Source: Bacteroidetes bacterium 2013_40CM_41_45
GTDB taxonomy: Bacteria; Bacteroidota; Bacteroidia; AKYH767-A; 2013-40CM-41-45
NCBI GenBank assembly: GCA_002215675.1
Contig: NGFH01000002.1
Coordinates: 595,887-659,886, forward strand
Direction: 5' to 3'
Length of the DNA stretch: 64,000 nucleotides
In this document: piece by piece, positions 1 through 64,000 of the stretch
Layout: every line of letters begins with the position of its first letter
Position numbering within the stretch: the stretch's first letter is position 1
Made by a program: the position numbers and the translations under genes
Notes under the pieces: generated by a model
Told to the model about the DNA's origin: nothing
The model's database searches: none
The model's input: the letters and a program-made list of their open reading frames with translations, nothing else

Positions 1-1
1 C

Positions 2-679
2 CTTATTGAAAAAGGAATTAATAAAGAGCGGCTCGAATACAAGGGATATGGAGAAACCGTTCCGCGCGTGCTTGCTTCAGATATCGGACACTTTAAAGGA
101 GGAGACGTTATCACTGATGCATTCATTTCAAAGTTGAAAGGTAAAGCCCTCCAAGAGGAAGCGCACCAGCTAAACCGCAGAACGGAATTTAAAGTGCTGC
201 GCAATGATTATGTAAAGCCGGGAACTGAAAATACTCCACCCAAGCAGCCGGAGCGTGTGGCTACGGAAGAAAATAATGTTCCCACCAAGGTTGAGCTTGA
301 GGATAAATCTGATACTACAGCAAAGGTGGAACAAGCTCCTGCGCCTGAACAGCCTAAAGAGCCGGGTAAGATTCACGTTGTTGAAAAAGGAGACACGTAT
401 CAAAAAGTTGCAAAACGCTATGGCATTACCCAGCAGGATATAAAGAAGCTCAATAACCTGAAAGCCGAACCTATCTATGAAGGCATGGAATTAAAAGTGG
501 AAAAGGACGGGAACTACACAGAGTACGACATGAAGTTTTATGAATTGCAAAAAGACGATAAGTCATGGTCTGCCGTTGCCAAGAAACTCAAAATGAAAGG
601 GGGGGATTTGAAAAAACTTAATCCGAAAATTGATGACAATACATTCCGCGAGGGAATGAGAATAAGAAAAGAGAAGTAG
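2..679 (+). CDS. OmpA-family protein with C-terminal LysM domains (5' truncated by window)
   Basis: The frame is open from base 2 to the stop at 677-679, so the gene begins before the window. The first residues (LIEKGINKERLEYKGYGET) match the end of an OmpA/MotB peptidoglycan-binding domain, which finishes at the typical ELNRRTEF-like motif (here QLNRRTEFKV). A charged Pro/Glu/Lys linker follows. Then comes a LysM module starting at KIHVVEKGDTYQKVA and a second, weaker LysM-like stretch at the C-terminus. Such proteins anchor the outer membrane to peptidoglycan in the periplasm. A GTG at base 68 lies inside the OmpA domain and is not the real start. A terminator follows at once. Function of the missing N-terminus is unknown. 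Confidence 0.85.
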   Translation, partial: LIEKGINKERLEYKGYGETVPRVLASDIGHFKGGDVITDAFISKLKGKALQEEAHQLNRRTEFKVLRNDYVKPGTENTPPKQPERVATEENNVPTKVELEDKSDTTAKVEQAPAPEQPKEPGKIHVVEKGDTYQKVAKRYGITQQDIKKLNNLKAEPIYEGMELKVEKDGNYTEYDMKFYELQKDDKSWSAVAKKLKMKGGDLKKLNPKIDDNTFREGMRIRKEK

Positions 680-697
680 ATGCAGAAAAAGATTTCA

Positions 698-734
698 AAG
701 CGTTCCGGTTGTGCAGCATCCGGGGCGCTTTTTT
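698..734 (+). terminator. Rho-independent terminator after the OmpA/LysM gene
   Basis: An 11-bp stem (698-708 with 720-730, two G-U pairs) surrounds an 11-base loop and runs into T729-T734. It lies 18 bases after the stop codon. An upstream GTG at 709 that could extend purM falls in the loop, which argues for the ATG at 745 as the purM start. Confidence 0.8.
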
Positions 735-744
735 ATTTTCACAA

Positions 745-1944
745 ATGAAGGACACAACAAAGTATGGACTAAGGGGAGTTTCTTCTGCTAAAGAAGAGGT
801 GCATCATGCTATCCGCAATTCCGGCAAAGGAATTTTTCCAAAAGCCTTCTGTAAGGTGCTGCCTGATATTTCGGGAGGTGACGATGCCTTCTGTAACATC
901 ATGCACAGCGATGGTGCGGGAACAAAATCATCGCTTGCGTATGCATACTGGAAAGAAACCGGTGACGTTTCGATTTGGAAAAACATTGCTATAGATGCCG
1001 TGGTGATGAATACCGATGACCTGCTGTGTGTTGGCGCTGATAACGATATTGTCCTTTCATCTACCATAGGCAGAAATAAAAACGTAATTCCGGGAGAAGT
1101 TATTGAAGCTATCATCAAAGGAACGGAAGAATTTCTCGAAATGCTTCGCTCGTATAATGTAAACATTCAGCTTGCAGGAGGAGAAACGGCAGACGTAGGC
1201 GATTTGGTGAGAACTGTTATTGTTGACTCGACGGTTTTCTGCCGCATGAAACGCAGCGATGTCATCACCAATGAAAAAATCCGTGCCGGTGATATAATTG
1301 TTGGCTTGTCATCTTCTGGAAAAACAAATTATGAAAAGGAATACAACAGCGGCATTGGCAGCAACGGGCTCACCTCTGCCAGGCATGATATGTTTAATAA
1401 AACAGTCGCAGAAAAATATCCTGAAACGTTTGATAATAAGATGGATGCCTCGCTTTCATATAGCGGAAAACACAGTTTGAGAGACAGAGTGGACATTGAA
1501 TATTTACAGAATGGAAAAAAGGTTTCTGAAAAAATTGAAGCCGCAAAGCTCGTCTTGTCGCCAACCAGGACGTACATACCGGTAATGAAGAAAATATTTT
1601 CTGAAATGAAAGATGATATTCATGGAATGATTCACTGCACCGGAGGAGGGCAAACCAAAGCGCTGAAGTTCGTGGAAGGAATTCATATTATAAAAGACAA
1701 CATGTTTGAAACTCAGCCGCTGTTTCGTCTTATACAGGAATCATCCAAAACATCCTGGGAAGAAATGTACCGCGTCTTCAACATGGGTCACCGTATGGAA
1801 ATTTATCTTGACAAAAAGAACGCAAAAAAAATAATTGATATTTCTCATGAGTTCGAACTTGAAGCAAAGATTGTCGGTCGCTGCGAAGCTGCAGAAAAAA
1901 CCTCCATGACCATTTCAACAAATCAAGGAATATTTGAATACTAA
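745..1944 (+). CDS. purM: Phosphoribosylformylglycinamidine cyclo-ligase (AIR synthase)
   Basis: PurM makes aminoimidazole ribonucleotide (AIR) from FGAM with ATP, the fifth step of purine synthesis in the cytoplasm. The protein (399 aa from ATG 745) has the PurM ATP/substrate motifs HSDGAGTKSSLAYAYWKETG, MNTDDLLCVGA and LAGGETADVGDLV, and the C-terminal glycine-rich HCTGGGQTKALKF. It is about 50 residues longer than the E. coli enzyme, as usual for the Bacteroidota form. A GTG at 709 would add 12 residues but sits in the preceding terminator loop. prfA follows after 13 bases, so the two are probably co-transcribed. Confidence 0.93.
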   Translation: MKDTTKYGLRGVSSAKEEVHHAIRNSGKGIFPKAFCKVLPDISGGDDAFCNIMHSDGAGTKSSLAYAYWKETGDVSIWKNIAIDAVVMNTDDLLCVGADNDIVLSSTIGRNKNVIPGEVIEAIIKGTEEFLEMLRSYNVNIQLAGGETADVGDLVRTVIVDSTVFCRMKRSDVITNEKIRAGDIIVGLSSSGKTNYEKEYNSGIGSNGLTSARHDMFNKTVAEKYPETFDNKMDASLSYSGKHSLRDRVDIEYLQNGKKVSEKIEAAKLVLSPTRTYIPVMKKIFSEMKDDIHGMIHCTGGGQTKALKFVEGIHIIKDNMFETQPLFRLIQESSKTSWEEMYRVFNMGHRMEIYLDKKNAKKIIDISHEFELEAKIVGRCEAAEKTSMTISTNQGIFEY

Positions 1945-1957
1945 TTATTAGAGTTTA

Positions 1958-3034
1958 ATGTTAGTCGAAAAATTACAAGCCATAAAACAACGCTGGCAGG
2001 ACGTGGAGAAAGAATTATCTTCTCCTGATATAATGTCAGATATGAAACGCTTTGCACAGTTAAGCAAGGAGTATAAAAATCTATCTGCCATTACTGAAAA
2101 ATACGAAGAGTATAAAAATGTGCTGAGCAATTACGAGCATTCCAAGGAAGTATTGCAAAAAGAAAAGGATGAAGAATTCCGCCAGTTGGCAAAGTCAGAA
2201 ATGGAAATGCTGGAAGTGAAAAAAGAAAATCTTGAAGAAGAGATCCGCACCATGCTGATACCAGCAGACCCTGCCGATGAAAAAAATTGTATAGTGGAAA
2301 TACGTGCGGGCACCGGGGGAGACGAAGCCAGCATTTTTGCAGGCGACTTGTATCGCATGTATGTGCGCTACTGCGAAAACCGCGGATGGAAAACCGAGCT
2401 GGCAGATTACATGGAAGGCACTGCAGGGGGCTTCAAAGAAATTGTTTTTAATGTAACCGGCGAAGGTGCTTACGGGCAATTGAAATATGAATCGGGTGTG
2501 CACCGCGTGCAGCGCGTGCCACAAACCGAAACACAGGGGCGTGTACATACTTCTGCTGCATCTGTGGTGGTGCTTCCTGAGGCGGAGGATGTGGATGTGG
2601 AACTCAACCCGGCCGACATAGAATTGCAGACATCGCGCTCAGGCGGAGCGGGGGGGCAGAATGTAAATAAAGTAGAGACCAAGGTAATGCTCACACACAA
2701 GCCTACAGGCATTGTAGTAATTTGCCAGGTGGAACGCACGCAGCACGGCAACCGGGCGCTGGCCATGAAAATGCTTCGCACCAAGCTCTACGAGTTGGAA
2801 ATAAAAAAGCAGCACGATGCCGTTTCGAAAAAACGAAAGACTATGATTTCAACAGGTGACCGCTCTGCAAAAATCCGTACCTACAATTATCCACAGAGCC
2901 GCGTTACCGACCATCGTATTGGCATGACCGTTTATTCTCTGGCTGCTTTTTTAAACGGAGATATACAAGATATGATCGATGCCCTTCAGCTTGCCGAAAA
3001 CGCAGAACGGCTTAAAGAAGGAATCGCAATTTAA
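1958..3034 (+). CDS. prfA: Peptide chain release factor 1
   Basis: RF1 reads UAA and UAG stop codons in the ribosomal A site and triggers peptide release. The 358-residue protein has the universal GGQ motif at residues 232-234 ([16 protein letters not shown]) and the RF1 stop-codon reading tripeptide PxT as PQT in [10 protein letters not shown], which separates it from RF2 (SPF). Length and architecture (N-terminal coiled domain, then codon-recognition and peptidyl-hydrolase domains) are standard. It lies 13 bases after purM. The convergent HIT gene ends 9 bases downstream with no clear terminator between. Confidence 0.96.
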
Positions 3035-3042
3035 ATTACAAA

Positions 3043-3438
3043 TCAGGAAAGCTGCTTTTTTATTTTCTCTGCTGTTTCCTCAAACTCCTCTTTGCTCAAT
3101 TGCAGCTTGGGCATGGCAAAGTTCATATCGCTCACCTTATTAATAGGAATAAGGTGGATATGTACATGTGGAACTTCGAGCCCGATAACCGCAATCCCAA
3201 TTCGCTTGCATGGTACTGCCTTTTCAATGGCGTGCGAAATTTTTTTTGCAAAATTCCATAAGCCGGCATGCATGGCATCATCCATATCAAAAATGTAATC
3301 AATTTCTTTTTTAGGAATTACAAGAGTGTGCCCTTTTGCAAGAGGGTTAATATCGAGAAAAGCAAAATAATTTTCGTCCTCATCAATTTTGTAGGAAGGA
3401 ATTTCTCCGTTGACGATTTTGGTAAAGATGGAAGGCAT
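3043..3438 (-). CDS. HIT family nucleotide-binding hydrolase
   Basis: The 131-residue protein carries the histidine triad HVHIHLIP, in which the middle histidine forms the nucleotidyl intermediate, and the N-terminal IFxKIVxGEIPSYK and KGHTLVIPK motifs of the Hint/PKCI branch. Family members hydrolyse adenosine phosphoramidates or dinucleotides; the actual substrate cannot be read from sequence. It is downstream of rmlB on the same strand with a 32-base gap that is filled by a period-7 repeat, so the two genes may be co-transcribed. It converges with prfA. Confidence 0.92.
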   Translation of the reverse strand: MPSIFTKIVNGEIPSYKIDEDENYFAFLDINPLAKGHTLVIPKKEIDYIFDMDDAMHAGLWNFAKKISHAIEKAVPCKRIGIAVIGLEVPHVHIHLIPINKVSDMNFAMPKLQLSKEEFEETAEKIKKQLS

Positions 3439-3440
3439 AG

Positions 3441-3463
3441 TGATTTCGGATTTCGAATTTCAA
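3441..3463. repeat. Period-7 repeat array between rmlB and the HIT gene
   Basis: Three heptamers in a row, TGATTTC GGATTTC GAATTTC, then AATCC. On the reverse strand the consensus is NNGAAAT. It fills most of the 32-base gap. Same period as the arrays listed elsewhere in this window but another word family. Confidence 0.7.
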
Positions 3464-3470
3464 TCCTCAG

Positions 3471-4544
3471 TTACCTGTTCACATATTGCTCCTGGTAATA
3501 TTTCTGATACTCTCCGGAAGTTACATGATTTAACCATTCAGAATTATTCATGTACCAATCGATAGTAAGTTCGATACCATCTTCAAAACGATGCGCAGGC
3601 TTCCAGCCCAGTTCACGCTGGATTTTTCCTGAGTCAATAGCATAGCGCAAATCGTGCCCTGCGCGGTCTTTAACAAACGTGATAAGTTTTTCAGAACTCC
3701 CCGCAGCCCGCTTAAGTTTTTCATCCATGATGGAACAAATTTTCCTGACCAGGTCAATATTTTTCCACTCATTACTTCCGCCAATGTTGTAGGTTTCCCC
3801 CTCTTTTCCTTTATGGAAAACAGTATCCATCGCCTCAACATGGTCCTGCACAAAAAGCCAGTCGCGCACGTTTTCTCCCTTGCCGTACACAGGCAGCGGC
3901 TTTTGATGAACGATATTATGAATGATAAGCGGCATTAATTTTTCGGGGAACTGAAACGGCCCGTAGTTGTTAGAACAGTTGGTGATAACAACGGGTAGTT
4001 TGTAAGTATGATGATATGCCATTACCAAATGGTCGGAGCCTGCCTTGGAAGCAGAGTAGGGACTACGCGGGTCATACGAAGTCTCTTCCGTGAAATATCC
4101 CGTTGCGCCAAGAGAACCGTATACTTCATCGGTAGAAATGTGGTAGAAAAGGTTTGTGGTTTGTGGTTTGTGGTTTGAAGTTTGCCAGAATTTTTTCGCA
4201 GCGTTAAGAAGTGTAAATGTTCCGATAATATTGGTCTGAATAAAATCCATCGGGCTTACAATGGAACGGTCCACATGAGATTCGGCAGCGAGATGAATCA
4301 CCGAATCAATGCTGTGTTCAGAAAAAATACTTTCAACAAGTTCGCTGTCTGTAATATCCCCCCGAATGAATACATAGTTTTCCGAATTCTCTATGTCTTT
4401 CAGGTTCTCCAGGTTTCCGGCGTAGGTGAGCTTATCCAGATTTATAATTTTATAAGCAGAATATTTTTTTACAAAATGCCTTACCGCATGTGAGCCGATA
4501 AAACCCGCACCGCCTGTAACAAGTATATTTTTTTTGAAATCCAT
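3471..4544 (-). CDS. rmlB: dTDP-glucose 4,6-dehydratase
   Basis: RmlB converts dTDP-glucose to dTDP-4-keto-6-deoxyglucose, the entry to dTDP-rhamnose and other deoxysugars of surface polysaccharides. The 357-residue SDR protein has the NAD-binding TGGAGFIGSH near its start, catalytic STDEVYG (Thr-Asp-Glu), YSASKAGSDH (YxxxK) and the family signature CSNNYGPFQFPEKLMPL. I start it at ATG 4544 (MDFKKNILVTGG); a TTG six codons upstream is also open. Just before the catalytic STDEVYG strand there is an extra Asn/Pro/Thr-rich stretch (TSNHKPQTTNLFY) encoded by a heptanucleotide array at 4151-4185. No other rml genes are in the window. Confidence 0.94.
   Translation of the reverse strand: MDFKKNILVTGGAGFIGSHAVRHFVKKYSAYKIINLDKLTYAGNLENLKDIENSENYVFIRGDITDSELVESIFSEHSIDSVIHLAAESHVDRSIVSPMDFIQTNIIGTFTLLNAAKKFWQTSNHKPQTTNLFYHISTDEVYGSLGATGYFTEETSYDPRSPYSASKAGSDHLVMAYHHTYKLPVVITNCSNNYGPFQFPEKLMPLIIHNIVHQKPLPVYGKGENVRDWLFVQDHVEAMDTVFHKGKEGETYNIGGSNEWKNIDLVRKICSIMDEKLKRAAGSSEKLITFVKDRAGHDLRYAIDSGKIQRELGWKPAHRFEDGIELTIDWYMNNSEWLNHVTSGEYQKYYQEQYVNR
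4151..4185. repeat. Period-7 repeat array inside rmlB
   Basis: Five heptamers on the plus strand: GGTTTGT three times, GGTTTGA, then AGTTTGC. On the coding (minus) strand the consensus is NNAAACC. It encodes the SNHKPQTTN segment of RmlB, apparently an insertion in a surface loop just ahead of the catalytic strand. The same word family is found at 46023-46057, 10432-10459 and 59851-59878. Confidence 0.85.
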
Positions 4545-4572
4545 AAGAAATCTTCTCAGCAAAAATAGAAAT

Positions 4573-4605
4573 AAAAAAAGCCCACCGCTTTAAACGATGG
4601 GCTTT
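4573..4605 (-). terminator. Rho-independent terminator of the 1843-residue T9SS protein gene
   Basis: Read on the minus strand, AAAGCCCATCG (4605-4595) pairs with CGGTGGGCTTT (4587-4577) with one G-U pair and a 7-base loop, followed by a run of seven T. It lies about 25 bases after the stop codon of the gene at 4628-10159 and upstream of rmlB, separating the two transcription units. Confidence 0.85.
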
Positions 4606-4627
4606 AGGAAAATATTCTGGCTGAATT

Positions 4628-7600
4628 TTATTTATTCAGCACCAGTCGCGAGGTAAATACTCGCTCCCTGTATTTCACCTGTACGGTATAAATGCCATCG
4701 GGTTGGTCTTCAAGATTGATTTCATAGGGGACTGATGAGGTAGTAAATGCTCCTGAATTGAACACTGTCTGACCGATGTAATCAACAATAGTAACATTGG
4801 CCTGTGTGCCCGGGTCGAGGAATAAAATATTAAACGCACCGGAAGTAGGATTCGGATATACCAGCAAGTTTGCACCGGCAACCGGCACTTTGGCAATGCC
4901 GATAGTTGATGATACAAGTACGGTGTCGGTAGAATAGCATCCGTTGGCATCTACAACATACAGCACATAGAAGGTATTCACCTGCGGGTTTGCAAACGGA
5001 GTAGGAGAACCACAGTTAAGCAAATCCAGGCAGGGTGACCAGATATACGTATACGGAGGAGTGCCGCCTGTTGCAGAACCTACGAGCGTAGTGTTGCCAT
5101 TTACATCAGGCCCTGCATTGGCTACCGGAGCGCTATTGACTATAATATTTCTTAATGCTGAATTGATGCAGCCATTGCCATCGGTATATGTATACGTGAT
5201 TCCATAAATGCCCGCGCCTACTGACGAAGGGTTAAATACTCCGGCGCTTACTCCCGGCCCTGAATACGAACCGCCAGCCGGCAGGCCTGTTGTAAGGTTC
5301 ACGATAGTTGCGTTGGAGCATACCGTTTGGAATGTGGGCAGAGTAACTAGGGGCAAATCATTAACGGTAATGGTTGTTGAATCGCTTCCGGCACACCCTA
5401 AATTATCTGTATAGGTATAAACGATAGTGTGTGTTCCTACACCTGCGACAACAGGATAGAAAATATTGTTAGATACTCCCGGCCCTGAATAAATGCCACC
5501 TGCCGGGGTTCCTCCTGACAATGCGAATGGTGAACCATCGATACAAATGTTGGTAAGCGGTGAAAGATTTACAACCGGTGGAGGATTAACATTTACCGTT
5601 ACCGTTGCTGTTGATGCGCAATTATAATACGGGTCATATACATTGATGGTATATGTTGTGGTAGCAGCAGGAGTAGCAACCGGGTTTACAATCGTATCAT
5701 TATCCAGCGAAACAGAAGGTGTCCAGGTAAAGATGTAAGGTACAGCAGGAGCGAATTTCCACGCTTCAGGGGTTGTTACCAGCCAAGTGCCGGTATTCCT
5801 GTTAGGAGGTATGAATGCAACAGTTCCGTTTGCATTTTCTATTCCAAGCGCCCTCTCATTAAAAACTGTAGTATTTATCTGGGTAATGTGCACTTCAATT
5901 GAGTTATCCGCTTCATTCAAAATAACCTGCGAAGTATAATTTCCATCTCCTGTTATATTGTTAACGTAAAAAAGAACATTCGTAAAACAAACCACAAATT
6001 TCTGGTTGGGAGAAGTTCCTATAATTCCATACGTTATGGTTCCCCCGACGCTTTGGTCAAGGTCGGTCCACGGGAAAGCAATTATATTGTCAGGGTCGAA
6101 GCCGAAAGAATATGGTAGAGGATTAAACGGACCATAGGTTGCGTTAGGGTCAGGTGTAAATTGCAGATGCCCGTTTGATGAAATGCTTACAGAGGAATAT
6201 ACATTACCAAAAAATGTAAAGTTAAATCCGAGAGGCAGGGGTGCACTTAATCCTTCATCTCCTGCCGGGTAGAAGCCAGTGGTCGGGAATAATACTGCAT
6301 TAGTAGGCGGGCAAGCTAATGGAGCATAAGGAATAGAGGCAACAATGTATGAGTCGGGAGGAACAACCACATTGGCCATCAGTTGTGAACTGGAACCAAG
6401 ACAAACGCTTGCAGGGGTTGCTGTTGTTGAAGTAATTACCGGGGAAGGATTAACGATAAGGGTGAAAGAAGTTGAAGTTTGACAACCGGCCCCGTCAATG
6501 GCATTAACAGTGTAGAGCGTTGTAAATGGCGGGCTGGCAGTTACGGTGTCCTCTGTAGGATTGCTTATGCCAATCGTTGGCGTCCAGGCGTATGTATATC
6601 CCGGATCTATGCTGGCAATCGTAATTGTAATGGGTTGTCCGGCACACATTGGGTTGCTGGTAGGTGTTGCAATAATGGTATCAGCCGGTGTAACTGTAAC
6701 AATTACAGAGATTCGGGGACCCGGGCAATTGCCATCAAATTCCTCAACATAAAATGTATCAGTAAAAGAAATTATAGGTGAGGTTACAGGCGAACCCGTT
6801 GCAAAAGGAGTTCCACCTGTGGGCACATCAAACCATTGCAATGTTCCGGGCCCTGCTGCAGTTGCCGTCAATTGAACAGTACCTGTTCCGCAGCGGGTAA
6901 GATTTGACGCAGTTGGCGCAAGTGGAACATTAACTACAGTAACTGTGACTGACGAAGTGCTTGTACATCCCGAAGTTACATCGGTAACGGTTACCGTATA
7001 GGTATAGTTGCCTATTGCGAGAGGTGTAAGAATAGGATTATAAACAGTATCGGTGCTTAACCATGTATTCGGAGTCCATATAAACGTGTAAGGAACAATA
7101 GGCGTAAATATCCATGCATCGTTTGCGATAGGTTGTCCGGGCCATGGATCAGTAGAATTTCTTCCCGGCACTGCTGTACCCGCCGTTCCGGTTGCATTTT
7201 CAATTCCCTGCGTTTCCCCTGCAAAAAGATCACCATCGGTACTGAAAGAGGTAATATGCACCTCGACAGTATTGTACGTTTCATTCAGAATAATTTGCCC
7301 GGTAAGAGGATTATTACCGTTAAAGAAATGCCCGATATTAGTATAATCAACTACCAACCTGCGGTAAGGCGCACTTCCTGTGGTGAAGTAACCAATGGTT
7401 CCTCCGCCGGGAGGATAAAAATCTTCCCATGCCAGAGCAACAAGATCGTTCGGACTAAACGGATTCGGAAGGAATTGCCCGGTGCAGCATCCGCTGCCTG
7501 CAAAGGGGTCAAAAGAAATGAATCCGTTTGATGAAATATAAAATTGTGTTTTGTCGATGCCGTAAAAATTAAATGTGAATCCTATGGGAAGCGCCGAGGT

Positions 7601-10159
7601 AAGTTCGTCATCATTAAGAGAAAGAAAGGTCTGACTTCCTGCTACGGGAGCATAAGGAATAGGGCTTACCGAGTATGTAACCTGGCCGGGCGGCGTGCTC
7701 AATACTGCCGGTTGTCCGAGACAGATACTGGGAGGTGTTGATATTGCGTTGGCAACAGGCGGAGCAACCAACATAATAGTGACGCTATCGTAAGCAGCGC
7801 ACGTGCCATCGTCACCCATTACAACATAGGTTGTTGTTGCATTGGGAGTAGCTGTTACACTCGGCCCTGTTGTAGAGTTCAAATCAGCCCCAGTCCATGT
7901 ATAGTTGTAACCTGCGTTACTGCTGGATGCCGTAAGCGTTACCGTTGCTGAGGCGGGTAATCCGCAGATAACCATTTGCGATGCGGTAATTGAAATGCTG
8001 GCGGCAGCGGTAAGGGTAACAATCACAGAAGTTCTTGGGCCGGGGCATACTCCGTCAAATTCATCCACATAAAAGGTGTCTGTTACGGTAAGGAAAGGAC
8101 TTGTAAGCGGTGAGCCGTTGCCAATCAGGTTTCCGCCAACCGGTGCGTCATACCATTCGAGTGTTCCGCTGCCGATTGCAGTTGCCGTCAATTGAACGGT
8201 ACCGAAACCACAACGGGTTACATTAGATGCAATAGGCGCAGAAGGAACCGGAACAACAGTAACTGTTACAGAAGAAGTGCTTGTACATCCCGACAGTGGG
8301 TCTGTAGCCGTAACGGTGTATGTAAAATTGCCGTTTGCCTGCGGAGTAAGTGTTGGATTGTAAATGTTAGCATTGTCCAGCCAGGTTGCCGGATTCCATA
8401 CAAACGTAAACGGAGCCGAAGGAGTAAACATCCATGCATCGTTTACTATGGGTTGTCCCGGCCATGGGTCTGTGCTGTTTCTTCCGGGAACGGCATATCC
8501 CAATGTTCCATCTGAATTTTCAATTCCCTCTGTTTCACCTACACCGTCTCCGTCTGTATTGAATGAAGTGATGTGAAGCTCAATCGTATTGCTCGATTCG
8601 TTAAGAATAATCTGTCCGTCAATCGGATTATTGCCGTCAAAGAAATGCCCGATGTTGGTGTAGCAAACTACTAATTTGCGGTTCGGCGCAGAACCGGTAG
8701 TGTAATAACTTATGGTTCCTCCATTGGGAGGATATAAATCTTCCCATGTTAAAGCAATCACATCATTGGGACTAAACGGATTGGGAAGCAACTGCCCGGT
8801 GCAGCATCCGCTGCCTGCATTCGGGTCGAAAGAAATAAATCCGTTGGAAGAAATATAAAACTGGGTTTTGGTTATTCCGAAGAAATCAAACGAGAACCCA
8901 ATAGGCTCTGCTGAGCTAAGCTGGTCATCGCCGAGCGTAACGGTAGTGCCTGTGCAAGGCAGGGGAGCATAAGGAATAGAGGATACGGTGTAGGTAATAT
9001 TTCCCGGAGGAGTAGAGAGTTGTGTGGGCTGTCCTTGGCATACCGTTGACGGAGTAGCCGTGGCATTTACAGGCGGCCAAACCGGAAGCGTTACCGGAAC
9101 CATCACGTCATTGGCGGGGTTACCGTCACCCGGTGTGCTGGTATTTGCCGTAAAAGTGTACACTCCCGGAGCAGACATATTGTAATTATTTGCCACCACC
9201 ACATCCATTGTGGCGCTGGTTGCCAATGTTCCTGTGTTTATGATTACCTGTGCAAACGCCTGCGGATTAGTAGCCGTTGACGCAGAGTTTAGTGTACAAG
9301 GATTAAGAGTGAAGTCAATAACCTGTGAGCCGAGATTCTGAATGCGGATGGATACCGTTTCATTAGCTGTATAGCATGTGTTTGGAAGTGGAGTTGCCAG
9401 CGCAACGGGAGACATATCAATAGGTGCGAGAGACCAGAAATAACTTAATCCCGAAGGAGGAAATATAGAAGTATTAAATGTCATCTGGTCTGTAATGGCG
9501 GCCGATGGAGTAGTGGCTGTCCAATCGCTGGAAGTGGTACGGCTGTTGAAATCTCCTACAGCGGTTCCGCTTAGTCCCACCTGGGGAGTCTGAAATCCTG
9601 AAACAATAGTACCAGGTGAATATGCAAACTCAATAATGTTGGTTCCCTCATAAAGTTTCAGCTGGAAATTAATTTCAGAATTGCTGGTGTTATAGAATCC
9701 CCAGTCTGTCCACTGAACAGTGAATACCTGGCTTCCCGGTGAACCGGATGTTAAATAGCTGAGCTCACATGTAGGCGTATTTCCAAGCAGGTCTTCGCTG
9801 AAGGGATGCATGGTTTCAGGTTCATTTTGAATTGATATACCATTATACCAGCAGCAGTAAGGCAACACATTTCCTAATTTAACATAACCGTTTGCGCCCA
9901 CCGTAACTTCAGTATATATTGTGGAATTGTAGGTGAACGGAAACCCAATTGAAATGGGACCAAAAGTATAATCATCCCAGAAGCCCGCTCCGGAGGCAAG
10001 TACAGTGCCCCCGGTAATGGGTGTATACGTTCCCAATACCTGGCTGAAAGCATAGTTAGCTACCTGCGCATTTGCGCTGAAGGATACCAGCAAACAAAAA
10101 GAAAAAATCGCTACCGGTTTTTTAAAAAAAGAAAATGATGACGCGTAAAAAAGTCTCAT
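4628..10159 (-). CDS. Very large T9SS type A cargo protein with repeated Ig-like/beta-sandwich modules
   Basis: An 1843-residue exported protein. It has a signal peptide (hydrophobic run ending SANAQ) and a C-terminal type A sorting domain (LLVYPNPTSGAFNI ... GIYTVQVKYRERV). Between them are three copies of a large module: a jelly-roll-like part (IPYAPL, GFSFDFFGITKTQFYISSNG, IGHFFDGNNP, DAWMFTP) followed by Ig/PKD-like parts ending CTSTSSVTVTVV. Copies 1 (about 9075-7990) and 2 (about 7765-6690) are very similar; copy 3 (about 6430-5590) is diverged. SprB-like stretches (GGTYSGPGVS) follow. It is probably secreted by the T9SS and attached to, or released from, the cell surface. Ligand unknown. 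Own promoter and terminator suggest a single-gene unit. Confidence 0.85.
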   Translation of the reverse strand: MRLFYASSFSFFKKPVAIFSFCLLVSFSANAQVANYAFSQVLGTYTPITGGTVLASGAGFWDDYTFGPISIGFPFTYNSTIYTEVTVGANGYVKLGNVLPYCCWYNGISIQNEPETMHPFSEDLLGNTPTCELSYLTSGSPGSQVFTVQWTDWGFYNTSNSEINFQLKLYEGTNIIEFAYSPGTIVSGFQTPQVGLSGTAVGDFNSRTTSSDWTATTPSAAITDQMTFNTSIFPPSGLSYFWSLAPIDMSPVALATPLPNTCYTANETVSIRIQNLGSQVIDFTLNPCTLNSASTATNPQAFAQVIINTGTLATSATMDVVVANNYNMSAPGVYTFTANTSTPGDGNPANDVMVPVTLPVWPPVNATATPSTVCQGQPTQLSTPPGNITYTVSSIPYAPLPCTGTTVTLGDDQLSSAEPIGFSFDFFGITKTQFYISSNGFISFDPNAGSGCCTGQLLPNPFSPNDVIALTWEDLYPPNGGTISYYTTGSAPNRKLVVCYTNIGHFFDGNNPIDGQIILNESSNTIELHITSFNTDGDGVGETEGIENSDGTLGYAVPGRNSTDPWPGQPIVNDAWMFTPSAPFTFVWNPATWLDNANIYNPTLTPQANGNFTYTVTATDPLSGCTSTSSVTVTVVPVPSAPIASNVTRCGFGTVQLTATAIGSGTLEWYDAPVGGNLIGNGSPLTSPFLTVTDTFYVDEFDGVCPGPRTSVIVTLTAAASISITASQMVICGLPASATVTLTASSSNAGYNYTWTGADLNSTTGPSVTATPNATTTYVVMGDDGTCAAYDSVTIMLVAPPVANAISTPPSICLGQPAVLSTPPGQVTYSVSPIPYAPVAGSQTFLSLNDDELTSALPIGFTFNFYGIDKTQFYISSNGFISFDPFAGSGCCTGQFLPNPFSPNDLVALAWEDFYPPGGGTIGYFTTGSAPYRRLVVDYTNIGHFFNGNNPLTGQIILNETYNTVEVHITSFSTDGDLFAGETQGIENATGTAGTAVPGRNSTDPWPGQPIANDAWIFTPIVPYTFIWTPNTWLSTDTVYNPILTPLAIGNYTYTVTVTDVTSGCTSTSSVTVTVVNVPLAPTASNLTRCGTGTVQLTATAAGPGTLQWFDVPTGGTPFATGSPVTSPIISFTDTFYVEEFDGNCPGPRISVIVTVTPADTIIATPTSNPMCAGQPITITIASIDPGYTYAWTPTIGISNPTEDTVTASPPFTTLYTVNAIDGAGCQTSTSFTLIVNPSPVITSTTATPASVCLGSSSQLMANVVVPPDSYIVASIPYAPLACPPTNAVLFPTTGFYPAGDEGLSAPLPLGFNFTFFGNVYSSVSISSNGHLQFTPDPNATYGPFNPLPYSFGFDPDNIIAFPWTDLDQSVGGTITYGIIGTSPNQKFVVCFTNVLFYVNNITGDGNYTSQVILNEADNSIEVHITQINTTVFNERALGIENANGTVAFIPPNRNTGTWLVTTPEAWKFAPAVPYIFTWTPSVSLDNDTIVNPVATPAATTTYTINVYDPYYNCASTATVTVNVNPPPVVNLSPLTNICIDGSPFALSGGTPAGGIYSGPGVSNNIFYPVVAGVGTHTIVYTYTDNLGCAGSDSTTITVNDLPLVTLPTFQTVCSNATIVNLTTGLPAGGSYSGPGVSAGVFNPSSVGAGIYGITYTYTDGNGCINSALRNIIVNSAPVANAGPDVNGNTTLVGSATGGTPPYTYIWSPCLDLLNCGSPTPFANPQVNTFYVLYVVDANGCYSTDTVLVSSTIGIAKVPVAGANLLVYPNPTSGAFNILFLDPGTQANVTIVDYIGQTVFNSGAFTTSSVPYEINLEDQPDGIYTVQVKYRERVFTSRLVLNK

Positions 10160-10208
10160 GTTGATACGATTTTAAATGGTGTGTTTTTTTAAATGTTGAA
10201 AGCGGTGA

Positions 10209-10236
10209 TAAAAGTAATTAAAATAGTTGTTTACAA
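10209..10236 (-). promoter_or_regulatory. Bacteroidota-type promoter for the 1843-residue T9SS gene
   Basis: On the minus strand a TTG at 10236-10234 is followed after 17 bases by TACTTTTA (10216-10209), close to the Bacteroidota -33 TTTG / -7 TAnnTTTG pattern. It lies about 50 bases before the start codon. Inference from consensus only. Confidence 0.4.
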
Positions 10237-10330
10237 CCCGATTTGTTAAGTTTTGTTAAGTTTTTTCAACATACACGGAAAGGAGAATGACAAACTCGTT
10301 AAAACACAAGGAAGTGTTAAAAAAGTAATA

Positions 10331-13300
10331 TTATAACTTCAAAAATTTCCCTCGCAAAATTCCTTTTTCGGCTCTTACTTCAAGAAAATAAATCCCCTGC
10401 TGCAGAGCAGAAACATCGATAACCTGCTGCTGGCTTTTAGCTTTTGGTTTTTGGCTGAAAAGGTTTTCACCAAATAAATTATAAATGATTATCTCTGATT
10501 TGTCTCCGAACGCGGAACTCCTGACTACTAATTCATTGTCTACCGGGTTAGGGTAAATAAAAAGATCATTGTTATCGATCAGGTTGGCGACCTCAGTAAG
10601 AATGAAAGGATAATCTATGGAAGAAGCCGTGCAATTATTTGCATCGGTAATCACTACAGAATAATTTCCGTTTTGTGTGGGATGATAGGATTGCAAAGTC
10701 GCCCCAGGAATCATCGCACTGTTGAAATACCATTGGTAGCCGTTTGCTGCGTCAGAAATTAATGAATCTCCGCTGGGCGTGATTGCCGGAACAGACGGGT
10801 TTGGATTTACCGTTACCGTTGTTGCAGGTGAAGCCGATGAGCAATTGTTTGCATCTGTTACTGTCACAACATAATTTCCGGAAGATGTAACGTTGATACT
10901 TTGAGAAATGGAATTGTTCGACCATAAATAACTGCTTGCCGCGTTTGATGTAAGCGTTACAGAATTGCCTTGACAGAATGTTGTCGGTCCGCCTGGTGTA
11001 ACGGAAGCGGTTGGCAACGGATTCACAGTTACGCTGACCCAAGAAGAAGCGGTGCAATTATTCGCATTGGTAACGGTAACAAGATAATTTCCTGAAGTCG
11101 TGACATTGATGCTTTGAGTAGTAGAATTATCCGACCACAAATAGCCATTCGATGCATTTGCTGTAAGCGTCACAGAATTCCCTGCGCAAAATGTTGTTGG
11201 CCCATTGGGAGTTATTACAGCCGTAGGAGCAGGATTTACAATAATCGTCTTCCTGTAACAGCTTCCAACAGGAATTGTTCCTGCCGAGTCGCGTACAAAA
11301 TAAGTTGTAGTAACAGCAGGAGAAACCGTAATGGAATTTCCGCTCCCGATAATAGAAGCGCTGCAACTTCCTGCTCTCCATTTCCATGGAGTATTCTGTA
11401 GTTCGGGAATCATGGTAAGCGTTACAGATTGCCCCGCACAGATGGTTGCGGCTGTTGAATTAATTGCAAGCGTAAGGTCAACGGTATTTTGTGTTGTGTT
11501 AGTTGCGACAGGTGGATTAAAATCAAAAACAATGTTCGCAGTATTGTTGATGGCAGTTCCGTGCGGAAGATTCGCTTTGCTGTGAATCTGAAACGAAACA
11601 AATCCATGGCTGTGTGGTTCATCTGTCGTTGAATCGGGAAGAAAGATGTTGTTAAAATAGAAATGAATTACGTCCTGTCCGGTAATGTCAGTATTATAAG
11701 GATGCGATGAAGCTCCCGGAACAAAAGTGGTTACATTTAAATCCGAATCCAGCGTGTCAATCACTTCAATATTGAAAGCTGTGTCGATGCCAGTATTCTG
11801 GAATTGAATCGTATAATTAAATAATCCTTGCGTAGCAGGAATGAAAGCCGAAGCCGGTTGCTCAACCGTTTTTTCATTCGGGTCAAACGAACCTGTAATA
11901 ATTTGCCACGTTGATGCCACATTATTCGCGAGATTTGTTTCAGGCGTTGTTGCAGAAACGGTCACTGATGCAGTTAATGTATCTCCAATCAGAGCAGGAT
12001 TTGGTGGAACACTCAATGTTACTGATGCCCACGTTGACTGAAAATTTGTAATCGAACTCAACTGCCAAACCACCTGCCCTGAAGAAGTGGAGAATGGTGA
12101 CGGATTTGCTGATACAAACGAAAGCAGCGGGTCATAATTGAGTGTAACCGTAAGTGAGCCGCTGGGTGTATAGCTCAAATTACTTACACTCACGCCATAA
12201 CTGAAATTAAATCCCGGGTGTGCGGTTCCGTGAGAAATAAATGCGCTTATATCAAAAGGAATGTTACTGGTGTCTGCAAAATTTACTGTGTCACTTGTGT
12301 TAATTGATGATAGAGATATCGGGAATGGATTTGCAGGGCACAGCTGCGTTAAAGCAGCGGGTGGATAATGTGTCATATTGTAATTTCCCCATATTAAATT
12401 AGAAGAATAATGACCTGATGCATCTGTATAGGCATAGTACGGTCCGGGAGTAAATTCAATAATTGTATTGGGAACACCAATCTCTCCAACGTCCTCAGTA
12501 CAGTTTGCATTCAGGTCAACAAATACATCGCCTTCAACAGTACTGCAGTTTGGACCAAGATCGGGAACGGTTACAGGAACATATCTTGGACAACCATGGT
12601 AACAATAAGTATAATCGTAACACCCAAGAGGATATACGTCTGCAGGATATGTATAGTTATATATTATTCCCAGGTAATAAGTCCCCGGTAACAAATTGTT
12701 AAAAGTTGAGGAATACAGCGTCCAATCGGACAAATCATTTGGATTATACGCTGTATTCGTATCAGTGGTAAGTTTCAACATATAACTCCAATACCAGGTT
12801 GTAGGTGTGTTGGTTATCTCGACCGCACCATTAGGCATTGAACTACAGGCGGGAGTTATATTTAAAGCGGGATTAAAATCATTTGGACCGGAAAAGCCGC
12901 TGTAAAAAGAAGAAGAATCGTACCCTGTGCACCCCAAAGCATCCGTCACATTCACAGCAAGGTTAGCACCATCACATATATTTTCTATTGTAAATGCAGC
13001 GCCAGATGGGTATTGAGGATTGTAATTTACTGTACCTGAACTGACAGTAACGGTATAAGGCGCGGTACCCAAAAGGTAATATGAATCGTATCTTATCCAG
13101 CCGGTGCATTGATTCTGACAAGGGAAAATAGTGTACGGAATAGCAACTATAGCGGCATTTAAGGTATTTTGGTTGGAAATAGACTGGGTCGTGTTTGCAG
13201 AATCCCCCATGGCATCATATACAGTAACGGTATACACACCTACCGGAAGGTTGCTAATGGTCTGTGTTGTTGCTGAGGTTGACCATAAGTACGTATAAGG

Positions 13301-13480
13301 CGGAGTTCCATTATTAGGATTCGCAGTTAAGGAACCTGTACTTTGATTACATGCAACCAGGCAACTATAGCTATTACAGGAAATAGATACTGATAAAATT
13401 GGAGGAGAAATAATGGCAGCAAAACAATAGGTATTAATTACCTGAGCTGCAATCAAAATAATAAGTAATTTTTTTTTCAT
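10331..13480 (-). CDS. T9SS type A cargo protein with SprB-like, DUF11-like and PKD/Ig-like domains
   Basis: A 1049-residue exported protein with an N-terminal signal peptide (MKKKLLIILIAAQVINTYCF). An SprB-like repeat follows (NNGTPPYTYLWS, about residues 50-100). A segment DPNEKTVEQPASAF leads into a domain with FNYTIQFQNTGIDTAFNI and ANIVFDFNPPVATN, commonly found in Bacteroidota surface proteins ahead of sorting tails. Then come three Ig-like repeats (TFCAGNSVTLTAN, QSINVTTSGNYLVTVTNANNC). The C-terminal type A sorting domain contains LFIYPNPVDNELVV and GIYFLEVRA. Secreted by the T9SS; ligand unknown. A heptamer array at 10432-10459 lies inside the sorting domain. Only a weak hairpin (10303-10318) is seen as terminator. 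Confidence 0.85.
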   Translation of the reverse strand: MKKKLLIILIAAQVINTYCFAAIISPPILSVSISCNSYSCLVACNQSTGSLTANPNNGTPPYTYLWSTSATTQTISNLPVGVYTVTVYDAMGDSANTTQSISNQNTLNAAIVAIPYTIFPCQNQCTGWIRYDSYYLLGTAPYTVTVSSGTVNYNPQYPSGAAFTIENICDGANLAVNVTDALGCTGYDSSSFYSGFSGPNDFNPALNITPACSSMPNGAVEITNTPTTWYWSYMLKLTTDTNTAYNPNDLSDWTLYSSTFNNLLPGTYYLGIIYNYTYPADVYPLGCYDYTYCYHGCPRYVPVTVPDLGPNCSTVEGDVFVDLNANCTEDVGEIGVPNTIIEFTPGPYYAYTDASGHYSSNLIWGNYNMTHYPPAALTQLCPANPFPISLSSINTSDTVNFADTSNIPFDISAFISHGTAHPGFNFSYGVSVSNLSYTPSGSLTVTLNYDPLLSFVSANPSPFSTSSGQVVWQLSSITNFQSTWASVTLSVPPNPALIGDTLTASVTVSATTPETNLANNVASTWQIITGSFDPNEKTVEQPASAFIPATQGLFNYTIQFQNTGIDTAFNIEVIDTLDSDLNVTTFVPGASSHPYNTDITGQDVIHFYFNNIFLPDSTTDEPHSHGFVSFQIHSKANLPHGTAINNTANIVFDFNPPVATNTTQNTVDLTLAINSTAATICAGQSVTLTMIPELQNTPWKWRAGSCSASIIGSGNSITVSPAVTTTYFVRDSAGTIPVGSCYRKTIIVNPAPTAVITPNGPTTFCAGNSVTLTANASNGYLWSDNSTTQSINVTTSGNYLVTVTNANNCTASSWVSVTVNPLPTASVTPGGPTTFCQGNSVTLTSNAASSYLWSNNSISQSINVTSSGNYVVTVTDANNCSSASPATTVTVNPNPSVPAITPSGDSLISDAANGYQWYFNSAMIPGATLQSYHPTQNGNYSVVITDANNCTASSIDYPFILTEVANLIDNNDLFIYPNPVDNELVVRSSAFGDKSEIIIYNLFGENLFSQKPKAKSQQQVIDVSALQQGIYFLEVRAEKGILRGKFLKL
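10432..10459. repeat. Period-7 repeat array inside a T9SS sorting domain
   Basis: Four heptamers on the plus strand: GGCTTTT, AGCTTTT, GGTTTTT, GGCTGAA. On the coding (minus) strand they fit the NNAAACC-type consensus with some decay and encode SQKPKAKSQQQ between two beta strands of the sorting domain. Confidence 0.65.
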
Positions 13481-13675
13481 AGAGAAAAATTAGTCAGGTT
13501 TTATAAATTCTTTTCGCAAAAAAATTCTTTTGCATATGTAAAATTATGCAACATACATGCTCTTATGAGGAAAGGAAGCAAAAACTTGCCTACATTTTGA
13601 TTAAAGAAGAATATCTGTTTGCAAACTGCTCTTTTGCGGTTGCGAACGTTTTTAGCAGCGGTAATGATAAATGAT

Positions 13676-14836
13676 TTACGATTCTACCGTTTCTTCAGAG
13701 CTGTATTCCTGCACTACGTTATAAAGTGTATCACGCTCAACAGGAGTTCTGCCGCTGCTGCGGATAAGTTGCGTGAGCTGCTCTGTGGTAAGAACGGGGG
13801 TCTGTTCTTCAGCGCCTGCCAGTGAATAAATTTTAGTGGAGTCATCAATAGTGCCGTCTAAATCATCTACGCCAAATGCCTGAGACAGCGAAGCCACTGT
13901 TCTTCCAATCATAGGCCAGTATGCTTTTATGTGACGGAAATTATCCAGGTAAATTCTTGACACGGCATAATTCCTCAGGTCTTCGGTAACTGAAACTTCT
14001 CCCAGGTATGACATTTCATTATCCTGGCTCCTGTACTTTAACGGAATAAATGTATTGAAGCCGCTTGTTTTATCCTGCAGCGTGCGCAGGCGTTCCATAT
14101 GGTCTATGCGGTGTTCATATTTTTCGAGATGCCCGTACAGCATGGTAGCATTAGTATGCATGCCCAAAGTATGCGCAGTCTCATGAATGTAAAGCCATTG
14201 CTCGGTAGTGCATTTGTCACCGCAGATTTGGTTGCGCACCTCCTCGTCAAAAATTTCCGCTCCGCCGCCGGGCAAAGAACCCAGCCCTGCATCCTTCAGC
14301 ATTTGCAGTCCTTCCTTTACTGACACTTTTGCTTTGTGAAACATGTAATCCAGTTCAACTGCTGTGAATCCTTTTATGTGAAGCTCAGGGCGGAGCTTTT
14401 TAATTTTCCGCAGCACTTCACAGAAAAATTCTAAGTCAAGTTTTGGATGAACACCGCCAACGATATGAACTTCGGTAATCGGTTTGCCGTCATAACTTTT
14501 TATCCTGTCCAGAATTTCATCCTCAGATAGCACCCATCCTTCGTCTTTCTGTTTCAGCAAGCGAGAGTAGGAGCAGAATTTACACGTAAATACACAGAGA
14601 TTGGTGGGCTCTATGTGAAAGTTGCGGTTAAAATAAGTTATGTTCCCGTTTAAACGCTCTCTTACAGCATTAGCAAGGGTTGCAAGCAGCCCCAGATCTG
14701 CTTCATCAAACAGGCGCAAGCCTTCTTCAGGTGTAATTCTCTTTCCCAAAAAAACTTTTTCGCTGATGGATTTAAAATGTGAATCAGCAGTAATTAAATC
14801 TTTATAATTAGTATCCATAAAATTTTCAGAGCGCAT
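13676..14836 (-). CDS. mqnE: Aminofutalosine synthase (radical SAM)
   Basis: MqnE joins 3-[(1-carboxyvinyl)oxy]benzoate to the adenosyl group of SAM, giving aminofutalosine in the futalosine route to menaquinone. The 386-residue protein has the radical-SAM cysteines C81, C85 and C88 (CVFTCKFC) in EPTNLCVFTCKFCSY. It also has LPGGGAEIFDEEVR and NATMLYGHLEKYEHRIDHM, which I read as MqnE rather than the related MqnC. A second ATG six codons in (MDTNYKDL) is also possible. rsmG lies 14 bases upstream on the same strand, so they probably form one transcript. No other mqn genes are in the window. Confidence 0.87.
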   Translation of the reverse strand: MRSENFMDTNYKDLITADSHFKSISEKVFLGKRITPEEGLRLFDEADLGLLATLANAVRERLNGNITYFNRNFHIEPTNLCVFTCKFCSYSRLLKQKDEGWVLSEDEILDRIKSYDGKPITEVHIVGGVHPKLDLEFFCEVLRKIKKLRPELHIKGFTAVELDYMFHKAKVSVKEGLQMLKDAGLGSLPGGGAEIFDEEVRNQICGDKCTTEQWLYIHETAHTLGMHTNATMLYGHLEKYEHRIDHMERLRTLQDKTSGFNTFIPLKYRSQDNEMSYLGEVSVTEDLRNYAVSRIYLDNFRHIKAYWPMIGRTVASLSQAFGVDDLDGTIDDSTKIYSLAGAEEQTPVLTTEQLTQLIRSSGRTPVERDTLYNVVQEYSSEETVES

Positions 14837-14850
14837 AAAAGTAGCGAATA

Positions 14851-15489
14851 TTACCTGCAGGGAATATGAACGGCTTTTTTTTCAATAAAAAATTCTTCTC
14901 TGAAAAATTTATTCAGCTCGTAGACTGTTACTTTTATTTTCAGTTTCTTTATTTCATCATTAAGGTCACCGCCTTTAAGACAGATGATTCCATTGGGCAA
15001 AGTGTTGAAGTTTTCTTTCCGGATTATTTTTTTTGTCCAGCCGTAAATTTCCGGTAAGGTTGCAACAGCACGCGTAACGACAAAGTCGCATTTCAAATTT
15101 ACCTCTTCAACTCTGCTATTCACAGTCTGTATATTTTTTAGGCCGACAGCATTGCAGATTTCATGGACAGCATTGATTTTTTTCCTGATGGAATCAACTA
15201 AAATAAATTTTACTTCCGGAAACATAATAGCAAGCGGAATGCCCGGAAAACCTCCGCCTGTTCCTGCATCCAGAACAACCGTATCTTTTTTAAACGAAAT
15301 GATTTTGGCGATGCTTAGTGAATGCAGTACGTGGCGCTCGTAGAGATGTTCAACATCTTTACGCGAGATGAGATTTATTTTTTTATTCCATTCCTGAATG
15401 GATGAGGCAAAGTCAGCAAACTGTTTTTGCTGAAGCGTGGGGAGCAATGGAAAATATTTAAGAAGAATATCCAGTCCGACAGAAATCAT
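14851..15489 (-). CDS. rsmG: 16S rRNA (guanine527-N7)-methyltransferase
   Basis: RsmG methylates N7 of G527 in 16S rRNA. The 212-residue protein shows the GidB signature: N-terminal helical part with WNKKINLISRKD, then the SAM-binding loop VLDAGTGGGFPGIPLAI at residues 72-88, the acidic LVDSIRKK motif, and FVVTRAVATLPE. Length is normal. It is the first gene of a reverse pair with mqnE (14-base gap). Immediately upstream of its start (15504-15520) is one copy of a 17-bp direct repeat that bounds the foreign-looking segment to the right. Confidence 0.93.
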   Translation of the reverse strand: MISVGLDILLKYFPLLPTLQQKQFADFASSIQEWNKKINLISRKDVEHLYERHVLHSLSIAKIISFKKDTVVLDAGTGGGFPGIPLAIMFPEVKFILVDSIRKKINAVHEICNAVGLKNIQTVNSRVEEVNLKCDFVVTRAVATLPEIYGWTKKIIRKENFNTLPNGIICLKGGDLNDEIKKLKIKVTVYELNKFFREEFFIEKKAVHIPCR

Positions 15490-15503
15490 CCGGCAAAAAT
15501 GTG

Positions 15504-15520
15504 AAAAGAAAATCGTTATA
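15504..15520. repeat. Left copy of 17-bp perfect direct repeat (segment boundary)
   Basis: The 17 bases AAAAGAAAATCGTTATA occur here and again at 17098-17114. They flank a 1.6-kb segment holding a DUF4256 gene and an unknown gene. The shared CG|TTATA end resembles the GTT core of integron-type recombination junctions. Confidence 0.8.
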
Positions 15521-15562
15521 CACCAGCCAGCAGGCAGGGAATTACGGATGCCTGAGGAAAAT

Positions 15563-16132
15563 TCAGACCCTCAGCGAGCCACGGAATCCCCGTGTGGCAT
15601 AGTAAGATTCCGCACCGTTGTGATACACGAAGACATGGTCGTAGCGGCGGTCACAAAAGATGGCGCCACCGTGCCTTCTAATCTCCGGAGGTGTTTTCAC
15701 CCAGCTCGATGTTTTCGTATCGAAGTTTCCAAGTTTCTGAAGCCCAAGGTATTGTTCTTCTGTCAAAACCTCAATGCCCATGGCAGCAGCCATATCCATA
15801 GCGCTATCATCCGGTTTATGTTCTTTCCTTGATGCAAGCGCTCTACCGTCATAACAAACACTTCTGCGGCCTTTAGGACTTTCTGCTGAACAATCATAAA
15901 AAATGTATTCGCCCGTCTTTTTATCATGGCCAACAACATCCGGCTCACCGCCGGTCCATTCCATTTCATTGAGCGACCACAGTTTTCCGGCATCGGCTTC
16001 CAGCTTTGCTTGCACCTTAGCCCATACAAGACCTTTATGACGATTCATGTTTTTCTCAAAACGGGCTTTCAATGTTTTGAGCAGCTCTTCGCGCTGTTCT
16101 GATGACAATTCTTTTTTATTGCTCTTTGTCAT
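15563..16132 (-). CDS. DUF4256 family protein
   Basis: A 189-residue soluble protein that I recognise as DUF4256. Characteristic parts are FEKNMNRHKGLVWAKVQAKL, GGEPDVVG, YDCSAESPKGRRSVCYDGRA, AMGIEVLTEEQYLGLQKLG and the Trp/Tyr-rich end GGAIFCDRRYDHVFVYHNGA. Biochemical function of the family is unknown; no signal peptide or membrane segment is seen. It lies inside the segment bounded by 17-bp direct repeats (15504 and 17098) and just downstream, on the same strand, of an attC-like half element (16180-16220). This suggests mobile-cassette origin or insertion next to it. Confidence 0.82.
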   Translation of the reverse strand: MTKSNKKELSSEQREELLKTLKARFEKNMNRHKGLVWAKVQAKLEADAGKLWSLNEMEWTGGEPDVVGHDKKTGEYIFYDCSAESPKGRRSVCYDGRALASRKEHKPDDSAMDMAAAMGIEVLTEEQYLGLQKLGNFDTKTSSWVKTPPEIRRHGGAIFCDRRYDHVFVYHNGAESYYATRGFRGSLRV

Positions 16133-16179
16133 AGTGTGTTATTTTAATTTGTTTACTATGCCTTGTAATCGGGTCAAAA

Positions 16180-16220
16180 CCCTTCTTTTTTTTATTTCTT
16201 TTAATCTTTATGTTAGCTGC
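16180..16220 (-). repeat. attC-like half element after the unknown gene (left arm only)
   Basis: Read on the minus strand this stretch is GCAGCTAAC followed by an A-rich arm (ATAAAGATTAAAAGAAAT, an A run, AGAAGGG). This is nearly the left arm of the palindromic elements at 22879 and 23609. The matching right arm (CCCTTCTTCGTTA) is not seen, so the element looks truncated. It begins 15 bases after the stop codon of the gene at 16235-16981. Confidence 0.65.
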
Positions 16221-16234
16221 AGTTCTACCGTCAT

Positions 16235-16981
16235 TCAAGCGTGATAATAAGTTATAAAGCACTTTGCTGGTTGGTACCAAATATACAAACCCTCTCTGTT
16301 TTCTGGCTCACCAAAATTAAGTAATTCACCTTTGAAATTATTCAGATACTCTTGGTATTCTTTTAGAGAGATATTAATTCCTTTTTGTTTCAATTCAGAA
16401 ATTCCAAAATCAAAAAGCATTTGTTTAGATTTCCCGAAACTATTATCAAATTCTGCTTTTGATTCAATGGTAGGTATGCTGTAATTAATCGCAGTAGAGA
16501 ATGTCAACCAAAGACCTCTTGCGGTTGTGTCAGGTTCAAACAAATGATTTGTGTCAATTACGAAATAAGGATTTTGAAATTCGGATTTCCAAAGCGTATC
16601 GTTATTTACAACCCATGAAGATTTAACGGTAACATCTTTTGAAACTAAATAAACTCTGTTTCTGATTGTGTCTTGCTTATTATCACCGTCAAGATTTCCG
16701 ACAACAATCATTGTAGTATCAAGTACTTTTCCGTTGAACTGTTTCATTACTGCAATTAGTCGGCTGATAAATTTTGCTTTGAATGATTCCGTTCCGCTCG
16801 TAAGCTCTTTTTCGTATTGGCTAATCAATTCTTTATCGGCTGATAGCGAAGAAGCACGAAAAGTATTGGTTGAATCTGTGTCACTCTTACTTTGTCCTGA
16901 AACATCTTTGCTCGTTGTGTCCGATGAATATCTCGTCAAAAAGATACAAAATGCGATTATGAAAAACCTAAACACTGTCAT
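16235..16981 (-). CDS. Hypothetical exported protein, cassette-like
   Basis: I do not recognise this 248-residue protein. It starts with a hydrophobic run (MTVFRFFIIAFCIFLTRYSS), a probable signal peptide or anchor, then a Ser/Thr/Asp-rich linker. The body contains VVGNLDGDNKQDTI, similar to the Ca-binding loops of FG-GAP/VCBS-like or dockerin-like repeats. No catalytic motif is seen. Base composition is visibly more AT-rich than neighbouring housekeeping genes. The gene is bounded by complementary ends: GTTAGCAGC (minus strand, 17022-17014) before it and GCAGCTAAC after it (16220-16212), with 16 of 20 positions matching over the longer ends. This is the pattern of a mobile gene cassette. Confidence 0.6.
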   Translation of the reverse strand: MTVFRFFIIAFCIFLTRYSSDTTSKDVSGQSKSDTDSTNTFRASSLSADKELISQYEKELTSGTESFKAKFISRLIAVMKQFNGKVLDTTMIVVGNLDGDNKQDTIRNRVYLVSKDVTVKSSWVVNNDTLWKSEFQNPYFVIDTNHLFEPDTTARGLWLTFSTAINYSIPTIESKAEFDNSFGKSKQMLFDFGISELKQKGINISLKEYQEYLNNFKGELLNFGEPENREGLYIWYQPAKCFITYYHA

Positions 16982-17002
16982 TTGCTATGCTGTTTAATTG
17001 GA

Positions 17003-17022
17003 GCGCTAGAATTGCTGCTAAC
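17003..17022 (-). repeat. Start boundary of the minus-strand cassette-like unit
   Basis: On the minus strand the unit opens with GTTAGCAGCAATTCTAGCGC. Its reverse complement matches the end of the same unit (16231-16212 read on the minus strand) at 16 of 20 positions. This is what is expected if both are halves of one recombination site split by insertion. Confidence 0.55.
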
Positions 17023-17097
17023 ATTCAAATATACGCTACAAATTTAAAACTTATAGCGCTAAGCAATGCAATACACGGGCATTAATGCGGGTTGCAA

Positions 17098-17114
17098 AAA
17101 AGAAAATCGTTATA
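17098..17114. repeat. Right copy of 17-bp perfect direct repeat (segment boundary)
   Basis: Identical to 15504-15520. It merges at its right end into a period-7 array (GTTATAT, GTTATAC) at 17109. Confidence 0.8.
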
Positions 17115-17164
17115 TGTTATACGAAAGAACGATTGCACATTCCGTATAATTTATAACGTCTAAC
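17109..17164. repeat. Inverted period-7 array downstream of the sigma factor gene
   Basis: GTTATAT GTTATAC (17109-17122), a 21-base spacer, then GTATAAT TTATAAC GTCTAAC (17144-17164). The two halves are inverted copies of the GTTATAN word and could form a stem. It ends three bases before the stop codon of the ECF sigma gene (minus strand). Confidence 0.7.
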
Positions 17165-17166
17165 TA

Positions 17167-17793
17167 TTAAATATGCTTCTGGGAGCTTTTCAGAATCTGG
17201 AAAAGAAATTCGCGCGCGCGAAACAACTGCGCTTTTACTGTACCGAGTGGTAACTGGAGTTCGGTTGCAATTTCTTCATACGACCGTTCCTGGAAGTAGC
17301 GCAGTTCAACCAATCTCTTATAACGTGGTTTCAGTTTCTCAACAATGTCACGCATCAAAACAGCTTTCTGTTTTTTTATCATGAACTCTTCCGGGTCCAG
17401 GGTTCCCGATTTCAATTCAAGAGTTGTTTCCTGGCCTTCGTCATTTTCAAATCCTTTGTCAATAGAAAAAGTCATCTTTCTTTTTCTGCGGATAAAGTCA
17501 ATGCAATTGTTGGTAGCAATTTTAAAAAGCCATGTACTGAAAGCATAATCGGGAGTATACTGATGCAAATTCTTGAATGCTTTTCCAAATGCTTCAATGG
17601 TTAAATCGTCCGCATCATCGCGGTTGTTCACCATTTTGAGCAGCATAAAATAAATGGAATCCTTATAGCGCGCCATTAATTCGGCATACGCTTTCTGGTC
17701 GCCATTATTCACAGCCATAGAAACAAGCTTGTAATCGTACACCGCCTTTTCAGACAGGTTGGGATTCAGTTCCCTGATATCCTTTATTTCCAT
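17167..17793 (-). CDS. ECF RNA polymerase sigma factor
   Basis: A 208-residue sigma-70 family protein of the extracytoplasmic-function type. Region 2 is AYAELMARYKDSIYFMLLKM to ADDLTIEAFGKAFKNL with STWLFKIATNNCIDFIRRKR. Region 4 is the helix-turn-helix RSYEEIATELQLPLGTVKAQ. It directs RNA polymerase to a regulon that cannot be read from here. The start codon lies inside the end of the upstream glycosyltransferase gene (10-base overlap), so the two are translationally coupled. No anti-sigma gene is adjacent. Confidence 0.92.
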   Translation of the reverse strand: MEIKDIRELNPNLSEKAVYDYKLVSMAVNNGDQKAYAELMARYKDSIYFMLLKMVNNRDDADDLTIEAFGKAFKNLHQYTPDYAFSTWLFKIATNNCIDFIRRKRKMTFSIDKGFENDEGQETTLELKSGTLDPEEFMIKKQKAVLMRDIVEKLKPRYKRLVELRYFQERSYEEIATELQLPLGTVKAQLFRAREFLFQILKSSQKHI

Positions 17794-18905
17794 GTTGTTT
17801 GTTTTTGCATTGACGAAAGTAAGAATATAGGAGATAGAAAAACCAAAATCGGCTCTATAAAAGGAAACAGGATAATGAGGTCTTTTTCGCCCAATTTGAG
17901 CATAGATTTTATATTGATAAGTAATTGAAAAACGAAGCGGGCTGAAAACAGAGCCACAGCTATTCTCCAGTCAAAGCCCATTGCAAGCCATACAATTAAT
18001 GCGGTGTAAAAAACAAAAGCAGAAATAGCATCAGCGCTTAAAAATATTTTGTGCTGCATCCGGTAGCGTCCTGACGTAGAAAGATGCCTGCTCTTTTGCC
18101 TGAACCACGCGTTGAAATTTTTTGCCGCCTCGGTAAACGTAAACGATGCCTTACTGATTTCAATGGCGACATTATTTTTATTTGCCGTTTCATTCACAAA
18201 CAAATCATCGTCTCCGGAGGCAATATGGTTATGGTTTGCAAAACCTTTGTTGCGGAAGAAAAGCGATTTCCTATACGCAAGATTTCTTCCCGTACCCATG
18301 TATGGCATTCCGGCTAACGCAAAAGAAAAATACCGAAGCGCAATCATAAATACATCAGTCCGGATAATGCGGTTAAGCAAACCTTTTCCTTTTGTCACTG
18401 CACCATAGCCCAGCACGATTTCTTTTTTATCATTAAAATTATCCTGCATGTTTTTAAGCCATTGGGAACTCGCGGGTATACAATCGGCATCGGTAAGCAG
18501 CAGGTGTTCATGAGTAGCTGCTTTGATTCCGAGAGTGAGCGCAAATTTTTTCCCGTGCCTGTATTTTTCCTGCTCTTTTATGCTCACTACTTTCAAATGC
18601 TTGTGTTTTGGTTTAAGTTCTTTTAAGAAGTTTTCGGTTTCATCCCATGAGCAATCATCAACCAGCACCACTTCGCAGCCGTTACCATCTTGTTCGAGAA
18701 CAGCCCCGATATTTTTCCGGAGATTTTGCAGTTCACTCCTGGCGCAGATTACAATGGACACCGGCAACGGCCGGGAGCCTGAAATTTTTTTCCTGTAGAA
18801 CGCAAAACGACTGTACAGAAAAGCGTGGAATAAAACCTGCACCAGAAATGATGTTGCGAGAAACCAGAAGAGAATGGCTTCGAAGTGTGTGTGAAACGTC
18901 AGCAT
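17784..18905 (-). CDS. Membrane-anchored family 2 glycosyltransferase
   Basis: A 373-residue protein (ATG 18905) with an N-terminal membrane segment (HFEAILFWFLATSFLVQVLF). The GT2 catalytic domain has SIVICARSE, EVVLVDDCSWDET and the metal-binding DxD as LLLTDADCIP. GDDDLFVNE follows, and RQKSRH stands where the usual QxxRW motif would be. Two or three hydrophobic segments follow near the C-terminus. It probably transfers a sugar to a lipid or polysaccharide at the inner membrane; donor and acceptor are unknown. It overlaps the ECF sigma gene by 10 bases and is divergent from tgt (116-base gap). An upstream in-frame start at 18998 would run into the tgt promoter region and is unlikely. Confidence 0.87.
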   Translation of the reverse strand: MLTFHTHFEAILFWFLATSFLVQVLFHAFLYSRFAFYRKKISGSRPLPVSIVICARSELQNLRKNIGAVLEQDGNGCEVVLVDDCSWDETENFLKELKPKHKHLKVVSIKEQEKYRHGKKFALTLGIKAATHEHLLLTDADCIPASSQWLKNMQDNFNDKKEIVLGYGAVTKGKGLLNRIIRTDVFMIALRYFSFALAGMPYMGTGRNLAYRKSLFFRNKGFANHNHIASGDDDLFVNETANKNNVAIEISKASFTFTEAAKNFNAWFRQKSRHLSTSGRYRMQHKIFLSADAISAFVFYTALIVWLAMGFDWRIAVALFSARFVFQLLINIKSMLKLGEKDLIILFPFIEPILVFLSPIFLLSSMQKQTTWK

Positions 18906-18977
18906 GAATGTATAGCATGAACAAAATTTCTTGTTGATGCGGGCAAATGTAGACCGAAGCTGAAAAATCAAATGGTC

Positions 18978-18985
18978 TATCTTTG
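18978..18985 (+). promoter_or_regulatory. -7 promoter element for tgt
   Basis: TATCTTTG fits the Bacteroidota -7 consensus TAnnTTTG exactly and lies 36 bases before the tgt ATG. No clear -33 TTTG is visible at the usual spacing, so support is partial. Confidence 0.4.
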
Positions 18986-19021
18986 GCAAAGATATCAACG
19001 TGCATTTGTTTAAAAGGTAAT

Positions 19022-20152
19022 ATGAAATTTGTTCTCACTTCACTCGATAAAAAAAGTAAAGCGCGGTGCGCAGTCATCGAAACCGGCAGGGGAAAAATTC
19101 TTACGCCGGTTTTTATGCCCGTCGGAACGGCCGGAACGGTGAAAGGAATGCACCAAAAAGAGCTGGATGAAAACGTGCGGGCGCAGATTATTTTAGGCAA
19201 TACGTACCATCTTTATTTGCGTCCGGGAATAGAAATTATTTCTTCTGCCGGAGGCCTACACAAATTTATGGGATGGAATAAACCGCTCCTTACCGACAGC
19301 GGAGGATACCAGGTCTATTCGCTTTCGGAGAAAAGAAAAATTTCGGAAGAAGGCGTTTCATTTTCATCGCACATCGATGGCACGCAGCATTTTTTTTCTC
19401 CGGAATCGGTAATGGATGTGGAGCGCGTTATTGGCGCAGACATCATCATGCCGCTGGATGAATGTGCTCCGTACCCCTGTGAATATAATTATGCCAAATC
19501 GGCCATGGAGATTACACACCGCTGGCTCAAACGGTCCATAAAAAGATTTGCCGAAACAAAACCGCTTTATGAAAAGGAGCAAACGTTATTTCCTATTGTG
19601 CAGGGAAGTGTTTATCATGATTTAAGAACAGAGTCAGCAAAAATTATTTCTGATTTGGATTGCGAAGGAAATGCCATCGGCGGTTTGTCGGTAGGGGAGC
19701 CGGCAGAAGAAATGTATGAGATGACGGAAAAAGTTTGCGCAATCCTTCCTGCAGAAAAACCTCGCTACCTGATGGGGGTGGGCACACCGGTAAATATTCT
19801 TGAATGCATTGCGTTGGGAATTGATATGTTTGATTGTGTCATACCTACCCGCAACGGCAGGAATGGAACCATCTACACGTCAAACGGAATTATGAATATG
19901 AGAAACGAAAAATGGAAAAATGATTTTTCGGAGGTCGATGAAGAAGGGACTTCTTTCGTTGACCGTTCATACAGCAAATCGTACCTTCGTCATTTAACAG
20001 TCAGCAATGAAATGCTGGCAGCGCAGATTTCAACACAGCATAACCTAACCTTTTACTCATGGCTTGTAGAGGAAGCACGAAAAAAAATTGAGGAAGGAAA
20101 TTTTTATGACTGGAAAAATGAAATGGTGAAAAAACTTTCTGCCAGATTATAA
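19022..20152 (+). CDS. tgt: tRNA-guanine34 transglycosylase (queuine/preQ1)
   Basis: Tgt swaps guanine-34 of GUN-anticodon tRNAs for preQ1, leading to queuosine. The 376-residue protein has PVFMPVGTAGTVKG, LGNTYHLYLRPG, the general acid D92 in TDSGGYQVYSL, MPLDECAPYPCEYNYAKS and the nucleophile region FDCVIPTRNGRNG. The usual zinc ligands (CxCxxC near the C-terminus) are absent: the place reads EEGTSFVDRSYSKSYLRHL. I believe this is the normal Bacteroidota variant. Start chosen at ATG 19022 (MKFVLTSLDKKSKAR); an upstream ATG at 18983 overlaps the promoter-like element. The T9SS gene begins 35 bases downstream. Confidence 0.93.
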   Translation: MKFVLTSLDKKSKARCAVIETGRGKILTPVFMPVGTAGTVKGMHQKELDENVRAQIILGNTYHLYLRPGIEIISSAGGLHKFMGWNKPLLTDSGGYQVYSLSEKRKISEEGVSFSSHIDGTQHFFSPESVMDVERVIGADIIMPLDECAPYPCEYNYAKSAMEITHRWLKRSIKRFAETKPLYEKEQTLFPIVQGSVYHDLRTESAKIISDLDCEGNAIGGLSVGEPAEEMYEMTEKVCAILPAEKPRYLMGVGTPVNILECIALGIDMFDCVIPTRNGRNGTIYTSNGIMNMRNEKWKNDFSEVDEEGTSFVDRSYSKSYLRHLTVSNEMLAAQISTQHNLTFYSWLVEEARKKIEEGNFYDWKNEMVKKLSARL

Positions 20153-20187
20153 TTTCTGAAAACTATTCCCGAAAAATAAAAAACCAC

Positions 20188-21186
20188 ATGAAAAAAATTA
20201 CACTTGTCTTGTTCTGCATTCTTTCAACCAACTTGTTTGTTGCCAGCGGACAAGTGGTGAATGAAGTAGTTGACTTTAACTTTTACGCCAGCCCCACTAA
20301 TCATGATTTTGTGAACCACTTTAATAATGGATTGGGATTATCTCAGATAACTACCAACGGTATAACGGGCGGCTGCCTTGTAACGCCAGCAACTATGAAC
20401 TGGGGAAATGACGATGCAGTGTATTGTTCAAAGTATATTGCCGATTCCGGCTCATATTGCAAAACATATATTTCTTTTAAATACGACACTACCCTTTTCA
20501 ACTCATCAGGATTCGACCGCGCGGTTTCTATTTTTCTCCGCCCTTCTGCCGATTTCAACCATTATATTATTGCTTCGGTTTCGCACACACATAGAATAGA
20601 ACTCCTTACGTACTCATGGACCAACAGCCCCGGTCCCCTCCTGAACCTGGTTCATGACCATTGGTATGAATTTATTTTAAGAGTGCCTTTTACCGGAGGC
20701 GCATCCGGAGACCAGGTTGATATTAATACAGCGGTAATGGATTTAGGTATTTCAGGACTGGATCCTCCCAACGTTATAAATACTGCAGTGGGAACCATTA
20801 ACGACAGCATACTCGTTGCCGATACTGCCATTGAGGTTTCGTTTACCGCCACATCATATGGAGGAGCCAGGTACATTGATGACTTTCAGTTTGAAGGAGT
20901 CAAAAGCGCTGATAGTTGTATTTCTATTCCTACTTATATTCCTGAACCGGCAGCAGAAAATTTTTCTGCGTTTATCTCCGGCAATGAATTGATAATTCAA
21001 AATGTTTCTGAAAGCAGAGGGCAAACTGCCGAAATTTATTCTGTCAACGGCAAGAAAATTTATTCCGCCCCGCTAGCCGGCCGGGAAAGCAGGGTTAACA
21101 TTTCTAATTGGAGCCCCGGAATTTATTTTGTGAGAGTGAAAACATCTGATTCTTCTTCCACAAGGAAAGTTGCTGTTTTGCATTAA
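20188..21186 (+). CDS. T9SS type A cargo protein, function unknown
   Basis: A 332-residue exported protein with signal peptide (MKKITLVLFCILSTNLFVASGQ) and a short C-terminal type A sorting domain (AEIYSVNGKKIYS ... WSPGIYFVRVKTSDS). The central part (residues 25-240) looks like a beta-sandwich with RYIDDFQFEG near its end, a feature of concanavalin-like or carbohydrate-binding folds, but I cannot assign a family. It is secreted by the T9SS. It follows tgt by 35 bases and could be read through from it. Confidence 0.8.
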   Translation: MKKITLVLFCILSTNLFVASGQVVNEVVDFNFYASPTNHDFVNHFNNGLGLSQITTNGITGGCLVTPATMNWGNDDAVYCSKYIADSGSYCKTYISFKYDTTLFNSSGFDRAVSIFLRPSADFNHYIIASVSHTHRIELLTYSWTNSPGPLLNLVHDHWYEFILRVPFTGGASGDQVDINTAVMDLGISGLDPPNVINTAVGTINDSILVADTAIEVSFTATSYGGARYIDDFQFEGVKSADSCISIPTYIPEPAAENFSAFISGNELIIQNVSESRGQTAEIYSVNGKKIYSAPLAGRESRVNISNWSPGIYFVRVKTSDSSSTRKVAVLH

Positions 21187-21205
21187 ACCCTGTCCTTTGT
21201 CCCTT

Positions 21206-21235
21206 TTTGGTATTTCCCGAATGATTGTATATTTG
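21206..21235 (+). promoter_or_regulatory. Bacteroidota-type promoter of rpmB
   Basis: TTTG at 21206-21209, an 18-base spacer, then TATATTTG at 21228-21235. This is a full match to the -33 TTTG / -7 TAnnTTTG pattern. The transcript would start near 21242 and have a leader made almost wholly of the inverted heptamer array. Confidence 0.65.
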
Positions 21236-21249
21236 CGCCCCCCGAAGGG

Positions 21250-21308
21250 GTTATACGTTATAAGTTATTAGTTATATGACGTATAATGTGTAACATATAA
21301 CTTATAAC
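21250..21308. repeat. Inverted period-7 array in the rpmB leader
   Basis: Four words GTTATAC GTTATAA GTTATTA GTTATAT (21250-21277), three bases, then GTATAAT GTGTAAC ATATAAC TTATAAC (21281-21308). The second half is an approximate inverted copy of the first, so the leader RNA can fold into a long hairpin ending 7 bases before the rpmB ATG. Confidence 0.8.
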
Positions 21309-21315
21309 TATCAAG

Positions 21316-21549
21316 ATGTCACGTATTTGCGAACTCACCGGAAAAAAGCCCACTGTTGGTCATAAGGTATCTTTCTCTAACCGGAAGACAAAAAGGCGTT
21401 TTTATCCTAATTTACATATAAAAAGGTTCTATGTTCCCGAAATGGGCGGATGGATTACCCTTAAAGTTTCTGCTGCTGCCCTAAGAACCATTAATAAAAA
21501 AGGCATCAGCGCCTGCCTTAAAGAAGTTCAGGAAAAGGGAAGAATCTGA
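21316..21549 (+). CDS. rpmB: 50S ribosomal protein L28
   Basis: A 77-residue protein with the L28 motifs MSRICELTGKKPTVGHKVSF, NRKTKRRFYPNL and the C-terminal VSAAALRTINKKG. Length is typical of Bacteroidota. In this phylum rpmB is usually followed by rpmG (L33) and a tiny DUF4295 gene. Neither is present; a terminator and cassette-like units follow instead. It has its own strong promoter. Confidence 0.95.
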   Translation: MSRICELTGKKPTVGHKVSFSNRKTKRRFYPNLHIKRFYVPEMGGWITLKVSAAALRTINKKGISACLKEVQEKGRI

Positions 21550-21608
21550 TTGAGTGGGAAGTTCGGAGTGGGGAGACTTTTTTAATATCCACAAATTTAT
21601 ACAGGCAT

Positions 21609-21634
21609 AGACCACGCACTGCGTGGTCTTTTTT
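21609..21634 (+). terminator. Rho-independent terminator after rpmB
   Basis: Perfect 9-bp stem AGACCACGC / GCGTGGTCT around the loop ACT, followed by six T. It lies 60 bases after the rpmB stop. Confidence 0.9.
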
Positions 21635-21756
21635 ATTTTCTAAAAGCCGCCATCGAGTTGCGACAATCCGCAACATAGTTGTGGGTAATTTTTATATTTG
21701 TTTGAAAATGGATAATTCCTAATATTGGGAGTTGAGGATAATAGATGTTATCCGCA

Positions 21757-21771
21757 ACTGCTTTCCGCTCC
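21757..21771 (+). repeat. Start boundary of cassette-like unit 1
   Basis: GTTATCCGCAACTGC. Its reverse complement occurs, with one extra base, at the end of the same unit (GCAGTATGCGGATAAC, 22872-22887). Under the integron model the crossover would be between G21757 and TTATCC. Confidence 0.6.
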
Positions 21772-21808
21772 GAACAAACGGCAGTGCTAATTTGAAATTG
21801 ATTGCAAG

Positions 21809-22843
21809 ATGATTGAAAAAGTAACAAATAATAAATTCAATACTGAGAAACTAAATCTCAATCCACCTGATAAAGTCAAGGAGAAACTTGACTATTACAG
21901 AACTCTTTTTAACAAAACACACGATTTACCATCTGAACAGTTTGAAGAACTCACGAATAGCATTAAAACATTTTTCAACCTGAAATCAGTTGGTTTTACC
22001 GACAATCCACCAACAAGATTAATTCGCATTTCAAACAACAATCGTATTCTGGAGGGTAAAGAACTAAGTTACTTAACTGACATTTCTCAAATACTTGCTC
22101 CACCTATCAAGTACTGCAATTTTGGAAGATGCAATGTTCCGGGACAGCAAGTGCTTTATTGTTCAACAACAGAAGCGGGAGCATATTGGGAAACACGACC
22201 GAAAAACGGAGATGTTATTACTCTCTCTCAATTCGAATTGAAAGAAGGTGCAAAAGTGAATTGCAATGTTGTTGACCATCAAAATAAGGTGAACCAAAAC
22301 GGAACGCACCCGCTGCAAATTGTCGGTGCAATGCTTTCGGAATTTTTAATTGATGCTTTTAGTTTAGAGGTTTCAAGAGACCGTCCAAAAGATTATTTAT
22401 TTAGTTCGTTACTGGCTTCTGAACAATTATTTTATCGTGTTGCTACCGACAACAATATCCAAGCAATGATTTATCCAAGCGTTCAGAAAAAGAAATTCGG
22501 GACAAATTTTGCAATTAAAAACGAGTTGATTTTTGAAAAATATAATCTTATTGGAGTTGAGACAAGGTTTATATTAGATGAGTTTGAGAATATCAACCCT
22601 CAAACAGAGGAGTTAATTACCGATAATTTAATTAGCTCTTTTGCTACAGAAACATTTGATTTTGTCAATGGTAAAATACTTTACAATGAGGACGCTAAGC
22701 ACCTCTTTAAACTTTCAAGGAGACTTCAGACAGGCGCAGGAAAACAATTCAGGTATGATAATCCTGGAAATGTAAAAAATTTGACTTTTAATGTATCTGC
22801 AAATAGAGCAGCACAATGGCCAGAATCATTCAAATCAAATTAA
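21809..22843 (+). CDS. RES-domain protein
   Basis: A 344-residue protein whose middle resembles a RES domain: LIRISNNN, then FGRCNVPGQQVLYCSTTEAGAYWET, matching the R-x-N-x-PG-x-x-LY-x-x-x-x-x-x-A-x-x-E pattern with the conserved Arg, Tyr and Glu. Known RES proteins with an Xre-like partner are toxins that degrade NAD+. Here no Xre/MbcA-type antitoxin gene is adjacent, and the protein is longer than the ~150-residue toxins, so a toxin role is only a possibility. The gene is AT-rich and is the sole gene of cassette-like unit 1, with complementary ends at 21757 and 22887. Confidence 0.68.
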   Translation: MIEKVTNNKFNTEKLNLNPPDKVKEKLDYYRTLFNKTHDLPSEQFEELTNSIKTFFNLKSVGFTDNPPTRLIRISNNNRILEGKELSYLTDISQILAPPIKYCNFGRCNVPGQQVLYCSTTEAGAYWETRPKNGDVITLSQFELKEGAKVNCNVVDHQNKVNQNGTHPLQIVGAMLSEFLIDAFSLEVSRDRPKDYLFSSLLASEQLFYRVATDNNIQAMIYPSVQKKKFGTNFAIKNELIFEKYNLIGVETRFILDEFENINPQTEELITDNLISSFATETFDFVNGKILYNEDAKHLFKLSRRLQTGAGKQFRYDNPGNVKNLTFNVSANRAAQWPESFKSN

Positions 22844-22870
22844 TTAGATATAGAACAAGTAACTCAGAGT

Positions 22871-23030
22871 AGCAGTATGCGGATAACATTAAGATTAAAG
22901 AAATAAAAAAAAGAAGGGCTTTGATAGGTAAACAAAGAGTTGAGCTTCTAATGAACAGTGTAGGTAAACGAACAGTTGTGCTTCTAAACCCTTCTTTTTT
23001 TTACTTCTTTAATCCCTTCTTCGTTATGCG
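22871..23030 (+). repeat. attC-like long palindromic element A
   Basis: Outer arms GCGGATAAC (22879-22887) and GTTATGCG (23023-23030) enclose an inner stem of 26 bp. 22893-22918 pairs with 22989-23014 at 25 of 26 positions, the odd one being a G-U pair. The 70-base loop holds two direct copies of a 25-base word (22927-22951 and 22963-22987, 22 of 25 identical). Size and plan match an integron attC (R''-stem-loop-stem-R'). The stem could also stop transcription. Confidence 0.75.
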
Positions 23031-23137
23031 TCATGCTTGGGGACACTGCTAACTTTGAACTAACTGTAAGAAACTGACGAACTAAAAACAAACGGGAATG
23101 CTGAAAACCGATTAGAGTAAGCACAACTAAATTTTAT

Positions 23138-23563
23138 ATGAACATACAAGAACAAATCAAAAAATATATTACTAACCAACCTGAACCAAAACGCAGCGAC
23201 ATGCAAGCGTTGCACCGCATCATTCTGCAAGTAATGCCAGCATGTAAATTATGGTTCTTGGATGGTAAAAACAGTGAAAATAAAACCGTTTCTAATCCTA
23301 ATATAGGATATGGATTTCACACCATAAAATATGCTGATGGAAAAATCAGAGAGTTTTATCAAATTGGTATCAGTGCAAACACAACCGGAATCTCTGTCTA
23401 TATCCTTGGTATTAAAGATAAGAAATACTTAGCCCGGACATATGGAAAAAAACTCGGCAAGGCGAGTGTGAGCGGATATTGCATTAAGTTCAAAACGCTG
23501 AAAGGTATAAACATTGATATACTTGAAGCGGCAATACGATATGGGGTTGAGGCTACGAACTAA
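23138..23563 (+). CDS. DUF1801 (YdhG-like) domain protein
   Basis: A 141-residue soluble protein matching DUF1801. It opens with MNIQEQIKKYITNQPEPKRSDM and the helical LHRIILQVMPACKLWF, then GYGFHTIKYADGKIREF, ISVYILG and a C-terminal ILEAAIRYG. The family has a small alpha/beta fold related to Bacillus YdhG/YdeI; its function is not established. It is the only gene of cassette-like unit 2, between elements A and B, in the same orientation as the genes before and after it. Confidence 0.75.
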   Translation: MNIQEQIKKYITNQPEPKRSDMQALHRIILQVMPACKLWFLDGKNSENKTVSNPNIGYGFHTIKYADGKIREFYQIGISANTTGISVYILGIKDKKYLARTYGKKLGKASVSGYCIKFKTLKGINIDILEAAIRYGVEATN

Positions 23564-23600
23564 CTACGAACTTCAAACAGTTGTGCCTTGAACGAGCAGT

Positions 23601-23734
23601 AGCACGAACGCATAACATAAGATTAAAGAATTTTTTTTAAAAAGGGTTTTGTTCGGTTAACAAACAGTAGTGGTTTCTATTTACATTTGTGGTTAATGAA
23701 AGTGAGTGCAAGTAATCCCTTCTTCGTTGTGTGC
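23601..23734 (+). repeat. attC-like palindromic element B
   Basis: Opens with CGCATAAC (23609-23616), the exact complement of GTTATGCG that starts unit 2 at 23023. It continues ATAAGATTAAAGAA and GGGTTTTG as in element A. The loop carries one copy (23655-23679) of the 25-base word found twice in element A. It closes with AATCCCTTCTTC then GTTGTGTGC (23726-23734). The stem is less regular than in A. Confidence 0.65.
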
Positions 23735-23784
23735 AATGCTAACCGCTCCGATTAAACTTTACACCTAAACGATATGGACGAGCA

Positions 23785-25500
23785 ATGAAAATAGTAACAT
23801 TATTTCTTCTGACATTTTTGTTCTGCACTGCAAATGCTCAAACGTGGCAATGGGTAAAAAACCCGCGAGGTATCGGCTATGAAAGCGGAGAAGGAATTGT
23901 AACAGACAAATTCGGAAACTCTTATGTTCGCGGACATTTTGATTATGATTCTATTCAATTTGGTAATAACATAACGCTTTATAATCCCAATGCTTGGTTG
24001 TATCCACAAGCTTTCTTTCTTGCGAAGTATGATGCTGCAGGAAACATAGTATGGGCAAATAAAATTGATGGTCACATAGATGCTGCTTATCACCCTAATG
24101 GAATCTGTATAGATAATTATCAAAATATTTATATAGTTAGTGACTTTGATAGCACTTTAACTATTAACACCACCATTCTTACTACAACTTCCTATAATGA
24201 TTCTTGTTTCGATAATTTGACATGGACTTGGTATCCCTGTATAAAATATTACAATGCAACTTTTATTGCAAAGTATAATTCCAATGGCGGTTTAATTTGG
24301 GCAAAAAAAATCTGCGAAACCAAAACAGGCAAAACATTCTTCTATTCAAAATCTATTACAGCAGATACTTCCGGTAACTGTTATATAACGGGGTCATTCG
24401 CTGATACACTTTATTTTAATAATGGCTCTTCAATAATTTCTAATAATCAAAACTTAAAGAATATTTTTATTGCAAAAACTGATAGCAGCGGAAACACCAT
24501 ATGGGCAAAAAAAGCAAGTGGGAATAGTGCACACGGAAATTATTCAACTGATATCAAAATGAATGATTCAGCTAATGTTTTCATAATTGGAAGTTATTCG
24601 GATACAGCAATATTCGATTCCTATGTCTTGAATGGAACAGGAATGTTTGTTGCCAAATATGACACTACCGGAAACTGCATTTGGGCAAAAAAGATGGGTA
24701 ACGTAGGTGAACCCCATAAAATTGATATTGATAAATTTGATAATTATTTTATTACAGGAAAGTTTAGAGCCCAGGCAGATTTTGATACTATCTCATTAAC
24801 CGCTTCAGGTACAGAAGATATGTTTATTACAAAATATGCTCCGTCCGGAAATGCTCTTTGGGCTAAACAGGCCGGTGGCAACCATGTTAATGATTATAAT
24901 GAAGGTAACGGAGTAGCTGTTGATAGTTTGGGTAATTGTTATATCACAGGGGACGTACGCGATACCGTTCACTTTGATTCTTTAACTCTTATTTGCAACA
25001 ATATTGATATTTTCGTTGCAAAATATAATGCTTCAGGGAATCTTATTTGGGTTAAAAGAGCAGGAAACGTGGGCACTCGTATTGACCTGGGAAACAGCAT
25101 TGCTGTAGATGATTCCGGCTCTGTATATATTACAGGAGGGTTTGAAACGAACGCTCTTTTTGACTCTATTGCTCTTACGAGCGGAGGTGGTTGGGATGCG
25201 TTTATTGCCAAACTTTCTGATAACACTGTTGGAATAACAGAATTGGTACGAACAAAAAATTCTTCAATTGTTTTTCCCAATCCTTTTTCTCAGCATGCGA
25301 CCTTTTACTCCACCTATGTTTTTTATAATGCAACACTAACTATTGAAAATATTCTCGGGCAACCCATTAAACAAATAAAAAATATTTCAGGGCAGACAAT
25401 AATATTACAACGTGACAACTTGTCCAGTGGACTTTATTTCGTTCGACTAACAGAAGACAATAACGTAGTAGTAACAAACAAAATAATAATTACGGACTGA
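23785..25500 (+). CDS. T9SS type A cargo with beta-propeller (SBBP-type) repeats
   Basis: A 571-residue exported protein: signal peptide ending TANAQ, then about eight SBBP-type repeats of roughly 50-60 residues. These have the alternating pattern VDSLGNCYITGD, FDSLTL, IFVAKYNASGNLIWVKRAG, typical of a beta-propeller. The type A sorting domain contains SIVFPNPFSQHATF and GLYFVRLTEDN. It is secreted through the T9SS; ligand unknown. It is the third forward gene in the cassette-like region, lying between elements B and C, and its composition is AT-rich like units 1 and 2. Confidence 0.82.
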   Translation: MKIVTLFLLTFLFCTANAQTWQWVKNPRGIGYESGEGIVTDKFGNSYVRGHFDYDSIQFGNNITLYNPNAWLYPQAFFLAKYDAAGNIVWANKIDGHIDAAYHPNGICIDNYQNIYIVSDFDSTLTINTTILTTTSYNDSCFDNLTWTWYPCIKYYNATFIAKYNSNGGLIWAKKICETKTGKTFFYSKSITADTSGNCYITGSFADTLYFNNGSSIISNNQNLKNIFIAKTDSSGNTIWAKKASGNSAHGNYSTDIKMNDSANVFIIGSYSDTAIFDSYVLNGTGMFVAKYDTTGNCIWAKKMGNVGEPHKIDIDKFDNYFITGKFRAQADFDTISLTASGTEDMFITKYAPSGNALWAKQAGGNHVNDYNEGNGVAVDSLGNCYITGDVRDTVHFDSLTLICNNIDIFVAKYNASGNLIWVKRAGNVGTRIDLGNSIAVDDSGSVYITGGFETNALFDSIALTSGGGWDAFIAKLSDNTVGITELVRTKNSSIVFPNPFSQHATFYSTYVFYNATLTIENILGQPIKQIKNISGQTIILQRDNLSSGLYFVRLTEDNNVVVTNKIIITD

Positions 25501-25522
25501 CTACGAAGGATGAGAAGCACAT

Positions 25523-25556
25523 GCCCATAACAAAGGATTAAAAGAAATCTGTTACG
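25523..25556 (+). repeat. Short degenerate attC-like element C
   Basis: GCCCATAAC, then AAAGGATTAAAAGAAATCT and GTTACG. It shares the TAAC-GATTAAA-GAA core of elements A and B but lacks the long stem and loop. The arms are only weakly complementary to the start of unit 3. It may be a decayed or terminal site. Confidence 0.45.
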
Positions 25557-25579
25557 TCTCCTATATCCCAACTCCCTAC

Positions 25580-26611
25580 TTATTTAAGAATCCCTCTTTG
25601 GTTAAGCGCTTTATGAAAGCGTCTTGCATTAACCTGGTGCTGTGCATATGTAGAAGCAAAAACATGATATCCTGAAAAATCATCGCGCGCGCAGAAGTAC
25701 AGGTAGTTGTGTGGAAAGCGGTTAAGCACTGCATCAATGGATATAATAGAAGGAATGCAAATCGGCCCTGGAGGTAGCCCTGCGTATTTGTAGGTGTTGT
25801 AAGGAGAATCAATTTTTTTGTATTCGCTCAGAACACGCTTAATAGAAAAATCTCCGAGTGCATACACCAGCGTAGGGTCTGCCTGGAGGTTCAATTTTTT
25901 TTTCAGGCGGTTCAGGTACACGCCGGCAATAACAGGTTTCTCATCATCGCGCTGCGTTTCCTGCTCTATGATAGATGCAAGAACCGTTACCTGTGCAGGT
26001 TGAAGGCCAAGCTGCAATGCTTTTTGTTTCCGCTCTGCATTCCAGAATTTATCATGCTCTGTTTTCATCCGCCTCACAAATTGCCTGCCCGAAGTATTCC
26101 AGAAAAACTGGTACGTGTTGGGAATAAAAAGCGTGAGAACTGTGTTGGAGTCCACATCAAGAGGGGAGAGAAATTTTTCATCGCGCATTAAATACAGCAG
26201 GGAATCTTTTGCCGGTTCAATCTGTTCGCTGATGCGCTCTGCAAATTGTTCCCTGGTCCTTATGCTGTTAAACACAAGGTTCACCGGTAATTGCTTTCCC
26301 GACCGAAGCATTTTTAACAGCTCAAGATTATTCATGCCGCTGTAAATTTTATACCTCCCGGGATAAACATGCTCCTGGTATTTCATAAGCTGCGATGCCA
26401 TGCGGAATAAAAACTTGTTGTTAAATAGTACAGATGTATCCAGTGAAGCAAAAACATTTTCAATCGTTGAGCCGGTAGCAATAAAAATATATGGGCGTTC
26501 CCGCTTAACAGGAGTAATGTTGGGATTCAAAAAAATAAAATACAGCGCCAGCGCTGCGGCTGCGAGAAGAAGCACAACAGAAAGAAAAAATATTTTAAGA
26601 AACTTTTTCAC
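25580..26611 (-). CDS. mltG: Endolytic murein transglycosylase MltG
   Basis: MltG cuts nascent glycan strands in peptidoglycan and is thought to end their elongation. The 343-residue protein has one N-terminal membrane segment (FFLSVVLLLAAAALALYFIF), a LysM-like part (TIENVF, YPGRYKI), and the YceG catalytic core VTVLASIIEQETQ with the catalytic Glu at about 216. VIAGVYLNRL, LQADPTLVYALG and the end SPYNTYKYAGLPPGPICIP complete the core. The start is a GTG inside the end of nth (17-base overlap), so it is coupled to nth. Confidence 0.94.
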   Translation of the reverse strand: MKKFLKIFFLSVVLLLAAAALALYFIFLNPNITPVKRERPYIFIATGSTIENVFASLDTSVLFNNKFLFRMASQLMKYQEHVYPGRYKIYSGMNNLELLKMLRSGKQLPVNLVFNSIRTREQFAERISEQIEPAKDSLLYLMRDEKFLSPLDVDSNTVLTLFIPNTYQFFWNTSGRQFVRRMKTEHDKFWNAERKQKALQLGLQPAQVTVLASIIEQETQRDDEKPVIAGVYLNRLKKKLNLQADPTLVYALGDFSIKRVLSEYKKIDSPYNTYKYAGLPPGPICIPSIISIDAVLNRFPHNYLYFCARDDFSGYHVFASTYAQHQVNARRFHKALNQRGILK

Positions 26612-27248
26612 GGAAAACTTTGGAGTAATAAAGACAGAATTGTTTCAGCTCGCATTCCGGGCATTTCGGGTTCCTTGCAGTGCACACATAGCGCCCATGC
26701 AGTATAAGCCAGTGATGCGCAATGGCAACCTTGTCCTCCGGAATATATTTTAACAGTTGTTTCTCGGTCTGTAACGGATTTTTAGCGCCCGTAGTTAAAC
26801 CCAGCCGTGCCGACACGCGGAATACATGCGTATCCACCGCAAGTGCAGGCAAATTATAAACCACAGAGGCCATAACGTTTGCTGTTTTTCTTCCCACGCC
26901 GGGAAGCTTCATAAGCGATTCGACATTATCGGGCATCACGCCGCCGAAATCGTTCACCAACATTTTCGCCATTGCCACAAGATGCTTTGATTTACTGTTG
27001 GGATAGCTGATACTTTTTATGAGGGGATAAACTTTTTCGGGTGTGGCAGCAGCAAGCGCTTCGGGCGTAGGAAATGATTTGAAAAATTCAGGAGTCGTCA
27101 TATTCACTCTTTTGTCGGTGCACTGCGCCGAAAGAATTACCGCTACGATAAGTTCATAAGGAGTACGGTATGATAATTCCGTCTCTGCCCGGGGCATTTT
27201 TTTACTGAAGTAATCCAGAATTTTCGAGAACCTTTCTTTTTTTGTCAT
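26595..27248 (-). CDS. nth: Endonuclease III (base-excision DNA glycosylase/AP lyase)
   Basis: Nth removes oxidised pyrimidines and cuts the abasic site. The 217-residue protein has the helix-hairpin-helix LPGVGRKTANV with catalytic K121, catalytic D139 in ALAVDTHVFRV, and the [4Fe-4S] ligands C189, C196, C199 and C205 (C-x6-C-x2-C-x5-C). First gene of a reverse pair with mltG (17-base overlap). Confidence 0.96.
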   Translation of the reverse strand: MTKKERFSKILDYFSKKMPRAETELSYRTPYELIVAVILSAQCTDKRVNMTTPEFFKSFPTPEALAAATPEKVYPLIKSISYPNSKSKHLVAMAKMLVNDFGGVMPDNVESLMKLPGVGRKTANVMASVVYNLPALAVDTHVFRVSARLGLTTGAKNPLQTEKQLLKYIPEDKVAIAHHWLILHGRYVCTARNPKCPECELKQFCLYYSKVFREKVS

Positions 27249-27344
27249 AAAACTGTGCGCCTGAAAATGAAAAAATGATGTGCGAAAATAATAATGCCCG
27301 TTATAAAAGAATAATAATGTAAATTAGCATTTGATTTCTTCGGT

Positions 27345-28808
27345 ATGAGACAAAAAATACTTTTTCTGCTGTTTATTTTGCTGGCGTCCCTGAATGCAAA
27401 TGCCAAAAAACTATCCGCACTTTTTTCATACGGTACTTTTTATTCTCCTCAGCAAGGCCCATATCTTGAAACGTATCTAAGCATTGACAGTCGTTCGGTT
27501 AATTATAAACTCAACGAAAATAAGCTCTACCAGGCAAAAATTGAAGTGATTTTAACAGTGAAGAAAAACGAAAAAATTATTTACTACGATAAATACAACC
27601 TGCATAGCCCTGAAGCAAAGGACACTTTGCAGGCCATGAATAATTTCCTGGACCAGCAACGAATAAAGCTTGCCGAAGGCAGCTACGACCTGATGCTTGC
27701 ATTGACGGATAAAAACTCTGACGACCGGTCGTATGAAGTGACACAGAAAATTGAATTGTTCTTTCCTGAAAATAAAATTTCGATTTCAGACATTGAATTT
27801 ATTGACACCTATACAACTACTGCAAGCGAAAATAGCTTTTCTAAAAACGGTTACGACCTTATTCCGCGCACTTCCAATTATTTTGGAAAAAACGAAAATG
27901 CGCTTACTTTCTATGTTGAAATTTACAACACTGACAAAGCTCTTGGCGAAGAGCCATGGTTAATCAATTATTATGTGGGTGAATTTCAAAAGACGGGCGT
28001 TGTTGGACAGCTCACCGGCTTTTCGCGCCAGCAAGCGGTTCCGCTTAAGGGGTACATAGCCCGGATTCCATTAACGGATGTGCCTTCAGGAAACTATGAG
28101 TTGAATGTGGAAGTGAAAAGCAAAGCCAATGAATTGCTCGCTTCCAAAAAAATATTTTTCCAGCGAAGCAATGGAACCCAGGCAGAAGATGTAAGTGCAC
28201 AAACTGTAAATATTGAAACAACATTCGCTTATAAATATACGCATCGCGATACACTGAAAGAATATTTGAATTCGCTTTATCCTATAGCGAATCCCATGGA
28301 AAAGCAATTTATAGATAACCAGGTTGCAAGTGCAGATGTAACCAGCATGCAGCATTTTCTCTATAATTTCTGGAACAGGAGAGACAAGACAAATCCTGAA
28401 GCTGCGTGGCTGTCGTACCTTGAAGAAGTAAAAAAAGTAAATGACGCCTACGGTTACCATCTTGTAAAGGGATATAAGACAGACCGCGGCAGAGTGTATC
28501 TTCAATATGGCCCTCCTAATTCAATCTACGAGAGCAAAAACGAACCCTTTGCATACCCTTACGAGATATGGCATTACTATAGATTAGGAACGCAGAGCAA
28601 TAGAAAATTTGTTTTTTATAGTGAGAACAATTCTACAAACGACTTTACGTTGATTCATTCTGATGCCCAGGGAGAATTTTATAACTCGCAATGGGAATTT
28701 ACTGTTAATAAGCGTGTGCCCCGAAGCGGGACGCCCGATTTCGACCAGGAAAAAACGAATCCTCAGTTGGGCGGACATTCATCTGATGAATATTCATTCC
28801 CAAAGTAA
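27345..28808 (+). CDS. GWxTD domain protein (exported)
   Basis: A 487-residue protein with a signal peptide (MRQKILFLLFILLASLNANA). An N-terminal beta-rich half is followed by the GWxTD-type C-terminal part: QHFLYNFWNRRDKTNPE, then GYKTDRGRVYLQYGPPNSIYES and PYEIWHYY. The family is named after a motif and is common in Bacteroidota; its role is unknown, though a periplasmic or surface position is likely. The glycosyltransferase gene follows after 30 bases, so the two are probably co-transcribed. Confidence 0.82.
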   Translation: MRQKILFLLFILLASLNANAKKLSALFSYGTFYSPQQGPYLETYLSIDSRSVNYKLNENKLYQAKIEVILTVKKNEKIIYYDKYNLHSPEAKDTLQAMNNFLDQQRIKLAEGSYDLMLALTDKNSDDRSYEVTQKIELFFPENKISISDIEFIDTYTTTASENSFSKNGYDLIPRTSNYFGKNENALTFYVEIYNTDKALGEEPWLINYYVGEFQKTGVVGQLTGFSRQQAVPLKGYIARIPLTDVPSGNYELNVEVKSKANELLASKKIFFQRSNGTQAEDVSAQTVNIETTFAYKYTHRDTLKEYLNSLYPIANPMEKQFIDNQVASADVTSMQHFLYNFWNRRDKTNPEAAWLSYLEEVKKVNDAYGYHLVKGYKTDRGRVYLQYGPPNSIYESKNEPFAYPYEIWHYYRLGTQSNRKFVFYSENNSTNDFTLIHSDAQGEFYNSQWEFTVNKRVPRSGTPDFDQEKTNPQLGGHSSDEYSFPK

Positions 28809-28838
28809 TCTTTCTTCAATCAGATTTTATTTTATTTT

Positions 28839-29861
28839 ATGAGCACTGCCGTAGTAATTCTTAATTACAACGGTTTGAAATTTTTAAAGCAGTTTCTCAG
28901 CCAAATCGTTATCCAGTGTCCAAAGGGTGCAGAGGTAATTATTGCGGATAATAATTCATCCGATGACACGGTGCCCTGGCTTAAAGAAAATTATCCCGAA
29001 CTAAGAATCATCCGGCACCCGGTTAATTATGGTTTTGCGAAGGGATACAACGAGGCGCTTAGGCAGGTGGAAGCAAAATATTTTGTGATTCTGAATTCAG
29101 ATATTGAAGTTTCTCCCGGATGGCTTGCTCCGTTGATTGATTATATGGAGCAGCATGAAGAGGTTGCGGCATCTCATCCAAAAATTCTTTCATTTAATAA
29201 CAAAGAATATTTTGAATACGCAGGAGCGGCAGGAGGATTTATTGATGCTTTCGGATTTCCCTTTTGCAGGGGAAGAATTTTTACGACTCTTGAAAAAGAT
29301 ATGGGGCAATATGATGATGTGAAAACAGTTTTCTGGGCGACCGGCGCCTGTATGATTGTAAGGGCAGATTGTTTCTGGCAGGCAGGCGGTTTCGATGATT
29401 TCTTTTTCGCCCACATGGAAGAAATTGATTTATGCTGGCGCTTTCAGCGCATGGAATACAAAGTGATGTGTGTGCCGCATTCAAAAGTGTTTCACATTGG
29501 CGGTGGAACCTTGCCAAAAAATTCTCCGAGAAAAACATTTCTCAACTACAGGAATAATCTTTCCATGCTTGCAAAAAATTTACCGGCAGCACTGCTTATT
29601 CCGGTATTTTTATTTCGCATCATTACGGATATAATGGCGTCCGCTGTGTTTTTATTTCTCAGCGGGCCCGCTCACTTTGCCTCTGTCTGGAAAGCATACT
29701 TCAGTTTTGTGGCTAACTTGGGTCGCATTATCCGCAGCCGAAACGAATTCGGCAAAACGTATTCTTTCCGTTTGCCTTTCACCATTTACAAAGGCTCTGT
29801 GCTTTTAACCTATTTTATGGCAGGTAAAAAGAAATTTACTGAATTACACTCTGAAAAATAG
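28839..29861 (+). CDS. Family 2 glycosyltransferase
   Basis: A 340-residue enzyme with the GT2 fold of rhamnosyl/galactofuranosyl-type transferases: STAVVILNYNGLKFL, VIIADNNSSDDTVPWL, the DxD region FVILNSDIEVSPGWL, and FWATGACMIVRAD followed by HMEEIDLCWRFQ. A hydrophobic segment lies near the C-terminus (PAALLIPVFLFRIITDIM). It probably adds a sugar to a surface glycan; specificity unknown. It lies 30 bases after the GWxTD gene. Confidence 0.9.
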   Translation: MSTAVVILNYNGLKFLKQFLSQIVIQCPKGAEVIIADNNSSDDTVPWLKENYPELRIIRHPVNYGFAKGYNEALRQVEAKYFVILNSDIEVSPGWLAPLIDYMEQHEEVAASHPKILSFNNKEYFEYAGAAGGFIDAFGFPFCRGRIFTTLEKDMGQYDDVKTVFWATGACMIVRADCFWQAGGFDDFFFAHMEEIDLCWRFQRMEYKVMCVPHSKVFHIGGGTLPKNSPRKTFLNYRNNLSMLAKNLPAALLIPVFLFRIITDIMASAVFLFLSGPAHFASVWKAYFSFVANLGRIIRSRNEFGKTYSFRLPFTIYKGSVLLTYFMAGKKKFTELHSEK

Positions 29862-29907
29862 CTGGTTTTCACTGAAATATTTAGTGATTTGTAAGATTTT
29901 CGCTTTA

Positions 29908-29938
29908 TTGTTATTTATTGAAGCAACTGCTACCTTTA
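29908..29938 (+). promoter_or_regulatory. Bacteroidota-type promoter of the hybrid histidine kinase
   Basis: TTG at 29908-29910, a 20-base spacer, then TACCTTTA at 29931-29938, one base off TAnnTTTG. It lies about 45 bases before the start codon. Confidence 0.4.
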
Positions 29939-29983
29939 CATTCACGCCATAAAATTTCCGGGCATCATCCTTAATTTTTTGGA

Positions 29984-32563
29984 ATGAAGGGCAATATAGA
30001 AACACTGATTCAAAAAGCGGTTAAGTGCAGGACGTCAAATCCTGTGCAGGCTTTGGTATTTCTGGATGATGCGATTACACTGTCCGAAAAACTTTCCATC
30101 CCACCACTTAAAGCAAAAGCAAAATTTGAAAAGGCGCTTTGCTATTTGACCCAAAACAATTTTAAGAGTGCACTGACCCATATAACCGAGGCCTACGAAA
30201 TTTTTAAAAAGGAAAACAACTACGAGGAAATTATAGAATGTCTTGCTGTTAAAGCCGATGTGTATTTCCGTTTGGGCGACAGCATGCAGGCCATAGCACT
30301 GCTTATTGACCGCCTGAAACTTTGCCGTACCCAACAGGATGAAAAACGTTATGCCCAGAATCTTCACTCCCTCGGAAAAATTTTTATTGCCATAGGAGAA
30401 AGAGAACGAGGAATTGAAAACTTCAGGGAAGCGGCAAAAATATTTGAGCGATTGGGGCAAACTGAACAGATGCTGAGTTCTTTTCTGCACATTGGCAATG
30501 CACACTGCTCGGCAAAATTATTTGATAAAGCACTTTACTATTTCTTCCGCTGCAGCCATATTCTCGAGACATTCGAAAATCAGAAACTGAAAATACGAAC
30601 GCTTACCGGCATTGCTTCGGTATATACAGCACAGAAAAAATTCGACACTGCACTTACTTACCTGCAGGAAGCACTTACGCTTATCGCTAACATCCAGGAT
30701 ATGCAGGTTAAAGCTGAGCTTCATAAAAACCTGGGACAGTTGTATATTGAACTCACGCAATACGATTATGCTATAAATCATTTGGTGAAAGCAAAAGAGT
30801 TTGCAGCCGATTCTCCCCTTGAAGCGCAGCTCGAAAAAATATACGAATTGTTGTCTTCTGCATACGATTCAATAGGAGACAGAGACAATGCGCTGAAATA
30901 TTTTAAGCTGTATCATACACTGAACCGTGAAATTGCTTCGGAGAAAGTCAGCTTGCAGGTGATGGGACTCCAGATACGTTATGACCTTGACGAACTGAGG
31001 AAGCAAAAAGAAATTGCAGAACTGTCTTCCAAACTAAAGGAACAGTTTCTGGCCAATATGAGTCATGAAATCCGTACCCCTATGAATGGCATCATCGGTA
31101 TGACCCACCTGTTGGGCAATACCGGCCTTTCTGCCGAGCAGAGGGAATATATCGAAGCCATCCGCCAATCAGGAAACAACCTGATGGTGCTCATCAACGA
31201 CATTCTGGATTTTGCTAAAATCAATTCAGGCAAGATTGAATTTACCGAGCAGGAATTCAACCTAAGGGAAACCGTAAAAAATATCATGCAGATTCTGCAG
31301 GTAAAAGCAGATGAAAAAAATATTGAGCTCGCATACACTATGGATTATGGCATCCCTGAAATTATTCTCGGTGACCCGATACGTTTGAACCAGATACTTG
31401 TAAACCTGCTTGGCAATGCAGTAAAATTTACCGACCGCGGAAGCGTGAAGTTGAACATAAGCCGCTATGAGGATTCGGGTAACAAGCTGAAATTATTTTT
31501 CAGCATCAGCGATACAGGAATCGGAATCCCTTCGGAAAAACTTGAAAAAATATTTGAAACATTTTCTCAGGCTGAAAAAACCAGGAGCTATGAAGGCACT
31601 GGATTAGGACTATCCATAGTGAAACAATTAGTGGAATTACAGGGAGGAAAAATTTCAGTTCGCAGCGCGTTGAATGAAGGTTCGGTTTTTGAATTTGACC
31701 TTACGTTCGGTAAGCAAGTTAAGAGAACATATGTAGCTCCCGTACCGATCATTGAAAGGGCGAAAGTTGATTTTTCAGGAGTCAGGGTTTTGATTGTTGA
31801 GGACAATAAAATCAATCAGCTTCTGGTGAGAAATATTCTCAGAAAATTCGGATTTGAAATTATAGACAGTGCCGACAACGGAAGGGCTGCCATACGGATG
31901 TTGAACCAGGGCAGCTATGATGTTATCCTGATGGATATACAGATGCCGGAACTTAACGGCTACGACATTACACAGCATATTCGGAACACATTAAAGATTT
32001 CGCAGGAGGAGCTTCCTATTATTGCTCTCACCGCAGACGCTTCGGAAAAGGAAAAGCAAACAGCAATGAGCTTGGGAATGAATGATTATATCGTAAAACC
32101 GTATTCTCCTGAAGAACTTTACCGGGTGCTTTCGAAGTTTGTCGGAAAAACTCAGGAGGAAATTATTGCAAGCGCTCTTCCGCCTGCTATTGAGGAAGAA
32201 ACGAACGATTTTTCATTTCTTGATAAATATGCAGACGGAGATACGAATATGAAACTTCAGCTGATGGAAATTTTCCTGAGACAGGTTCCTGAAGCCATTG
32301 CAAAAATCGGGGACAACATCCGCAAGAAAAAGTGGGATGAGGTTTATCCCGCAGCGCATAAAATCAAGTCGAGCATTTCTGTATTCCAGCTTTATGAACT
32401 TGCTACGGTTGCCAAAGACATAGAAAACTTTTCACGTCATCGTGAAAATATGGAACAGCTGCCCGGACTTTTTGAAAAGCTTCAGTCGGGTTGCACCACG
32501 GCCTTAATCGCCATCACTGCTGAGATTGAAAAATACAGAGGACGCGATAAGAATATCAACTGA
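29984..32563 (+). CDS. TPR hybrid histidine kinase with receiver and HPt domains
   Basis: An 859-residue phosphorelay protein with no signal peptide or membrane segment, so cytoplasmic. Residues 1-330 are TPR repeats (for example ALTYLQEALTLIANI) as a probable sensing platform. Then come a dimerisation domain with phospho-His 361 in NMSHEIRTPMNGI, a HATPase (N, G1, F, G2 boxes: LLGNAVKFTDRG, DTGIGIPSEKL, GTGLGLSIV), a receiver with Asp 651 in MDIQMPELNGYD, and a C-terminal HPt with His 792 in AAHKIKSS. All relay residues are present. The output partner is not in the window. Its 3' end overlaps the convergent selD by 8 bases. Confidence 0.94.
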   Translation: MKGNIETLIQKAVKCRTSNPVQALVFLDDAITLSEKLSIPPLKAKAKFEKALCYLTQNNFKSALTHITEAYEIFKKENNYEEIIECLAVKADVYFRLGDSMQAIALLIDRLKLCRTQQDEKRYAQNLHSLGKIFIAIGERERGIENFREAAKIFERLGQTEQMLSSFLHIGNAHCSAKLFDKALYYFFRCSHILETFENQKLKIRTLTGIASVYTAQKKFDTALTYLQEALTLIANIQDMQVKAELHKNLGQLYIELTQYDYAINHLVKAKEFAADSPLEAQLEKIYELLSSAYDSIGDRDNALKYFKLYHTLNREIASEKVSLQVMGLQIRYDLDELRKQKEIAELSSKLKEQFLANMSHEIRTPMNGIIGMTHLLGNTGLSAEQREYIEAIRQSGNNLMVLINDILDFAKINSGKIEFTEQEFNLRETVKNIMQILQVKADEKNIELAYTMDYGIPEIILGDPIRLNQILVNLLGNAVKFTDRGSVKLNISRYEDSGNKLKLFFSISDTGIGIPSEKLEKIFETFSQAEKTRSYEGTGLGLSIVKQLVELQGGKISVRSALNEGSVFEFDLTFGKQVKRTYVAPVPIIERAKVDFSGVRVLIVEDNKINQLLVRNILRKFGFEIIDSADNGRAAIRMLNQGSYDVILMDIQMPELNGYDITQHIRNTLKISQEELPIIALTADASEKEKQTAMSLGMNDYIVKPYSPEELYRVLSKFVGKTQEEIIASALPPAIEEETNDFSFLDKYADGDTNMKLQLMEIFLRQVPEAIAKIGDNIRKKKWDEVYPAAHKIKSSISVFQLYELATVAKDIENFSRHRENMEQLPGLFEKLQSGCTTALIAITAEIEKYRGRDKNIN

Positions 32564-33605
32564 AAATAATTTTTGCTGAATAATTTTCTTTGCCCGTTAA
32601 TCTGCCGATGGGTTTTGTAACGGAATCAATTCCATTTTGCTTTAACGTCTTTAAAAAATCATCAACGCCATCGGGCGCAACGGCAGCCAGCAACCCCCCG
32701 TTGGTTTGCGGGTCGCAAAGCGGAATGAACCATGAACCTTCTTCGGCCTCGACTTTTTTTTCATAGGCGTTCCAGTTCCTGAAAAGATTATCAGGGAAAC
32801 TCATCTGCGTGATATATTTTTTAGCTGCTTCTGCGATGGGGACATCCGGATAATTAATAATTGCAGAGAGATTACTTCCATCAGCCATTTCTATAAGGTG
32901 GCCCAGTAATCCAAACCCGGTAACGTCAGTGAGCGCCGATACTGATTTCAGCTCACCGAATTTTTCTCCGATGTCATTGAGAGAAATCATCATTTTAATT
33001 GCTGCGTTGTAATCATCTTCACTGATAATTTTTCTTTTAATAGCGGTACTCAGAATTCCGGAGCCCAACGGCTTGGTCAGAAAAAGTAAATCGCCCTCGC
33101 GTGCCGAATTATTCGCCTTAAGATTTTCCTTTTTCACAAGGCCATTTACACTGAGCCCGAAGAATGGTTCAACCGAATCAATACTATGTCCTCCCGCAAG
33201 CGGAATGTTTGCTTTTGCACAGATGTATTCCGCGCCTTTCATAACTTCAGAAGCAAGCTCTGCAGGAAGTTTTTCTACGGGCCATCCGAGTATTGCAGTT
33301 GCCAGTATTGGCGCTCCTCCCATGGCGTACACATCGCTGAGCGCGTTTGCCGAGGCAATCCTTCCGAAATCAAAAGCATCGTCAACAACAGGTGTAAAAA
33401 AATCTACCGTGCTTATTAAAGCATTTCCGTTTCCTAAATCATACACAGCGGCATCATCACGGCTTTCATTTCCTATCAGCAACTTGCTGAATTTTTTCTT
33501 TTCACTTTTACTCAATATCTGTTCCAGCACCGAAGGTGCAATCTTACATCCGCACCCGGAGCCGTGACTGAATTCTGTGAGACGTATTTCTTTTACTTCT
33601 ATCAT
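32556..33605 (-). CDS. selD: Selenide, water dikinase (selenophosphate synthase)
   Basis: SelD makes selenophosphate from selenide and ATP. The 349-residue protein has the N-terminal catalytic loop HGSGCGCK with C18 and K21 (the E. coli C17/K20 pair); it uses Cys, not Sec. GNESRDDAAVY, STVDFFTPVVDD, ALSDVYAMGG and FGLLGHLIEMADGS complete the signature. Its partner mnmH is immediately upstream (5-base gap) on the same strand, so selenophosphate is likely used for selenouridine in tRNA. No selA or selB is seen here. Confidence 0.95.
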   Translation of the reverse strand: MIEVKEIRLTEFSHGSGCGCKIAPSVLEQILSKSEKKKFSKLLIGNESRDDAAVYDLGNGNALISTVDFFTPVVDDAFDFGRIASANALSDVYAMGGAPILATAILGWPVEKLPAELASEVMKGAEYICAKANIPLAGGHSIDSVEPFFGLSVNGLVKKENLKANNSAREGDLLFLTKPLGSGILSTAIKRKIISEDDYNAAIKMMISLNDIGEKFGELKSVSALTDVTGFGLLGHLIEMADGSNLSAIINYPDVPIAEAAKKYITQMSFPDNLFRNWNAYEKKVEAEEGSWFIPLCDPQTNGGLLAAVAPDGVDDFLKTLKQNGIDSVTKPIGRLTGKENYSAKIIFS

Positions 33606-33610
33606 TAATT

Positions 33611-34675
33611 TCAGTTTCTGATTTCGATAATATTCTCTTTTACTGAATTGTGTATCGATAAAATTTTCTTTACAGTAAAATCAATATCTTCAGCTATAAA
33701 CTCAACTTTGGAAATTTGTTCAGGATTGCGTTGAGACAAACCATATTCATAGGTCTTATCATAATATTCAAGCATCTGTTTTATCCACTCGCGGATTTTA
33801 TTTTCTTCAAGAAGCTGAATGGCTTCTTTCATTCTTGCGCCGCCGAGTGAGCGTTCAAGTTTAACGGTATTCGCTTTCAGTTCATCCACTGCGAATTTTC
33901 CGTATTCGTCATCAATGCGGTTGATTCTTTCCTCATACGATAAAACAATCTCAACGAGTGGAGCTGCAAGCATATGGTCGAACAAGATGTCGGGAATTTT
34001 CAGCGAGCCAACTTTGCGGCTTTCATTTTCAACCCAGAGAATATTTTCCGGGTTGGTTTTACCAAACTCGAAAGCGATAAGGTTTTCATAATGCTCCTGG
34101 CGCGGTTGCGGCTCCATGCCGATGGCTCCAAAAGCAGAGCCGCGGTGATTCGCCAATGCTTCCAAATCCAGAACCTGCTCACCGGATTTTTTCAGTTCGT
34201 TCAGTAAAAATGTTTTCCCGCTTCCGGTTTTTCCGCCCAGCACTATAAGTTTTCTTTCAGCCTCAATCTGCTGCAATGCCCAGCGCCGGTAGCTTTTATA
34301 GCCGCCTTTAAGAAGTATGGTTTTGATGCCTGCTGTTTCCAAAAGCCATGACATAATGCTGCTGCGCATTCCTCCTCTCCAGCAATACAATAAAACAGTT
34401 TGTTGTTCTGAGGATAAATAATCTTTTACCGTTTTAATAAAGGTGTGAAATTTTTCACCCGTCAATTCAAATCCTTTTTCAACAGCTTGATTTCTTCCGT
34501 GCACTTTGTAAGTGATACCTACTTCTTTTCTCGCTTCGTTATCGAGCAAAGGCAGGTTAACGGCACCGGGAATTCTTCCCTGGAAAAATTCTGATTCACT
34601 GCGTACATCCAGCAGCAAATGATTTCCGCTGAAAACATTTTGCATGTAATCTTCTACAAGTAATCCCGGGGGCAT
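33611..34675 (-). CDS. mnmH: tRNA 2-selenouridine synthase
   Basis: MnmH (SelU/YbbB) replaces sulfur by selenium in 2-thiouridine-34 of certain tRNAs through a geranylated intermediate. It has an N-terminal rhodanese domain with HLLLDVRSESEFFQGRIPGA and the catalytic Cys in LLYCWRGGMRS, followed by a P-loop GGKTGSGKTFLL and HRGSAFGAIG. I start at ATG 34675; an upstream TTG at 34753 would add 26 residues and shrink the gap to the peptidase gene to 4 bases. It lies 5 bases before selD, forming the selenouridine pair. Confidence 0.93.
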   Translation of the reverse strand: MPPGLLVEDYMQNVFSGNHLLLDVRSESEFFQGRIPGAVNLPLLDNEARKEVGITYKVHGRNQAVEKGFELTGEKFHTFIKTVKDYLSSEQQTVLLYCWRGGMRSSIMSWLLETAGIKTILLKGGYKSYRRWALQQIEAERKLIVLGGKTGSGKTFLLNELKKSGEQVLDLEALANHRGSAFGAIGMEPQPRQEHYENLIAFEFGKTNPENILWVENESRKVGSLKIPDILFDHMLAAPLVEIVLSYEERINRIDDEYGKFAVDELKANTVKLERSLGGARMKEAIQLLEENKIREWIKQMLEYYDKTYEYGLSQRNPEQISKVEFIAEDIDFTVKKILSIHNSVKENIIEIRN

Positions 34676-34757
34676 AACAGTGCTATTGAAAGTATAACGG
34701 TCGTTAGCTAAAAACTCTGACCGCTGATGTGCCGGATTGATTTTTTCCGGCAAGTTT

Positions 34758-35684
34758 TTATTTATAAATTTTTACTACCGGTTCTTCCCCTTCAGCATGC
34801 CAGCTGCGGTACATGCCGCTACAATTGAAAACCAACTCCATATTTGCATTCGCATCCACAGCAATTAATCCCCCTTCACCGCCGACGTCTTTCATTTTTT
34901 TCATGATAGCAAATTCACACGCCTCTTTCAGACTCATTCCTTTGTATTCCATTAGGCATGAAACATCATATGCTGTTACCAGCCGGATAAAATACTCTCC
35001 GTGGCCGGTGCATGACACAGCGCAAGTTTGGTTATTGGCATATGTTCCCGAACCTATAATAGGAGTATCGCCAATTCTTCCAAACCGTTTGTTGGTCATG
35101 CCGCCAGTAGAAGTAGCGGCAGCGACATTCCCTTCTTTGTCAACAGCAACAGCGCCTACCGTGCCAAGTTCCACATCAACATTATGGTCCATGTGTTGAG
35201 CTTCGGAATCTTTTACTTTCTGCCATTGGTCATATCTAAACTGGCTGTAGAAATATTTGTCGTCCTCAAAATGCAGACGGTGCTCGCGTGCAAAATCCTC
35301 TGCGCCTTTGCCTCCCACGAAAACCTGCTCTTTGCTTTGCATAATGGTGCGGGCAAGAATAATCGGGTTGCGAACATTTCGTACTCCCGTCACAGCGCCC
35401 GCCATCAATGTTTTTCCATCCATGATAGACGCATCCATTTCGTTTTTTCCCTCATGCGTAAACACAGAGCCGCGTCCGGCATTAAAGTGAATATCATTTT
35501 CAAGTGAACGCACGGCAGCTTCCACAGCCAGCAGTGCGCTGCCACCCGTTTCGAGAATAGAAAAGCCGCTGTCCACGGCCTCGCTCAGCCCATCCTTATA
35601 TTTTTTTTCAAGTTCGGGCGTCATTAACTTGCGCGAAATAGTTCCGGCTCCTCCGTGAACTGCTATGGCAAATTTTTTATTCAT
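34758..35684 (-). CDS. iaaA: Isoaspartyl peptidase / L-asparaginase (Ntn hydrolase)
   Basis: A 308-residue Ntn-type asparaginase precursor. It begins FAIAVHGGAGTI and has NAGRGSVFTHEG. The autocleavage site is LGTVGAVAVDKEGNVAAATS, where the Thr becomes the N-terminal nucleophile. TNKRFGRIGDTPIIGSGTYA and TGHGEYFIR form the substrate pocket. It splits isoaspartyl dipeptides from damaged proteins or asparagine. No signal peptide is seen from ATG 35684. A TTG at 35729 is open but less likely. Same strand as the AddB-like gene (32 bases upstream) and mnmH. Confidence 0.93.
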   Translation of the reverse strand: MNKKFAIAVHGGAGTISRKLMTPELEKKYKDGLSEAVDSGFSILETGGSALLAVEAAVRSLENDIHFNAGRGSVFTHEGKNEMDASIMDGKTLMAGAVTGVRNVRNPIILARTIMQSKEQVFVGGKGAEDFAREHRLHFEDDKYFYSQFRYDQWQKVKDSEAQHMDHNVDVELGTVGAVAVDKEGNVAAATSTGGMTNKRFGRIGDTPIIGSGTYANNQTCAVSCTGHGEYFIRLVTAYDVSCLMEYKGMSLKEACEFAIMKKMKDVGGEGGLIAVDANANMELVFNCSGMYRSWHAEGEEPVVKIYK

Positions 35685-35716
35685 TCCGGTCAGGGTTTTA
35701 TCATGTGTAAAAAGAG

Positions 35717-38566
35717 TTATCGCATGCAAATATCAGCAAACTCACAATACCTGCAACGTTCTTTGTCTTCTGTTTGTGTGAAGGGTGTTTTTTCGTCTGT
35801 TATTTCATTAATTAACCCCGTAAGGCGCGATTTAAACTCTTCAATTTTTTCATGACTTACCGGAGTGCTGTCGCTGTTCAGGTACCGGATTCCTTCAGAC
35901 ATATCCCTAAGAATATAAATTCCGGCCGAGGCGGTTGAATGAGAATTGAAAGAAGAAAATAATAATTCATAAAACATGAGCTGGAATAATTCTTTTTTAT
36001 CGGTGGAGGAAAATAATTCCTCAACGTTTTTGTACGTCACTGAATTCACTCTTCCCGATTTGTAATCGGTGATGCGAACCGAACCGTGTACTTTTTCGGC
36101 ACGGTCTATGATTCCGTAAAGAGATACCGATTTATTATTCCCGACAGAAAACGGAGCATAAGATTTTCTCTCTAGAAACAAAAGCTCAAGAGGCGCTTCT
36201 TTTTCATCTGCTTTAAGCAACTTATAAATTAATTCTTCTGCTGTTTTTTTAAGCAAAAGATTTTTCCCAAATAACAATGATGCTTTTTGCGGAATCATTT
36301 TTGTGAATACAGCTGAAACAGTACCGGGAACTTTTTTTCGCAGCTGTTCTATAGTTTTTTTGTCGAGAATTTTTATTTCCCCGTAAAGCTCCCGCATGCA
36401 TTCATGCAGCAGCGTTCCGAATGTTCTCTCATCAATTTCGTCAACCATATCTTCGGCAGCTTTCAGGTGCGCCACATATCGGAAATAAAATTGCGCCGGG
36501 CAATTAATATACGATTGAAGTTTTGAAGAAGAAAAGCTGACGGATGCATTCTGCCTGCCTGCGGGGATAAAATATTTCTGAATCTCTTCCATCGTACCCG
36601 CATCTTTTTCAATAATGATGGGCTTCACGTCCGGAATCCTGATGGGCGCTGTCATCAGCTCTTCACTGATGTTTGCAGTTTCTTTCATCTCATGAGTCAG
36701 TTGCAGGATGAACCGGCTCTTTTCACCTGTGGCGAGTTTTTTAACCTCGGTATCGTACAGCAAAAAAATATTTTTTGCTCTTTGAAGAAGCCGGTAAAAG
36801 TGGTAGGATGAAATAGTATCTTTTTCGGTGAACACAGGCAACCCGAATGATTTGCGAAGAGCATACGCAATAAAACTGCTATGACGCGATGAGTAAGGCA
36901 GCGTTCCTTCATTAACATTAAGGATAATTACATTTTCAAAATCAAGAGCGCGCGTTTCAAGGAAACCCATTACCTGCAACCCGCTTAACGGTTCTCCGCT
37001 GAACGGAACTGAGGCCGAACGAATGATTTCCATCATAAGATTTGCAGCTGTATGCCATTCCATTTCGGGAATGTTGGCCAGGATATTTTTTTCAAGGCGG
37101 ATGCATTGCGAATAAAACAACGCCATGCTTTCTGTGTCCACCTCAGAATATCCGCCCGCAAAAAGCGGTGATGGCTTATTCATCTCTGCATTCGATATCA
37201 GTGTTTCCAACAATATGCGCACTGATGAGAATAAATCTCTTGATGAATTTATTTCAGGAAAAAGAATTTTTCGGTATGCAGGAGCGTTTTCCGTTAATAA
37301 AACGTGCCGGGGCACAAATACGTATTGCTCTTTCTCAATTTTTCTATGCAGGTATTCGCTGTCAGTCTTTTCGAGAGTCGTCACATACGGATGCGTGAGA
37401 ATATCTTTGACGTATTTGTGATAAAAAAGAAGAGTGCCGTTTTCACCTGCCTTGCGATGTCTTTGAACAGCGAACCAGGATTCGAGCAGGGAGTTAAGCG
37501 ATGTCTGGGAAAGCGGATAGCCCATGGTTATATTAATCCTGTCCGCCTCCGGAGGCAACGAATGAATCACCGGCAGCAGCATGCGCTCATCGGGGAGAAT
37601 AATTGCAATTTCTTCCGGGGCTGAATTCTTTTTCAAAAGATTTTTTACAATGACTCCGGCTGCTTTGGCCTGGCCAACCTGCAAAGGCACGCCTGTAATC
37701 TTTATATTTTTTTTACTGCCATTTGTGCCGGTCGCAAAATGATTTTTATTCCAGTTGAAATTATTTTTTCCGATGAGAGAGCTGTTGCGCAGGAAATGGC
37801 CTGCTTCATGATTTTTATTATCATAATAATATGGGTCGGAATCCCAGTACAGGGATGCACCGTATTTTTTCCTCAGATGACCGATAATTTTTTCTTCCGA
37901 AGCAGACAAGGCATAAAACCCTGCAAATACAAAATGCCTGCCTGCAAATTTTTTAAGCAAAGGTTCCGATTCAATGGTTTCTGCAATGGCGCGGTATACT
38001 ATTCCTTCATAAGCAAGGTTTTTACCGGTAAGCAGGTTTCTGAATTCAGAGTAAATGGGGAAAAGCTTATTCCAGAATTTAGAGAATTCGTTTTTGATTT
38101 TCCCTTCCGTTCCTGTAAAAAATAGTTCAGCGAATTTCCTAAGACGCTCTGTTTCTTCCTCGGGCAACCCGAATTTCTCATCAATGTCTTTCAAATCTTT
38201 TAACGTAGAGAATAGTTTTTCAGCATTACAGAGCCATCGGTCTGTCTCATCAAAATCGCTCAGTAACATTCCTCCCCAGGGATAAAAATTGTCGAAACTC
38301 TCCCCGGGAAAATGTTTTTTGTAAACAAGGTATAGCAACGTAATAAGCTCGGTTCTATCTGGAACGGTGAACGGAGAGAGCGACAGAATAAAATCATTAA
38401 CAGCAAAAATATCAGGCGAAAGGGCAGGGGAGGAGAGGCGTGCATTCAATTCTTTCCTGAAAAATAAACACGCCCTGCGCGTGGGCAATACTACAACTAC
38501 ATTATGAAGCTCATCCTTATGATTTGATAAGACTTCGGCTGCGACTTTACCAAGAAAAGATTCCAT
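35717..38566 (-). CDS. AddB-like PD-(D/E)XK nuclease/helicase subunit
   Basis: A 949-residue protein resembling the B subunit of AddAB double-strand-break resection complexes. The N-terminal part is a degenerate helicase (NVVVVLPTRRACLFFRKEL, EIAIILPDERMLL) without a clear Walker A. LPYSSRHSSFIAYALRKSFG is the region conserved in these proteins. The C-terminal nuclease domain has CPAQFYFRYV, GTLLHECMRELYG and the active-site IDRAEKVHGSVRITDYKSG. It ends in CRYCEFADIC, which with the earlier Cys should bind a 4Fe-4S cluster. The AddA-like partner (42696-45887) is on the same strand but separated by an opposite gene. First gene of the reverse group down to selD. Confidence 0.85.
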   Translation of the reverse strand: MESFLGKVAAEVLSNHKDELHNVVVVLPTRRACLFFRKELNARLSSPALSPDIFAVNDFILSLSPFTVPDRTELITLLYLVYKKHFPGESFDNFYPWGGMLLSDFDETDRWLCNAEKLFSTLKDLKDIDEKFGLPEEETERLRKFAELFFTGTEGKIKNEFSKFWNKLFPIYSEFRNLLTGKNLAYEGIVYRAIAETIESEPLLKKFAGRHFVFAGFYALSASEEKIIGHLRKKYGASLYWDSDPYYYDNKNHEAGHFLRNSSLIGKNNFNWNKNHFATGTNGSKKNIKITGVPLQVGQAKAAGVIVKNLLKKNSAPEEIAIILPDERMLLPVIHSLPPEADRINITMGYPLSQTSLNSLLESWFAVQRHRKAGENGTLLFYHKYVKDILTHPYVTTLEKTDSEYLHRKIEKEQYVFVPRHVLLTENAPAYRKILFPEINSSRDLFSSVRILLETLISNAEMNKPSPLFAGGYSEVDTESMALFYSQCIRLEKNILANIPEMEWHTAANLMMEIIRSASVPFSGEPLSGLQVMGFLETRALDFENVIILNVNEGTLPYSSRHSSFIAYALRKSFGLPVFTEKDTISSYHFYRLLQRAKNIFLLYDTEVKKLATGEKSRFILQLTHEMKETANISEELMTAPIRIPDVKPIIIEKDAGTMEEIQKYFIPAGRQNASVSFSSSKLQSYINCPAQFYFRYVAHLKAAEDMVDEIDERTFGTLLHECMRELYGEIKILDKKTIEQLRKKVPGTVSAVFTKMIPQKASLLFGKNLLLKKTAEELIYKLLKADEKEAPLELLFLERKSYAPFSVGNNKSVSLYGIIDRAEKVHGSVRITDYKSGRVNSVTYKNVEELFSSTDKKELFQLMFYELLFSSFNSHSTASAGIYILRDMSEGIRYLNSDSTPVSHEKIEEFKSRLTGLINEITDEKTPFTQTEDKERCRYCEFADICMR

Positions 38567-38651
38567 TTTTATACTGTGAAAAGAATGTTTTGCAAGATTA
38601 AAAAAAGGCTGAAAATATTTCCGGTTTTTTTATTACCTTGCGTTCCAATCC

Positions 38652-38669
38652 GTCACAGATATCTGTGAC
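38652..38669. promoter_or_regulatory. 18-bp perfect palindrome upstream of a T9SS type B gene
   Basis: GTCACAGATATCTGTGAC is fully self-complementary and lies 14 bases before the ATG at 38684, in the 117-base gap between two divergent genes. A TTACCTTGCG stretch just upstream resembles a -7 element. It could be an operator for a dimeric regulator or a leader hairpin. Its half-site order (TCACA-N6-TGTGA) is the reverse of the CRP/FNR-type order. Confidence 0.45.
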
Positions 38670-38683
38670 CTCACAGTGCAAAG

Positions 38684-41600
38684 ATGAAAACATTTTCATC
38701 TGAATTACTCTTTTCAGCAATGTTGTTGACTTTTTCGTGCTTCAGCATTAGCCCTGCCCGTGCTGAGCATGGAAATAATTCAAGCCTTTCTTTTACTGAA
38801 AATAAAGGGCAATGGGAAAGCACCATTTTGTTCCGTACCGATTTTAGAGGAGGAAGGTTGTTCCTGGAAAAAAATAATTTCACCTATGTCTTCTATCACC
38901 CGGAGGATTTTGAATACCTGCATCCGCATAATGGAAAGGTAACTTCTCAAATGCGTCTTCACGCAGTGAAAGTGGAAATGGAGAACAGCATGAATTCTGT
39001 TTCTGTTGCCGGAAGAGAAGAAGAATCGTATCATAAAAACTTTTTCATTGGCAATGACCCGTCAAAATGGGCAAGCGATGTCAGGGGTTTCAGCGAGGTT
39101 TTATATGAAAATATTTACCGGAAAATTGACTTGAAGGTTTACAGCAAAGCAAACGAATTGAAGTATGATTACATTGTTGCGCCGGGGGGTGATGCTTCGC
39201 TTATCAAGCTGAAATATTCCGGTGCGGATAACATGTTTGTGAAATATGGACTGCTTTACATGCAGTTATCTGTCGGGACTATTGTGGAGATGCGTCCCTT
39301 CTCATATCAGCAAATCAACAATGAAACGGTTTCTGTTGACTGCGAATATATTTTGAATGGAAACGAAGTAAGTTTCAAAGTAAGTAAGTACAATAAAAAT
39401 TTCCCACTCATCATTGACCCCACATTAGTGTTTTCAAGTTTCACCGGCTCGTTTGCGGCAAACTGGGGTTTCACCGCCACGTATGATAATGCAGGTGATT
39501 TGTATTCAGGTGGAAATGTGCAGGGCGCCGGTTACCCGGTAACGGTTGGCGCTTACCAGGTAACTTATGGGGGAGGAAATGCAAGCGGAAACGGATGGCA
39601 GAGTGATATGGCCATTGCAAAATTTAACCCGACCGGCACCGCATTTTTGTATGCTACGTATCTCGGCGGTTTCAGCAACGAACAGCCGCACAGTTTAATC
39701 GTTGACAATAATAACAACCTGGTAATTTATGGTGTAACATGGTCTTCAAATTATCCTGTTACTGCCGGTGCGTATGATGTAACGTTTAATGGTTTAGCCG
39801 ATATCGTAGTTTCAAAACTAAACACCACGGGTAATATTCTGCTTGCATCTACATTCATTGGTTCATCGGGAGATGACGGAATAAATATTGACCCGGGATT
39901 CTTTACTTTCTCTTCGTTGAAATATAATTATGCCGATGAAGCCCGGGGAGAAATCATTGTTGACGCAAATAACAATTATATCATCGCTTCCTGTACCCGC
40001 TCGAATACTTTTCCGACTACAGCAGGTTCTTTCCAGCCCGCATTCGGAGGGGGTGGCCAGGATGGTGTTGTATTTAAATTCAACTCAACCCTGACGGCAC
40101 TGGCATGGAGCACTTTTCTCGGCGGAAGCAGTGATGATGCTGCATATTCAGTTCAGCAAGACGGCAATGGTGACCTATATGTTGCAGGGGGAACCAACAG
40201 CGCTAATTTTCCTTCTACAGCAGGAACGCTTCATCCTTCATTCCAGGGCGGATTGGCAGACGGGTTTATCACACACCTTACCGCAAACGGTTCAGCCGTT
40301 CTTCAATCAACATACACCGGCACTTCTTCGTATGACCAGAATTATTTTGTTCAGCTCGATAACAGCGGAAATGTTTATGTCTGCGGACAAACACAGGGTA
40401 ATTACCCGGTTACGGCAGGAGTGTATTTCAATGCAGGTGGAAAACAATACATTCATAAACTTAATTCTACATTAAGCACTTCTATCTATTCTACCATTTT
40501 CGGAACGAACTCTGCATATCCCAATCTTGCGCTCACCGCTTTTCTCGTTGACACATGCGAGAATGTTTATGTATCGGGATGGGCGCGGTGTGCGGGATTA
40601 AGTAATCCGAATCCGACAACCACGTTTGGAATGCCGGTGACCGCTAACGCTTTTCAGCCCGTAACGGCAGATGGCTGCGATTTTTATTTTATCGTGTTTA
40701 AAAAAGACGCTGTTCAGTTGTTATACGCAACGCATTTTGGCGGAGGGCTCAGCGATGAGCATGTGGACGGAGGCACCAGCCGCTTTGATAAAGGCGGAAC
40801 AATTTATCAATCTGTTTGTGCAGGATGTTTTGGCAATTCCGATTTTCCCACTACGGCCAACGTAGTTTCCAATACAAACAATTCTAACTTTCAGTGCAAC
40901 AATGCAGTTGTAAAACTCAGCTTTGATTTTATTCATATCGTCTCAAGCTTTTCTCCTACACCACTTTCAGGGTGTGCACCGTTCACAACTACTTTTGTAA
41001 ATAATAGCAATAATGCGTACGGCTACATCTGGGATTTTGGTGATGGCTCACCGCAGGATACCACCACTTCGCCAACACATACTTTTATCAATCCGGGAAC
41101 TTATAATGTTATGCTGGTTGCCATTAATAATGTTGCATGCAATGTCTCGGATACTTCGTTTGTTACCGTTACTGTAACACCTCCGCCGCCGATAAATCCG
41201 GTCATTCAATATAATTCTTCAGGCGGATGCGATACGCTTCAGGTGAATTTTACGGCACAATTTTCTGCCGGAAATGTTTTCAGTTGGGATTTCGGTGATG
41301 CAACTTCGGCAACCGGAATTAATGTGTCCCATACGTACACCGCTCCGGGCACGTACATTGTAACTTTAATCATTAACGATACCATATGTATTAATGCAGA
41401 CACGACAACAATTACTATTATCGTAAACCCTGCACCTCCGCTTAATGTTGCCATTCAATCTAACGAAGTCAATGTCTGCGATACAGTGAATGCTACGTTA
41501 CAAACCAATTCAAATTCTTCGTTCACCTATAATTGGGATTTGGGTGATGGAAATTTTTCTTCATTAAACCCTGTTCAACATAGCTACTTCGTTCCCGGTT

Positions 41601-42694
41601 CATATACTGTGATTGTTACCGTCACGGATACAGTTTGCAACACTACCGGAACCGATACTGTAACAGTCATCGTTCCTCCGCCTGCTGCCATAAGCTCGTC
41701 CATTAATTTTTCTTCAACGCAATATTGCGATTCGCTGATTGCATCGCTGCAAGCGGTCGCAAATTTCGGAAGTGTTTACTCGTGGGATTTTGGTGATGGA
41801 AATTTTGGTAACGGAAGCAATGTATCTCATACGTATACTGTGCCGGGAACTTACACCATTATGCTTGTGGTTATTGACCCGGTTTGCTTGCGATACGACA
41901 CTTCATACCAGTCTCTGACTTTTTTGCCCGTTATAGTTTCCGGCATTACTACAGACAGCATCATAAACAGTTGCCCGCCAATGACCGTGACATTGAATGG
42001 CACTTCTAATTTTGCAAGCAGCTCTTTTTTATGGACGATTGACAACAACTATGTTTCAAATAATCCATCATTCACGTACACTTTCAATAACGGAGGCACG
42101 TACAATATCATGCTTATTGTGAATAGTGCATCTTCATGCAACCTGTCAGACACTGCTACGTTCTCTGTTACTGTTCTCAGCAAACCGGTGGCAGCATTTA
42201 TTTACGAGAGTAAACCTATTTACTTTGCTGATGACGGCATTAAGTTTTATGACCAGAGCGTTGGCGCTTCGCAATGGAGCTGGAATTTTGGTGACGGAGC
42301 TTTTTCTACCATGCAGCATCCCGTTCATGGCTATCAGTTTGCAGGCGTTTATCCGGTTTGTCTTGCCGTTAATAACGTAAACAACTGTCCGGATGAAGTG
42401 TGCCACGAGGTTCCCATTACCGAAACTATTTATGTGCCCAATGTTTTCACTCCCAACCACGATAATAAAAATGAAGTGTTCAGAGTTTTGTACAGCGGAA
42501 TTTTTGATGTGGAAGTGAAAATCTACGACCGCTGGGGCGAGCTTATTTGCTCATGGCAGGGACTTGACGGATACTGGGACGGAACTTTCAAAGGTGTTCC
42601 TGTTAAGGAAGATGTTTATGTTTACTACATTGTAGCAAAGGGCTACTGGGAGCCGGAGATTGTTAAAGTTGGAAGAGTAACGGTGCTCAAGTGA
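38684..42694 (+). CDS. T9SS type B protein with beta-propeller (SBBP) and PKD domains
   Basis: A 1336-residue exported protein. A signal peptide (LLFSAMLLTFSCFSISPARA) is followed by an N-terminal domain starting FTENKGQWES, common in Bacteroidota surface proteins (residues about 25-260). Then come SBBP repeats (about 260-750, GNILLASTFIGSSGDD, VFKFNSTLTALAWSTFLGGS). Five PKD domains follow (about 750-1215, IWDFGDGSPQDTT, YSWDFGDGNFGNGS). The C-terminal type B sorting/CHU_C domain (about 1248-1336) has VPNVFTPNHDNKNEVF and YDRWGELICSWQG. It is probably surface-attached via the T9SS and may act in adhesion or gliding. It is inserted between the AddB- and AddA-like genes, and only one base separates its stop from the convergent AddA-like gene. 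Confidence 0.9.
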   Translation: MKTFSSELLFSAMLLTFSCFSISPARAEHGNNSSLSFTENKGQWESTILFRTDFRGGRLFLEKNNFTYVFYHPEDFEYLHPHNGKVTSQMRLHAVKVEMENSMNSVSVAGREEESYHKNFFIGNDPSKWASDVRGFSEVLYENIYRKIDLKVYSKANELKYDYIVAPGGDASLIKLKYSGADNMFVKYGLLYMQLSVGTIVEMRPFSYQQINNETVSVDCEYILNGNEVSFKVSKYNKNFPLIIDPTLVFSSFTGSFAANWGFTATYDNAGDLYSGGNVQGAGYPVTVGAYQVTYGGGNASGNGWQSDMAIAKFNPTGTAFLYATYLGGFSNEQPHSLIVDNNNNLVIYGVTWSSNYPVTAGAYDVTFNGLADIVVSKLNTTGNILLASTFIGSSGDDGINIDPGFFTFSSLKYNYADEARGEIIVDANNNYIIASCTRSNTFPTTAGSFQPAFGGGGQDGVVFKFNSTLTALAWSTFLGGSSDDAAYSVQQDGNGDLYVAGGTNSANFPSTAGTLHPSFQGGLADGFITHLTANGSAVLQSTYTGTSSYDQNYFVQLDNSGNVYVCGQTQGNYPVTAGVYFNAGGKQYIHKLNSTLSTSIYSTIFGTNSAYPNLALTAFLVDTCENVYVSGWARCAGLSNPNPTTTFGMPVTANAFQPVTADGCDFYFIVFKKDAVQLLYATHFGGGLSDEHVDGGTSRFDKGGTIYQSVCAGCFGNSDFPTTANVVSNTNNSNFQCNNAVVKLSFDFIHIVSSFSPTPLSGCAPFTTTFVNNSNNAYGYIWDFGDGSPQDTTTSPTHTFINPGTYNVMLVAINNVACNVSDTSFVTVTVTPPPPINPVIQYNSSGGCDTLQVNFTAQFSAGNVFSWDFGDATSATGINVSHTYTAPGTYIVTLIINDTICINADTTTITIIVNPAPPLNVAIQSNEVNVCDTVNATLQTNSNSSFTYNWDLGDGNFSSLNPVQHSYFVPGSYTVIVTVTDTVCNTTGTDTVTVIVPPPAAISSSINFSSTQYCDSLIASLQAVANFGSVYSWDFGDGNFGNGSNVSHTYTVPGTYTIMLVVIDPVCLRYDTSYQSLTFLPVIVSGITTDSIINSCPPMTVTLNGTSNFASSSFLWTIDNNYVSNNPSFTYTFNNGGTYNIMLIVNSASSCNLSDTATFSVTVLSKPVAAFIYESKPIYFADDGIKFYDQSVGASQWSWNFGDGAFSTMQHPVHGYQFAGVYPVCLAVNNVNNCPDEVCHEVPITETIYVPNVFTPNHDNKNEVFRVLYSGIFDVEVKIYDRWGELICSWQGLDGYWDGTFKGVPVKEDVYVYYIVAKGYWEPEIVKVGRVTVLK

Positions 42695-42695
42695 T

Positions 42696-45600
42696 TCAAA
42701 CCGGAATCACTTTTCCGTCATTAAGATACACAAGATATTTTTCTACCGGCTGGTAATGCAGTTTTTCTAAAGCATCTGCATATGTTTTTATCTGGGCCAC
42801 GTCCTGCGGTTTTTCTTTTCCTGTTTTAAAGTCGAGCACTATGGCATGTTTACCCTTAAACAAAATTCTGTCAGGGCGAAGGGCAGGCGCACCGGGGAAA
42901 AGAATTTCTCTTTCAGCCAGGATTTGCCATTCGTCTGTAAAATATTTTTTGATGATTTCGTTTTCAAAAATTTTTTTAAGCTGAACCGATAAGGCGGACC
43001 GGGTTTCTTCACTTAGCATTCCGGCGTAAAACAGTTTGTTAATAGCAGATTCAAGGTCACCCGGCATTTTTATGTATGACATCACCTTATGCGCTGCCGT
43101 TCCGAAATTAATTTTCTTCACATACTCTTTTGCCATTACTCCCAGCGAAGAGCTTTTTTCTGCAACAGAAATTCTGACTCTCCAATCGGTTGAAATATAT
43201 TCTTCAAGCGTTGCAGAAGAGACACGAGTCGCTTCAGTTTTTTTGGTTTTTATCTTTTCCCCGAGGCAAAATTTTTTCATTTCCTGTACATCATTCATTT
43301 TGCCCAGTGAGGCAGCAAGAATATCGCTCACTTTTTTCGGTTCGTCCTGCTGAAGCTTAACTTTATCAGAATAAATGTATAAGCGCTCAATGGCACGGGT
43401 GCAGGCAACATACATAAGATTGAGTGCATCGCTTACGTAATTTCTTTTCTCACGAAAAAAGTCTTCTTTGAAAAATGTTTTTTCCAGCGATGAACCGTAG
43501 CGTACAGGAAACATCTGCGCCTCATCGAATGGCTCTTCAGCTGACGAAATCCACATTAATTCTTCAGAGGGAAAAATATTCCAGTTGAAAAAAGGAATGA
43601 AAACCACGGGAAACTGCAATCCTTTTGCTTTGTGAATGGTCATGATGCGGATAGCATTTTCAGATTCAGGCAGCAACACGCTGTTGCCGTCTTTGTTTTT
43701 ATTTTCATCCCACCATTCAAGAAATGATAAGACAGAAGAATTTCTCTGCCGTGAATGTTCAAGCACACAATCCTGGAAACGCTGAATGAATACATCAGCT
43801 TTTTGATTGAGGAAAAAAATCCGGAGAAGTTCTTCGCAGAGTTCAAACACCGGCAAAGAACGAAACCGCTGTACGCCGGAAATAAATTCTACCGGCAGCG
43901 TTTTATTGAACATGTTGTCTTCGAGCGGCATGGTATCGAAGAGCGTGGGAGAATTATTTTTTGTTTTTGCATCAACGCTTGCGTCACTGAAAACAGGATG
44001 CAATGCGGCAGCCGGCTCTTGCGTTACATGCAGCGAATAATAATAGTGCAGGTGTTTTTTTGAAATAACATCAGACGGTGCTAGAACATATCGCATAGCC
44101 GAAACCAGGAAACGCACAGAAGGAGAACTTGTAAGCAGCAGCGAGTCGGGCGAAATAACTTTACTGATTCCATTGCGCAGAAGAAATTCTGCCATTGCAT
44201 TTCCGTCTGCATTGTTCCGGAAAAGAAGCGCCATATCCCGGTATTCAAATCCTTCGCTGAGCAACTCACGTATTTCTCCAAGCGCTTTTTCCATTGCATA
44301 CTCTTTGAATGTATCGTTGCCATTATTCCCGTTCATTTCGGCTGCGGGAAAATCAACTTCAACATAACCGCCTTCCGAGTTTCTTTCATCAATTTCCTGG
44401 ACAAGATCCTTTTCGGAATACAAATCCGTAAAGGAATTTGCGTACGTGCCATTCAGGTTTTTAAGTGCAGAAGAAAAAAGCTGGTTATTAAATTCTACAA
44501 TATTCTTTTTGCTCCTCCGGTTTACCCTAAGACTTTCCTCTTTGATGAGAGGAGAAAACTCCCTGAGATTATTTTTTATCTCTCCTGCAAGAAGTTTTGT
44601 CTCGCCACCCCGCCATCGGTATACCGATTGTTTAACATCACCTACTATCAGCGTAAAATTTCCTTCGGCAAGCGAGTTGCGAATGAGCGGCAAAAGATTT
44701 TTCCATTGCAACACCGAAGTATCCTGGAATTCATCAATCAGGAAATGGTGATAGCGGGTTCCGGTTTTATCAAAAACGAAAGGAGTGTCATCAGAGGAAA
44801 TAAATTCTGAAATGAGCCGGGCGTTGTCGGCAACCAGCATCACTTTATTTTCGCTCCTGTATTCGGCAAGTTTTGTGCTAAGATAGCCTGTAATGCCAAG
44901 CAGGTAAATATATCTCAGCACCTCTACAGCAGAGAAATATTTTTCTCCGTTATCTTTTATTACAGAATAAATATTTTCGAGCCGCTGCTGTAATTCCTGC
45001 TCAACCAGCAAGTTGATTTTTTCTTTCAGCGCAGATTTATCAGAGCACCATATTCCCTCATTGTAGGTCTTTTCAGTGTAGCTGTTGGGTAAAACATTTT
45101 TTCCCCGCGCGCCTTTGCTTAATTTTTCAAAGTAGCCGATGATACCTTTCTTTCCGTAATAAAAGTCTTTGGCGGAGAGCCCGCTTTTGTTTACCGCCTC
45201 TATGGCCGCCTCCCCGTTATCACGTAGAATTTTTTCAAAATTGTTTCGGATAATAATCAGCTTGCTAAATAAGCTGTCTATTACTTCATGTGAGACGCCA
45301 TCCGTAAGCTGCCGTACGGTATCCTCCTTAAAAAGCTGCCCTGCTATTGTCTCTATTTCCCTGTCTATTCTCCAATGCCCGTCATCGCTCATCTTCTGCA
45401 TAACTAAATTGGTCAGCCACCGGGTAAGTTTTTCATTGGTGCCGGTTTCAGCAAACAATTCATCGCTTATAGATTCAATCACCTTGTCAGAATCAATTTC
45501 CACATCAATGCCTGCCGGAAGATTTATTTCCCTCGCAACAGAGCGAATGATGCGGAAGAAAAAACTATCTATGGTGCTTACAGAAAAATCGCTGTAGTTA

Positions 45601-45887
45601 TGAAGTATGAGTGACAGGCAAAGAGCGGCATTCGTTTTAATATTTAAAGCAGGAGGAAGAAATTTTTGAAGCTGCCCATGCAACGAATTATTTTTTCCTT
45701 CCGATAATTCCTTTAGCGCAGAAATAATTCTGCTTTTCATTTCTTCTGCCGCCTTATTGGTAAAGGTGATGGCAAGAATATGACGAAACTCACGGGGATT
45801 GAGGAGCACCAGTTTCAGGTACTCCAGCACCAGCATATATGTTTTTCCCGAACCGGCAGAAGAGCGGTAGATTCGGAGTTCATTCAT
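42696..45887 (-). CDS. AddA-like UvrD-type helicase/nuclease
   Basis: A 1063-residue SF1A helicase with a C-terminal nuclease, like the A subunit of AddAB/RecB. Helicase motifs in order: RSSAGSGKTYMLVLEYL (I), AITFTNKAAEEMKSRI (Ia), HFLIDEFQDTSVLQWKNL (II), LIVGDVKQSVYRWRGGE (III), RIMTIHKAKGLQFPVVF (V), LMYVACTRAIERLYIYS (VI). The C-terminus has FGTAAHKVMSYI and the PD-(D/E)XK active site RPDRILFKGKHAIVLDFKTG. With the AddB-like protein at 35717-38566 it would resect DNA ends for recombination. The two genes are not adjacent: a T9SS gene on the other strand lies between. Confidence 0.9.
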   Translation of the reverse strand: MNELRIYRSSAGSGKTYMLVLEYLKLVLLNPREFRHILAITFTNKAAEEMKSRIISALKELSEGKNNSLHGQLQKFLPPALNIKTNAALCLSLILHNYSDFSVSTIDSFFFRIIRSVAREINLPAGIDVEIDSDKVIESISDELFAETGTNEKLTRWLTNLVMQKMSDDGHWRIDREIETIAGQLFKEDTVRQLTDGVSHEVIDSLFSKLIIIRNNFEKILRDNGEAAIEAVNKSGLSAKDFYYGKKGIIGYFEKLSKGARGKNVLPNSYTEKTYNEGIWCSDKSALKEKINLLVEQELQQRLENIYSVIKDNGEKYFSAVEVLRYIYLLGITGYLSTKLAEYRSENKVMLVADNARLISEFISSDDTPFVFDKTGTRYHHFLIDEFQDTSVLQWKNLLPLIRNSLAEGNFTLIVGDVKQSVYRWRGGETKLLAGEIKNNLREFSPLIKEESLRVNRRSKKNIVEFNNQLFSSALKNLNGTYANSFTDLYSEKDLVQEIDERNSEGGYVEVDFPAAEMNGNNGNDTFKEYAMEKALGEIRELLSEGFEYRDMALLFRNNADGNAMAEFLLRNGISKVISPDSLLLTSSPSVRFLVSAMRYVLAPSDVISKKHLHYYYSLHVTQEPAAALHPVFSDASVDAKTKNNSPTLFDTMPLEDNMFNKTLPVEFISGVQRFRSLPVFELCEELLRIFFLNQKADVFIQRFQDCVLEHSRQRNSSVLSFLEWWDENKNKDGNSVLLPESENAIRIMTIHKAKGLQFPVVFIPFFNWNIFPSEELMWISSAEEPFDEAQMFPVRYGSSLEKTFFKEDFFREKRNYVSDALNLMYVACTRAIERLYIYSDKVKLQQDEPKKVSDILAASLGKMNDVQEMKKFCLGEKIKTKKTEATRVSSATLEEYISTDWRVRISVAEKSSSLGVMAKEYVKKINFGTAAHKVMSYIKMPGDLESAINKLFYAGMLSEETRSALSVQLKKIFENEIIKKYFTDEWQILAEREILFPGAPALRPDRILFKGKHAIVLDFKTGKEKPQDVAQIKTYADALEKLHYQPVEKYLVYLNDGKVIPV

Positions 45888-45926
45888 GAGAAAAAATATT
45901 GAACCCGGACAGGCAAGCGAAACACT

Positions 45927-47207
45927 TCAGCGGGCAATCGTGAACCGTGTAGCGCGTACAGAACGGGGAGAAGTGATTTTTAGAAAGTAAGTTCCTTCGG
46001 CTAAGGATGAGATATTGATAGCGGTTTGAGGTTTGAGGTTTGAAGTTTGAAGTTGAAAAACACGTTGACCGAACACATCACAAATTTCAACAGCGCTTTT
46101 TTCGTATAACATATAACTTGTAACGTATAACTCATTGTTTGCCGGATTGGGATAAACTGAAATTTCAGTTTCGTGATTGACTTCATTAATTCCAACCGGG
46201 GTGCATCCATCTGATGTAAGAATTGTCTGCCGTAACGTTGCAAGAGTGGCATTCATCCTTAAAGCTTGCCCCTGGGTGAACATATTCATACAAGCATCGT
46301 CTGTATAATCCATGTAATTCATAAACATAATGCCCGGATAATTCGGAGAGCATGCGTCATAAACCGGAAATGCAGGGCAGCCCGATGTTTCAGATGCCTG
46401 GGGTGGTGTATCACTTATGAAGTCGTCATTGCCGCCATTCCAGGGGCATGTGCCGCCATCATCACCCCAGGGATGATACAATCCAAGCCAGTGGCCCACT
46501 TCATGAGTAGTGGTTCTGCCAAGATGAAATGGCGTGGTAACGTACTGCGTGTCACCGAATGCACGGGTAGTAACCACACATCCATCAAGTGATGAATCAG
46601 AATTAACACTCGGCATTTGTGTATAACCGAGGTAAGTGCCTGCAAGCGTACACACCCAGATATTTAAATATTTATTTCTGTCCCACGCATCGAGTCCGCC
46701 GGTAACATACCATTTCATTTCATCATTGTTTGACCACGTGCTGACACTGGTATTTTGCCTCCGCTCAATGCCATTCGTTGGGCCACCGTTCGGGTTGCGT
46801 GTTGCAAGACAAAATTGAATTCCCGTATTAGCAGCCACAGAGTGAAAAGCAGCCGGAGTTAAAGTAGTATCTGAATTAAGGCGCGCATAGTCCCTGTTGA
46901 GCACATCAATTTGCGACAGGATCTGAGCGTCTGAAATGTTTTGAAGATTGATATTATAAAGGACGTGAATTACAACCGGAATGGTAATTACACTTCTTGT
47001 ATTTTCAGAAGCATGCTCAGCCATATATTGCTTGATAAGCTGATTAGTGTGCTGCCGTGCCTCTGCTAAGGCAGGATTCTGCTGCTCTTTCAACTTATTG
47101 TATTCTACGGTTGCGCAGCGCCTCACAGGTTGCTGCGCAGAAAGCGTTGACGCTAAGATGCTTGCAAAAAATAATACGGATAAATGTTTGAAAGGCGCGT
47201 TTTTCAT
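45927..47207 (-). CDS. Secreted M43 (pappalysin-like) zinc metalloprotease, T9SS type A
   Basis: A 426-residue exported protease: signal peptide (LSVLFFASILASTLSAQ), propeptide region, then the M43 catalytic domain. The zinc site is HEVGHWLGLYH (H235, E236, H239, H245), and MNYMDYTDDACMNMFT provides the Met-turn (NYMDY). The C-terminal type A sorting domain contains ISVYPNPANNELYV and GTYFLKIT. Its sorting domain is interrupted by two different heptanucleotide arrays (46023-46057 and 46104-46131), which encode QTSNLKPQT and ELYVTSYMLYE. It follows the AddA-like gene on the same strand but in the upstream position (39-base gap). Substrate unknown. Confidence 0.92.
   Translation of the reverse strand: MKNAPFKHLSVLFFASILASTLSAQQPVRRCATVEYNKLKEQQNPALAEARQHTNQLIKQYMAEHASENTRSVITIPVVIHVLYNINLQNISDAQILSQIDVLNRDYARLNSDTTLTPAAFHSVAANTGIQFCLATRNPNGGPTNGIERRQNTSVSTWSNNDEMKWYVTGGLDAWDRNKYLNIWVCTLAGTYLGYTQMPSVNSDSSLDGCVVTTRAFGDTQYVTTPFHLGRTTTHEVGHWLGLYHPWGDDGGTCPWNGGNDDFISDTPPQASETSGCPAFPVYDACSPNYPGIMFMNYMDYTDDACMNMFTQGQALRMNATLATLRQTILTSDGCTPVGINEVNHETEISVYPNPANNELYVTSYMLYEKSAVEICDVFGQRVFQLQTSNLKPQTAINISSLAEGTYFLKITSPRSVRATRFTIAR
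46023..46057. repeat. Period-7 array (TTTGAGG family) inside the M43 protease gene
   Basis: GGTTTGA three times, AGTTTGA, AGTTGAA on the plus strand; the coding strand consensus is NNAAACC. It encodes LQTSNLKPQTA in the sorting domain. Confidence 0.85.
46104..46131. repeat. Period-7 array (TATAAC family) inside the M43 protease gene
   Basis: GTATAAC ATATAAC TTGTAAC GTATAAC on the plus strand, the same words as in the rpmB leader and the mreB-mreC gap. On the coding strand it encodes ELYVTSYMLYE within the sorting domain. Confidence 0.85.
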
Positions 47208-47403
47208 CTTCTAATATTCAACAAATATACGCTGAATATGCGCTGATGTGCAAATGAAAATGTGAACATTTCTGCCCGATTATTTGCAAGATTCATTACG
47301 GATGTAAGATTTCTGCAAGGTATCGCCAAAGAGACCTACCCCGCGCTTCTATTTTGCCGACGAAAAATAGCGCCCTTTATATAAGAGCGCAAAACTTACG
47401 AGT

Positions 47404-50400
47404 ATGAAAAAAATACTACTCACCTTGTGTTTCATCACCTCACTGATGTATGAATCACAGCTTGCCGCCCAGCCATGCAACCCGCTTACTCCCACGTTTA
47501 GTATCAACTTAACAGGAGTTCCGGACAGTGTCTGGACAAGTCCTCCTACTTTCAGATTTGGATATTGCTGCACTGCAAATGGGGCTGACAAATGTGTCGA
47601 GTTTAACATTACCCTGGATACTGCTGCTGTCGGTATTACATTTAATATTACCTGTGGCGCTATGCCTGCAGGTGCCCTTTATTACCAGGTTAACTGCGGA
47701 CCTCCCGTTCCAGTAGGGCAGCCGATATGTTTGAGTGGTGTAGGACCTCACAGGCTTACTTTCTGTAAGCCGGGAAATAATGCAAACTGCTTTAGCATCA
47801 CGTCAAACCCGAAGCCTACAATGACCGGAAATATTACTGTAACACAGGCGTGCCTGGGTGTAATAGGTATAACCGGTTTGGATACTACAACGGTTACCTG
47901 GACGTCGGTTCCTTTTAATGCAACATACAATTCGTTTCTAAGCTGCTCTACAGGATGTAGTACCGTATTGATTAATCCTGGCCTAAATCCTCCTCCCTAT
48001 GTTGATTACCAGGTTTGCGGTAATGTAGTAGGTTCGTGCGGATTGGTTTACTGGTGCGATACTGCCCGCGTATCTTTCTTCAATAATCTTGCAGTCAGTA
48101 TAACACCTGTGAATCCTGTATTATGTGCCGGACCGGGAAATACGGTTATGGTCACTGCAAACCCTTCAGGCGGGGCTCCGCCATATACGTATACATGGAG
48201 TACAGGTGCGACTACTCAAAGCATTACAGTCGGCCCCGGGGTATATACCGTTTCCCTGGATGACTCGGTGCATTGTTCTACCGCTACGGCCACTGTTAAC
48301 GTTACGGCACTGCCTGCTCCTATTACTTGCAGTGCAGGAAATGATACTACTATTTGCTCTGACCAGGCTTGGGTATACCTTCACGGAACTGTACAGGTTG
48401 CTACAGGCGGCCAGTGGCTCGGCGGAATGGGAATATTCGTTCCTAACAATACAACACTTAATGCAACTTATTATCCTTCACCGGCTGAAATAAGCAGTGG
48501 CTTGGCTGCGCTTATACTTGAAACAACAGGTAACCAGGGCTGCCCCCCGGTAACCGATACAATGTTTATTCTTATTGTACCTCCTCCTTCACCGGTAATA
48601 AGCGGGCCCACTTCTCTGTGTGCTCTTGGCAGCGCTGCTTATTATTCTGCCAGTGCAGCTCCGGGTCATACCTATAGCTGGTCTGTTGTAGGCGGAAGTA
48701 TAAACGGTTCAACAACATCCAGCACCATTAACGTTTCGTGGGGACCTTCCGGTATAGGTACCGTTATATTGACCCAAACGAATCAATATGGTTGTGATTC
48801 TACCACTACTCAAAACGTAACGTTGCTTGCGAATCCGGGCCCTGTAATTACCGGTCCCGGTTCTATATGCAGGCTCACAGGTGGAACATATTCAGTAACT
48901 GCTTTTGCGGGTTATACATATGCATGGAGTGTTACAGGCGGAAGCATTAATGGTGCCTCGAATTCAAACAGCATTAACGTAAGCTGGGGAAATACAAGCT
49001 CCGGGACGGTGACCATTACTGAAACAAACTCATTCGGGTGTGATTCAACCATAACAAGGAACATAACATTGAATCCATATCCTGTTCCTGTTATTTCAGG
49101 GCCCAACAGTGTGTGCCGTTTAACAGGCGCCACCTATTCCGTAGCCAGCATTCCGGGAGATTCGTATGGCTGGACAATTACAGGAGGAGCCATTAGCGGA
49201 CTTTCAAACGGAAGTTCCGTGAATGTATCGTGGGGTAATTCGGCTTCAGGAACAATAAGCGTAATTCAAACCAATGCATTCGGGTGCGATTCAACGGTCA
49301 CTATGAACGTAACGCTTAACCCTTATCCCGTTCCGGTTATTACCGGAAGCAATAGTGTGTGCCGTTTAACGTCTTCTATATATTCTGTGACTTCTGTTCC
49401 GGGCGATATTTATGCCTGGTCAGTAACAGGCGGAAGCATTAACGGTTCTCCCAATTCAAATTCAATAACCGTATCGTGGGGTAATACTGCATCGGGAACG
49501 GTTAGTGTTACTCAGACCAATGGTTTCGGTTGTGACTCGACTGTTACAATGAACGTAACGCTTAATCCTTATCCTGTACCTGTTATAGTCGGAAGCGACA
49601 CCGTCTGCAGATTGACGGCGGCTACATATTCCGTAACTGCCGTTGCAGGTAACACTTACAATTGGAGTGTTACGGGTGGAAGCATTAACGGTCTTCCCAA
49701 CTCAAACAGCATTACTGTAAGCTGGGGCAACACCGGTTCAGGAAGTGTTACCGTAACTCAGATTAATACATTCGGGTGTGATTCAACCGTAACAATGAAC
49801 GTAATATTGAGTCCGTATCCTGTTCCGGTTATTTCGGGAAGCCCTGGTGTGTGCCGTTTAACAGCCGCCTCTTATTCTGTAGCCAGCATTGCCGGAAATA
49901 CATATGGATGGACAATTACAGGCGGAAGCATTACCGGCCCTGCAAACGGAAACTCGGTGAATGTATCATGGGGTAATTCGGCTTCAGGAACAATAAGCGT
50001 AATTCAAACCAATGCATTAGGGTGCGATTCAACAGTCAGCATGAACGTTACCCTTAACCCTTATCCTGTACCGGTTATTACCGGAAATACCAGTGTGTGC
50101 CGCTTAACGTCTTCGACATATTCTGTGCCTTTTGTTGCAGGCGATTTATATGCATGGTCAGTGACAGGCGGAAGCATCAATGGTCCTTCAAATTCAAATT
50201 CAATAACCATATCGTGGGGTAATTTTGTCTCCGGAACGGTTAGTGTCACGCAGACCAATGGATTTGGTTGTGACTCGACTGTTTCGATAAACGTAACTCT
50301 TAATCCTTATCCTGTTCCGGTTATTACCGGGCCTAACTCTGCTTGCAGGTTAACCGCTTCTTCGTATTCCGTAACTGCCGTTGCAGGTAATACATACAGC

Positions 50401-53400
50401 TGGACGGTTACAGGCGGAAGCATTAACGGTTTTGCTAACTCAAACAATGTTAATATAAGCTGGGGCAACTCTGCTTCAGGCACGGTTACGGTTACCCAGA
50501 TTAATGCATTCGGGTGTGATTCAACCGTCACCAGGAACGTAACGCTTAACCCTTATCCTATACCTGTCATAACCGGTCCTGCCAACGTTTGTCAATTCTC
50601 AGGCTCTACATATTCCGTGACCAACACTGCGGGCGATACTTATGCATGGAGTGTTACGGGTGGTAGCATCAATGGCTCTTCAACCTTAAATTCCGTAACG
50701 GTGTCATGGGGTTCATCTCCGTTAGGAACGATTACCGTAACACAAATCAATTTATTTGGATGCGATTCAACTGTGAGTCGTACCATAACGTTAATAGCGA
50801 ACCCGACACCTGTAATAAGCGGCCCCAACTCTATTTGCAGATTAACCGCAGGAGCCTATTCAGTTCCTGGTGTAGCCGGTGATACATACAGCTGGAGCGT
50901 AACGGGCGGAAGCATTAACGGACCTTCAAATTCTAATAGTGTAAATATAAGCTGGGGAGCTTTTGCTTCAGGAACTGTTAGTATAACACAAACCAATTCA
51001 TTAGGATGTGACTCCACAGTCACTATGAACGTAATATTGAATCCATATCCTGTTCCGGTTATTTCGGGAAGCCCCGGTGCGTGCCGTTTAACGGGCGCTA
51101 CCTATTCTGTAGCCAGCATTCCTGGAGATACCTATGGATGGACCGTTACAGGCGGAAGTATTAACGGCCTTGCAAACGGAAGTTCGGTCAACGTATCATG
51201 GGGTAATAACCCTTCAGGAACAATAAGCGTTACTCAAACCAATGCATTCGGGTGCGATTCAACAGTCACTATGAACGTTACCCTTAATCCTTATCCTGTG
51301 CCGGTTATTACCGGACCTAACAGCGTGTGCCGCTTAACGTCTTCGGCATATTCTGTGCTTTTTGTTCCGGGCGATGTATATGCCTGGTCAGCAGTAGGCG
51401 GAAGTATCAACGGTTCTCCTAATTCAAATTCAATAACCGTATCGTGGGGTAACTCTGCTTCCGGAACGATTAGTGTCACTCAGACCAATGCATTTGGCTG
51501 TGACTCTTCGGTTACGATGAACGTAACTCTTAATCCTTATCCTGTGCCTGTTATTACCGGACCTAACTCTGTCTGCAGATTAACTGCTGCTACATATTCT
51601 GTCACGGCTATTGCAGGTAATACGTATGCATGGAGTGCTACAGGCGGAAGCATTAATGGTTCGGTAAACTCAAACGTCATCAGTGTAAGCTGGGGAAATA
51701 CAACCTTCGGAACGGTGACCGTTACCCAAACAAACATGTTGGGGTGCGATTCAACGGTTACCAGGAACGTAACGCTTAACCCTTATCCTTTACCTGTCAT
51801 AACCGGTAATGCCAACGCTTGTCAATTATCGGGCTCTACATATTCCGTAACCAACACTCCGGGCGATACTTATGCATGGAGTGTTACGGGCGGTAGTATT
51901 AACGGCTTTTCAACTTCAAGCTCCATAACAGTATCCTGGGGAAATTTTCCTTCAGGAACTGTCACTGTAACACAAACCAATTCATTCGGGTGCGATTCAA
52001 CTGTGAGCCGTACCATAACGTTAATAGTGAACCCGACACCTGTAATAAGCGGTCCTGCTTCTCTGTGCAGATTGACTGCAGGCTCTTACTCAGTTGCTGC
52101 CGCAGCCGGTAATACATACAACTGGAGCGTATCAGGCGGAAGCATTAACGGACCTTCAAGTTCTAATAGCGTAAACATAAGCTGGGGAAATTTTCCTTCA
52201 GGAACTGTTACGGTAACACAAACCAATGCATCGGGATGTGACTCTACAGTCAGCATGAACGTAACATTGAATCCATACCCCTTACCTGTTATTTCAGGAA
52301 GTTCTACTATATGCCAGTTGTCGACCGGTACCTATTCTGTATCCAGCGTTGCGGGAAATACCTATGCGTGGTCGGCTACGGGCGGAAGTATTAATGGTTC
52401 CTCAACATTAAACTCTGTAACTATATCATGGGGCGCTTCTGCGTCAGGAACGGTTAGCGTTACACAAACTAATTCAATTGGGTGCGACTCTACAGTTACC
52501 TTAAACGTGACCTTGTTGCCTCGTCCTGTTCCTGTAATTGCAGGTAATAATAACGTTTGTGCAGGAAGCGCTAATATATATTCTGCGACCAGCGCAGTAG
52601 GTAATACATATAACTGGAGCGTTGCAGGCGGAACGATTGCCGGCTCAGCTAACTCTAACTCTGTTAATATAATATGGGGTATGGGTAGCTCCGGAACAGT
52701 TACCGTTACACAAACCGATGCGTCCGGCTGCGATTCCACTGTGAGCCGCGTTATAACCTTAATGTCGCAGCCGACACCGGTTATTAACGGACCTAATTCA
52801 CTGTGCAGGTTAACGGGCGGGTCATATTCAGTTATACCTACAGCCGGTAATACCTACAGCTGGAGCGTAACAAGCGGAAGTATTAATGGTTCTTCAATTA
52901 ACAATACAGTTAATGTAAGCTGGGGAAATTATTCTTCCGGAACGGTAACTTTAACAGAAACCAATCTGTCGGGTTGTGATTCTACCATAACCATGAATGT
53001 GACTTTGAACCCTTATCCGCTGCCCGTTATTTCAGGAAGTACCAGTGTGTGCCAATTAACTGCCTCAACATATTCTGTGTCCAGCGTGCCTGGAAATACG
53101 TACGCATGGTCGGTTACCGGCGGAAGCTTCAACGGTTCTTCTATTGTCAACACAGTAACTATATCATGGGGTACTTCAGCTACAGGTACGATTACCGTTA
53201 CACAAACTAATGCATTCGGCTGCGATTCAACAGTAAGCAAAACTATAACCCTGATAGCGCCTCCTACACCTGTCATCAACGGTAACACGACCGTTTGCGC
53301 AGGAAGCACCACTTCATTTACAGTGCCCAGTGCTTCGGGTAACATGTTTGCATGGAGCGTTACGGGCGGTGCCATTTCCGGTTCTCCAAACTCCAATGCT

Positions 53401-55263
53401 GTTAACATAGTGTGGGGTACGGGAAGCACGGGTACGGTTACCGTTACTCAAACCAACTCACTCGGATGTGATTCTACTGTATCCGTTAACATAACCATTA
53501 TCGCATTTCCAGTCGTTTCAATTACAGCTCCGACTAGTGCATGTCTTGACGTGCCTTCACAGTTCAGCGTTAATCTTTCTGCAGGTGAAAATGCTTCTTG
53601 GAGTGTTACAGGCGGTACGGTAATTGGCCCTAACAATATGCCGACGGCTGACATCGGTTGGGTTACGGGCGGATTCCATATCGTTACCGTTGTGGTTACT
53701 AATTCCAGCGGATGTACTGCCACTGTTACAGCCAACGCATTTGTGGAGTTTCCTCCTGTGCCTATTATTTCGGGCCCCGACCCTGTGTGTGAAACCGATA
53801 CAGCACAATACGCTGTTGCATATGTGCCCGGTCATACGTACATCTGGAACGTTACAGGCGGAAGCATAGTAAGTTTTAACATCAGCAATACCATAGACGT
53901 TCAGTGGTGGTCTGCCGGAACGGGAAGTGTATCTTGTAAACAGATTTCTCCTGCCGGATGTGACTCTACTACTATAAAATCTATTGTCATCAACCAGAAA
54001 CCTGCTCCTGTCATCACGGGTAATATTTTCGTGTGCGAGCACAGCAACGAAACATATTATGTGAACCCGAACCCCGGAAGCAGTTATACATGGTCAGCTA
54101 TCGGTGGTATCATTAACGTAGGCATAAATGGTTCTTCTGCGTCAGTTCTCTGGGATGTTAGCGGCAGCGGAAGTGTAACCGTAGTTGAAACCAATAGCTC
54201 CGGCTGTGCACAGAATTCCAGCATGTCGGTAACTATCCTTGCTGCTCCAGCACCGGCTATCAACGGAAGCGCTACCGGCTGTGTAACTCCTACTGCAACC
54301 ACATATTCTACACCATGGACAGTAAACTCAAGTTTCTTCTGGATGATTACCGGTGGTTCCATTCTTTCGGGTAATGGAAGTAACTCGATTAATATTTCAT
54401 GGAACACTATTGGTACTAACACCGTCACACTTACGGTAACCAATACCATGACCGGCTGCGACAGCACTGCAACTCTTAATGTTGATGTTACTGCAGTTAT
54501 TCCTCCTACGGTGCAGGCTTCGGTTACCAGCGGATGTCCTCCGCTTATTGTAATGTTCTCGGGAAATAATTCTGCGACCGGACAAAGTTACTCATGGGAC
54601 TTTGGCGATGGCTATACGTCAAGCGGCTCTAATCCTACGCACATCTTCAACCATTCCGGAACCTTTACTGTAACGGTTATTACAACCAATGCCAACGGAT
54701 GTTCCGATACAGCTTATGGTTCTGTCATCGTGCGCCCTGCGCCTAACGCTTCGTTCACTCATAATTATGTAGGCGACACTCTGTATATCCCTGAAGGTAC
54801 GCTTATCTTAACCAATACATCTACGGGTGCTACCGGGTATATATGGACATTCGGCACGGGTGACACTTCAAATGTATTTGAACCTCCGTATGTGTACCAT
54901 AGCCCTGCTGATTACATCATTCACCTGTATGTAGTCAACCAGTGGGGATGCCGCGACTCTGCGCAAGAAGGCATACGTGTGAGAGTGAGAGGAACTATAT
55001 GGATACCGAATGCCTTCTCTCCTAACGGTGACAAGGTGAACGACTACTGGTTCGTAGACGGCTTAAACATCACCAACCTCAAGATTACCATCTTCAACCG
55101 TTGGGGGCAAGTCCTGGTGCGTACCGATGACAAAAACTTTAAATGGGACGGAACCTATAAAGGTGACAAGTGCCAGCAGGGTGTGTACGGATACTATATC
55201 ACCTCTAAAGATGCCAACGGCACCGAAAATGAATATAAAGGAACAATTACGCTGGTAAAATAA
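47404..55263 (+). CDS. Giant adhesin-like T9SS type B protein with 24 PKD-like repeats
   Basis: A 2619-residue exported protein. After the signal peptide (ILLTLCFITSLMYESQLAAQ) comes a Cys-rich N-terminal region, then an SprB-like stretch (NPSGGAPPYTYTWSTG). Residues 397-2366 are 24 tandem PKD-like repeats of 82 residues, each with PVITGPNSVCRLT, TYAWSVTGGSINGS, VSWGNSASGTVTVTQTN, GCDSTVT. Two true PKD domains follow (SYSWDFGDGYTSS, GYIWTFGTGD). The C-terminal CHU_C/type B sorting domain has IPNAFSPNGDKVNDYWFVDG and FNRWGQVLV. The Cys pair in each repeat may form a disulfide. It is most likely a long filamentous surface adhesin exported by the T9SS. Own terminator; single-gene unit. Confidence 0.9.
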   Translation: MKKILLTLCFITSLMYESQLAAQPCNPLTPTFSINLTGVPDSVWTSPPTFRFGYCCTANGADKCVEFNITLDTAAVGITFNITCGAMPAGALYYQVNCGPPVPVGQPICLSGVGPHRLTFCKPGNNANCFSITSNPKPTMTGNITVTQACLGVIGITGLDTTTVTWTSVPFNATYNSFLSCSTGCSTVLINPGLNPPPYVDYQVCGNVVGSCGLVYWCDTARVSFFNNLAVSITPVNPVLCAGPGNTVMVTANPSGGAPPYTYTWSTGATTQSITVGPGVYTVSLDDSVHCSTATATVNVTALPAPITCSAGNDTTICSDQAWVYLHGTVQVATGGQWLGGMGIFVPNNTTLNATYYPSPAEISSGLAALILETTGNQGCPPVTDTMFILIVPPPSPVISGPTSLCALGSAAYYSASAAPGHTYSWSVVGGSINGSTTSSTINVSWGPSGIGTVILTQTNQYGCDSTTTQNVTLLANPGPVITGPGSICRLTGGTYSVTAFAGYTYAWSVTGGSINGASNSNSINVSWGNTSSGTVTITETNSFGCDSTITRNITLNPYPVPVISGPNSVCRLTGATYSVASIPGDSYGWTITGGAISGLSNGSSVNVSWGNSASGTISVIQTNAFGCDSTVTMNVTLNPYPVPVITGSNSVCRLTSSIYSVTSVPGDIYAWSVTGGSINGSPNSNSITVSWGNTASGTVSVTQTNGFGCDSTVTMNVTLNPYPVPVIVGSDTVCRLTAATYSVTAVAGNTYNWSVTGGSINGLPNSNSITVSWGNTGSGSVTVTQINTFGCDSTVTMNVILSPYPVPVISGSPGVCRLTAASYSVASIAGNTYGWTITGGSITGPANGNSVNVSWGNSASGTISVIQTNALGCDSTVSMNVTLNPYPVPVITGNTSVCRLTSSTYSVPFVAGDLYAWSVTGGSINGPSNSNSITISWGNFVSGTVSVTQTNGFGCDSTVSINVTLNPYPVPVITGPNSACRLTASSYSVTAVAGNTYSWTVTGGSINGFANSNNVNISWGNSASGTVTVTQINAFGCDSTVTRNVTLNPYPIPVITGPANVCQFSGSTYSVTNTAGDTYAWSVTGGSINGSSTLNSVTVSWGSSPLGTITVTQINLFGCDSTVSRTITLIANPTPVISGPNSICRLTAGAYSVPGVAGDTYSWSVTGGSINGPSNSNSVNISWGAFASGTVSITQTNSLGCDSTVTMNVILNPYPVPVISGSPGACRLTGATYSVASIPGDTYGWTVTGGSINGLANGSSVNVSWGNNPSGTISVTQTNAFGCDSTVTMNVTLNPYPVPVITGPNSVCRLTSSAYSVLFVPGDVYAWSAVGGSINGSPNSNSITVSWGNSASGTISVTQTNAFGCDSSVTMNVTLNPYPVPVITGPNSVCRLTAATYSVTAIAGNTYAWSATGGSINGSVNSNVISVSWGNTTFGTVTVTQTNMLGCDSTVTRNVTLNPYPLPVITGNANACQLSGSTYSVTNTPGDTYAWSVTGGSINGFSTSSSITVSWGNFPSGTVTVTQTNSFGCDSTVSRTITLIVNPTPVISGPASLCRLTAGSYSVAAAAGNTYNWSVSGGSINGPSSSNSVNISWGNFPSGTVTVTQTNASGCDSTVSMNVTLNPYPLPVISGSSTICQLSTGTYSVSSVAGNTYAWSATGGSINGSSTLNSVTISWGASASGTVSVTQTNSIGCDSTVTLNVTLLPRPVPVIAGNNNVCAGSANIYSATSAVGNTYNWSVAGGTIAGSANSNSVNIIWGMGSSGTVTVTQTDASGCDSTVSRVITLMSQPTPVINGPNSLCRLTGGSYSVIPTAGNTYSWSVTSGSINGSSINNTVNVSWGNYSSGTVTLTETNLSGCDSTITMNVTLNPYPLPVISGSTSVCQLTASTYSVSSVPGNTYAWSVTGGSFNGSSIVNTVTISWGTSATGTITVTQTNAFGCDSTVSKTITLIAPPTPVINGNTTVCAGSTTSFTVPSASGNMFAWSVTGGAISGSPNSNAVNIVWGTGSTGTVTVTQTNSLGCDSTVSVNITIIAFPVVSITAPTSACLDVPSQFSVNLSAGENASWSVTGGTVIGPNNMPTADIGWVTGGFHIVTVVVTNSSGCTATVTANAFVEFPPVPIISGPDPVCETDTAQYAVAYVPGHTYIWNVTGGSIVSFNISNTIDVQWWSAGTGSVSCKQISPAGCDSTTIKSIVINQKPAPVITGNIFVCEHSNETYYVNPNPGSSYTWSAIGGIINVGINGSSASVLWDVSGSGSVTVVETNSSGCAQNSSMSVTILAAPAPAINGSATGCVTPTATTYSTPWTVNSSFFWMITGGSILSGNGSNSINISWNTIGTNTVTLTVTNTMTGCDSTATLNVDVTAVIPPTVQASVTSGCPPLIVMFSGNNSATGQSYSWDFGDGYTSSGSNPTHIFNHSGTFTVTVITTNANGCSDTAYGSVIVRPAPNASFTHNYVGDTLYIPEGTLILTNTSTGATGYIWTFGTGDTSNVFEPPYVYHSPADYIIHLYVVNQWGCRDSAQEGIRVRVRGTIWIPNAFSPNGDKVNDYWFVDGLNITNLKITIFNRWGQVLVRTDDKNFKWDGTYKGDKCQQGVYGYYITSKDANGTENEYKGTITLVK
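48592..54501 (+). repeat. 24 tandem 246-bp coding repeats with higher-order structure
   Basis: Units of 82 codons (246 bp), one or two with a codon more. Units 3 to 20 are in exact 246-bp register (for example starts at 49087, 49825, 50563, 51055, 52285, 52777). Copy types recur in order: units 3-5 resemble 6-8; units 6-10 (49825-51054) resemble 11-15 (51055-52284); units 15-17 (52039-52776) resemble 18-20 (52777-53514). Units 21-24 are diverged. Confidence 0.9.
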
Positions 55264-55293
55264 AAAGCGACAAACCATTTACCTTTGCGTAAT

Positions 55294-55322
55294 ACCCCTC
55301 TCGCTCTGCGGGAGGGGTTTTG
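55294..55322 (+). terminator. Rho-independent terminator of the giant adhesin gene
   Basis: ACCCCTCTCGC pairs with GCGGGAGGGGT around a TCT loop (one G-U pair), followed by TTTTGT. It begins 31 bases after the stop codon. Confidence 0.85.
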
Positions 55323-55591
55323 TATTTACACCCACTCCCCAACCCCCTCCCTTTGGGAGAGGGAGAAGTTCGCACAAATCCTTCACTTTTTGGCGAGAGA
55401 CTGGCATGTCCTTTCCCTTTGGGAAAGGATTTAGGATGGGATGCTTTTCTCTATATTTCGCCAATGGATATTTCTCAGTCAGCCACTCAGAAATTGCCGG
55501 GCGAAGGAAGCGACTCGCAATAAAAAAAGTTTTTAATCAAAGATTAAAAAGCATTTCGCGTTAAATAAAGTTTAAACCCAAATGATTAAAC
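55323..55591. other. Intergenic region with GC-rich and AT-rich hairpins, no gene
   Basis: No convincing coding sequence. It holds three short perfect hairpins: CTCCC-TTT-GGGAG (55347-55359), CCTTTCCC-TTT-GGGAAAGG (55410-55428) and TTTTTAATC-AAA-GATTAAAAA (55530-55550). The first two belong to the CCCTTTGGG / CTCCTTCGGAG type of interspersed hairpins that I associate with Bacteroidota intergenic regions. A promoter for the next gene is not clear. Confidence 0.55.
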
Positions 55592-56350
55592 ATGGAAAAC
55601 AAAACCGGCAGCTTAAATAAAGTTGCAATAATCACACTCTCCTTCTGGGTTATGAAGGTGCTGGCAACAACCTTAGGAGAAATTTTGGGAGACTTCTTTT
55701 CAATGACGTTGGATTTAGGATATATTATAAGCCTGGCAATTACTGTAGTATTTTTTTTGATAATATTATTCATTCAATTAAAAGTTTCAAAATTCCATCC
55801 CGTTCTCTATTGGTTAGTAATTGTAGGAACCACAACTGTTGGCACAGAAATTTCTGATCTTATGGATAGAACGTTAGGGCTTGGATATGCACTGGGGTCT
55901 CTGATACTTTTCTCCGGGTTAGTCCTTGTTTTGTTCTTATGGCACAAAAAAGAAAAAGAGATAAGAGTGTACCCCATTACCGAAAGCAGGGTAGAAATTT
56001 TCTACTGGATTGCCATACTATTCTCTAACAGTCTTGGAACAGCTTTTGGTGATTTCTTAAACGATAATTTAGGATTGAGTTATTTAACAGGCGCACTTAT
56101 AACAGCCGCGATAATTGTAATAGTAGTGCTTCTTCATTATTATACGGAAATAAACCGGATTATACTTTTCTGGATAGCTTTCATATTTACTCGTCCGTTT
56201 GGAGCCACCTTTGGTGACTTACTGACAAAACCATTGGTAAAAGGAGGGTTAAATTTTGGAAGAGGTATAGCAGCAATAATCACCGCTGCATTATTGTTAT
56301 TAATTATTTTTTATTCGGCTAAGAAGGACAAGGAATTACAAACTGCCTAG
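55592..56350 (+). CDS. COG4705-type integral membrane protein
   Basis: A 252-residue protein with about eight hydrophobic segments, matching the uncharacterised COG4705 membrane family. It is built from four internal repeats of two helices each. Every repeat has a small/polar motif at the start: TTLGEILGDFF (about residues 25-35), TTVGTEISDLM, NSLGTAFGDFL and RPFGATFGDLL. The conserved Gly-x2-x-x-Asp residues in membrane segments suggest a lined path or metal site, but function is unknown. The next gene begins 10 bases downstream, so the two form an operon. Confidence 0.8.
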   Translation: MENKTGSLNKVAIITLSFWVMKVLATTLGEILGDFFSMTLDLGYIISLAITVVFFLIILFIQLKVSKFHPVLYWLVIVGTTTVGTEISDLMDRTLGLGYALGSLILFSGLVLVLFLWHKKEKEIRVYPITESRVEIFYWIAILFSNSLGTAFGDFLNDNLGLSYLTGALITAAIIVIVVLLHYYTEINRIILFWIAFIFTRPFGATFGDLLTKPLVKGGLNFGRGIAAIITAALLLLIIFYSAKKDKELQTA

Positions 56351-56360
56351 AGTCACCACT

Positions 56361-57083
56361 TTGAATTTCAAAAAAAGACTTCATTTATTTTTTTTGTCTC
56401 AGTTATTTTCCGTTCAATTTCTTTATGCTCAGGGTGGACCACCCATGCTCACAGATGACCCCGGAACTCCTGAGAAAAAAGAATTTGAATTTAATACTTC
56501 ACTTAATTCTGAAATCACCAATCAATATCAGTTTTCTGTACCGCTGTTAGATATAAATTACGGAGCGACAGAGAGGATGCAATTAAAAGCAGAAATGCCA
56601 TTGCTGATTACTGTGGATGAGAGCAAAAATGTTTCAAGCAATTTCGGGCATCCTAATATTGGAATCAAGTATCGTTTCATGGATGAAAGCAAATATCATG
56701 TCGGTGTTTCCGTTTTTCCGCAGGTAGTATTTGATAAAAGAAAAGAATACCTTTTACCATTGCAATTTGAAAAGTCAATCGGAAAATTTACTTTAGGGGA
56801 AGCGGTGGGTTATTTTTTTATCGAAAATAATTCTCATAATCTTCTTAATGGAAATCTTGTCGGGTATAAAACTTCAGAAAAATTGGAGATGATGATTGAG
56901 TTTTATGTAGAGCATAATTTTGTTCCGGTGAATCAAACAGATGCATTTATCAATTATGGCTTCCGGTATCATCTCAGCAAAAAAAATATTTTGCTTGCTT
57001 CTTTCGGAACGCAGGTAGTCACTCCGGCAGATGAAGAAAAAAAATATTTTTTTTCTTTCGTGGGATTGCAATCGCTTTTTTAA
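56361..57083 (+). CDS. Outer-membrane beta-barrel protein, MetA-pathway/transporter-like
   Basis: A 240-residue protein starting at TTG 56361, which preserves a full signal peptide (KRLHLFFLSQLFSVQFLYAQ). The mature start GGPPMLTDDPGTPEKKEFEFN and the alternating strands (ERMQLKAEMPLLITVDE, NIGIKYRFMDE, FPQVVF, FGTQVVTPADE) are typical of the barrel family often annotated as the MetA phenol-degradation pathway or 'transporter'. The cargo is unknown. It is in an operon with the COG4705 membrane protein (10-base gap), so the two may form an inner/outer membrane pair. Confidence 0.72.
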   Translation: MNFKKRLHLFFLSQLFSVQFLYAQGGPPMLTDDPGTPEKKEFEFNTSLNSEITNQYQFSVPLLDINYGATERMQLKAEMPLLITVDESKNVSSNFGHPNIGIKYRFMDESKYHVGVSVFPQVVFDKRKEYLLPLQFEKSIGKFTLGEAVGYFFIENNSHNLLNGNLVGYKTSEKLEMMIEFYVEHNFVPVNQTDAFINYGFRYHLSKKNILLASFGTQVVTPADEEKKYFFSFVGLQSLF

Positions 57084-57170
57084 TTTTCCTCTTCGGAGAA
57101 CTTCCCGATGAGCGTAACGATGTAATCCGGAAAAATTATTTTACGATATTTGAATTCTCAATTTACTGCC

Positions 57171-58376
57171 ATGAAAAACATTTTTACACTTCTTTTTATT
57201 GCCTGCTTCATGCTGTCTGTTATCTTTTCTTTTTCCCAGGGCACCTGGACACAGAAAACAAACTATGGCGGAGCGGCACGGTACGGGGCGGCTGGTTTTA
57301 CAATCGGCACTAAAGCATACGTAGGGATGGGGTACAGTGGCGCAGCCTACTTCCAGGATTTTTGGGAATGGGACCAAACCACTGACATCTGGACGCAGAA
57401 AGCAAGCTTACCAGGGGTAGGAAGGTTTGGAGCGGTTTGTTTTTCCATCGGCACCAAAGGATATATCGGCACCGGATATACGCCTTCTTATGTGCAGGAC
57501 TTTTGGGAATGGGACCAAGCCACTGACACATGGACGCAGAAAGCAAACTTTGGCGGAACGGGAAGATATATGGCAGTAGGTTTCTCGATAGGAACCAAAG
57601 GATACGTAGGAACTGGAGCCGGCAGTGGTTTTACGAATGACTTCTGGGAGTGGAACCAGGCATCGGATACCTGGGCCCCCAAAGCAAACTTTGCAGGAAC
57701 AGCACGAAGCGGAGCAGCAGGGTTTTCCATCGGAACTAAAGGATACATCGGAACAGGGCTTGATGGTATCGGTCCCTACACGCAGGATTTTTGGGAATGG
57801 GACCAGGCAACCGATACATGGACGCAGAAAGCCGGCTTCCCGGGAGTAGCGAGACTATACGCCAGGGGTTTTTCTATTGGAAACAAAGGATACATCGGCA
57901 CAGGATTCAGCAGCGCACCGCTGCAGGATTTTTGGGCGTGGGACCAGGCAACCGATGCATGGACACAAAAAGCAAACTTAACCGGATCGGCACGGCACCT
58001 CGCTATTGGTTTTTCAATCGGAACAAAAGGATATATCGGTACGGGGTGGAACAGCACCATTTACTTCCAGGATTTTTATGAATACACTCCTGACACTTTA
58101 GTTATAACCGGTGAAGACGATTTACCTGCAGGCGTCACATGCTCTGTCTATCCCAATCCCGCGCAGCAGGCATTTACGATAGCATTCAGCACTAGCGTAA
58201 TAAATGCCGCGCTGGATATTTATAATATTTACGGAGAAAAAATAAAGACAATAAATAATATTTCAGGAAACAAAATAAAAATAGAGAGAGGCAATCTCGT
58301 CAGCGGCATTTATTTCATTCACCTGGTGCAACAAAACAAAACCATTGCGGCAGACAGACTAATAATTACTTGGTAA
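57171..58376 (+). CDS. Six-bladed kelch-like T9SS type A protein
   Basis: A 401-residue exported protein from ATG 57171, with a signal peptide (FTLLFIACFMLSVIFSFSQ). Six highly similar repeats of about 47-50 residues follow, with the pattern DFWEWDQATDTWTQKA, then GxARxGAxGF, SIGTKGYIGTG. Six such blades can close one kelch-type beta-propeller. The C-terminal type A sorting domain contains CSVYPNPAQQAFTI and GIYFIHLVQQN. Secreted by the T9SS, binding partner unknown. The blades are near-identical, suggesting recent internal duplication. An upstream TTG start at 57150 is less likely. Confidence 0.87.
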   Translation: MKNIFTLLFIACFMLSVIFSFSQGTWTQKTNYGGAARYGAAGFTIGTKAYVGMGYSGAAYFQDFWEWDQTTDIWTQKASLPGVGRFGAVCFSIGTKGYIGTGYTPSYVQDFWEWDQATDTWTQKANFGGTGRYMAVGFSIGTKGYVGTGAGSGFTNDFWEWNQASDTWAPKANFAGTARSGAAGFSIGTKGYIGTGLDGIGPYTQDFWEWDQATDTWTQKAGFPGVARLYARGFSIGNKGYIGTGFSSAPLQDFWAWDQATDAWTQKANLTGSARHLAIGFSIGTKGYIGTGWNSTIYFQDFYEYTPDTLVITGEDDLPAGVTCSVYPNPAQQAFTIAFSTSVINAALDIYNIYGEKIKTINNISGNKIKIERGNLVSGIYFIHLVQQNKTIAADRLIITW

Positions 58377-58396
58377 AAGGGGCTCAATTTTGTTTC

Positions 58397-58438
58397 CCGC
58401 TGATTACGCTGATAAACGCAGATTTAATTTTATCTGCG
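58397..58438. repeat. Short tandem/palindromic repeat (CGCTGAT family)
   Basis: CGCTGAT, TACGCTGAT, AAACGCAGAT in tandem, and the last part CGCAGAT ... ATCTGCG (58417-58438) forms a 7-bp hairpin with an 8-base loop. It lies in the gap between two convergent T9SS genes and may serve as a terminator-like element. I recall similar CGCTGAT/CGCAGAT strings between genes in other Bacteroidota. Confidence 0.5.
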
Positions 58439-58501
58439 AACATTTGTCCGTCAACTAACGGAGGATATTTTTCAAATAGGTTTGCCGCCCAACAGGGATT
58501 C

Positions 58502-59533
58502 TTAATCTTTCACAACTTTTCCTTTTTTAACAACACCGTTCTTATTGCTCACGTCATAAAAGTAAATTCCCTTTGAAAGTTTTTCCGTGTTAAAAATAAG
58601 AGCGTTTGTAAATTTCTGATGTAATAATTTTCTTAAAGTAATATCATAAAGAATAATTTCTGATGGTTCATTCCTGTCGGTTTCAATATTCAATTCATTT
58701 GAGAAAGGATTGGGATAAATATTTATAGCGTTGAGGGAAGGTACATTTATTCCTAAGATACAATCAGGAACTTTAGGTGCTAATTCTGCAATGGTATATA
58801 AACGCACATCGTCAATCACTAATTCGGTACAATAGTAACAGATGTGTCCCCAATTTGTAAACTTAATAGTGTGAGAAGAGGATGTTGCATTAAACTGAAT
58901 AATATATCTTGTGCCAATACCTACAGAGGGGTAGGTAGCTTTACATCTCAGGAGGGTGTCCCCAAAACCTATATCTACCGCAAAAACTCCGGGAAGTGGA
59001 AATGGTGAAACCGTATTATATTCACCGCCCGCCCAAAATTCCAAAACATATGTATTACCGGGAACCAGTCCGTTTACTGTTTGTTCTATACTTACCCCGG
59101 TTGTTCCTCCATAGCCTGGATTTACACTAACGGGATACCCAGGTGGAATTCCTGTAACGGTACAAGATACGTTGTTGATACAGGAAGTATCATCAAATAT
59201 TTGGGAGCAGGCATGGCAATAATTATTTCCAAAATAAGCTCCCAGAACTCCTTCAGGTATAACTGAACCACTCGGTCCCATTGCGTTTGCATAAGTAAGT
59301 GTATCGCCTCCGGTACAGGTCCAATTGGGAAAATCACAATTATGCGCTGTGGAATTGGGACAAAAATAACCACCTCCCCAACAGCCGCTTTCGAAACCTC
59401 CGTTCAATAAAAGATTATTCACTGGTGAACTTATTACACCATTCTGGTCGTAACAATAAATGCAAAGTATCTGGGCAGTCGTGTTCATAATCATCATCAG
59501 GCTTAATCCCTGAATTAAAAGGAACTTATTCAT
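58502..59533 (-). CDS. T9SS type A cargo protein with carbohydrate-binding-like domain
   Basis: A 343-residue exported protein. The signal peptide (FLLIQGLSLMMIMNTTAQ) is followed by a Cys-rich start and a beta-sandwich with LLLNGGFESGCWGGG, VSIEQTVNGLVPGNTYVLEF and the end ELVIDDVRLYTI. These are hallmarks of 'NGGFE ... DDVxL' carbohydrate-binding or DUF642-like domains. The type A sorting domain contains INIYPNPFSNELNI and GIYFYDVSNKNG. Probably a T9SS-secreted glycan-binding protein; no catalytic motif is seen. Convergent with the kelch protein gene. Confidence 0.8.
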   Translation of the reverse strand: MNKFLLIQGLSLMMIMNTTAQILCIYCYDQNGVISSPVNNLLLNGGFESGCWGGGYFCPNSTAHNCDFPNWTCTGGDTLTYANAMGPSGSVIPEGVLGAYFGNNYCHACSQIFDDTSCINNVSCTVTGIPPGYPVSVNPGYGGTTGVSIEQTVNGLVPGNTYVLEFWAGGEYNTVSPFPLPGVFAVDIGFGDTLLRCKATYPSVGIGTRYIIQFNATSSSHTIKFTNWGHICYYCTELVIDDVRLYTIAELAPKVPDCILGINVPSLNAINIYPNPFSNELNIETDRNEPSEIILYDITLRKLLHQKFTNALIFNTEKLSKGIYFYDVSNKNGVVKKGKVVKD

Positions 59534-59850
59534 TGTCTTTAAATTTTTAATTTATGCAAACTCAAAATATATTTTATATCAGAGATTCAATTTTAAAAAC
59601 CCTTACGCACTCAAGTTCAATAGTGGGCTTCTTTTTTACAAGACAAAGGTTTAAGGAACTTCGCTGCCTCTTTCCGTTAATAGCCACGATGCCACAGCCC
59701 GGGACTCTCTCTCCTTCGGAGAGGGCCGGGGTGAGGCGTTTCTTTGTTAAGAACTCTGTTCAATCTTATCCGGTTTGTGCTTCCTTAACTTTTTCATTAC
59801 TCTCTAAACTTGATGCAAAATATTTCGTAGAACGACATCCCTCTTTACAA
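59534..59850. other. Intergenic region upstream of mreB with interspersed hairpin
   Basis: No gene is supported. The element CTCTCC-TTC-GGAGAG (59709-59723) followed by GGCCGGGGTGAGG is a hairpin-plus-tail type that I recognise as common between genes in Bacteroidota. The mreB promoter should be here, but I cannot point to a clear TTTG/TAnnTTTG pair. Confidence 0.5.
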
Positions 59851-59878
59851 CCTCAAACCATAAACCTTAAACCCCTGA
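59851..59878. repeat. Period-7 array abutting the mreB start codon
   Basis: CCTCAAA CCATAAA CCTTAAA CCCCTGA, then CCCCGT and the ATG at 59885. In another register the words are TCAAACC ATAAACC TTAAACC CCTGACC, the NNAAACC family also found inside rmlB and the M43 protease gene. Here it forms the ribosome-binding region of mreB. Confidence 0.8.
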
Positions 59879-59884
59879 CCCCGT

Positions 59885-60907
59885 ATGGGATTTTTTGACT
59901 TCCTCACCCAGGAAATAGCGATAGACCTTGGCACTGCCAACACGCTGATTATTCATAACGACAAAGTTGTTGTGGACGAACCTTCTATTGTCGCCATGGA
60001 CCGCATGAGCGGAAAAGTTCTTGCCGTGGGCAAGCAGGCCATGATGATGCATGGAAAAACACACGAAAACATAAAGACCGTGCGCCCCCTGAAAGACGGT
60101 GTGATTGCCGACTTTGAGGCAGCCGAGCATATGATAAAGGGAATGATACGGATGATAAATCCCGGCAGGCGGTTGTTTACGCCCTCGCTGAAGATGGTGA
60201 TTTGCATTCCGTCGGGCATTACCGAAGTGGAAAAACGTGCCGTGCGCGATTCTGCCGAACACGCGGGCGCCAAGGAAGTGTACTTGATTCACGAACCTAT
60301 GGCCGCAGCAATAGGAATAGGTATTGACGTAGAGGAGCCGATGGGCAACATGATTATTGATATTGGCGGTGGCACCAGCGAGATTGCTGTGATTGCATTA
60401 GGCGGTATCGTGTGCGACCAATCGCTGCGCGTTGCAGGCGATGGTTTCACCAACGACGTATGGGATTACATGCGCAGGCAGCATAACATACTGATAGGGG
60501 AGCGCTCGGCCGAGCGAATTAAAATAGAAGCCGGTTCTGCTTTAGCGGAGCTGGATAATCCTCCTCCCGAATTTGCCGTTCATGGCAGAGACCTTATGTC
60601 GGGCATACCAAAGGAAATTTCTGTTACATACACTGAGATCGCTCATGCACTCGACAAATCCATAGCGAAAGTGGAAGAAGCTATCCTGAAAGCGCTGGAG
60701 TTAACGCCACCGGAATTATCTGCTGATATTTATCGGACAGGAATTTACCTGACAGGTGGCGGAGCGCTGCTGCGCGGGTTGGATAAACGCATTTCGCAAA
60801 AGACAAAACTGGTAGTGCATGTAGCCGAAGACCCGCTCAGGGCAGTGGTTCGCGGTACAGGCATTGCGCTGAAAAATATTTCGCGGTTTAAATTCCTGAT
60901 GCGCTGA
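59885..60907 (+). CDS. mreB: Rod shape-determining protein MreB (actin homologue)
   Basis: MreB forms membrane-bound filaments that guide lateral peptidoglycan synthesis. The 340-residue protein starts MGFFDFLTQEIAIDLGTANTLI, in which the short amphipathic N-terminus precedes the phosphate-1 loop. It has VAVGKQAMMMHGKTHENI, the phosphate-2 motif MIIDIGGGTSEIAVIALGG, SGIPKEISVTYTEI and adenosine-motif YLTGGGALLRGLD. Length is normal. First gene of the mreBCD-PBP2 cluster; a 231-base gap with inverted heptamer arrays separates it from mreC. Confidence 0.97.
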   Translation: MGFFDFLTQEIAIDLGTANTLIIHNDKVVVDEPSIVAMDRMSGKVLAVGKQAMMMHGKTHENIKTVRPLKDGVIADFEAAEHMIKGMIRMINPGRRLFTPSLKMVICIPSGITEVEKRAVRDSAEHAGAKEVYLIHEPMAAAIGIGIDVEEPMGNMIIDIGGGTSEIAVIALGGIVCDQSLRVAGDGFTNDVWDYMRRQHNILIGERSAERIKIEAGSALAELDNPPPEFAVHGRDLMSGIPKEISVTYTEIAHALDKSIAKVEEAILKALELTPPELSADIYRTGIYLTGGGALLRGLDKRISQKTKLVVHVAEDPLRAVVRGTGIALKNISRFKFLMR

Positions 60908-60960
60908 GTGGGTAGCACTCAAAGCATCGCGCACCACATAATAATTGAAAATACAATCGT

Positions 60961-61127
60961 GTTATAAGTTATATGTTATACGTTATACGGGAAAAAACCC
61001 CGCGTTTACCCCTGACCCCTAAAGGGGGACTTGCTACAGTCGGTGAAGGGGTTCTCAATAAGTTATACGAAAAAAAAATAGCACTCTCCTTCGTATAACT
61101 TATAACTTATAGCTTATAACGTATAAC
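60961..61127. repeat. Inverted period-7 arrays in the mreB-mreC gap
   Basis: GTTATAA GTTATAT GTTATAC GTTATAC (60961-60988), then a CCCCTGACCCCTAAAGGGGG element (61009-61028), another single GTTATAC (61062-61068), and the inverted words GTATAAC TTATAAC TTATAGC TTATAAC GTATAAC (61093-61127). The outer arrays are reverse complements and could form a stem of about 28 bp across the gap. The last word ends 11 bases before the mreC ATG. Confidence 0.8.
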
Positions 61128-61138
61128 TCTCTTCTATC

Positions 61139-61969
61139 ATGAGAAACCTCTTTCTGTTTTTCTGGAAATTCAAATTCTTTTTATTCTTTCTTTTACTGGA
61201 AGCAGTTTCCGTTTTCCTGATTGTTCAGAATAATAATTTTCAACGCGCATCATTTATTAATGCTACACTTTCGGTAAGCACCGGTCTCCAGGGTTTCATG
61301 GATTCGTTTAAGGGCTACCTGGGACTGAAGGATGCTAATCGCAAGCTGGCAGAGGAGAATGCGTATTTGCGCTCCCTGCTTCCCTCATCGTACATCATGA
61401 ACGCTCCGCAACTGAATGTTTCTGATACCATGCGCCACCAGCAGTATTCCTTTATACCGGCACGGGTTATAAGCGGCACTTTTTTCCGCAGAACAAATTA
61501 TCTGCTTCTTGATAAAGGAACCGATGGCGGCATTAAGCCTGAGATGGGAGTCATAACTGCAAAAGGCGCTGTCGGCATTGTGAAAGATGTGTCAAAACAT
61601 TATTGTTCTGTGATGTCTTTTTTGCACAAGGACAGCCGGGTAAGCGCAAGGATTAAGAAAAATTCTTACATCGGTTCACTCACCTGGGACGGGCATCATC
61701 CGCTATACGCAACGCTAAGCGACATTCCTAAGCACGTGGTGTTTGCGCGGGGCGATACGATCGAGACCAGCAGCTATTCATCCGTTTACCCCGAAGGAAT
61801 TCCTCTGGGCACCATTGAAGAAACACAGCTTGATAAGGGAGGAAATTTTTTCATCATGAAAGTGAAGTTGCTCGAGGACTTTCAGAAACTCTCCTATGTA
61901 TATGTGGTCAATTATCTTTTTAAAGAGGAGAGAAATAAACTTGAGAAAGAATCAGTAAATGAACGATAA
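61139..61969 (+). CDS. mreC: Rod shape-determining protein MreC
   Basis: MreC is the periplasmic scaffold of the rod (elongasome) complex that activates PBP2. The 276-residue protein has one N-terminal membrane segment (FKFFLFFLLLEAVSVFLIV) and a coiled coil (LKDANRKLAEENAYLRSLL). The two beta-barrel domains contain VISGTFFRRTNYLLLDKGTD, GVITAKGAVGIV and RVSARIKKNSYIGSLTWDG. SVYPEGIPLGTIEE is the family signature near the end. It overlaps mreD by 11 bases. Confidence 0.95.
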   Translation: MRNLFLFFWKFKFFLFFLLLEAVSVFLIVQNNNFQRASFINATLSVSTGLQGFMDSFKGYLGLKDANRKLAEENAYLRSLLPSSYIMNAPQLNVSDTMRHQQYSFIPARVISGTFFRRTNYLLLDKGTDGGIKPEMGVITAKGAVGIVKDVSKHYCSVMSFLHKDSRVSARIKKNSYIGSLTWDGHHPLYATLSDIPKHVVFARGDTIETSSYSSVYPEGIPLGTIEETQLDKGGNFFIMKVKLLEDFQKLSYVYVVNYLFKEERNKLEKESVNER

Positions 61970-62474
61970 AATCATTCCATCGGTAATCCGGTTTTTTTTA
62001 TTTGCAGCGCTGCAGGTTATAGTGTTCAATAATTTGCAGTTGAATACATACATAAATATTTTCATCTATACAGGATTTATTTTATTGCTGCCTTTCGAGA
62101 TCCAGGGCGGGTTGCTGCTGGTAGTGAGTTTTTTAATGGGCTTGCTTATGGATGTATTTGCGAATACGGGTGGGCTTCATGCAGCAGCATGCACGTTCAT
62201 GGCTTTCTGCAGGCCCGGTGTGCTTAGGTTTATCTCTCCACGCGACGGATATGATTCTGCCGGTTCACCAACCATTTCCTCCATGGGAATAGGCTGGTTT
62301 GTGACCTATGCGTTTCTGCTTGTTTTTCTTCACAATTTAGTTTGTTTCTTTCTTGAAGCGTTTCGCCTGAGCGAGTTTTTCTTCACGATGGCAAAAATTA
62401 TTCTTACCACCTTTGTTACAGTGCTGCTGCTCATTGCTGCGCAGCTCTTGACAGGAAAGCCGATGAAGTCATGA
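61959..62474 (+). CDS. mreD: Rod shape-determining protein MreD
   Basis: A 171-residue polytopic inner-membrane protein with five or six hydrophobic segments (VIRFFLFAALQVIVFNNL, GGLLLVVSFLMGLLMDVFAN, MAKIILTTFVTVLLLIAAQL). It sits in the conserved mreB-C-D-PBP2 order. The motif GLLMDVFANTGGLHAAA matches the MreD 'G-x-x-x-D' helix. Its start lies in the mreC end and its stop overlaps the PBP2 start (ATGA), indicating tight translational coupling. Confidence 0.92.
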   Translation: MNDKIIPSVIRFFLFAALQVIVFNNLQLNTYINIFIYTGFILLLPFEIQGGLLLVVSFLMGLLMDVFANTGGLHAAACTFMAFCRPGVLRFISPRDGYDSAGSPTISSMGIGWFVTYAFLLVFLHNLVCFFLEAFRLSEFFFTMAKIILTTFVTVLLLIAAQLLTGKPMKS

Positions 62475-64000
62475 ACCTGATTACCGAAAGGCGTTTTGTT
62501 GTCTCAGTTATTTTTCTTGCGGTGGGAGTTATCTTTCTCCTCCGGCTTTTTTATATCCAGGTAATCGACAGGAGCTACAAGCTCTCGGCAAATAATAATG
62601 TGTTGCGTTCTATCACCGAGTATCCCGCGCGCGGTGTGCTATACGACCGCAACGGAAAATTATTGGTGTACAACCAGCCTGTGTATGACCTGATGATTAT
62701 TCCCAAACAAGTCCACATGCAAGACACTGCTGAATTCTGCGCCCTGCTTGGAATTACTTCATACGACTACATCAATAAATTTATCAAGGCAAAAAATTAT
62801 TCGCGTGTAAAGCCTTCCATTTTCGAAAAGCAATTGTCTCCTGAAACATATGCAACGCTGCAGGAAAAATTATATAAGTATCCCGGTTTTTATGTTGAGT
62901 CGCGCACGCTGCGGAAATATCTTTCGCCGGTATCAGCCCAGCTTTTTGGGTATGTGGGCGAAGTGGACAGCTCGGTGATTGCTAAGAATTCGTACTACCG
63001 TGAGGGCGATTACATTGGCAAAAGCGGAATAGAGCAATCGTATGAAAATGTTTTGCGTGGAAAGCGCGGAGTACGGATTGTGATGATGGACGCTTTAAAC
63101 AGGGAGAAAGGAAGTTTCGAGAATGGCAGGTATGATTCTGCTGCCGTATCCGGCGACAACCTTACGCTTACTCTTGATGCTGAACTCCAGGAATACGGAG
63201 AACTCCTGATGCAAAACAAAACAGGTGGTATTGTAGCCATCGACCCGCAGTCAGGAGAAATTCTTGCATGCATAAGCACGCCAACGTATGACCCGAACCT
63301 GCTTGTAGGAAGAGAGCGCACAAAAAATTATGCGAAGCTGTTGGTAGACAGAAGCAAGCCCCTCTTTAACCGGGCGCTCATGGCATACTACCCGCCGGGT
63401 TCAACTTTTAAACTGATTAATGATTTAATCGGTTTGCAGGAAGGAGTGCTTCATCCTTCCACTACGTATTATTGCGATGGAGGTTATCACATGGGCAACC
63501 ACACCGTAAAATGCGATGAGCGTCATAATTGGTTATCCCTGAGTGATGCTATTATGCACTCGTGCAATACCTATCACTGTTATGTTTTCCGTTCCATTAT
63601 TGACCAGAACAAATTTGCTACGACCGAAGAAGGATTCACCGACTGGCGGAATCATGTGCTCACATTCGGCATCGGCAAGCGTTTGTTCAGCGATTTGCCG
63701 CAAGAGCTGAAAGGCAATGTTCCCTCCGTAGAATATTATGATAAATATTTCGGGAAGGGGAAATGGAAATCCTCCACGGTAGTTTCGCTTTCCATTGGCC
63801 AGGGTGAACTTGGAATAACACCACTGCAAATGGCAAACACTATGTGCATTATTTCTAACAAAGGATTCTTTTATGTGCCGCACATTGTGAAAAAAATCAG
63901 CGACAAGCAAAACCCCGACACTAATTTCTACGGAAAAAATTTTACGGATATCAATACTGCGTATTACGATATGATTATTGAAGGAATGGAACGAGTTGTG
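62471..64000 (+). CDS. mrdA: Penicillin-binding protein 2 (3' truncated by window)
   Basis: PBP2 is the elongasome transpeptidase. The frame is open for 510 codons to the window end. It has a short cytoplasmic N-terminus, one membrane segment (FVVSVIFLAVGVIFLLRLFY), then the pedestal domain beginning RSITEYPARGVLYDRNGKLL. In the transpeptidase domain the active-site S311 is in YYPPGSTFK (SxxK) and the second motif is SCN at 364-366. The KTG motif lies beyond the window. It starts at ATG 62471, overlapping the mreD stop by the ATGA arrangement. Confidence 0.95.
   Translation, partial: MNLITERRFVVSVIFLAVGVIFLLRLFYIQVIDRSYKLSANNNVLRSITEYPARGVLYDRNGKLLVYNQPVYDLMIIPKQVHMQDTAEFCALLGITSYDYINKFIKAKNYSRVKPSIFEKQLSPETYATLQEKLYKYPGFYVESRTLRKYLSPVSAQLFGYVGEVDSSVIAKNSYYREGDYIGKSGIEQSYENVLRGKRGVRIVMMDALNREKGSFENGRYDSAAVSGDNLTLTLDAELQEYGELLMQNKTGGIVAIDPQSGEILACISTPTYDPNLLVGRERTKNYAKLLVDRSKPLFNRALMAYYPPGSTFKLINDLIGLQEGVLHPSTTYYCDGGYHMGNHTVKCDERHNWLSLSDAIMHSCNTYHCYVFRSIIDQNKFATTEEGFTDWRNHVLTFGIGKRLFSDLPQELKGNVPSVEYYDKYFGKGKWKSSTVVSLSIGQGELGITPLQMANTMCIISNKGFFYVPHIVKKISDKQNPDTNFYGKNFTDINTAYYDMIIEGMERVV

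Follow-up and report, generated by a model that had tools for sequence, protein, structure and literature searches.

It is very probable that the window (the whole stretch of 64,000 nt of DNA that was analysed) holds an array of cassettes that lacks an integrase but is equipped with an attI and a probable promoter, the CALIN-like relic of an integron-like system of the Bacteroidota. Judged from sequence alone, this system is an integron variant that is widespread in the phylum and, as far as the open-access literature shows, undescribed; recombination has not been demonstrated.

The cassette array

Three single-gene cassettes on the forward strand occupy positions 21748-25551, with attC-like sites behind two of them and a decayed site behind the third. 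The units lie where a preliminary description of this DNA had placed them, and the complementarity that it had claimed between the ends of the first two is real. Unit 1 is opened by GTTATCCGCA at 21747 and closed by TGCGGATAAC at 22887, which is its exact reverse complement over 10 bases, and unit 2 is opened by GTTATGCGT at 23023 and closed by ACGCATAAC at 23616, with a reverse-complement match of 9 bases; the chance that a GTT/AAC pair drawn at random from the window matches as well is 0.0002 and 0.0007, respectively. From crossover to crossover, cassette 1 spans 21748-23023 and cassette 2 spans 23024-23726. The start of cassette 3 (23727-25551, right end uncertain), GTTGTGTGCAATGCT, fits the consensus of cassette starts, and its two ends (23726 and 25531) match only weakly (P 0.08), as had also been described.

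The same description had reported a related, attC-like element after each gene and had proposed to fold the first two as single strands. This holds for the first two genes, the second element being weak-stemmed; what follows the third is merely a remnant (25524-25557, forward strand), in which CCCATAAC, GGATTAAAAG and GTTACG stand in sequence. Site 1 (22880-23030, forward strand; hairpin score 23.8 in the attC scan) is laid out with R" at 22880-22887, L" from 22893, L' up to 23014 and R' from 23023. Its element (22888-23022) forms a long hairpin of 135 nt with 32-nt arms that are 91% complementary, and the stem is free of bulges and contains one A.C mismatch, which is the pattern of the FEG sites discussed below. 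The top strand of this site folds slightly better than the bottom strand (-28.3 versus -24.8). Site 2 (23609-23733, forward strand) has AAGATTAAAG and TAATCCCTTCTTCGTT in common with site 1; both ends of its element (23617-23725) have been kept, and its partly decayed stem is weak when folded. A scan of the window against Rfam gave no match. On structure, the array meets the CALIN criterion of at least two attC sites with no integrase nearby, with the reservation that the second site is decayed.

Just inside the start of several cassettes in this genome there is a shared leader, CCGCTCCGAnnAAAC, sometimes followed by GGCAGTG (window positions 21760-21800, 23737-23757 and 16980-17010; L022 10345-10385; L016). 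This leader goes beyond what attC explains.

The attI-like block and the missing integrase

An attI-like block, recognised by homology, lies on the forward strand at 21657-21749, with its crossover G|TT at 21747/21748. Embedded in it is a promoter motif of the Bacteroidota type, composed of TTG at 21679 and TATATTTG at 21693-21700, the resemblance to a promoter having been judged by eye. The sole second copy of the block in the genome (G000:C6:390243-390344; 95% over 102 nt) is found directly behind the 3' end (~55 codons) of a tyrosine recombinase gene whose product ends in ...SPLDKLAL, and in a relative (G090) a 77% match is found just downstream of an intact integrase of 393 aa with a similar C-terminal ending. 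On these two matches and the promoter motif, we credit the window array, which has no integrase, with an attI and a probable promoter; expression from this promoter is inferred.

No intact integrase of the FEG type was found in this genome at E 1e-60, only the C-terminal fragment on C6, and a search of the genome with TIGR02249, the NCBIfam integron-integrase model, returned mainly XerC/XerD and other recombinases in addition to that fragment. The remnant on C6 (L022 9640-10238) is situated just behind a tRNA-Arg gene (9640-9714), and a second tRNA-like end sequence lies between the two, as if an integrative element had truncated the remnant. Two genomes of the same family, G006 and G003 (L026 and L029), contain attI-like blocks on pieces that carry no integrase, and behind the block of G006 come a cassette-like start and a DnaJ-like gene.

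Further copies in the genome and spread of the cargo

About ten more copies of the element are present in the genome outside the window array, as counted by a census of attC sites that is pattern-based and incomplete. The right-half pattern of the element occurs at two further places and the left-half pattern at nine, on C1, C2, C6 and C11, with two of these nine belonging to right-half sites. Within the window, one such match on the minus strand (16196-16215) closes a solo cassette at 16190-17022, also on the minus strand, which starts with GTTAGCAGCA at 17022 and ends with CTGCAGCTAAC at 16212, followed by an L" half-site, and whose gene (16981-16235) encodes 248 aa. The solo cassettes of G000 (L013, L018 and L019) have an L" half at their end and then non-matching DNA, as if they had been inserted at secondary sites or worn down.

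The genes of the window array, all on the forward strand, encode a RES-domain protein of 344 aa (21809-22843; PF08808 at 27.2 bits against a cut-off of 23.2), a DUF1801-like protein of 141 aa (23138-23563; PF08818 at E 3e-4, under the curated cut-off) and a secreted beta-propeller protein of 571 aa with a type IX sorting domain (23785-25500; PF06739 and PF18962). As far as can be told from homologues, this cargo spreads sporadically. The RES gene is present in 7 of 395 Bacteroidia genomes and the DUF1801 gene in 51, and the conserved linkage of the three genes that would have spoken against the preliminary description is thereby refuted. Behind the nearest RES homologue from outside this genome (71%, in G070, another family) lies an attC, and a 75% homologue of the DUF1801 protein, again in another family (G081), sits exactly between two attC sites. 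No such attC sites were found at the other RES and DUF1801 homologues examined or at the control gene mltG, and the DUF1801 homologues lie mostly outside cassettes.

Cassette arrays beside a distinct type of integrase

Relatives of the G090 integrase were found, at E 1e-60, in 165 of the 395 Bacteroidia genomes sampled. We refer to this type as FEG integrases, after their LFEGQ motif; the 30 proteins examined share an FEG motif where the insert of IntI would be. The IntI-specific (I2) domain of ~36 residues is absent from all 30 aligned FEG integrases and present in all 18 classical IntI from the phylum. The FEG integrase aligns to VchIntIA (2A3V) at 10-208 and 247-320 only, leaving 209-246 unmatched, and the AlphaFold model of an Algibacter FEG protein (pLDDT 81), whose best match among solved structures is 2A3V, has no helix at the I2 position. 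Within the limits of alignment and prediction, the FEG integrase lacks the part that has long been thought to define and enable integron integrases.

Against TIGR02249, the G090 protein scores 195.6 bits, under the curated cut-off of 265. In a tree of 41 rows, the FEG proteins cluster together next to IntI and at a distance from Xer (IntI 100/99), and in a tree of 92 rows they lie outside IntI again, with the deeper order unresolved; on these trees, the FEG integrases fall outside the IntI clade. That they are the sister group of IntI was supported in the small tree and unresolved in the wider one, and is not claimed. Related recombinases in Alphaproteobacteria and others (L132-L167) are also without the IntI insert, and no attC arrays were seen near them.

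The surroundings of the integrase genes were examined with the attC scan, a hairpin-plus-ends search with AAC/GTT cores that in shuffled DNA yields 0-1 sites and no chains. A chain search on end complementarity alone was rejected as too loose, giving long chance chains even in shuffled DNA. At 52 FEG integrases, the scan detected 106 attC-like sites downstream (293 kb) against 4 upstream (273 kb), a bias with a binomial P of 2e-25 that is carried by 27 loci versus 1. The 20 classical IntI of the phylum have 91 sites upstream and 18 downstream, 15 of the latter from three loci; a small number of loci with classical IntI (L192, L207 and L208) have the array downstream.

In 17 FEG loci, the first cassette begins 41-247 nt past the integrase stop. 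The median length of 61 cassettes is 737 nt, the largest ORF being forward in 56 and reverse in 3, and the attC chains reach up to 10 sites. Among the carriers are Algibacter, Winogradskyella, Flavobacterium, Seonamhaeicola, Rufibacter and Cyclobacterium, and the cargo comprises type II and IIG restriction enzymes, a methyltransferase, a TIR effector, cytochrome b561 and unknowns. In these relatives, the feature of a functional platform that consists of a tyrosine recombinase gene adjoining a site of cassette accumulation is therefore met, and the linkage of the arrays to an integrase and the type of that integrase are established by genome comparison. Many other FEG integrases are located on contig ends with no array visible; many stop ~100-150 nt from the contig end on the array side, as would be expected if repeated attC sites break assemblies.

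Structure and strand asymmetry of the attC sites

The consensus of 88 sites has AAC/GTT cores, paired R and L boxes and a variable loop. A bulge in the L" arm, within the outer 15 nt of the stem, was seen in 7 of 66 FEG sites as opposed to 55 of 56 classical sites (P 1e-25), and an A(L").C(L') mismatch in 65 of 66 as opposed to 7 of 56 (P 3e-25). These contrasts are not made by the filter, because the same scan chose the sites in both sets; the P values are optimistic, because sites from one locus are not independent. In the sites thus detected, the extrahelical bases that are read by the IntI-specific domain are absent from FEG attC. The A.C mismatch becomes a G.T wobble on the bottom strand, which is the better fold in 57 of 66 FEG sites, and it is because of this fold bias that use of the bottom strand is inferred. 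Architecture, attI homology, cassette boundaries, and the folds and strand asymmetry of attC are established, with nothing beyond the sequences to support them.

The system might be as described and its sites nevertheless be double-stranded, as dif-like modules, with the hairpin a mere by-product of the inverted-repeat layout. We regard this as unlikely, without being able to set it aside, since the FEG integrase does lack the domain that reads folded attC, and since XerCD-type enzymes act on double-stranded sites. The greater stability of the bottom strand and the single direction of the A.C mismatches would, however, be needless in sites of that kind, and the stems of ~20 bp with long and variable loops also speak against them.

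Discussion

If, as we suppose, the sites are instead recombined in folded form, the FEG integrase of intact relatives, whose gene lies immediately upstream and is read the same way, would take up circular cassettes at attI and would remove or rearrange them at attC. It would work on attC folded as a single strand, most likely the bottom one, with the cut falling between the G and the TT of the R' box; the first bases of each cassette would complete the left half of its own attC, and the cassette genes would probably be read from the promoter inside attI. In the absence of both I2 and extrahelical bases, strand choice and the exchange of one strand might depend on the A.C positions, which are one-sided, or on the additional N-terminal region of the enzyme. 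The recombination reaction itself and the strand on which it acts are inferred, as is trans-mobilisation or decay in the genome studied here, and recombination of folded attC by FEG enzymes can be no more than inferred because a domain that has been called necessary for IntI activity is missing. Unless an outside integrase moves the cassettes, what this genome retains is probably a relic. No empty site was found; relatives in the family share ~55% identity in the mltG protein of the flank, and rpmB was not seen beside mltG. On balance, we lean towards the view that the Bacteroidia possess a distinct class of integron, in which folded sites are shuffled without I2 or extrahelical bases and the strand is chosen via A.C/G.T positions, whether as an ancestral state or independently.

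That the array is instead what remains of a classical IntI integron, its integrase and attC features having decayed, is very improbable. While the overall layout is alike, the NCBIfam integron-integrase model is matched at 196 bits and classical IntI are frequent in other parts of the phylum, FEG integrases that are intact and have intact arrays possess no IntI domain and lie outside the IntI clade, their arrays are on the opposite side of the integrase gene, their attC sites are without one-sided bulges, and, among the genomes listed as having an IntI above the cut-off, only one belongs to this class. A MITE-like family with ~15-bp inverted ends, moved by a transposase with ordinary genes in between, which the preliminary description had kept as its alternative, is scarcely credible: scattered half-copies without the full hairpin do occur in the genome, but the complementarity is between the two ends of a unit that carries a gene, and it varies from unit to unit rather than from element to element, the arrays start ~100 nt behind one type of integrase, and no target-site duplications were noticed, albeit without a systematic search.

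The integron-like cassette system of the Bacteroidota, without a local integrase, that the same description had put first is supported by the attI block and by the integrase-linked arrays in relatives. The additional copies that it had proposed to seek are numerous both in the genome and in relatives, and the boundaries of cassettes in integrase-linked loci do fall at GTT/AAC sites, where it had expected breakpoints. Absent from it were the attI block at 21657-21749, the minus-strand cassette at 17022-16212, the ten or so further copies and the type of integrase; the search for an IntI-type integrase that it had recommended would miss the cognate enzyme, because the IntI-specific domain is lacking.

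The system resembles classical integrons in its tyrosine integrase, its attI with what is probably a promoter, its single-gene, co-oriented cassettes, the R"/L"/L'/R' layout and AAC/GTT cores of its attC sites, and the manner in which cassette ends complete each other's site. It differs from them in that the integrase has no I2 domain and has an extra N-terminal region of ~100 aa, in that the integrase gene reads towards the array, and in that attC has A.C mismatches and no extrahelical bases. Archaeal XerA and bacterial XerC/XerD, which are enzymes of the chromosome-dimer type, possess a catalytic fold without the I2 insert as in FEG. To our knowledge, they are not tied to cassette arrays; unlike them, the FEG proteins have, as IntI does, a KSPLD-type tail at their end, and are grouped with IntI, away from Xer.

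Integration of CTXphi by XerCD (PMC4792948) likewise involves a folded single-stranded site without extrahelical bases and an enzyme without I2, but it concerns a phage genome and host enzymes, with no cassettes, arrays or attI. The insertion is described as incompletely conserved in an 'integron-like' subgroup by a survey of tyrosine recombinases (PMC8138268), which, as far as its text was accessible, does not link the insertion-less members to attC arrays or to the present system. No earlier description of the system was found in the open-access literature, preprints being out of scope and few subscription papers being covered.

The additional domain has been held to be indispensable to classical integrons (Messier and Roy 2001, cited in PMC9668308 and PMC8352920), and the joint origin of the I2 domain and the extrahelical bases has been termed a chicken-and-egg paradox (Escudero et al., PMC4792948). 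A natural and widespread system that is without both, and whose arrays persist, would amount to a built-in test of that paradox. Integron-finding tools require the additional domain of IntI, and few integrons were reported in Bacteroidetes with IntegronFinder 2 (PMC9024848). Tools with this requirement would overlook the present system, which may explain why so few have been reported. With cargo such as restriction enzymes, a TIR effector and further genes linked to defence, the arrays would therefore represent an unread pool of gene exchange in a major phylum. If true, an integron class of the Bacteroidia bears on the origin of integrons from Xer-like recombinases.
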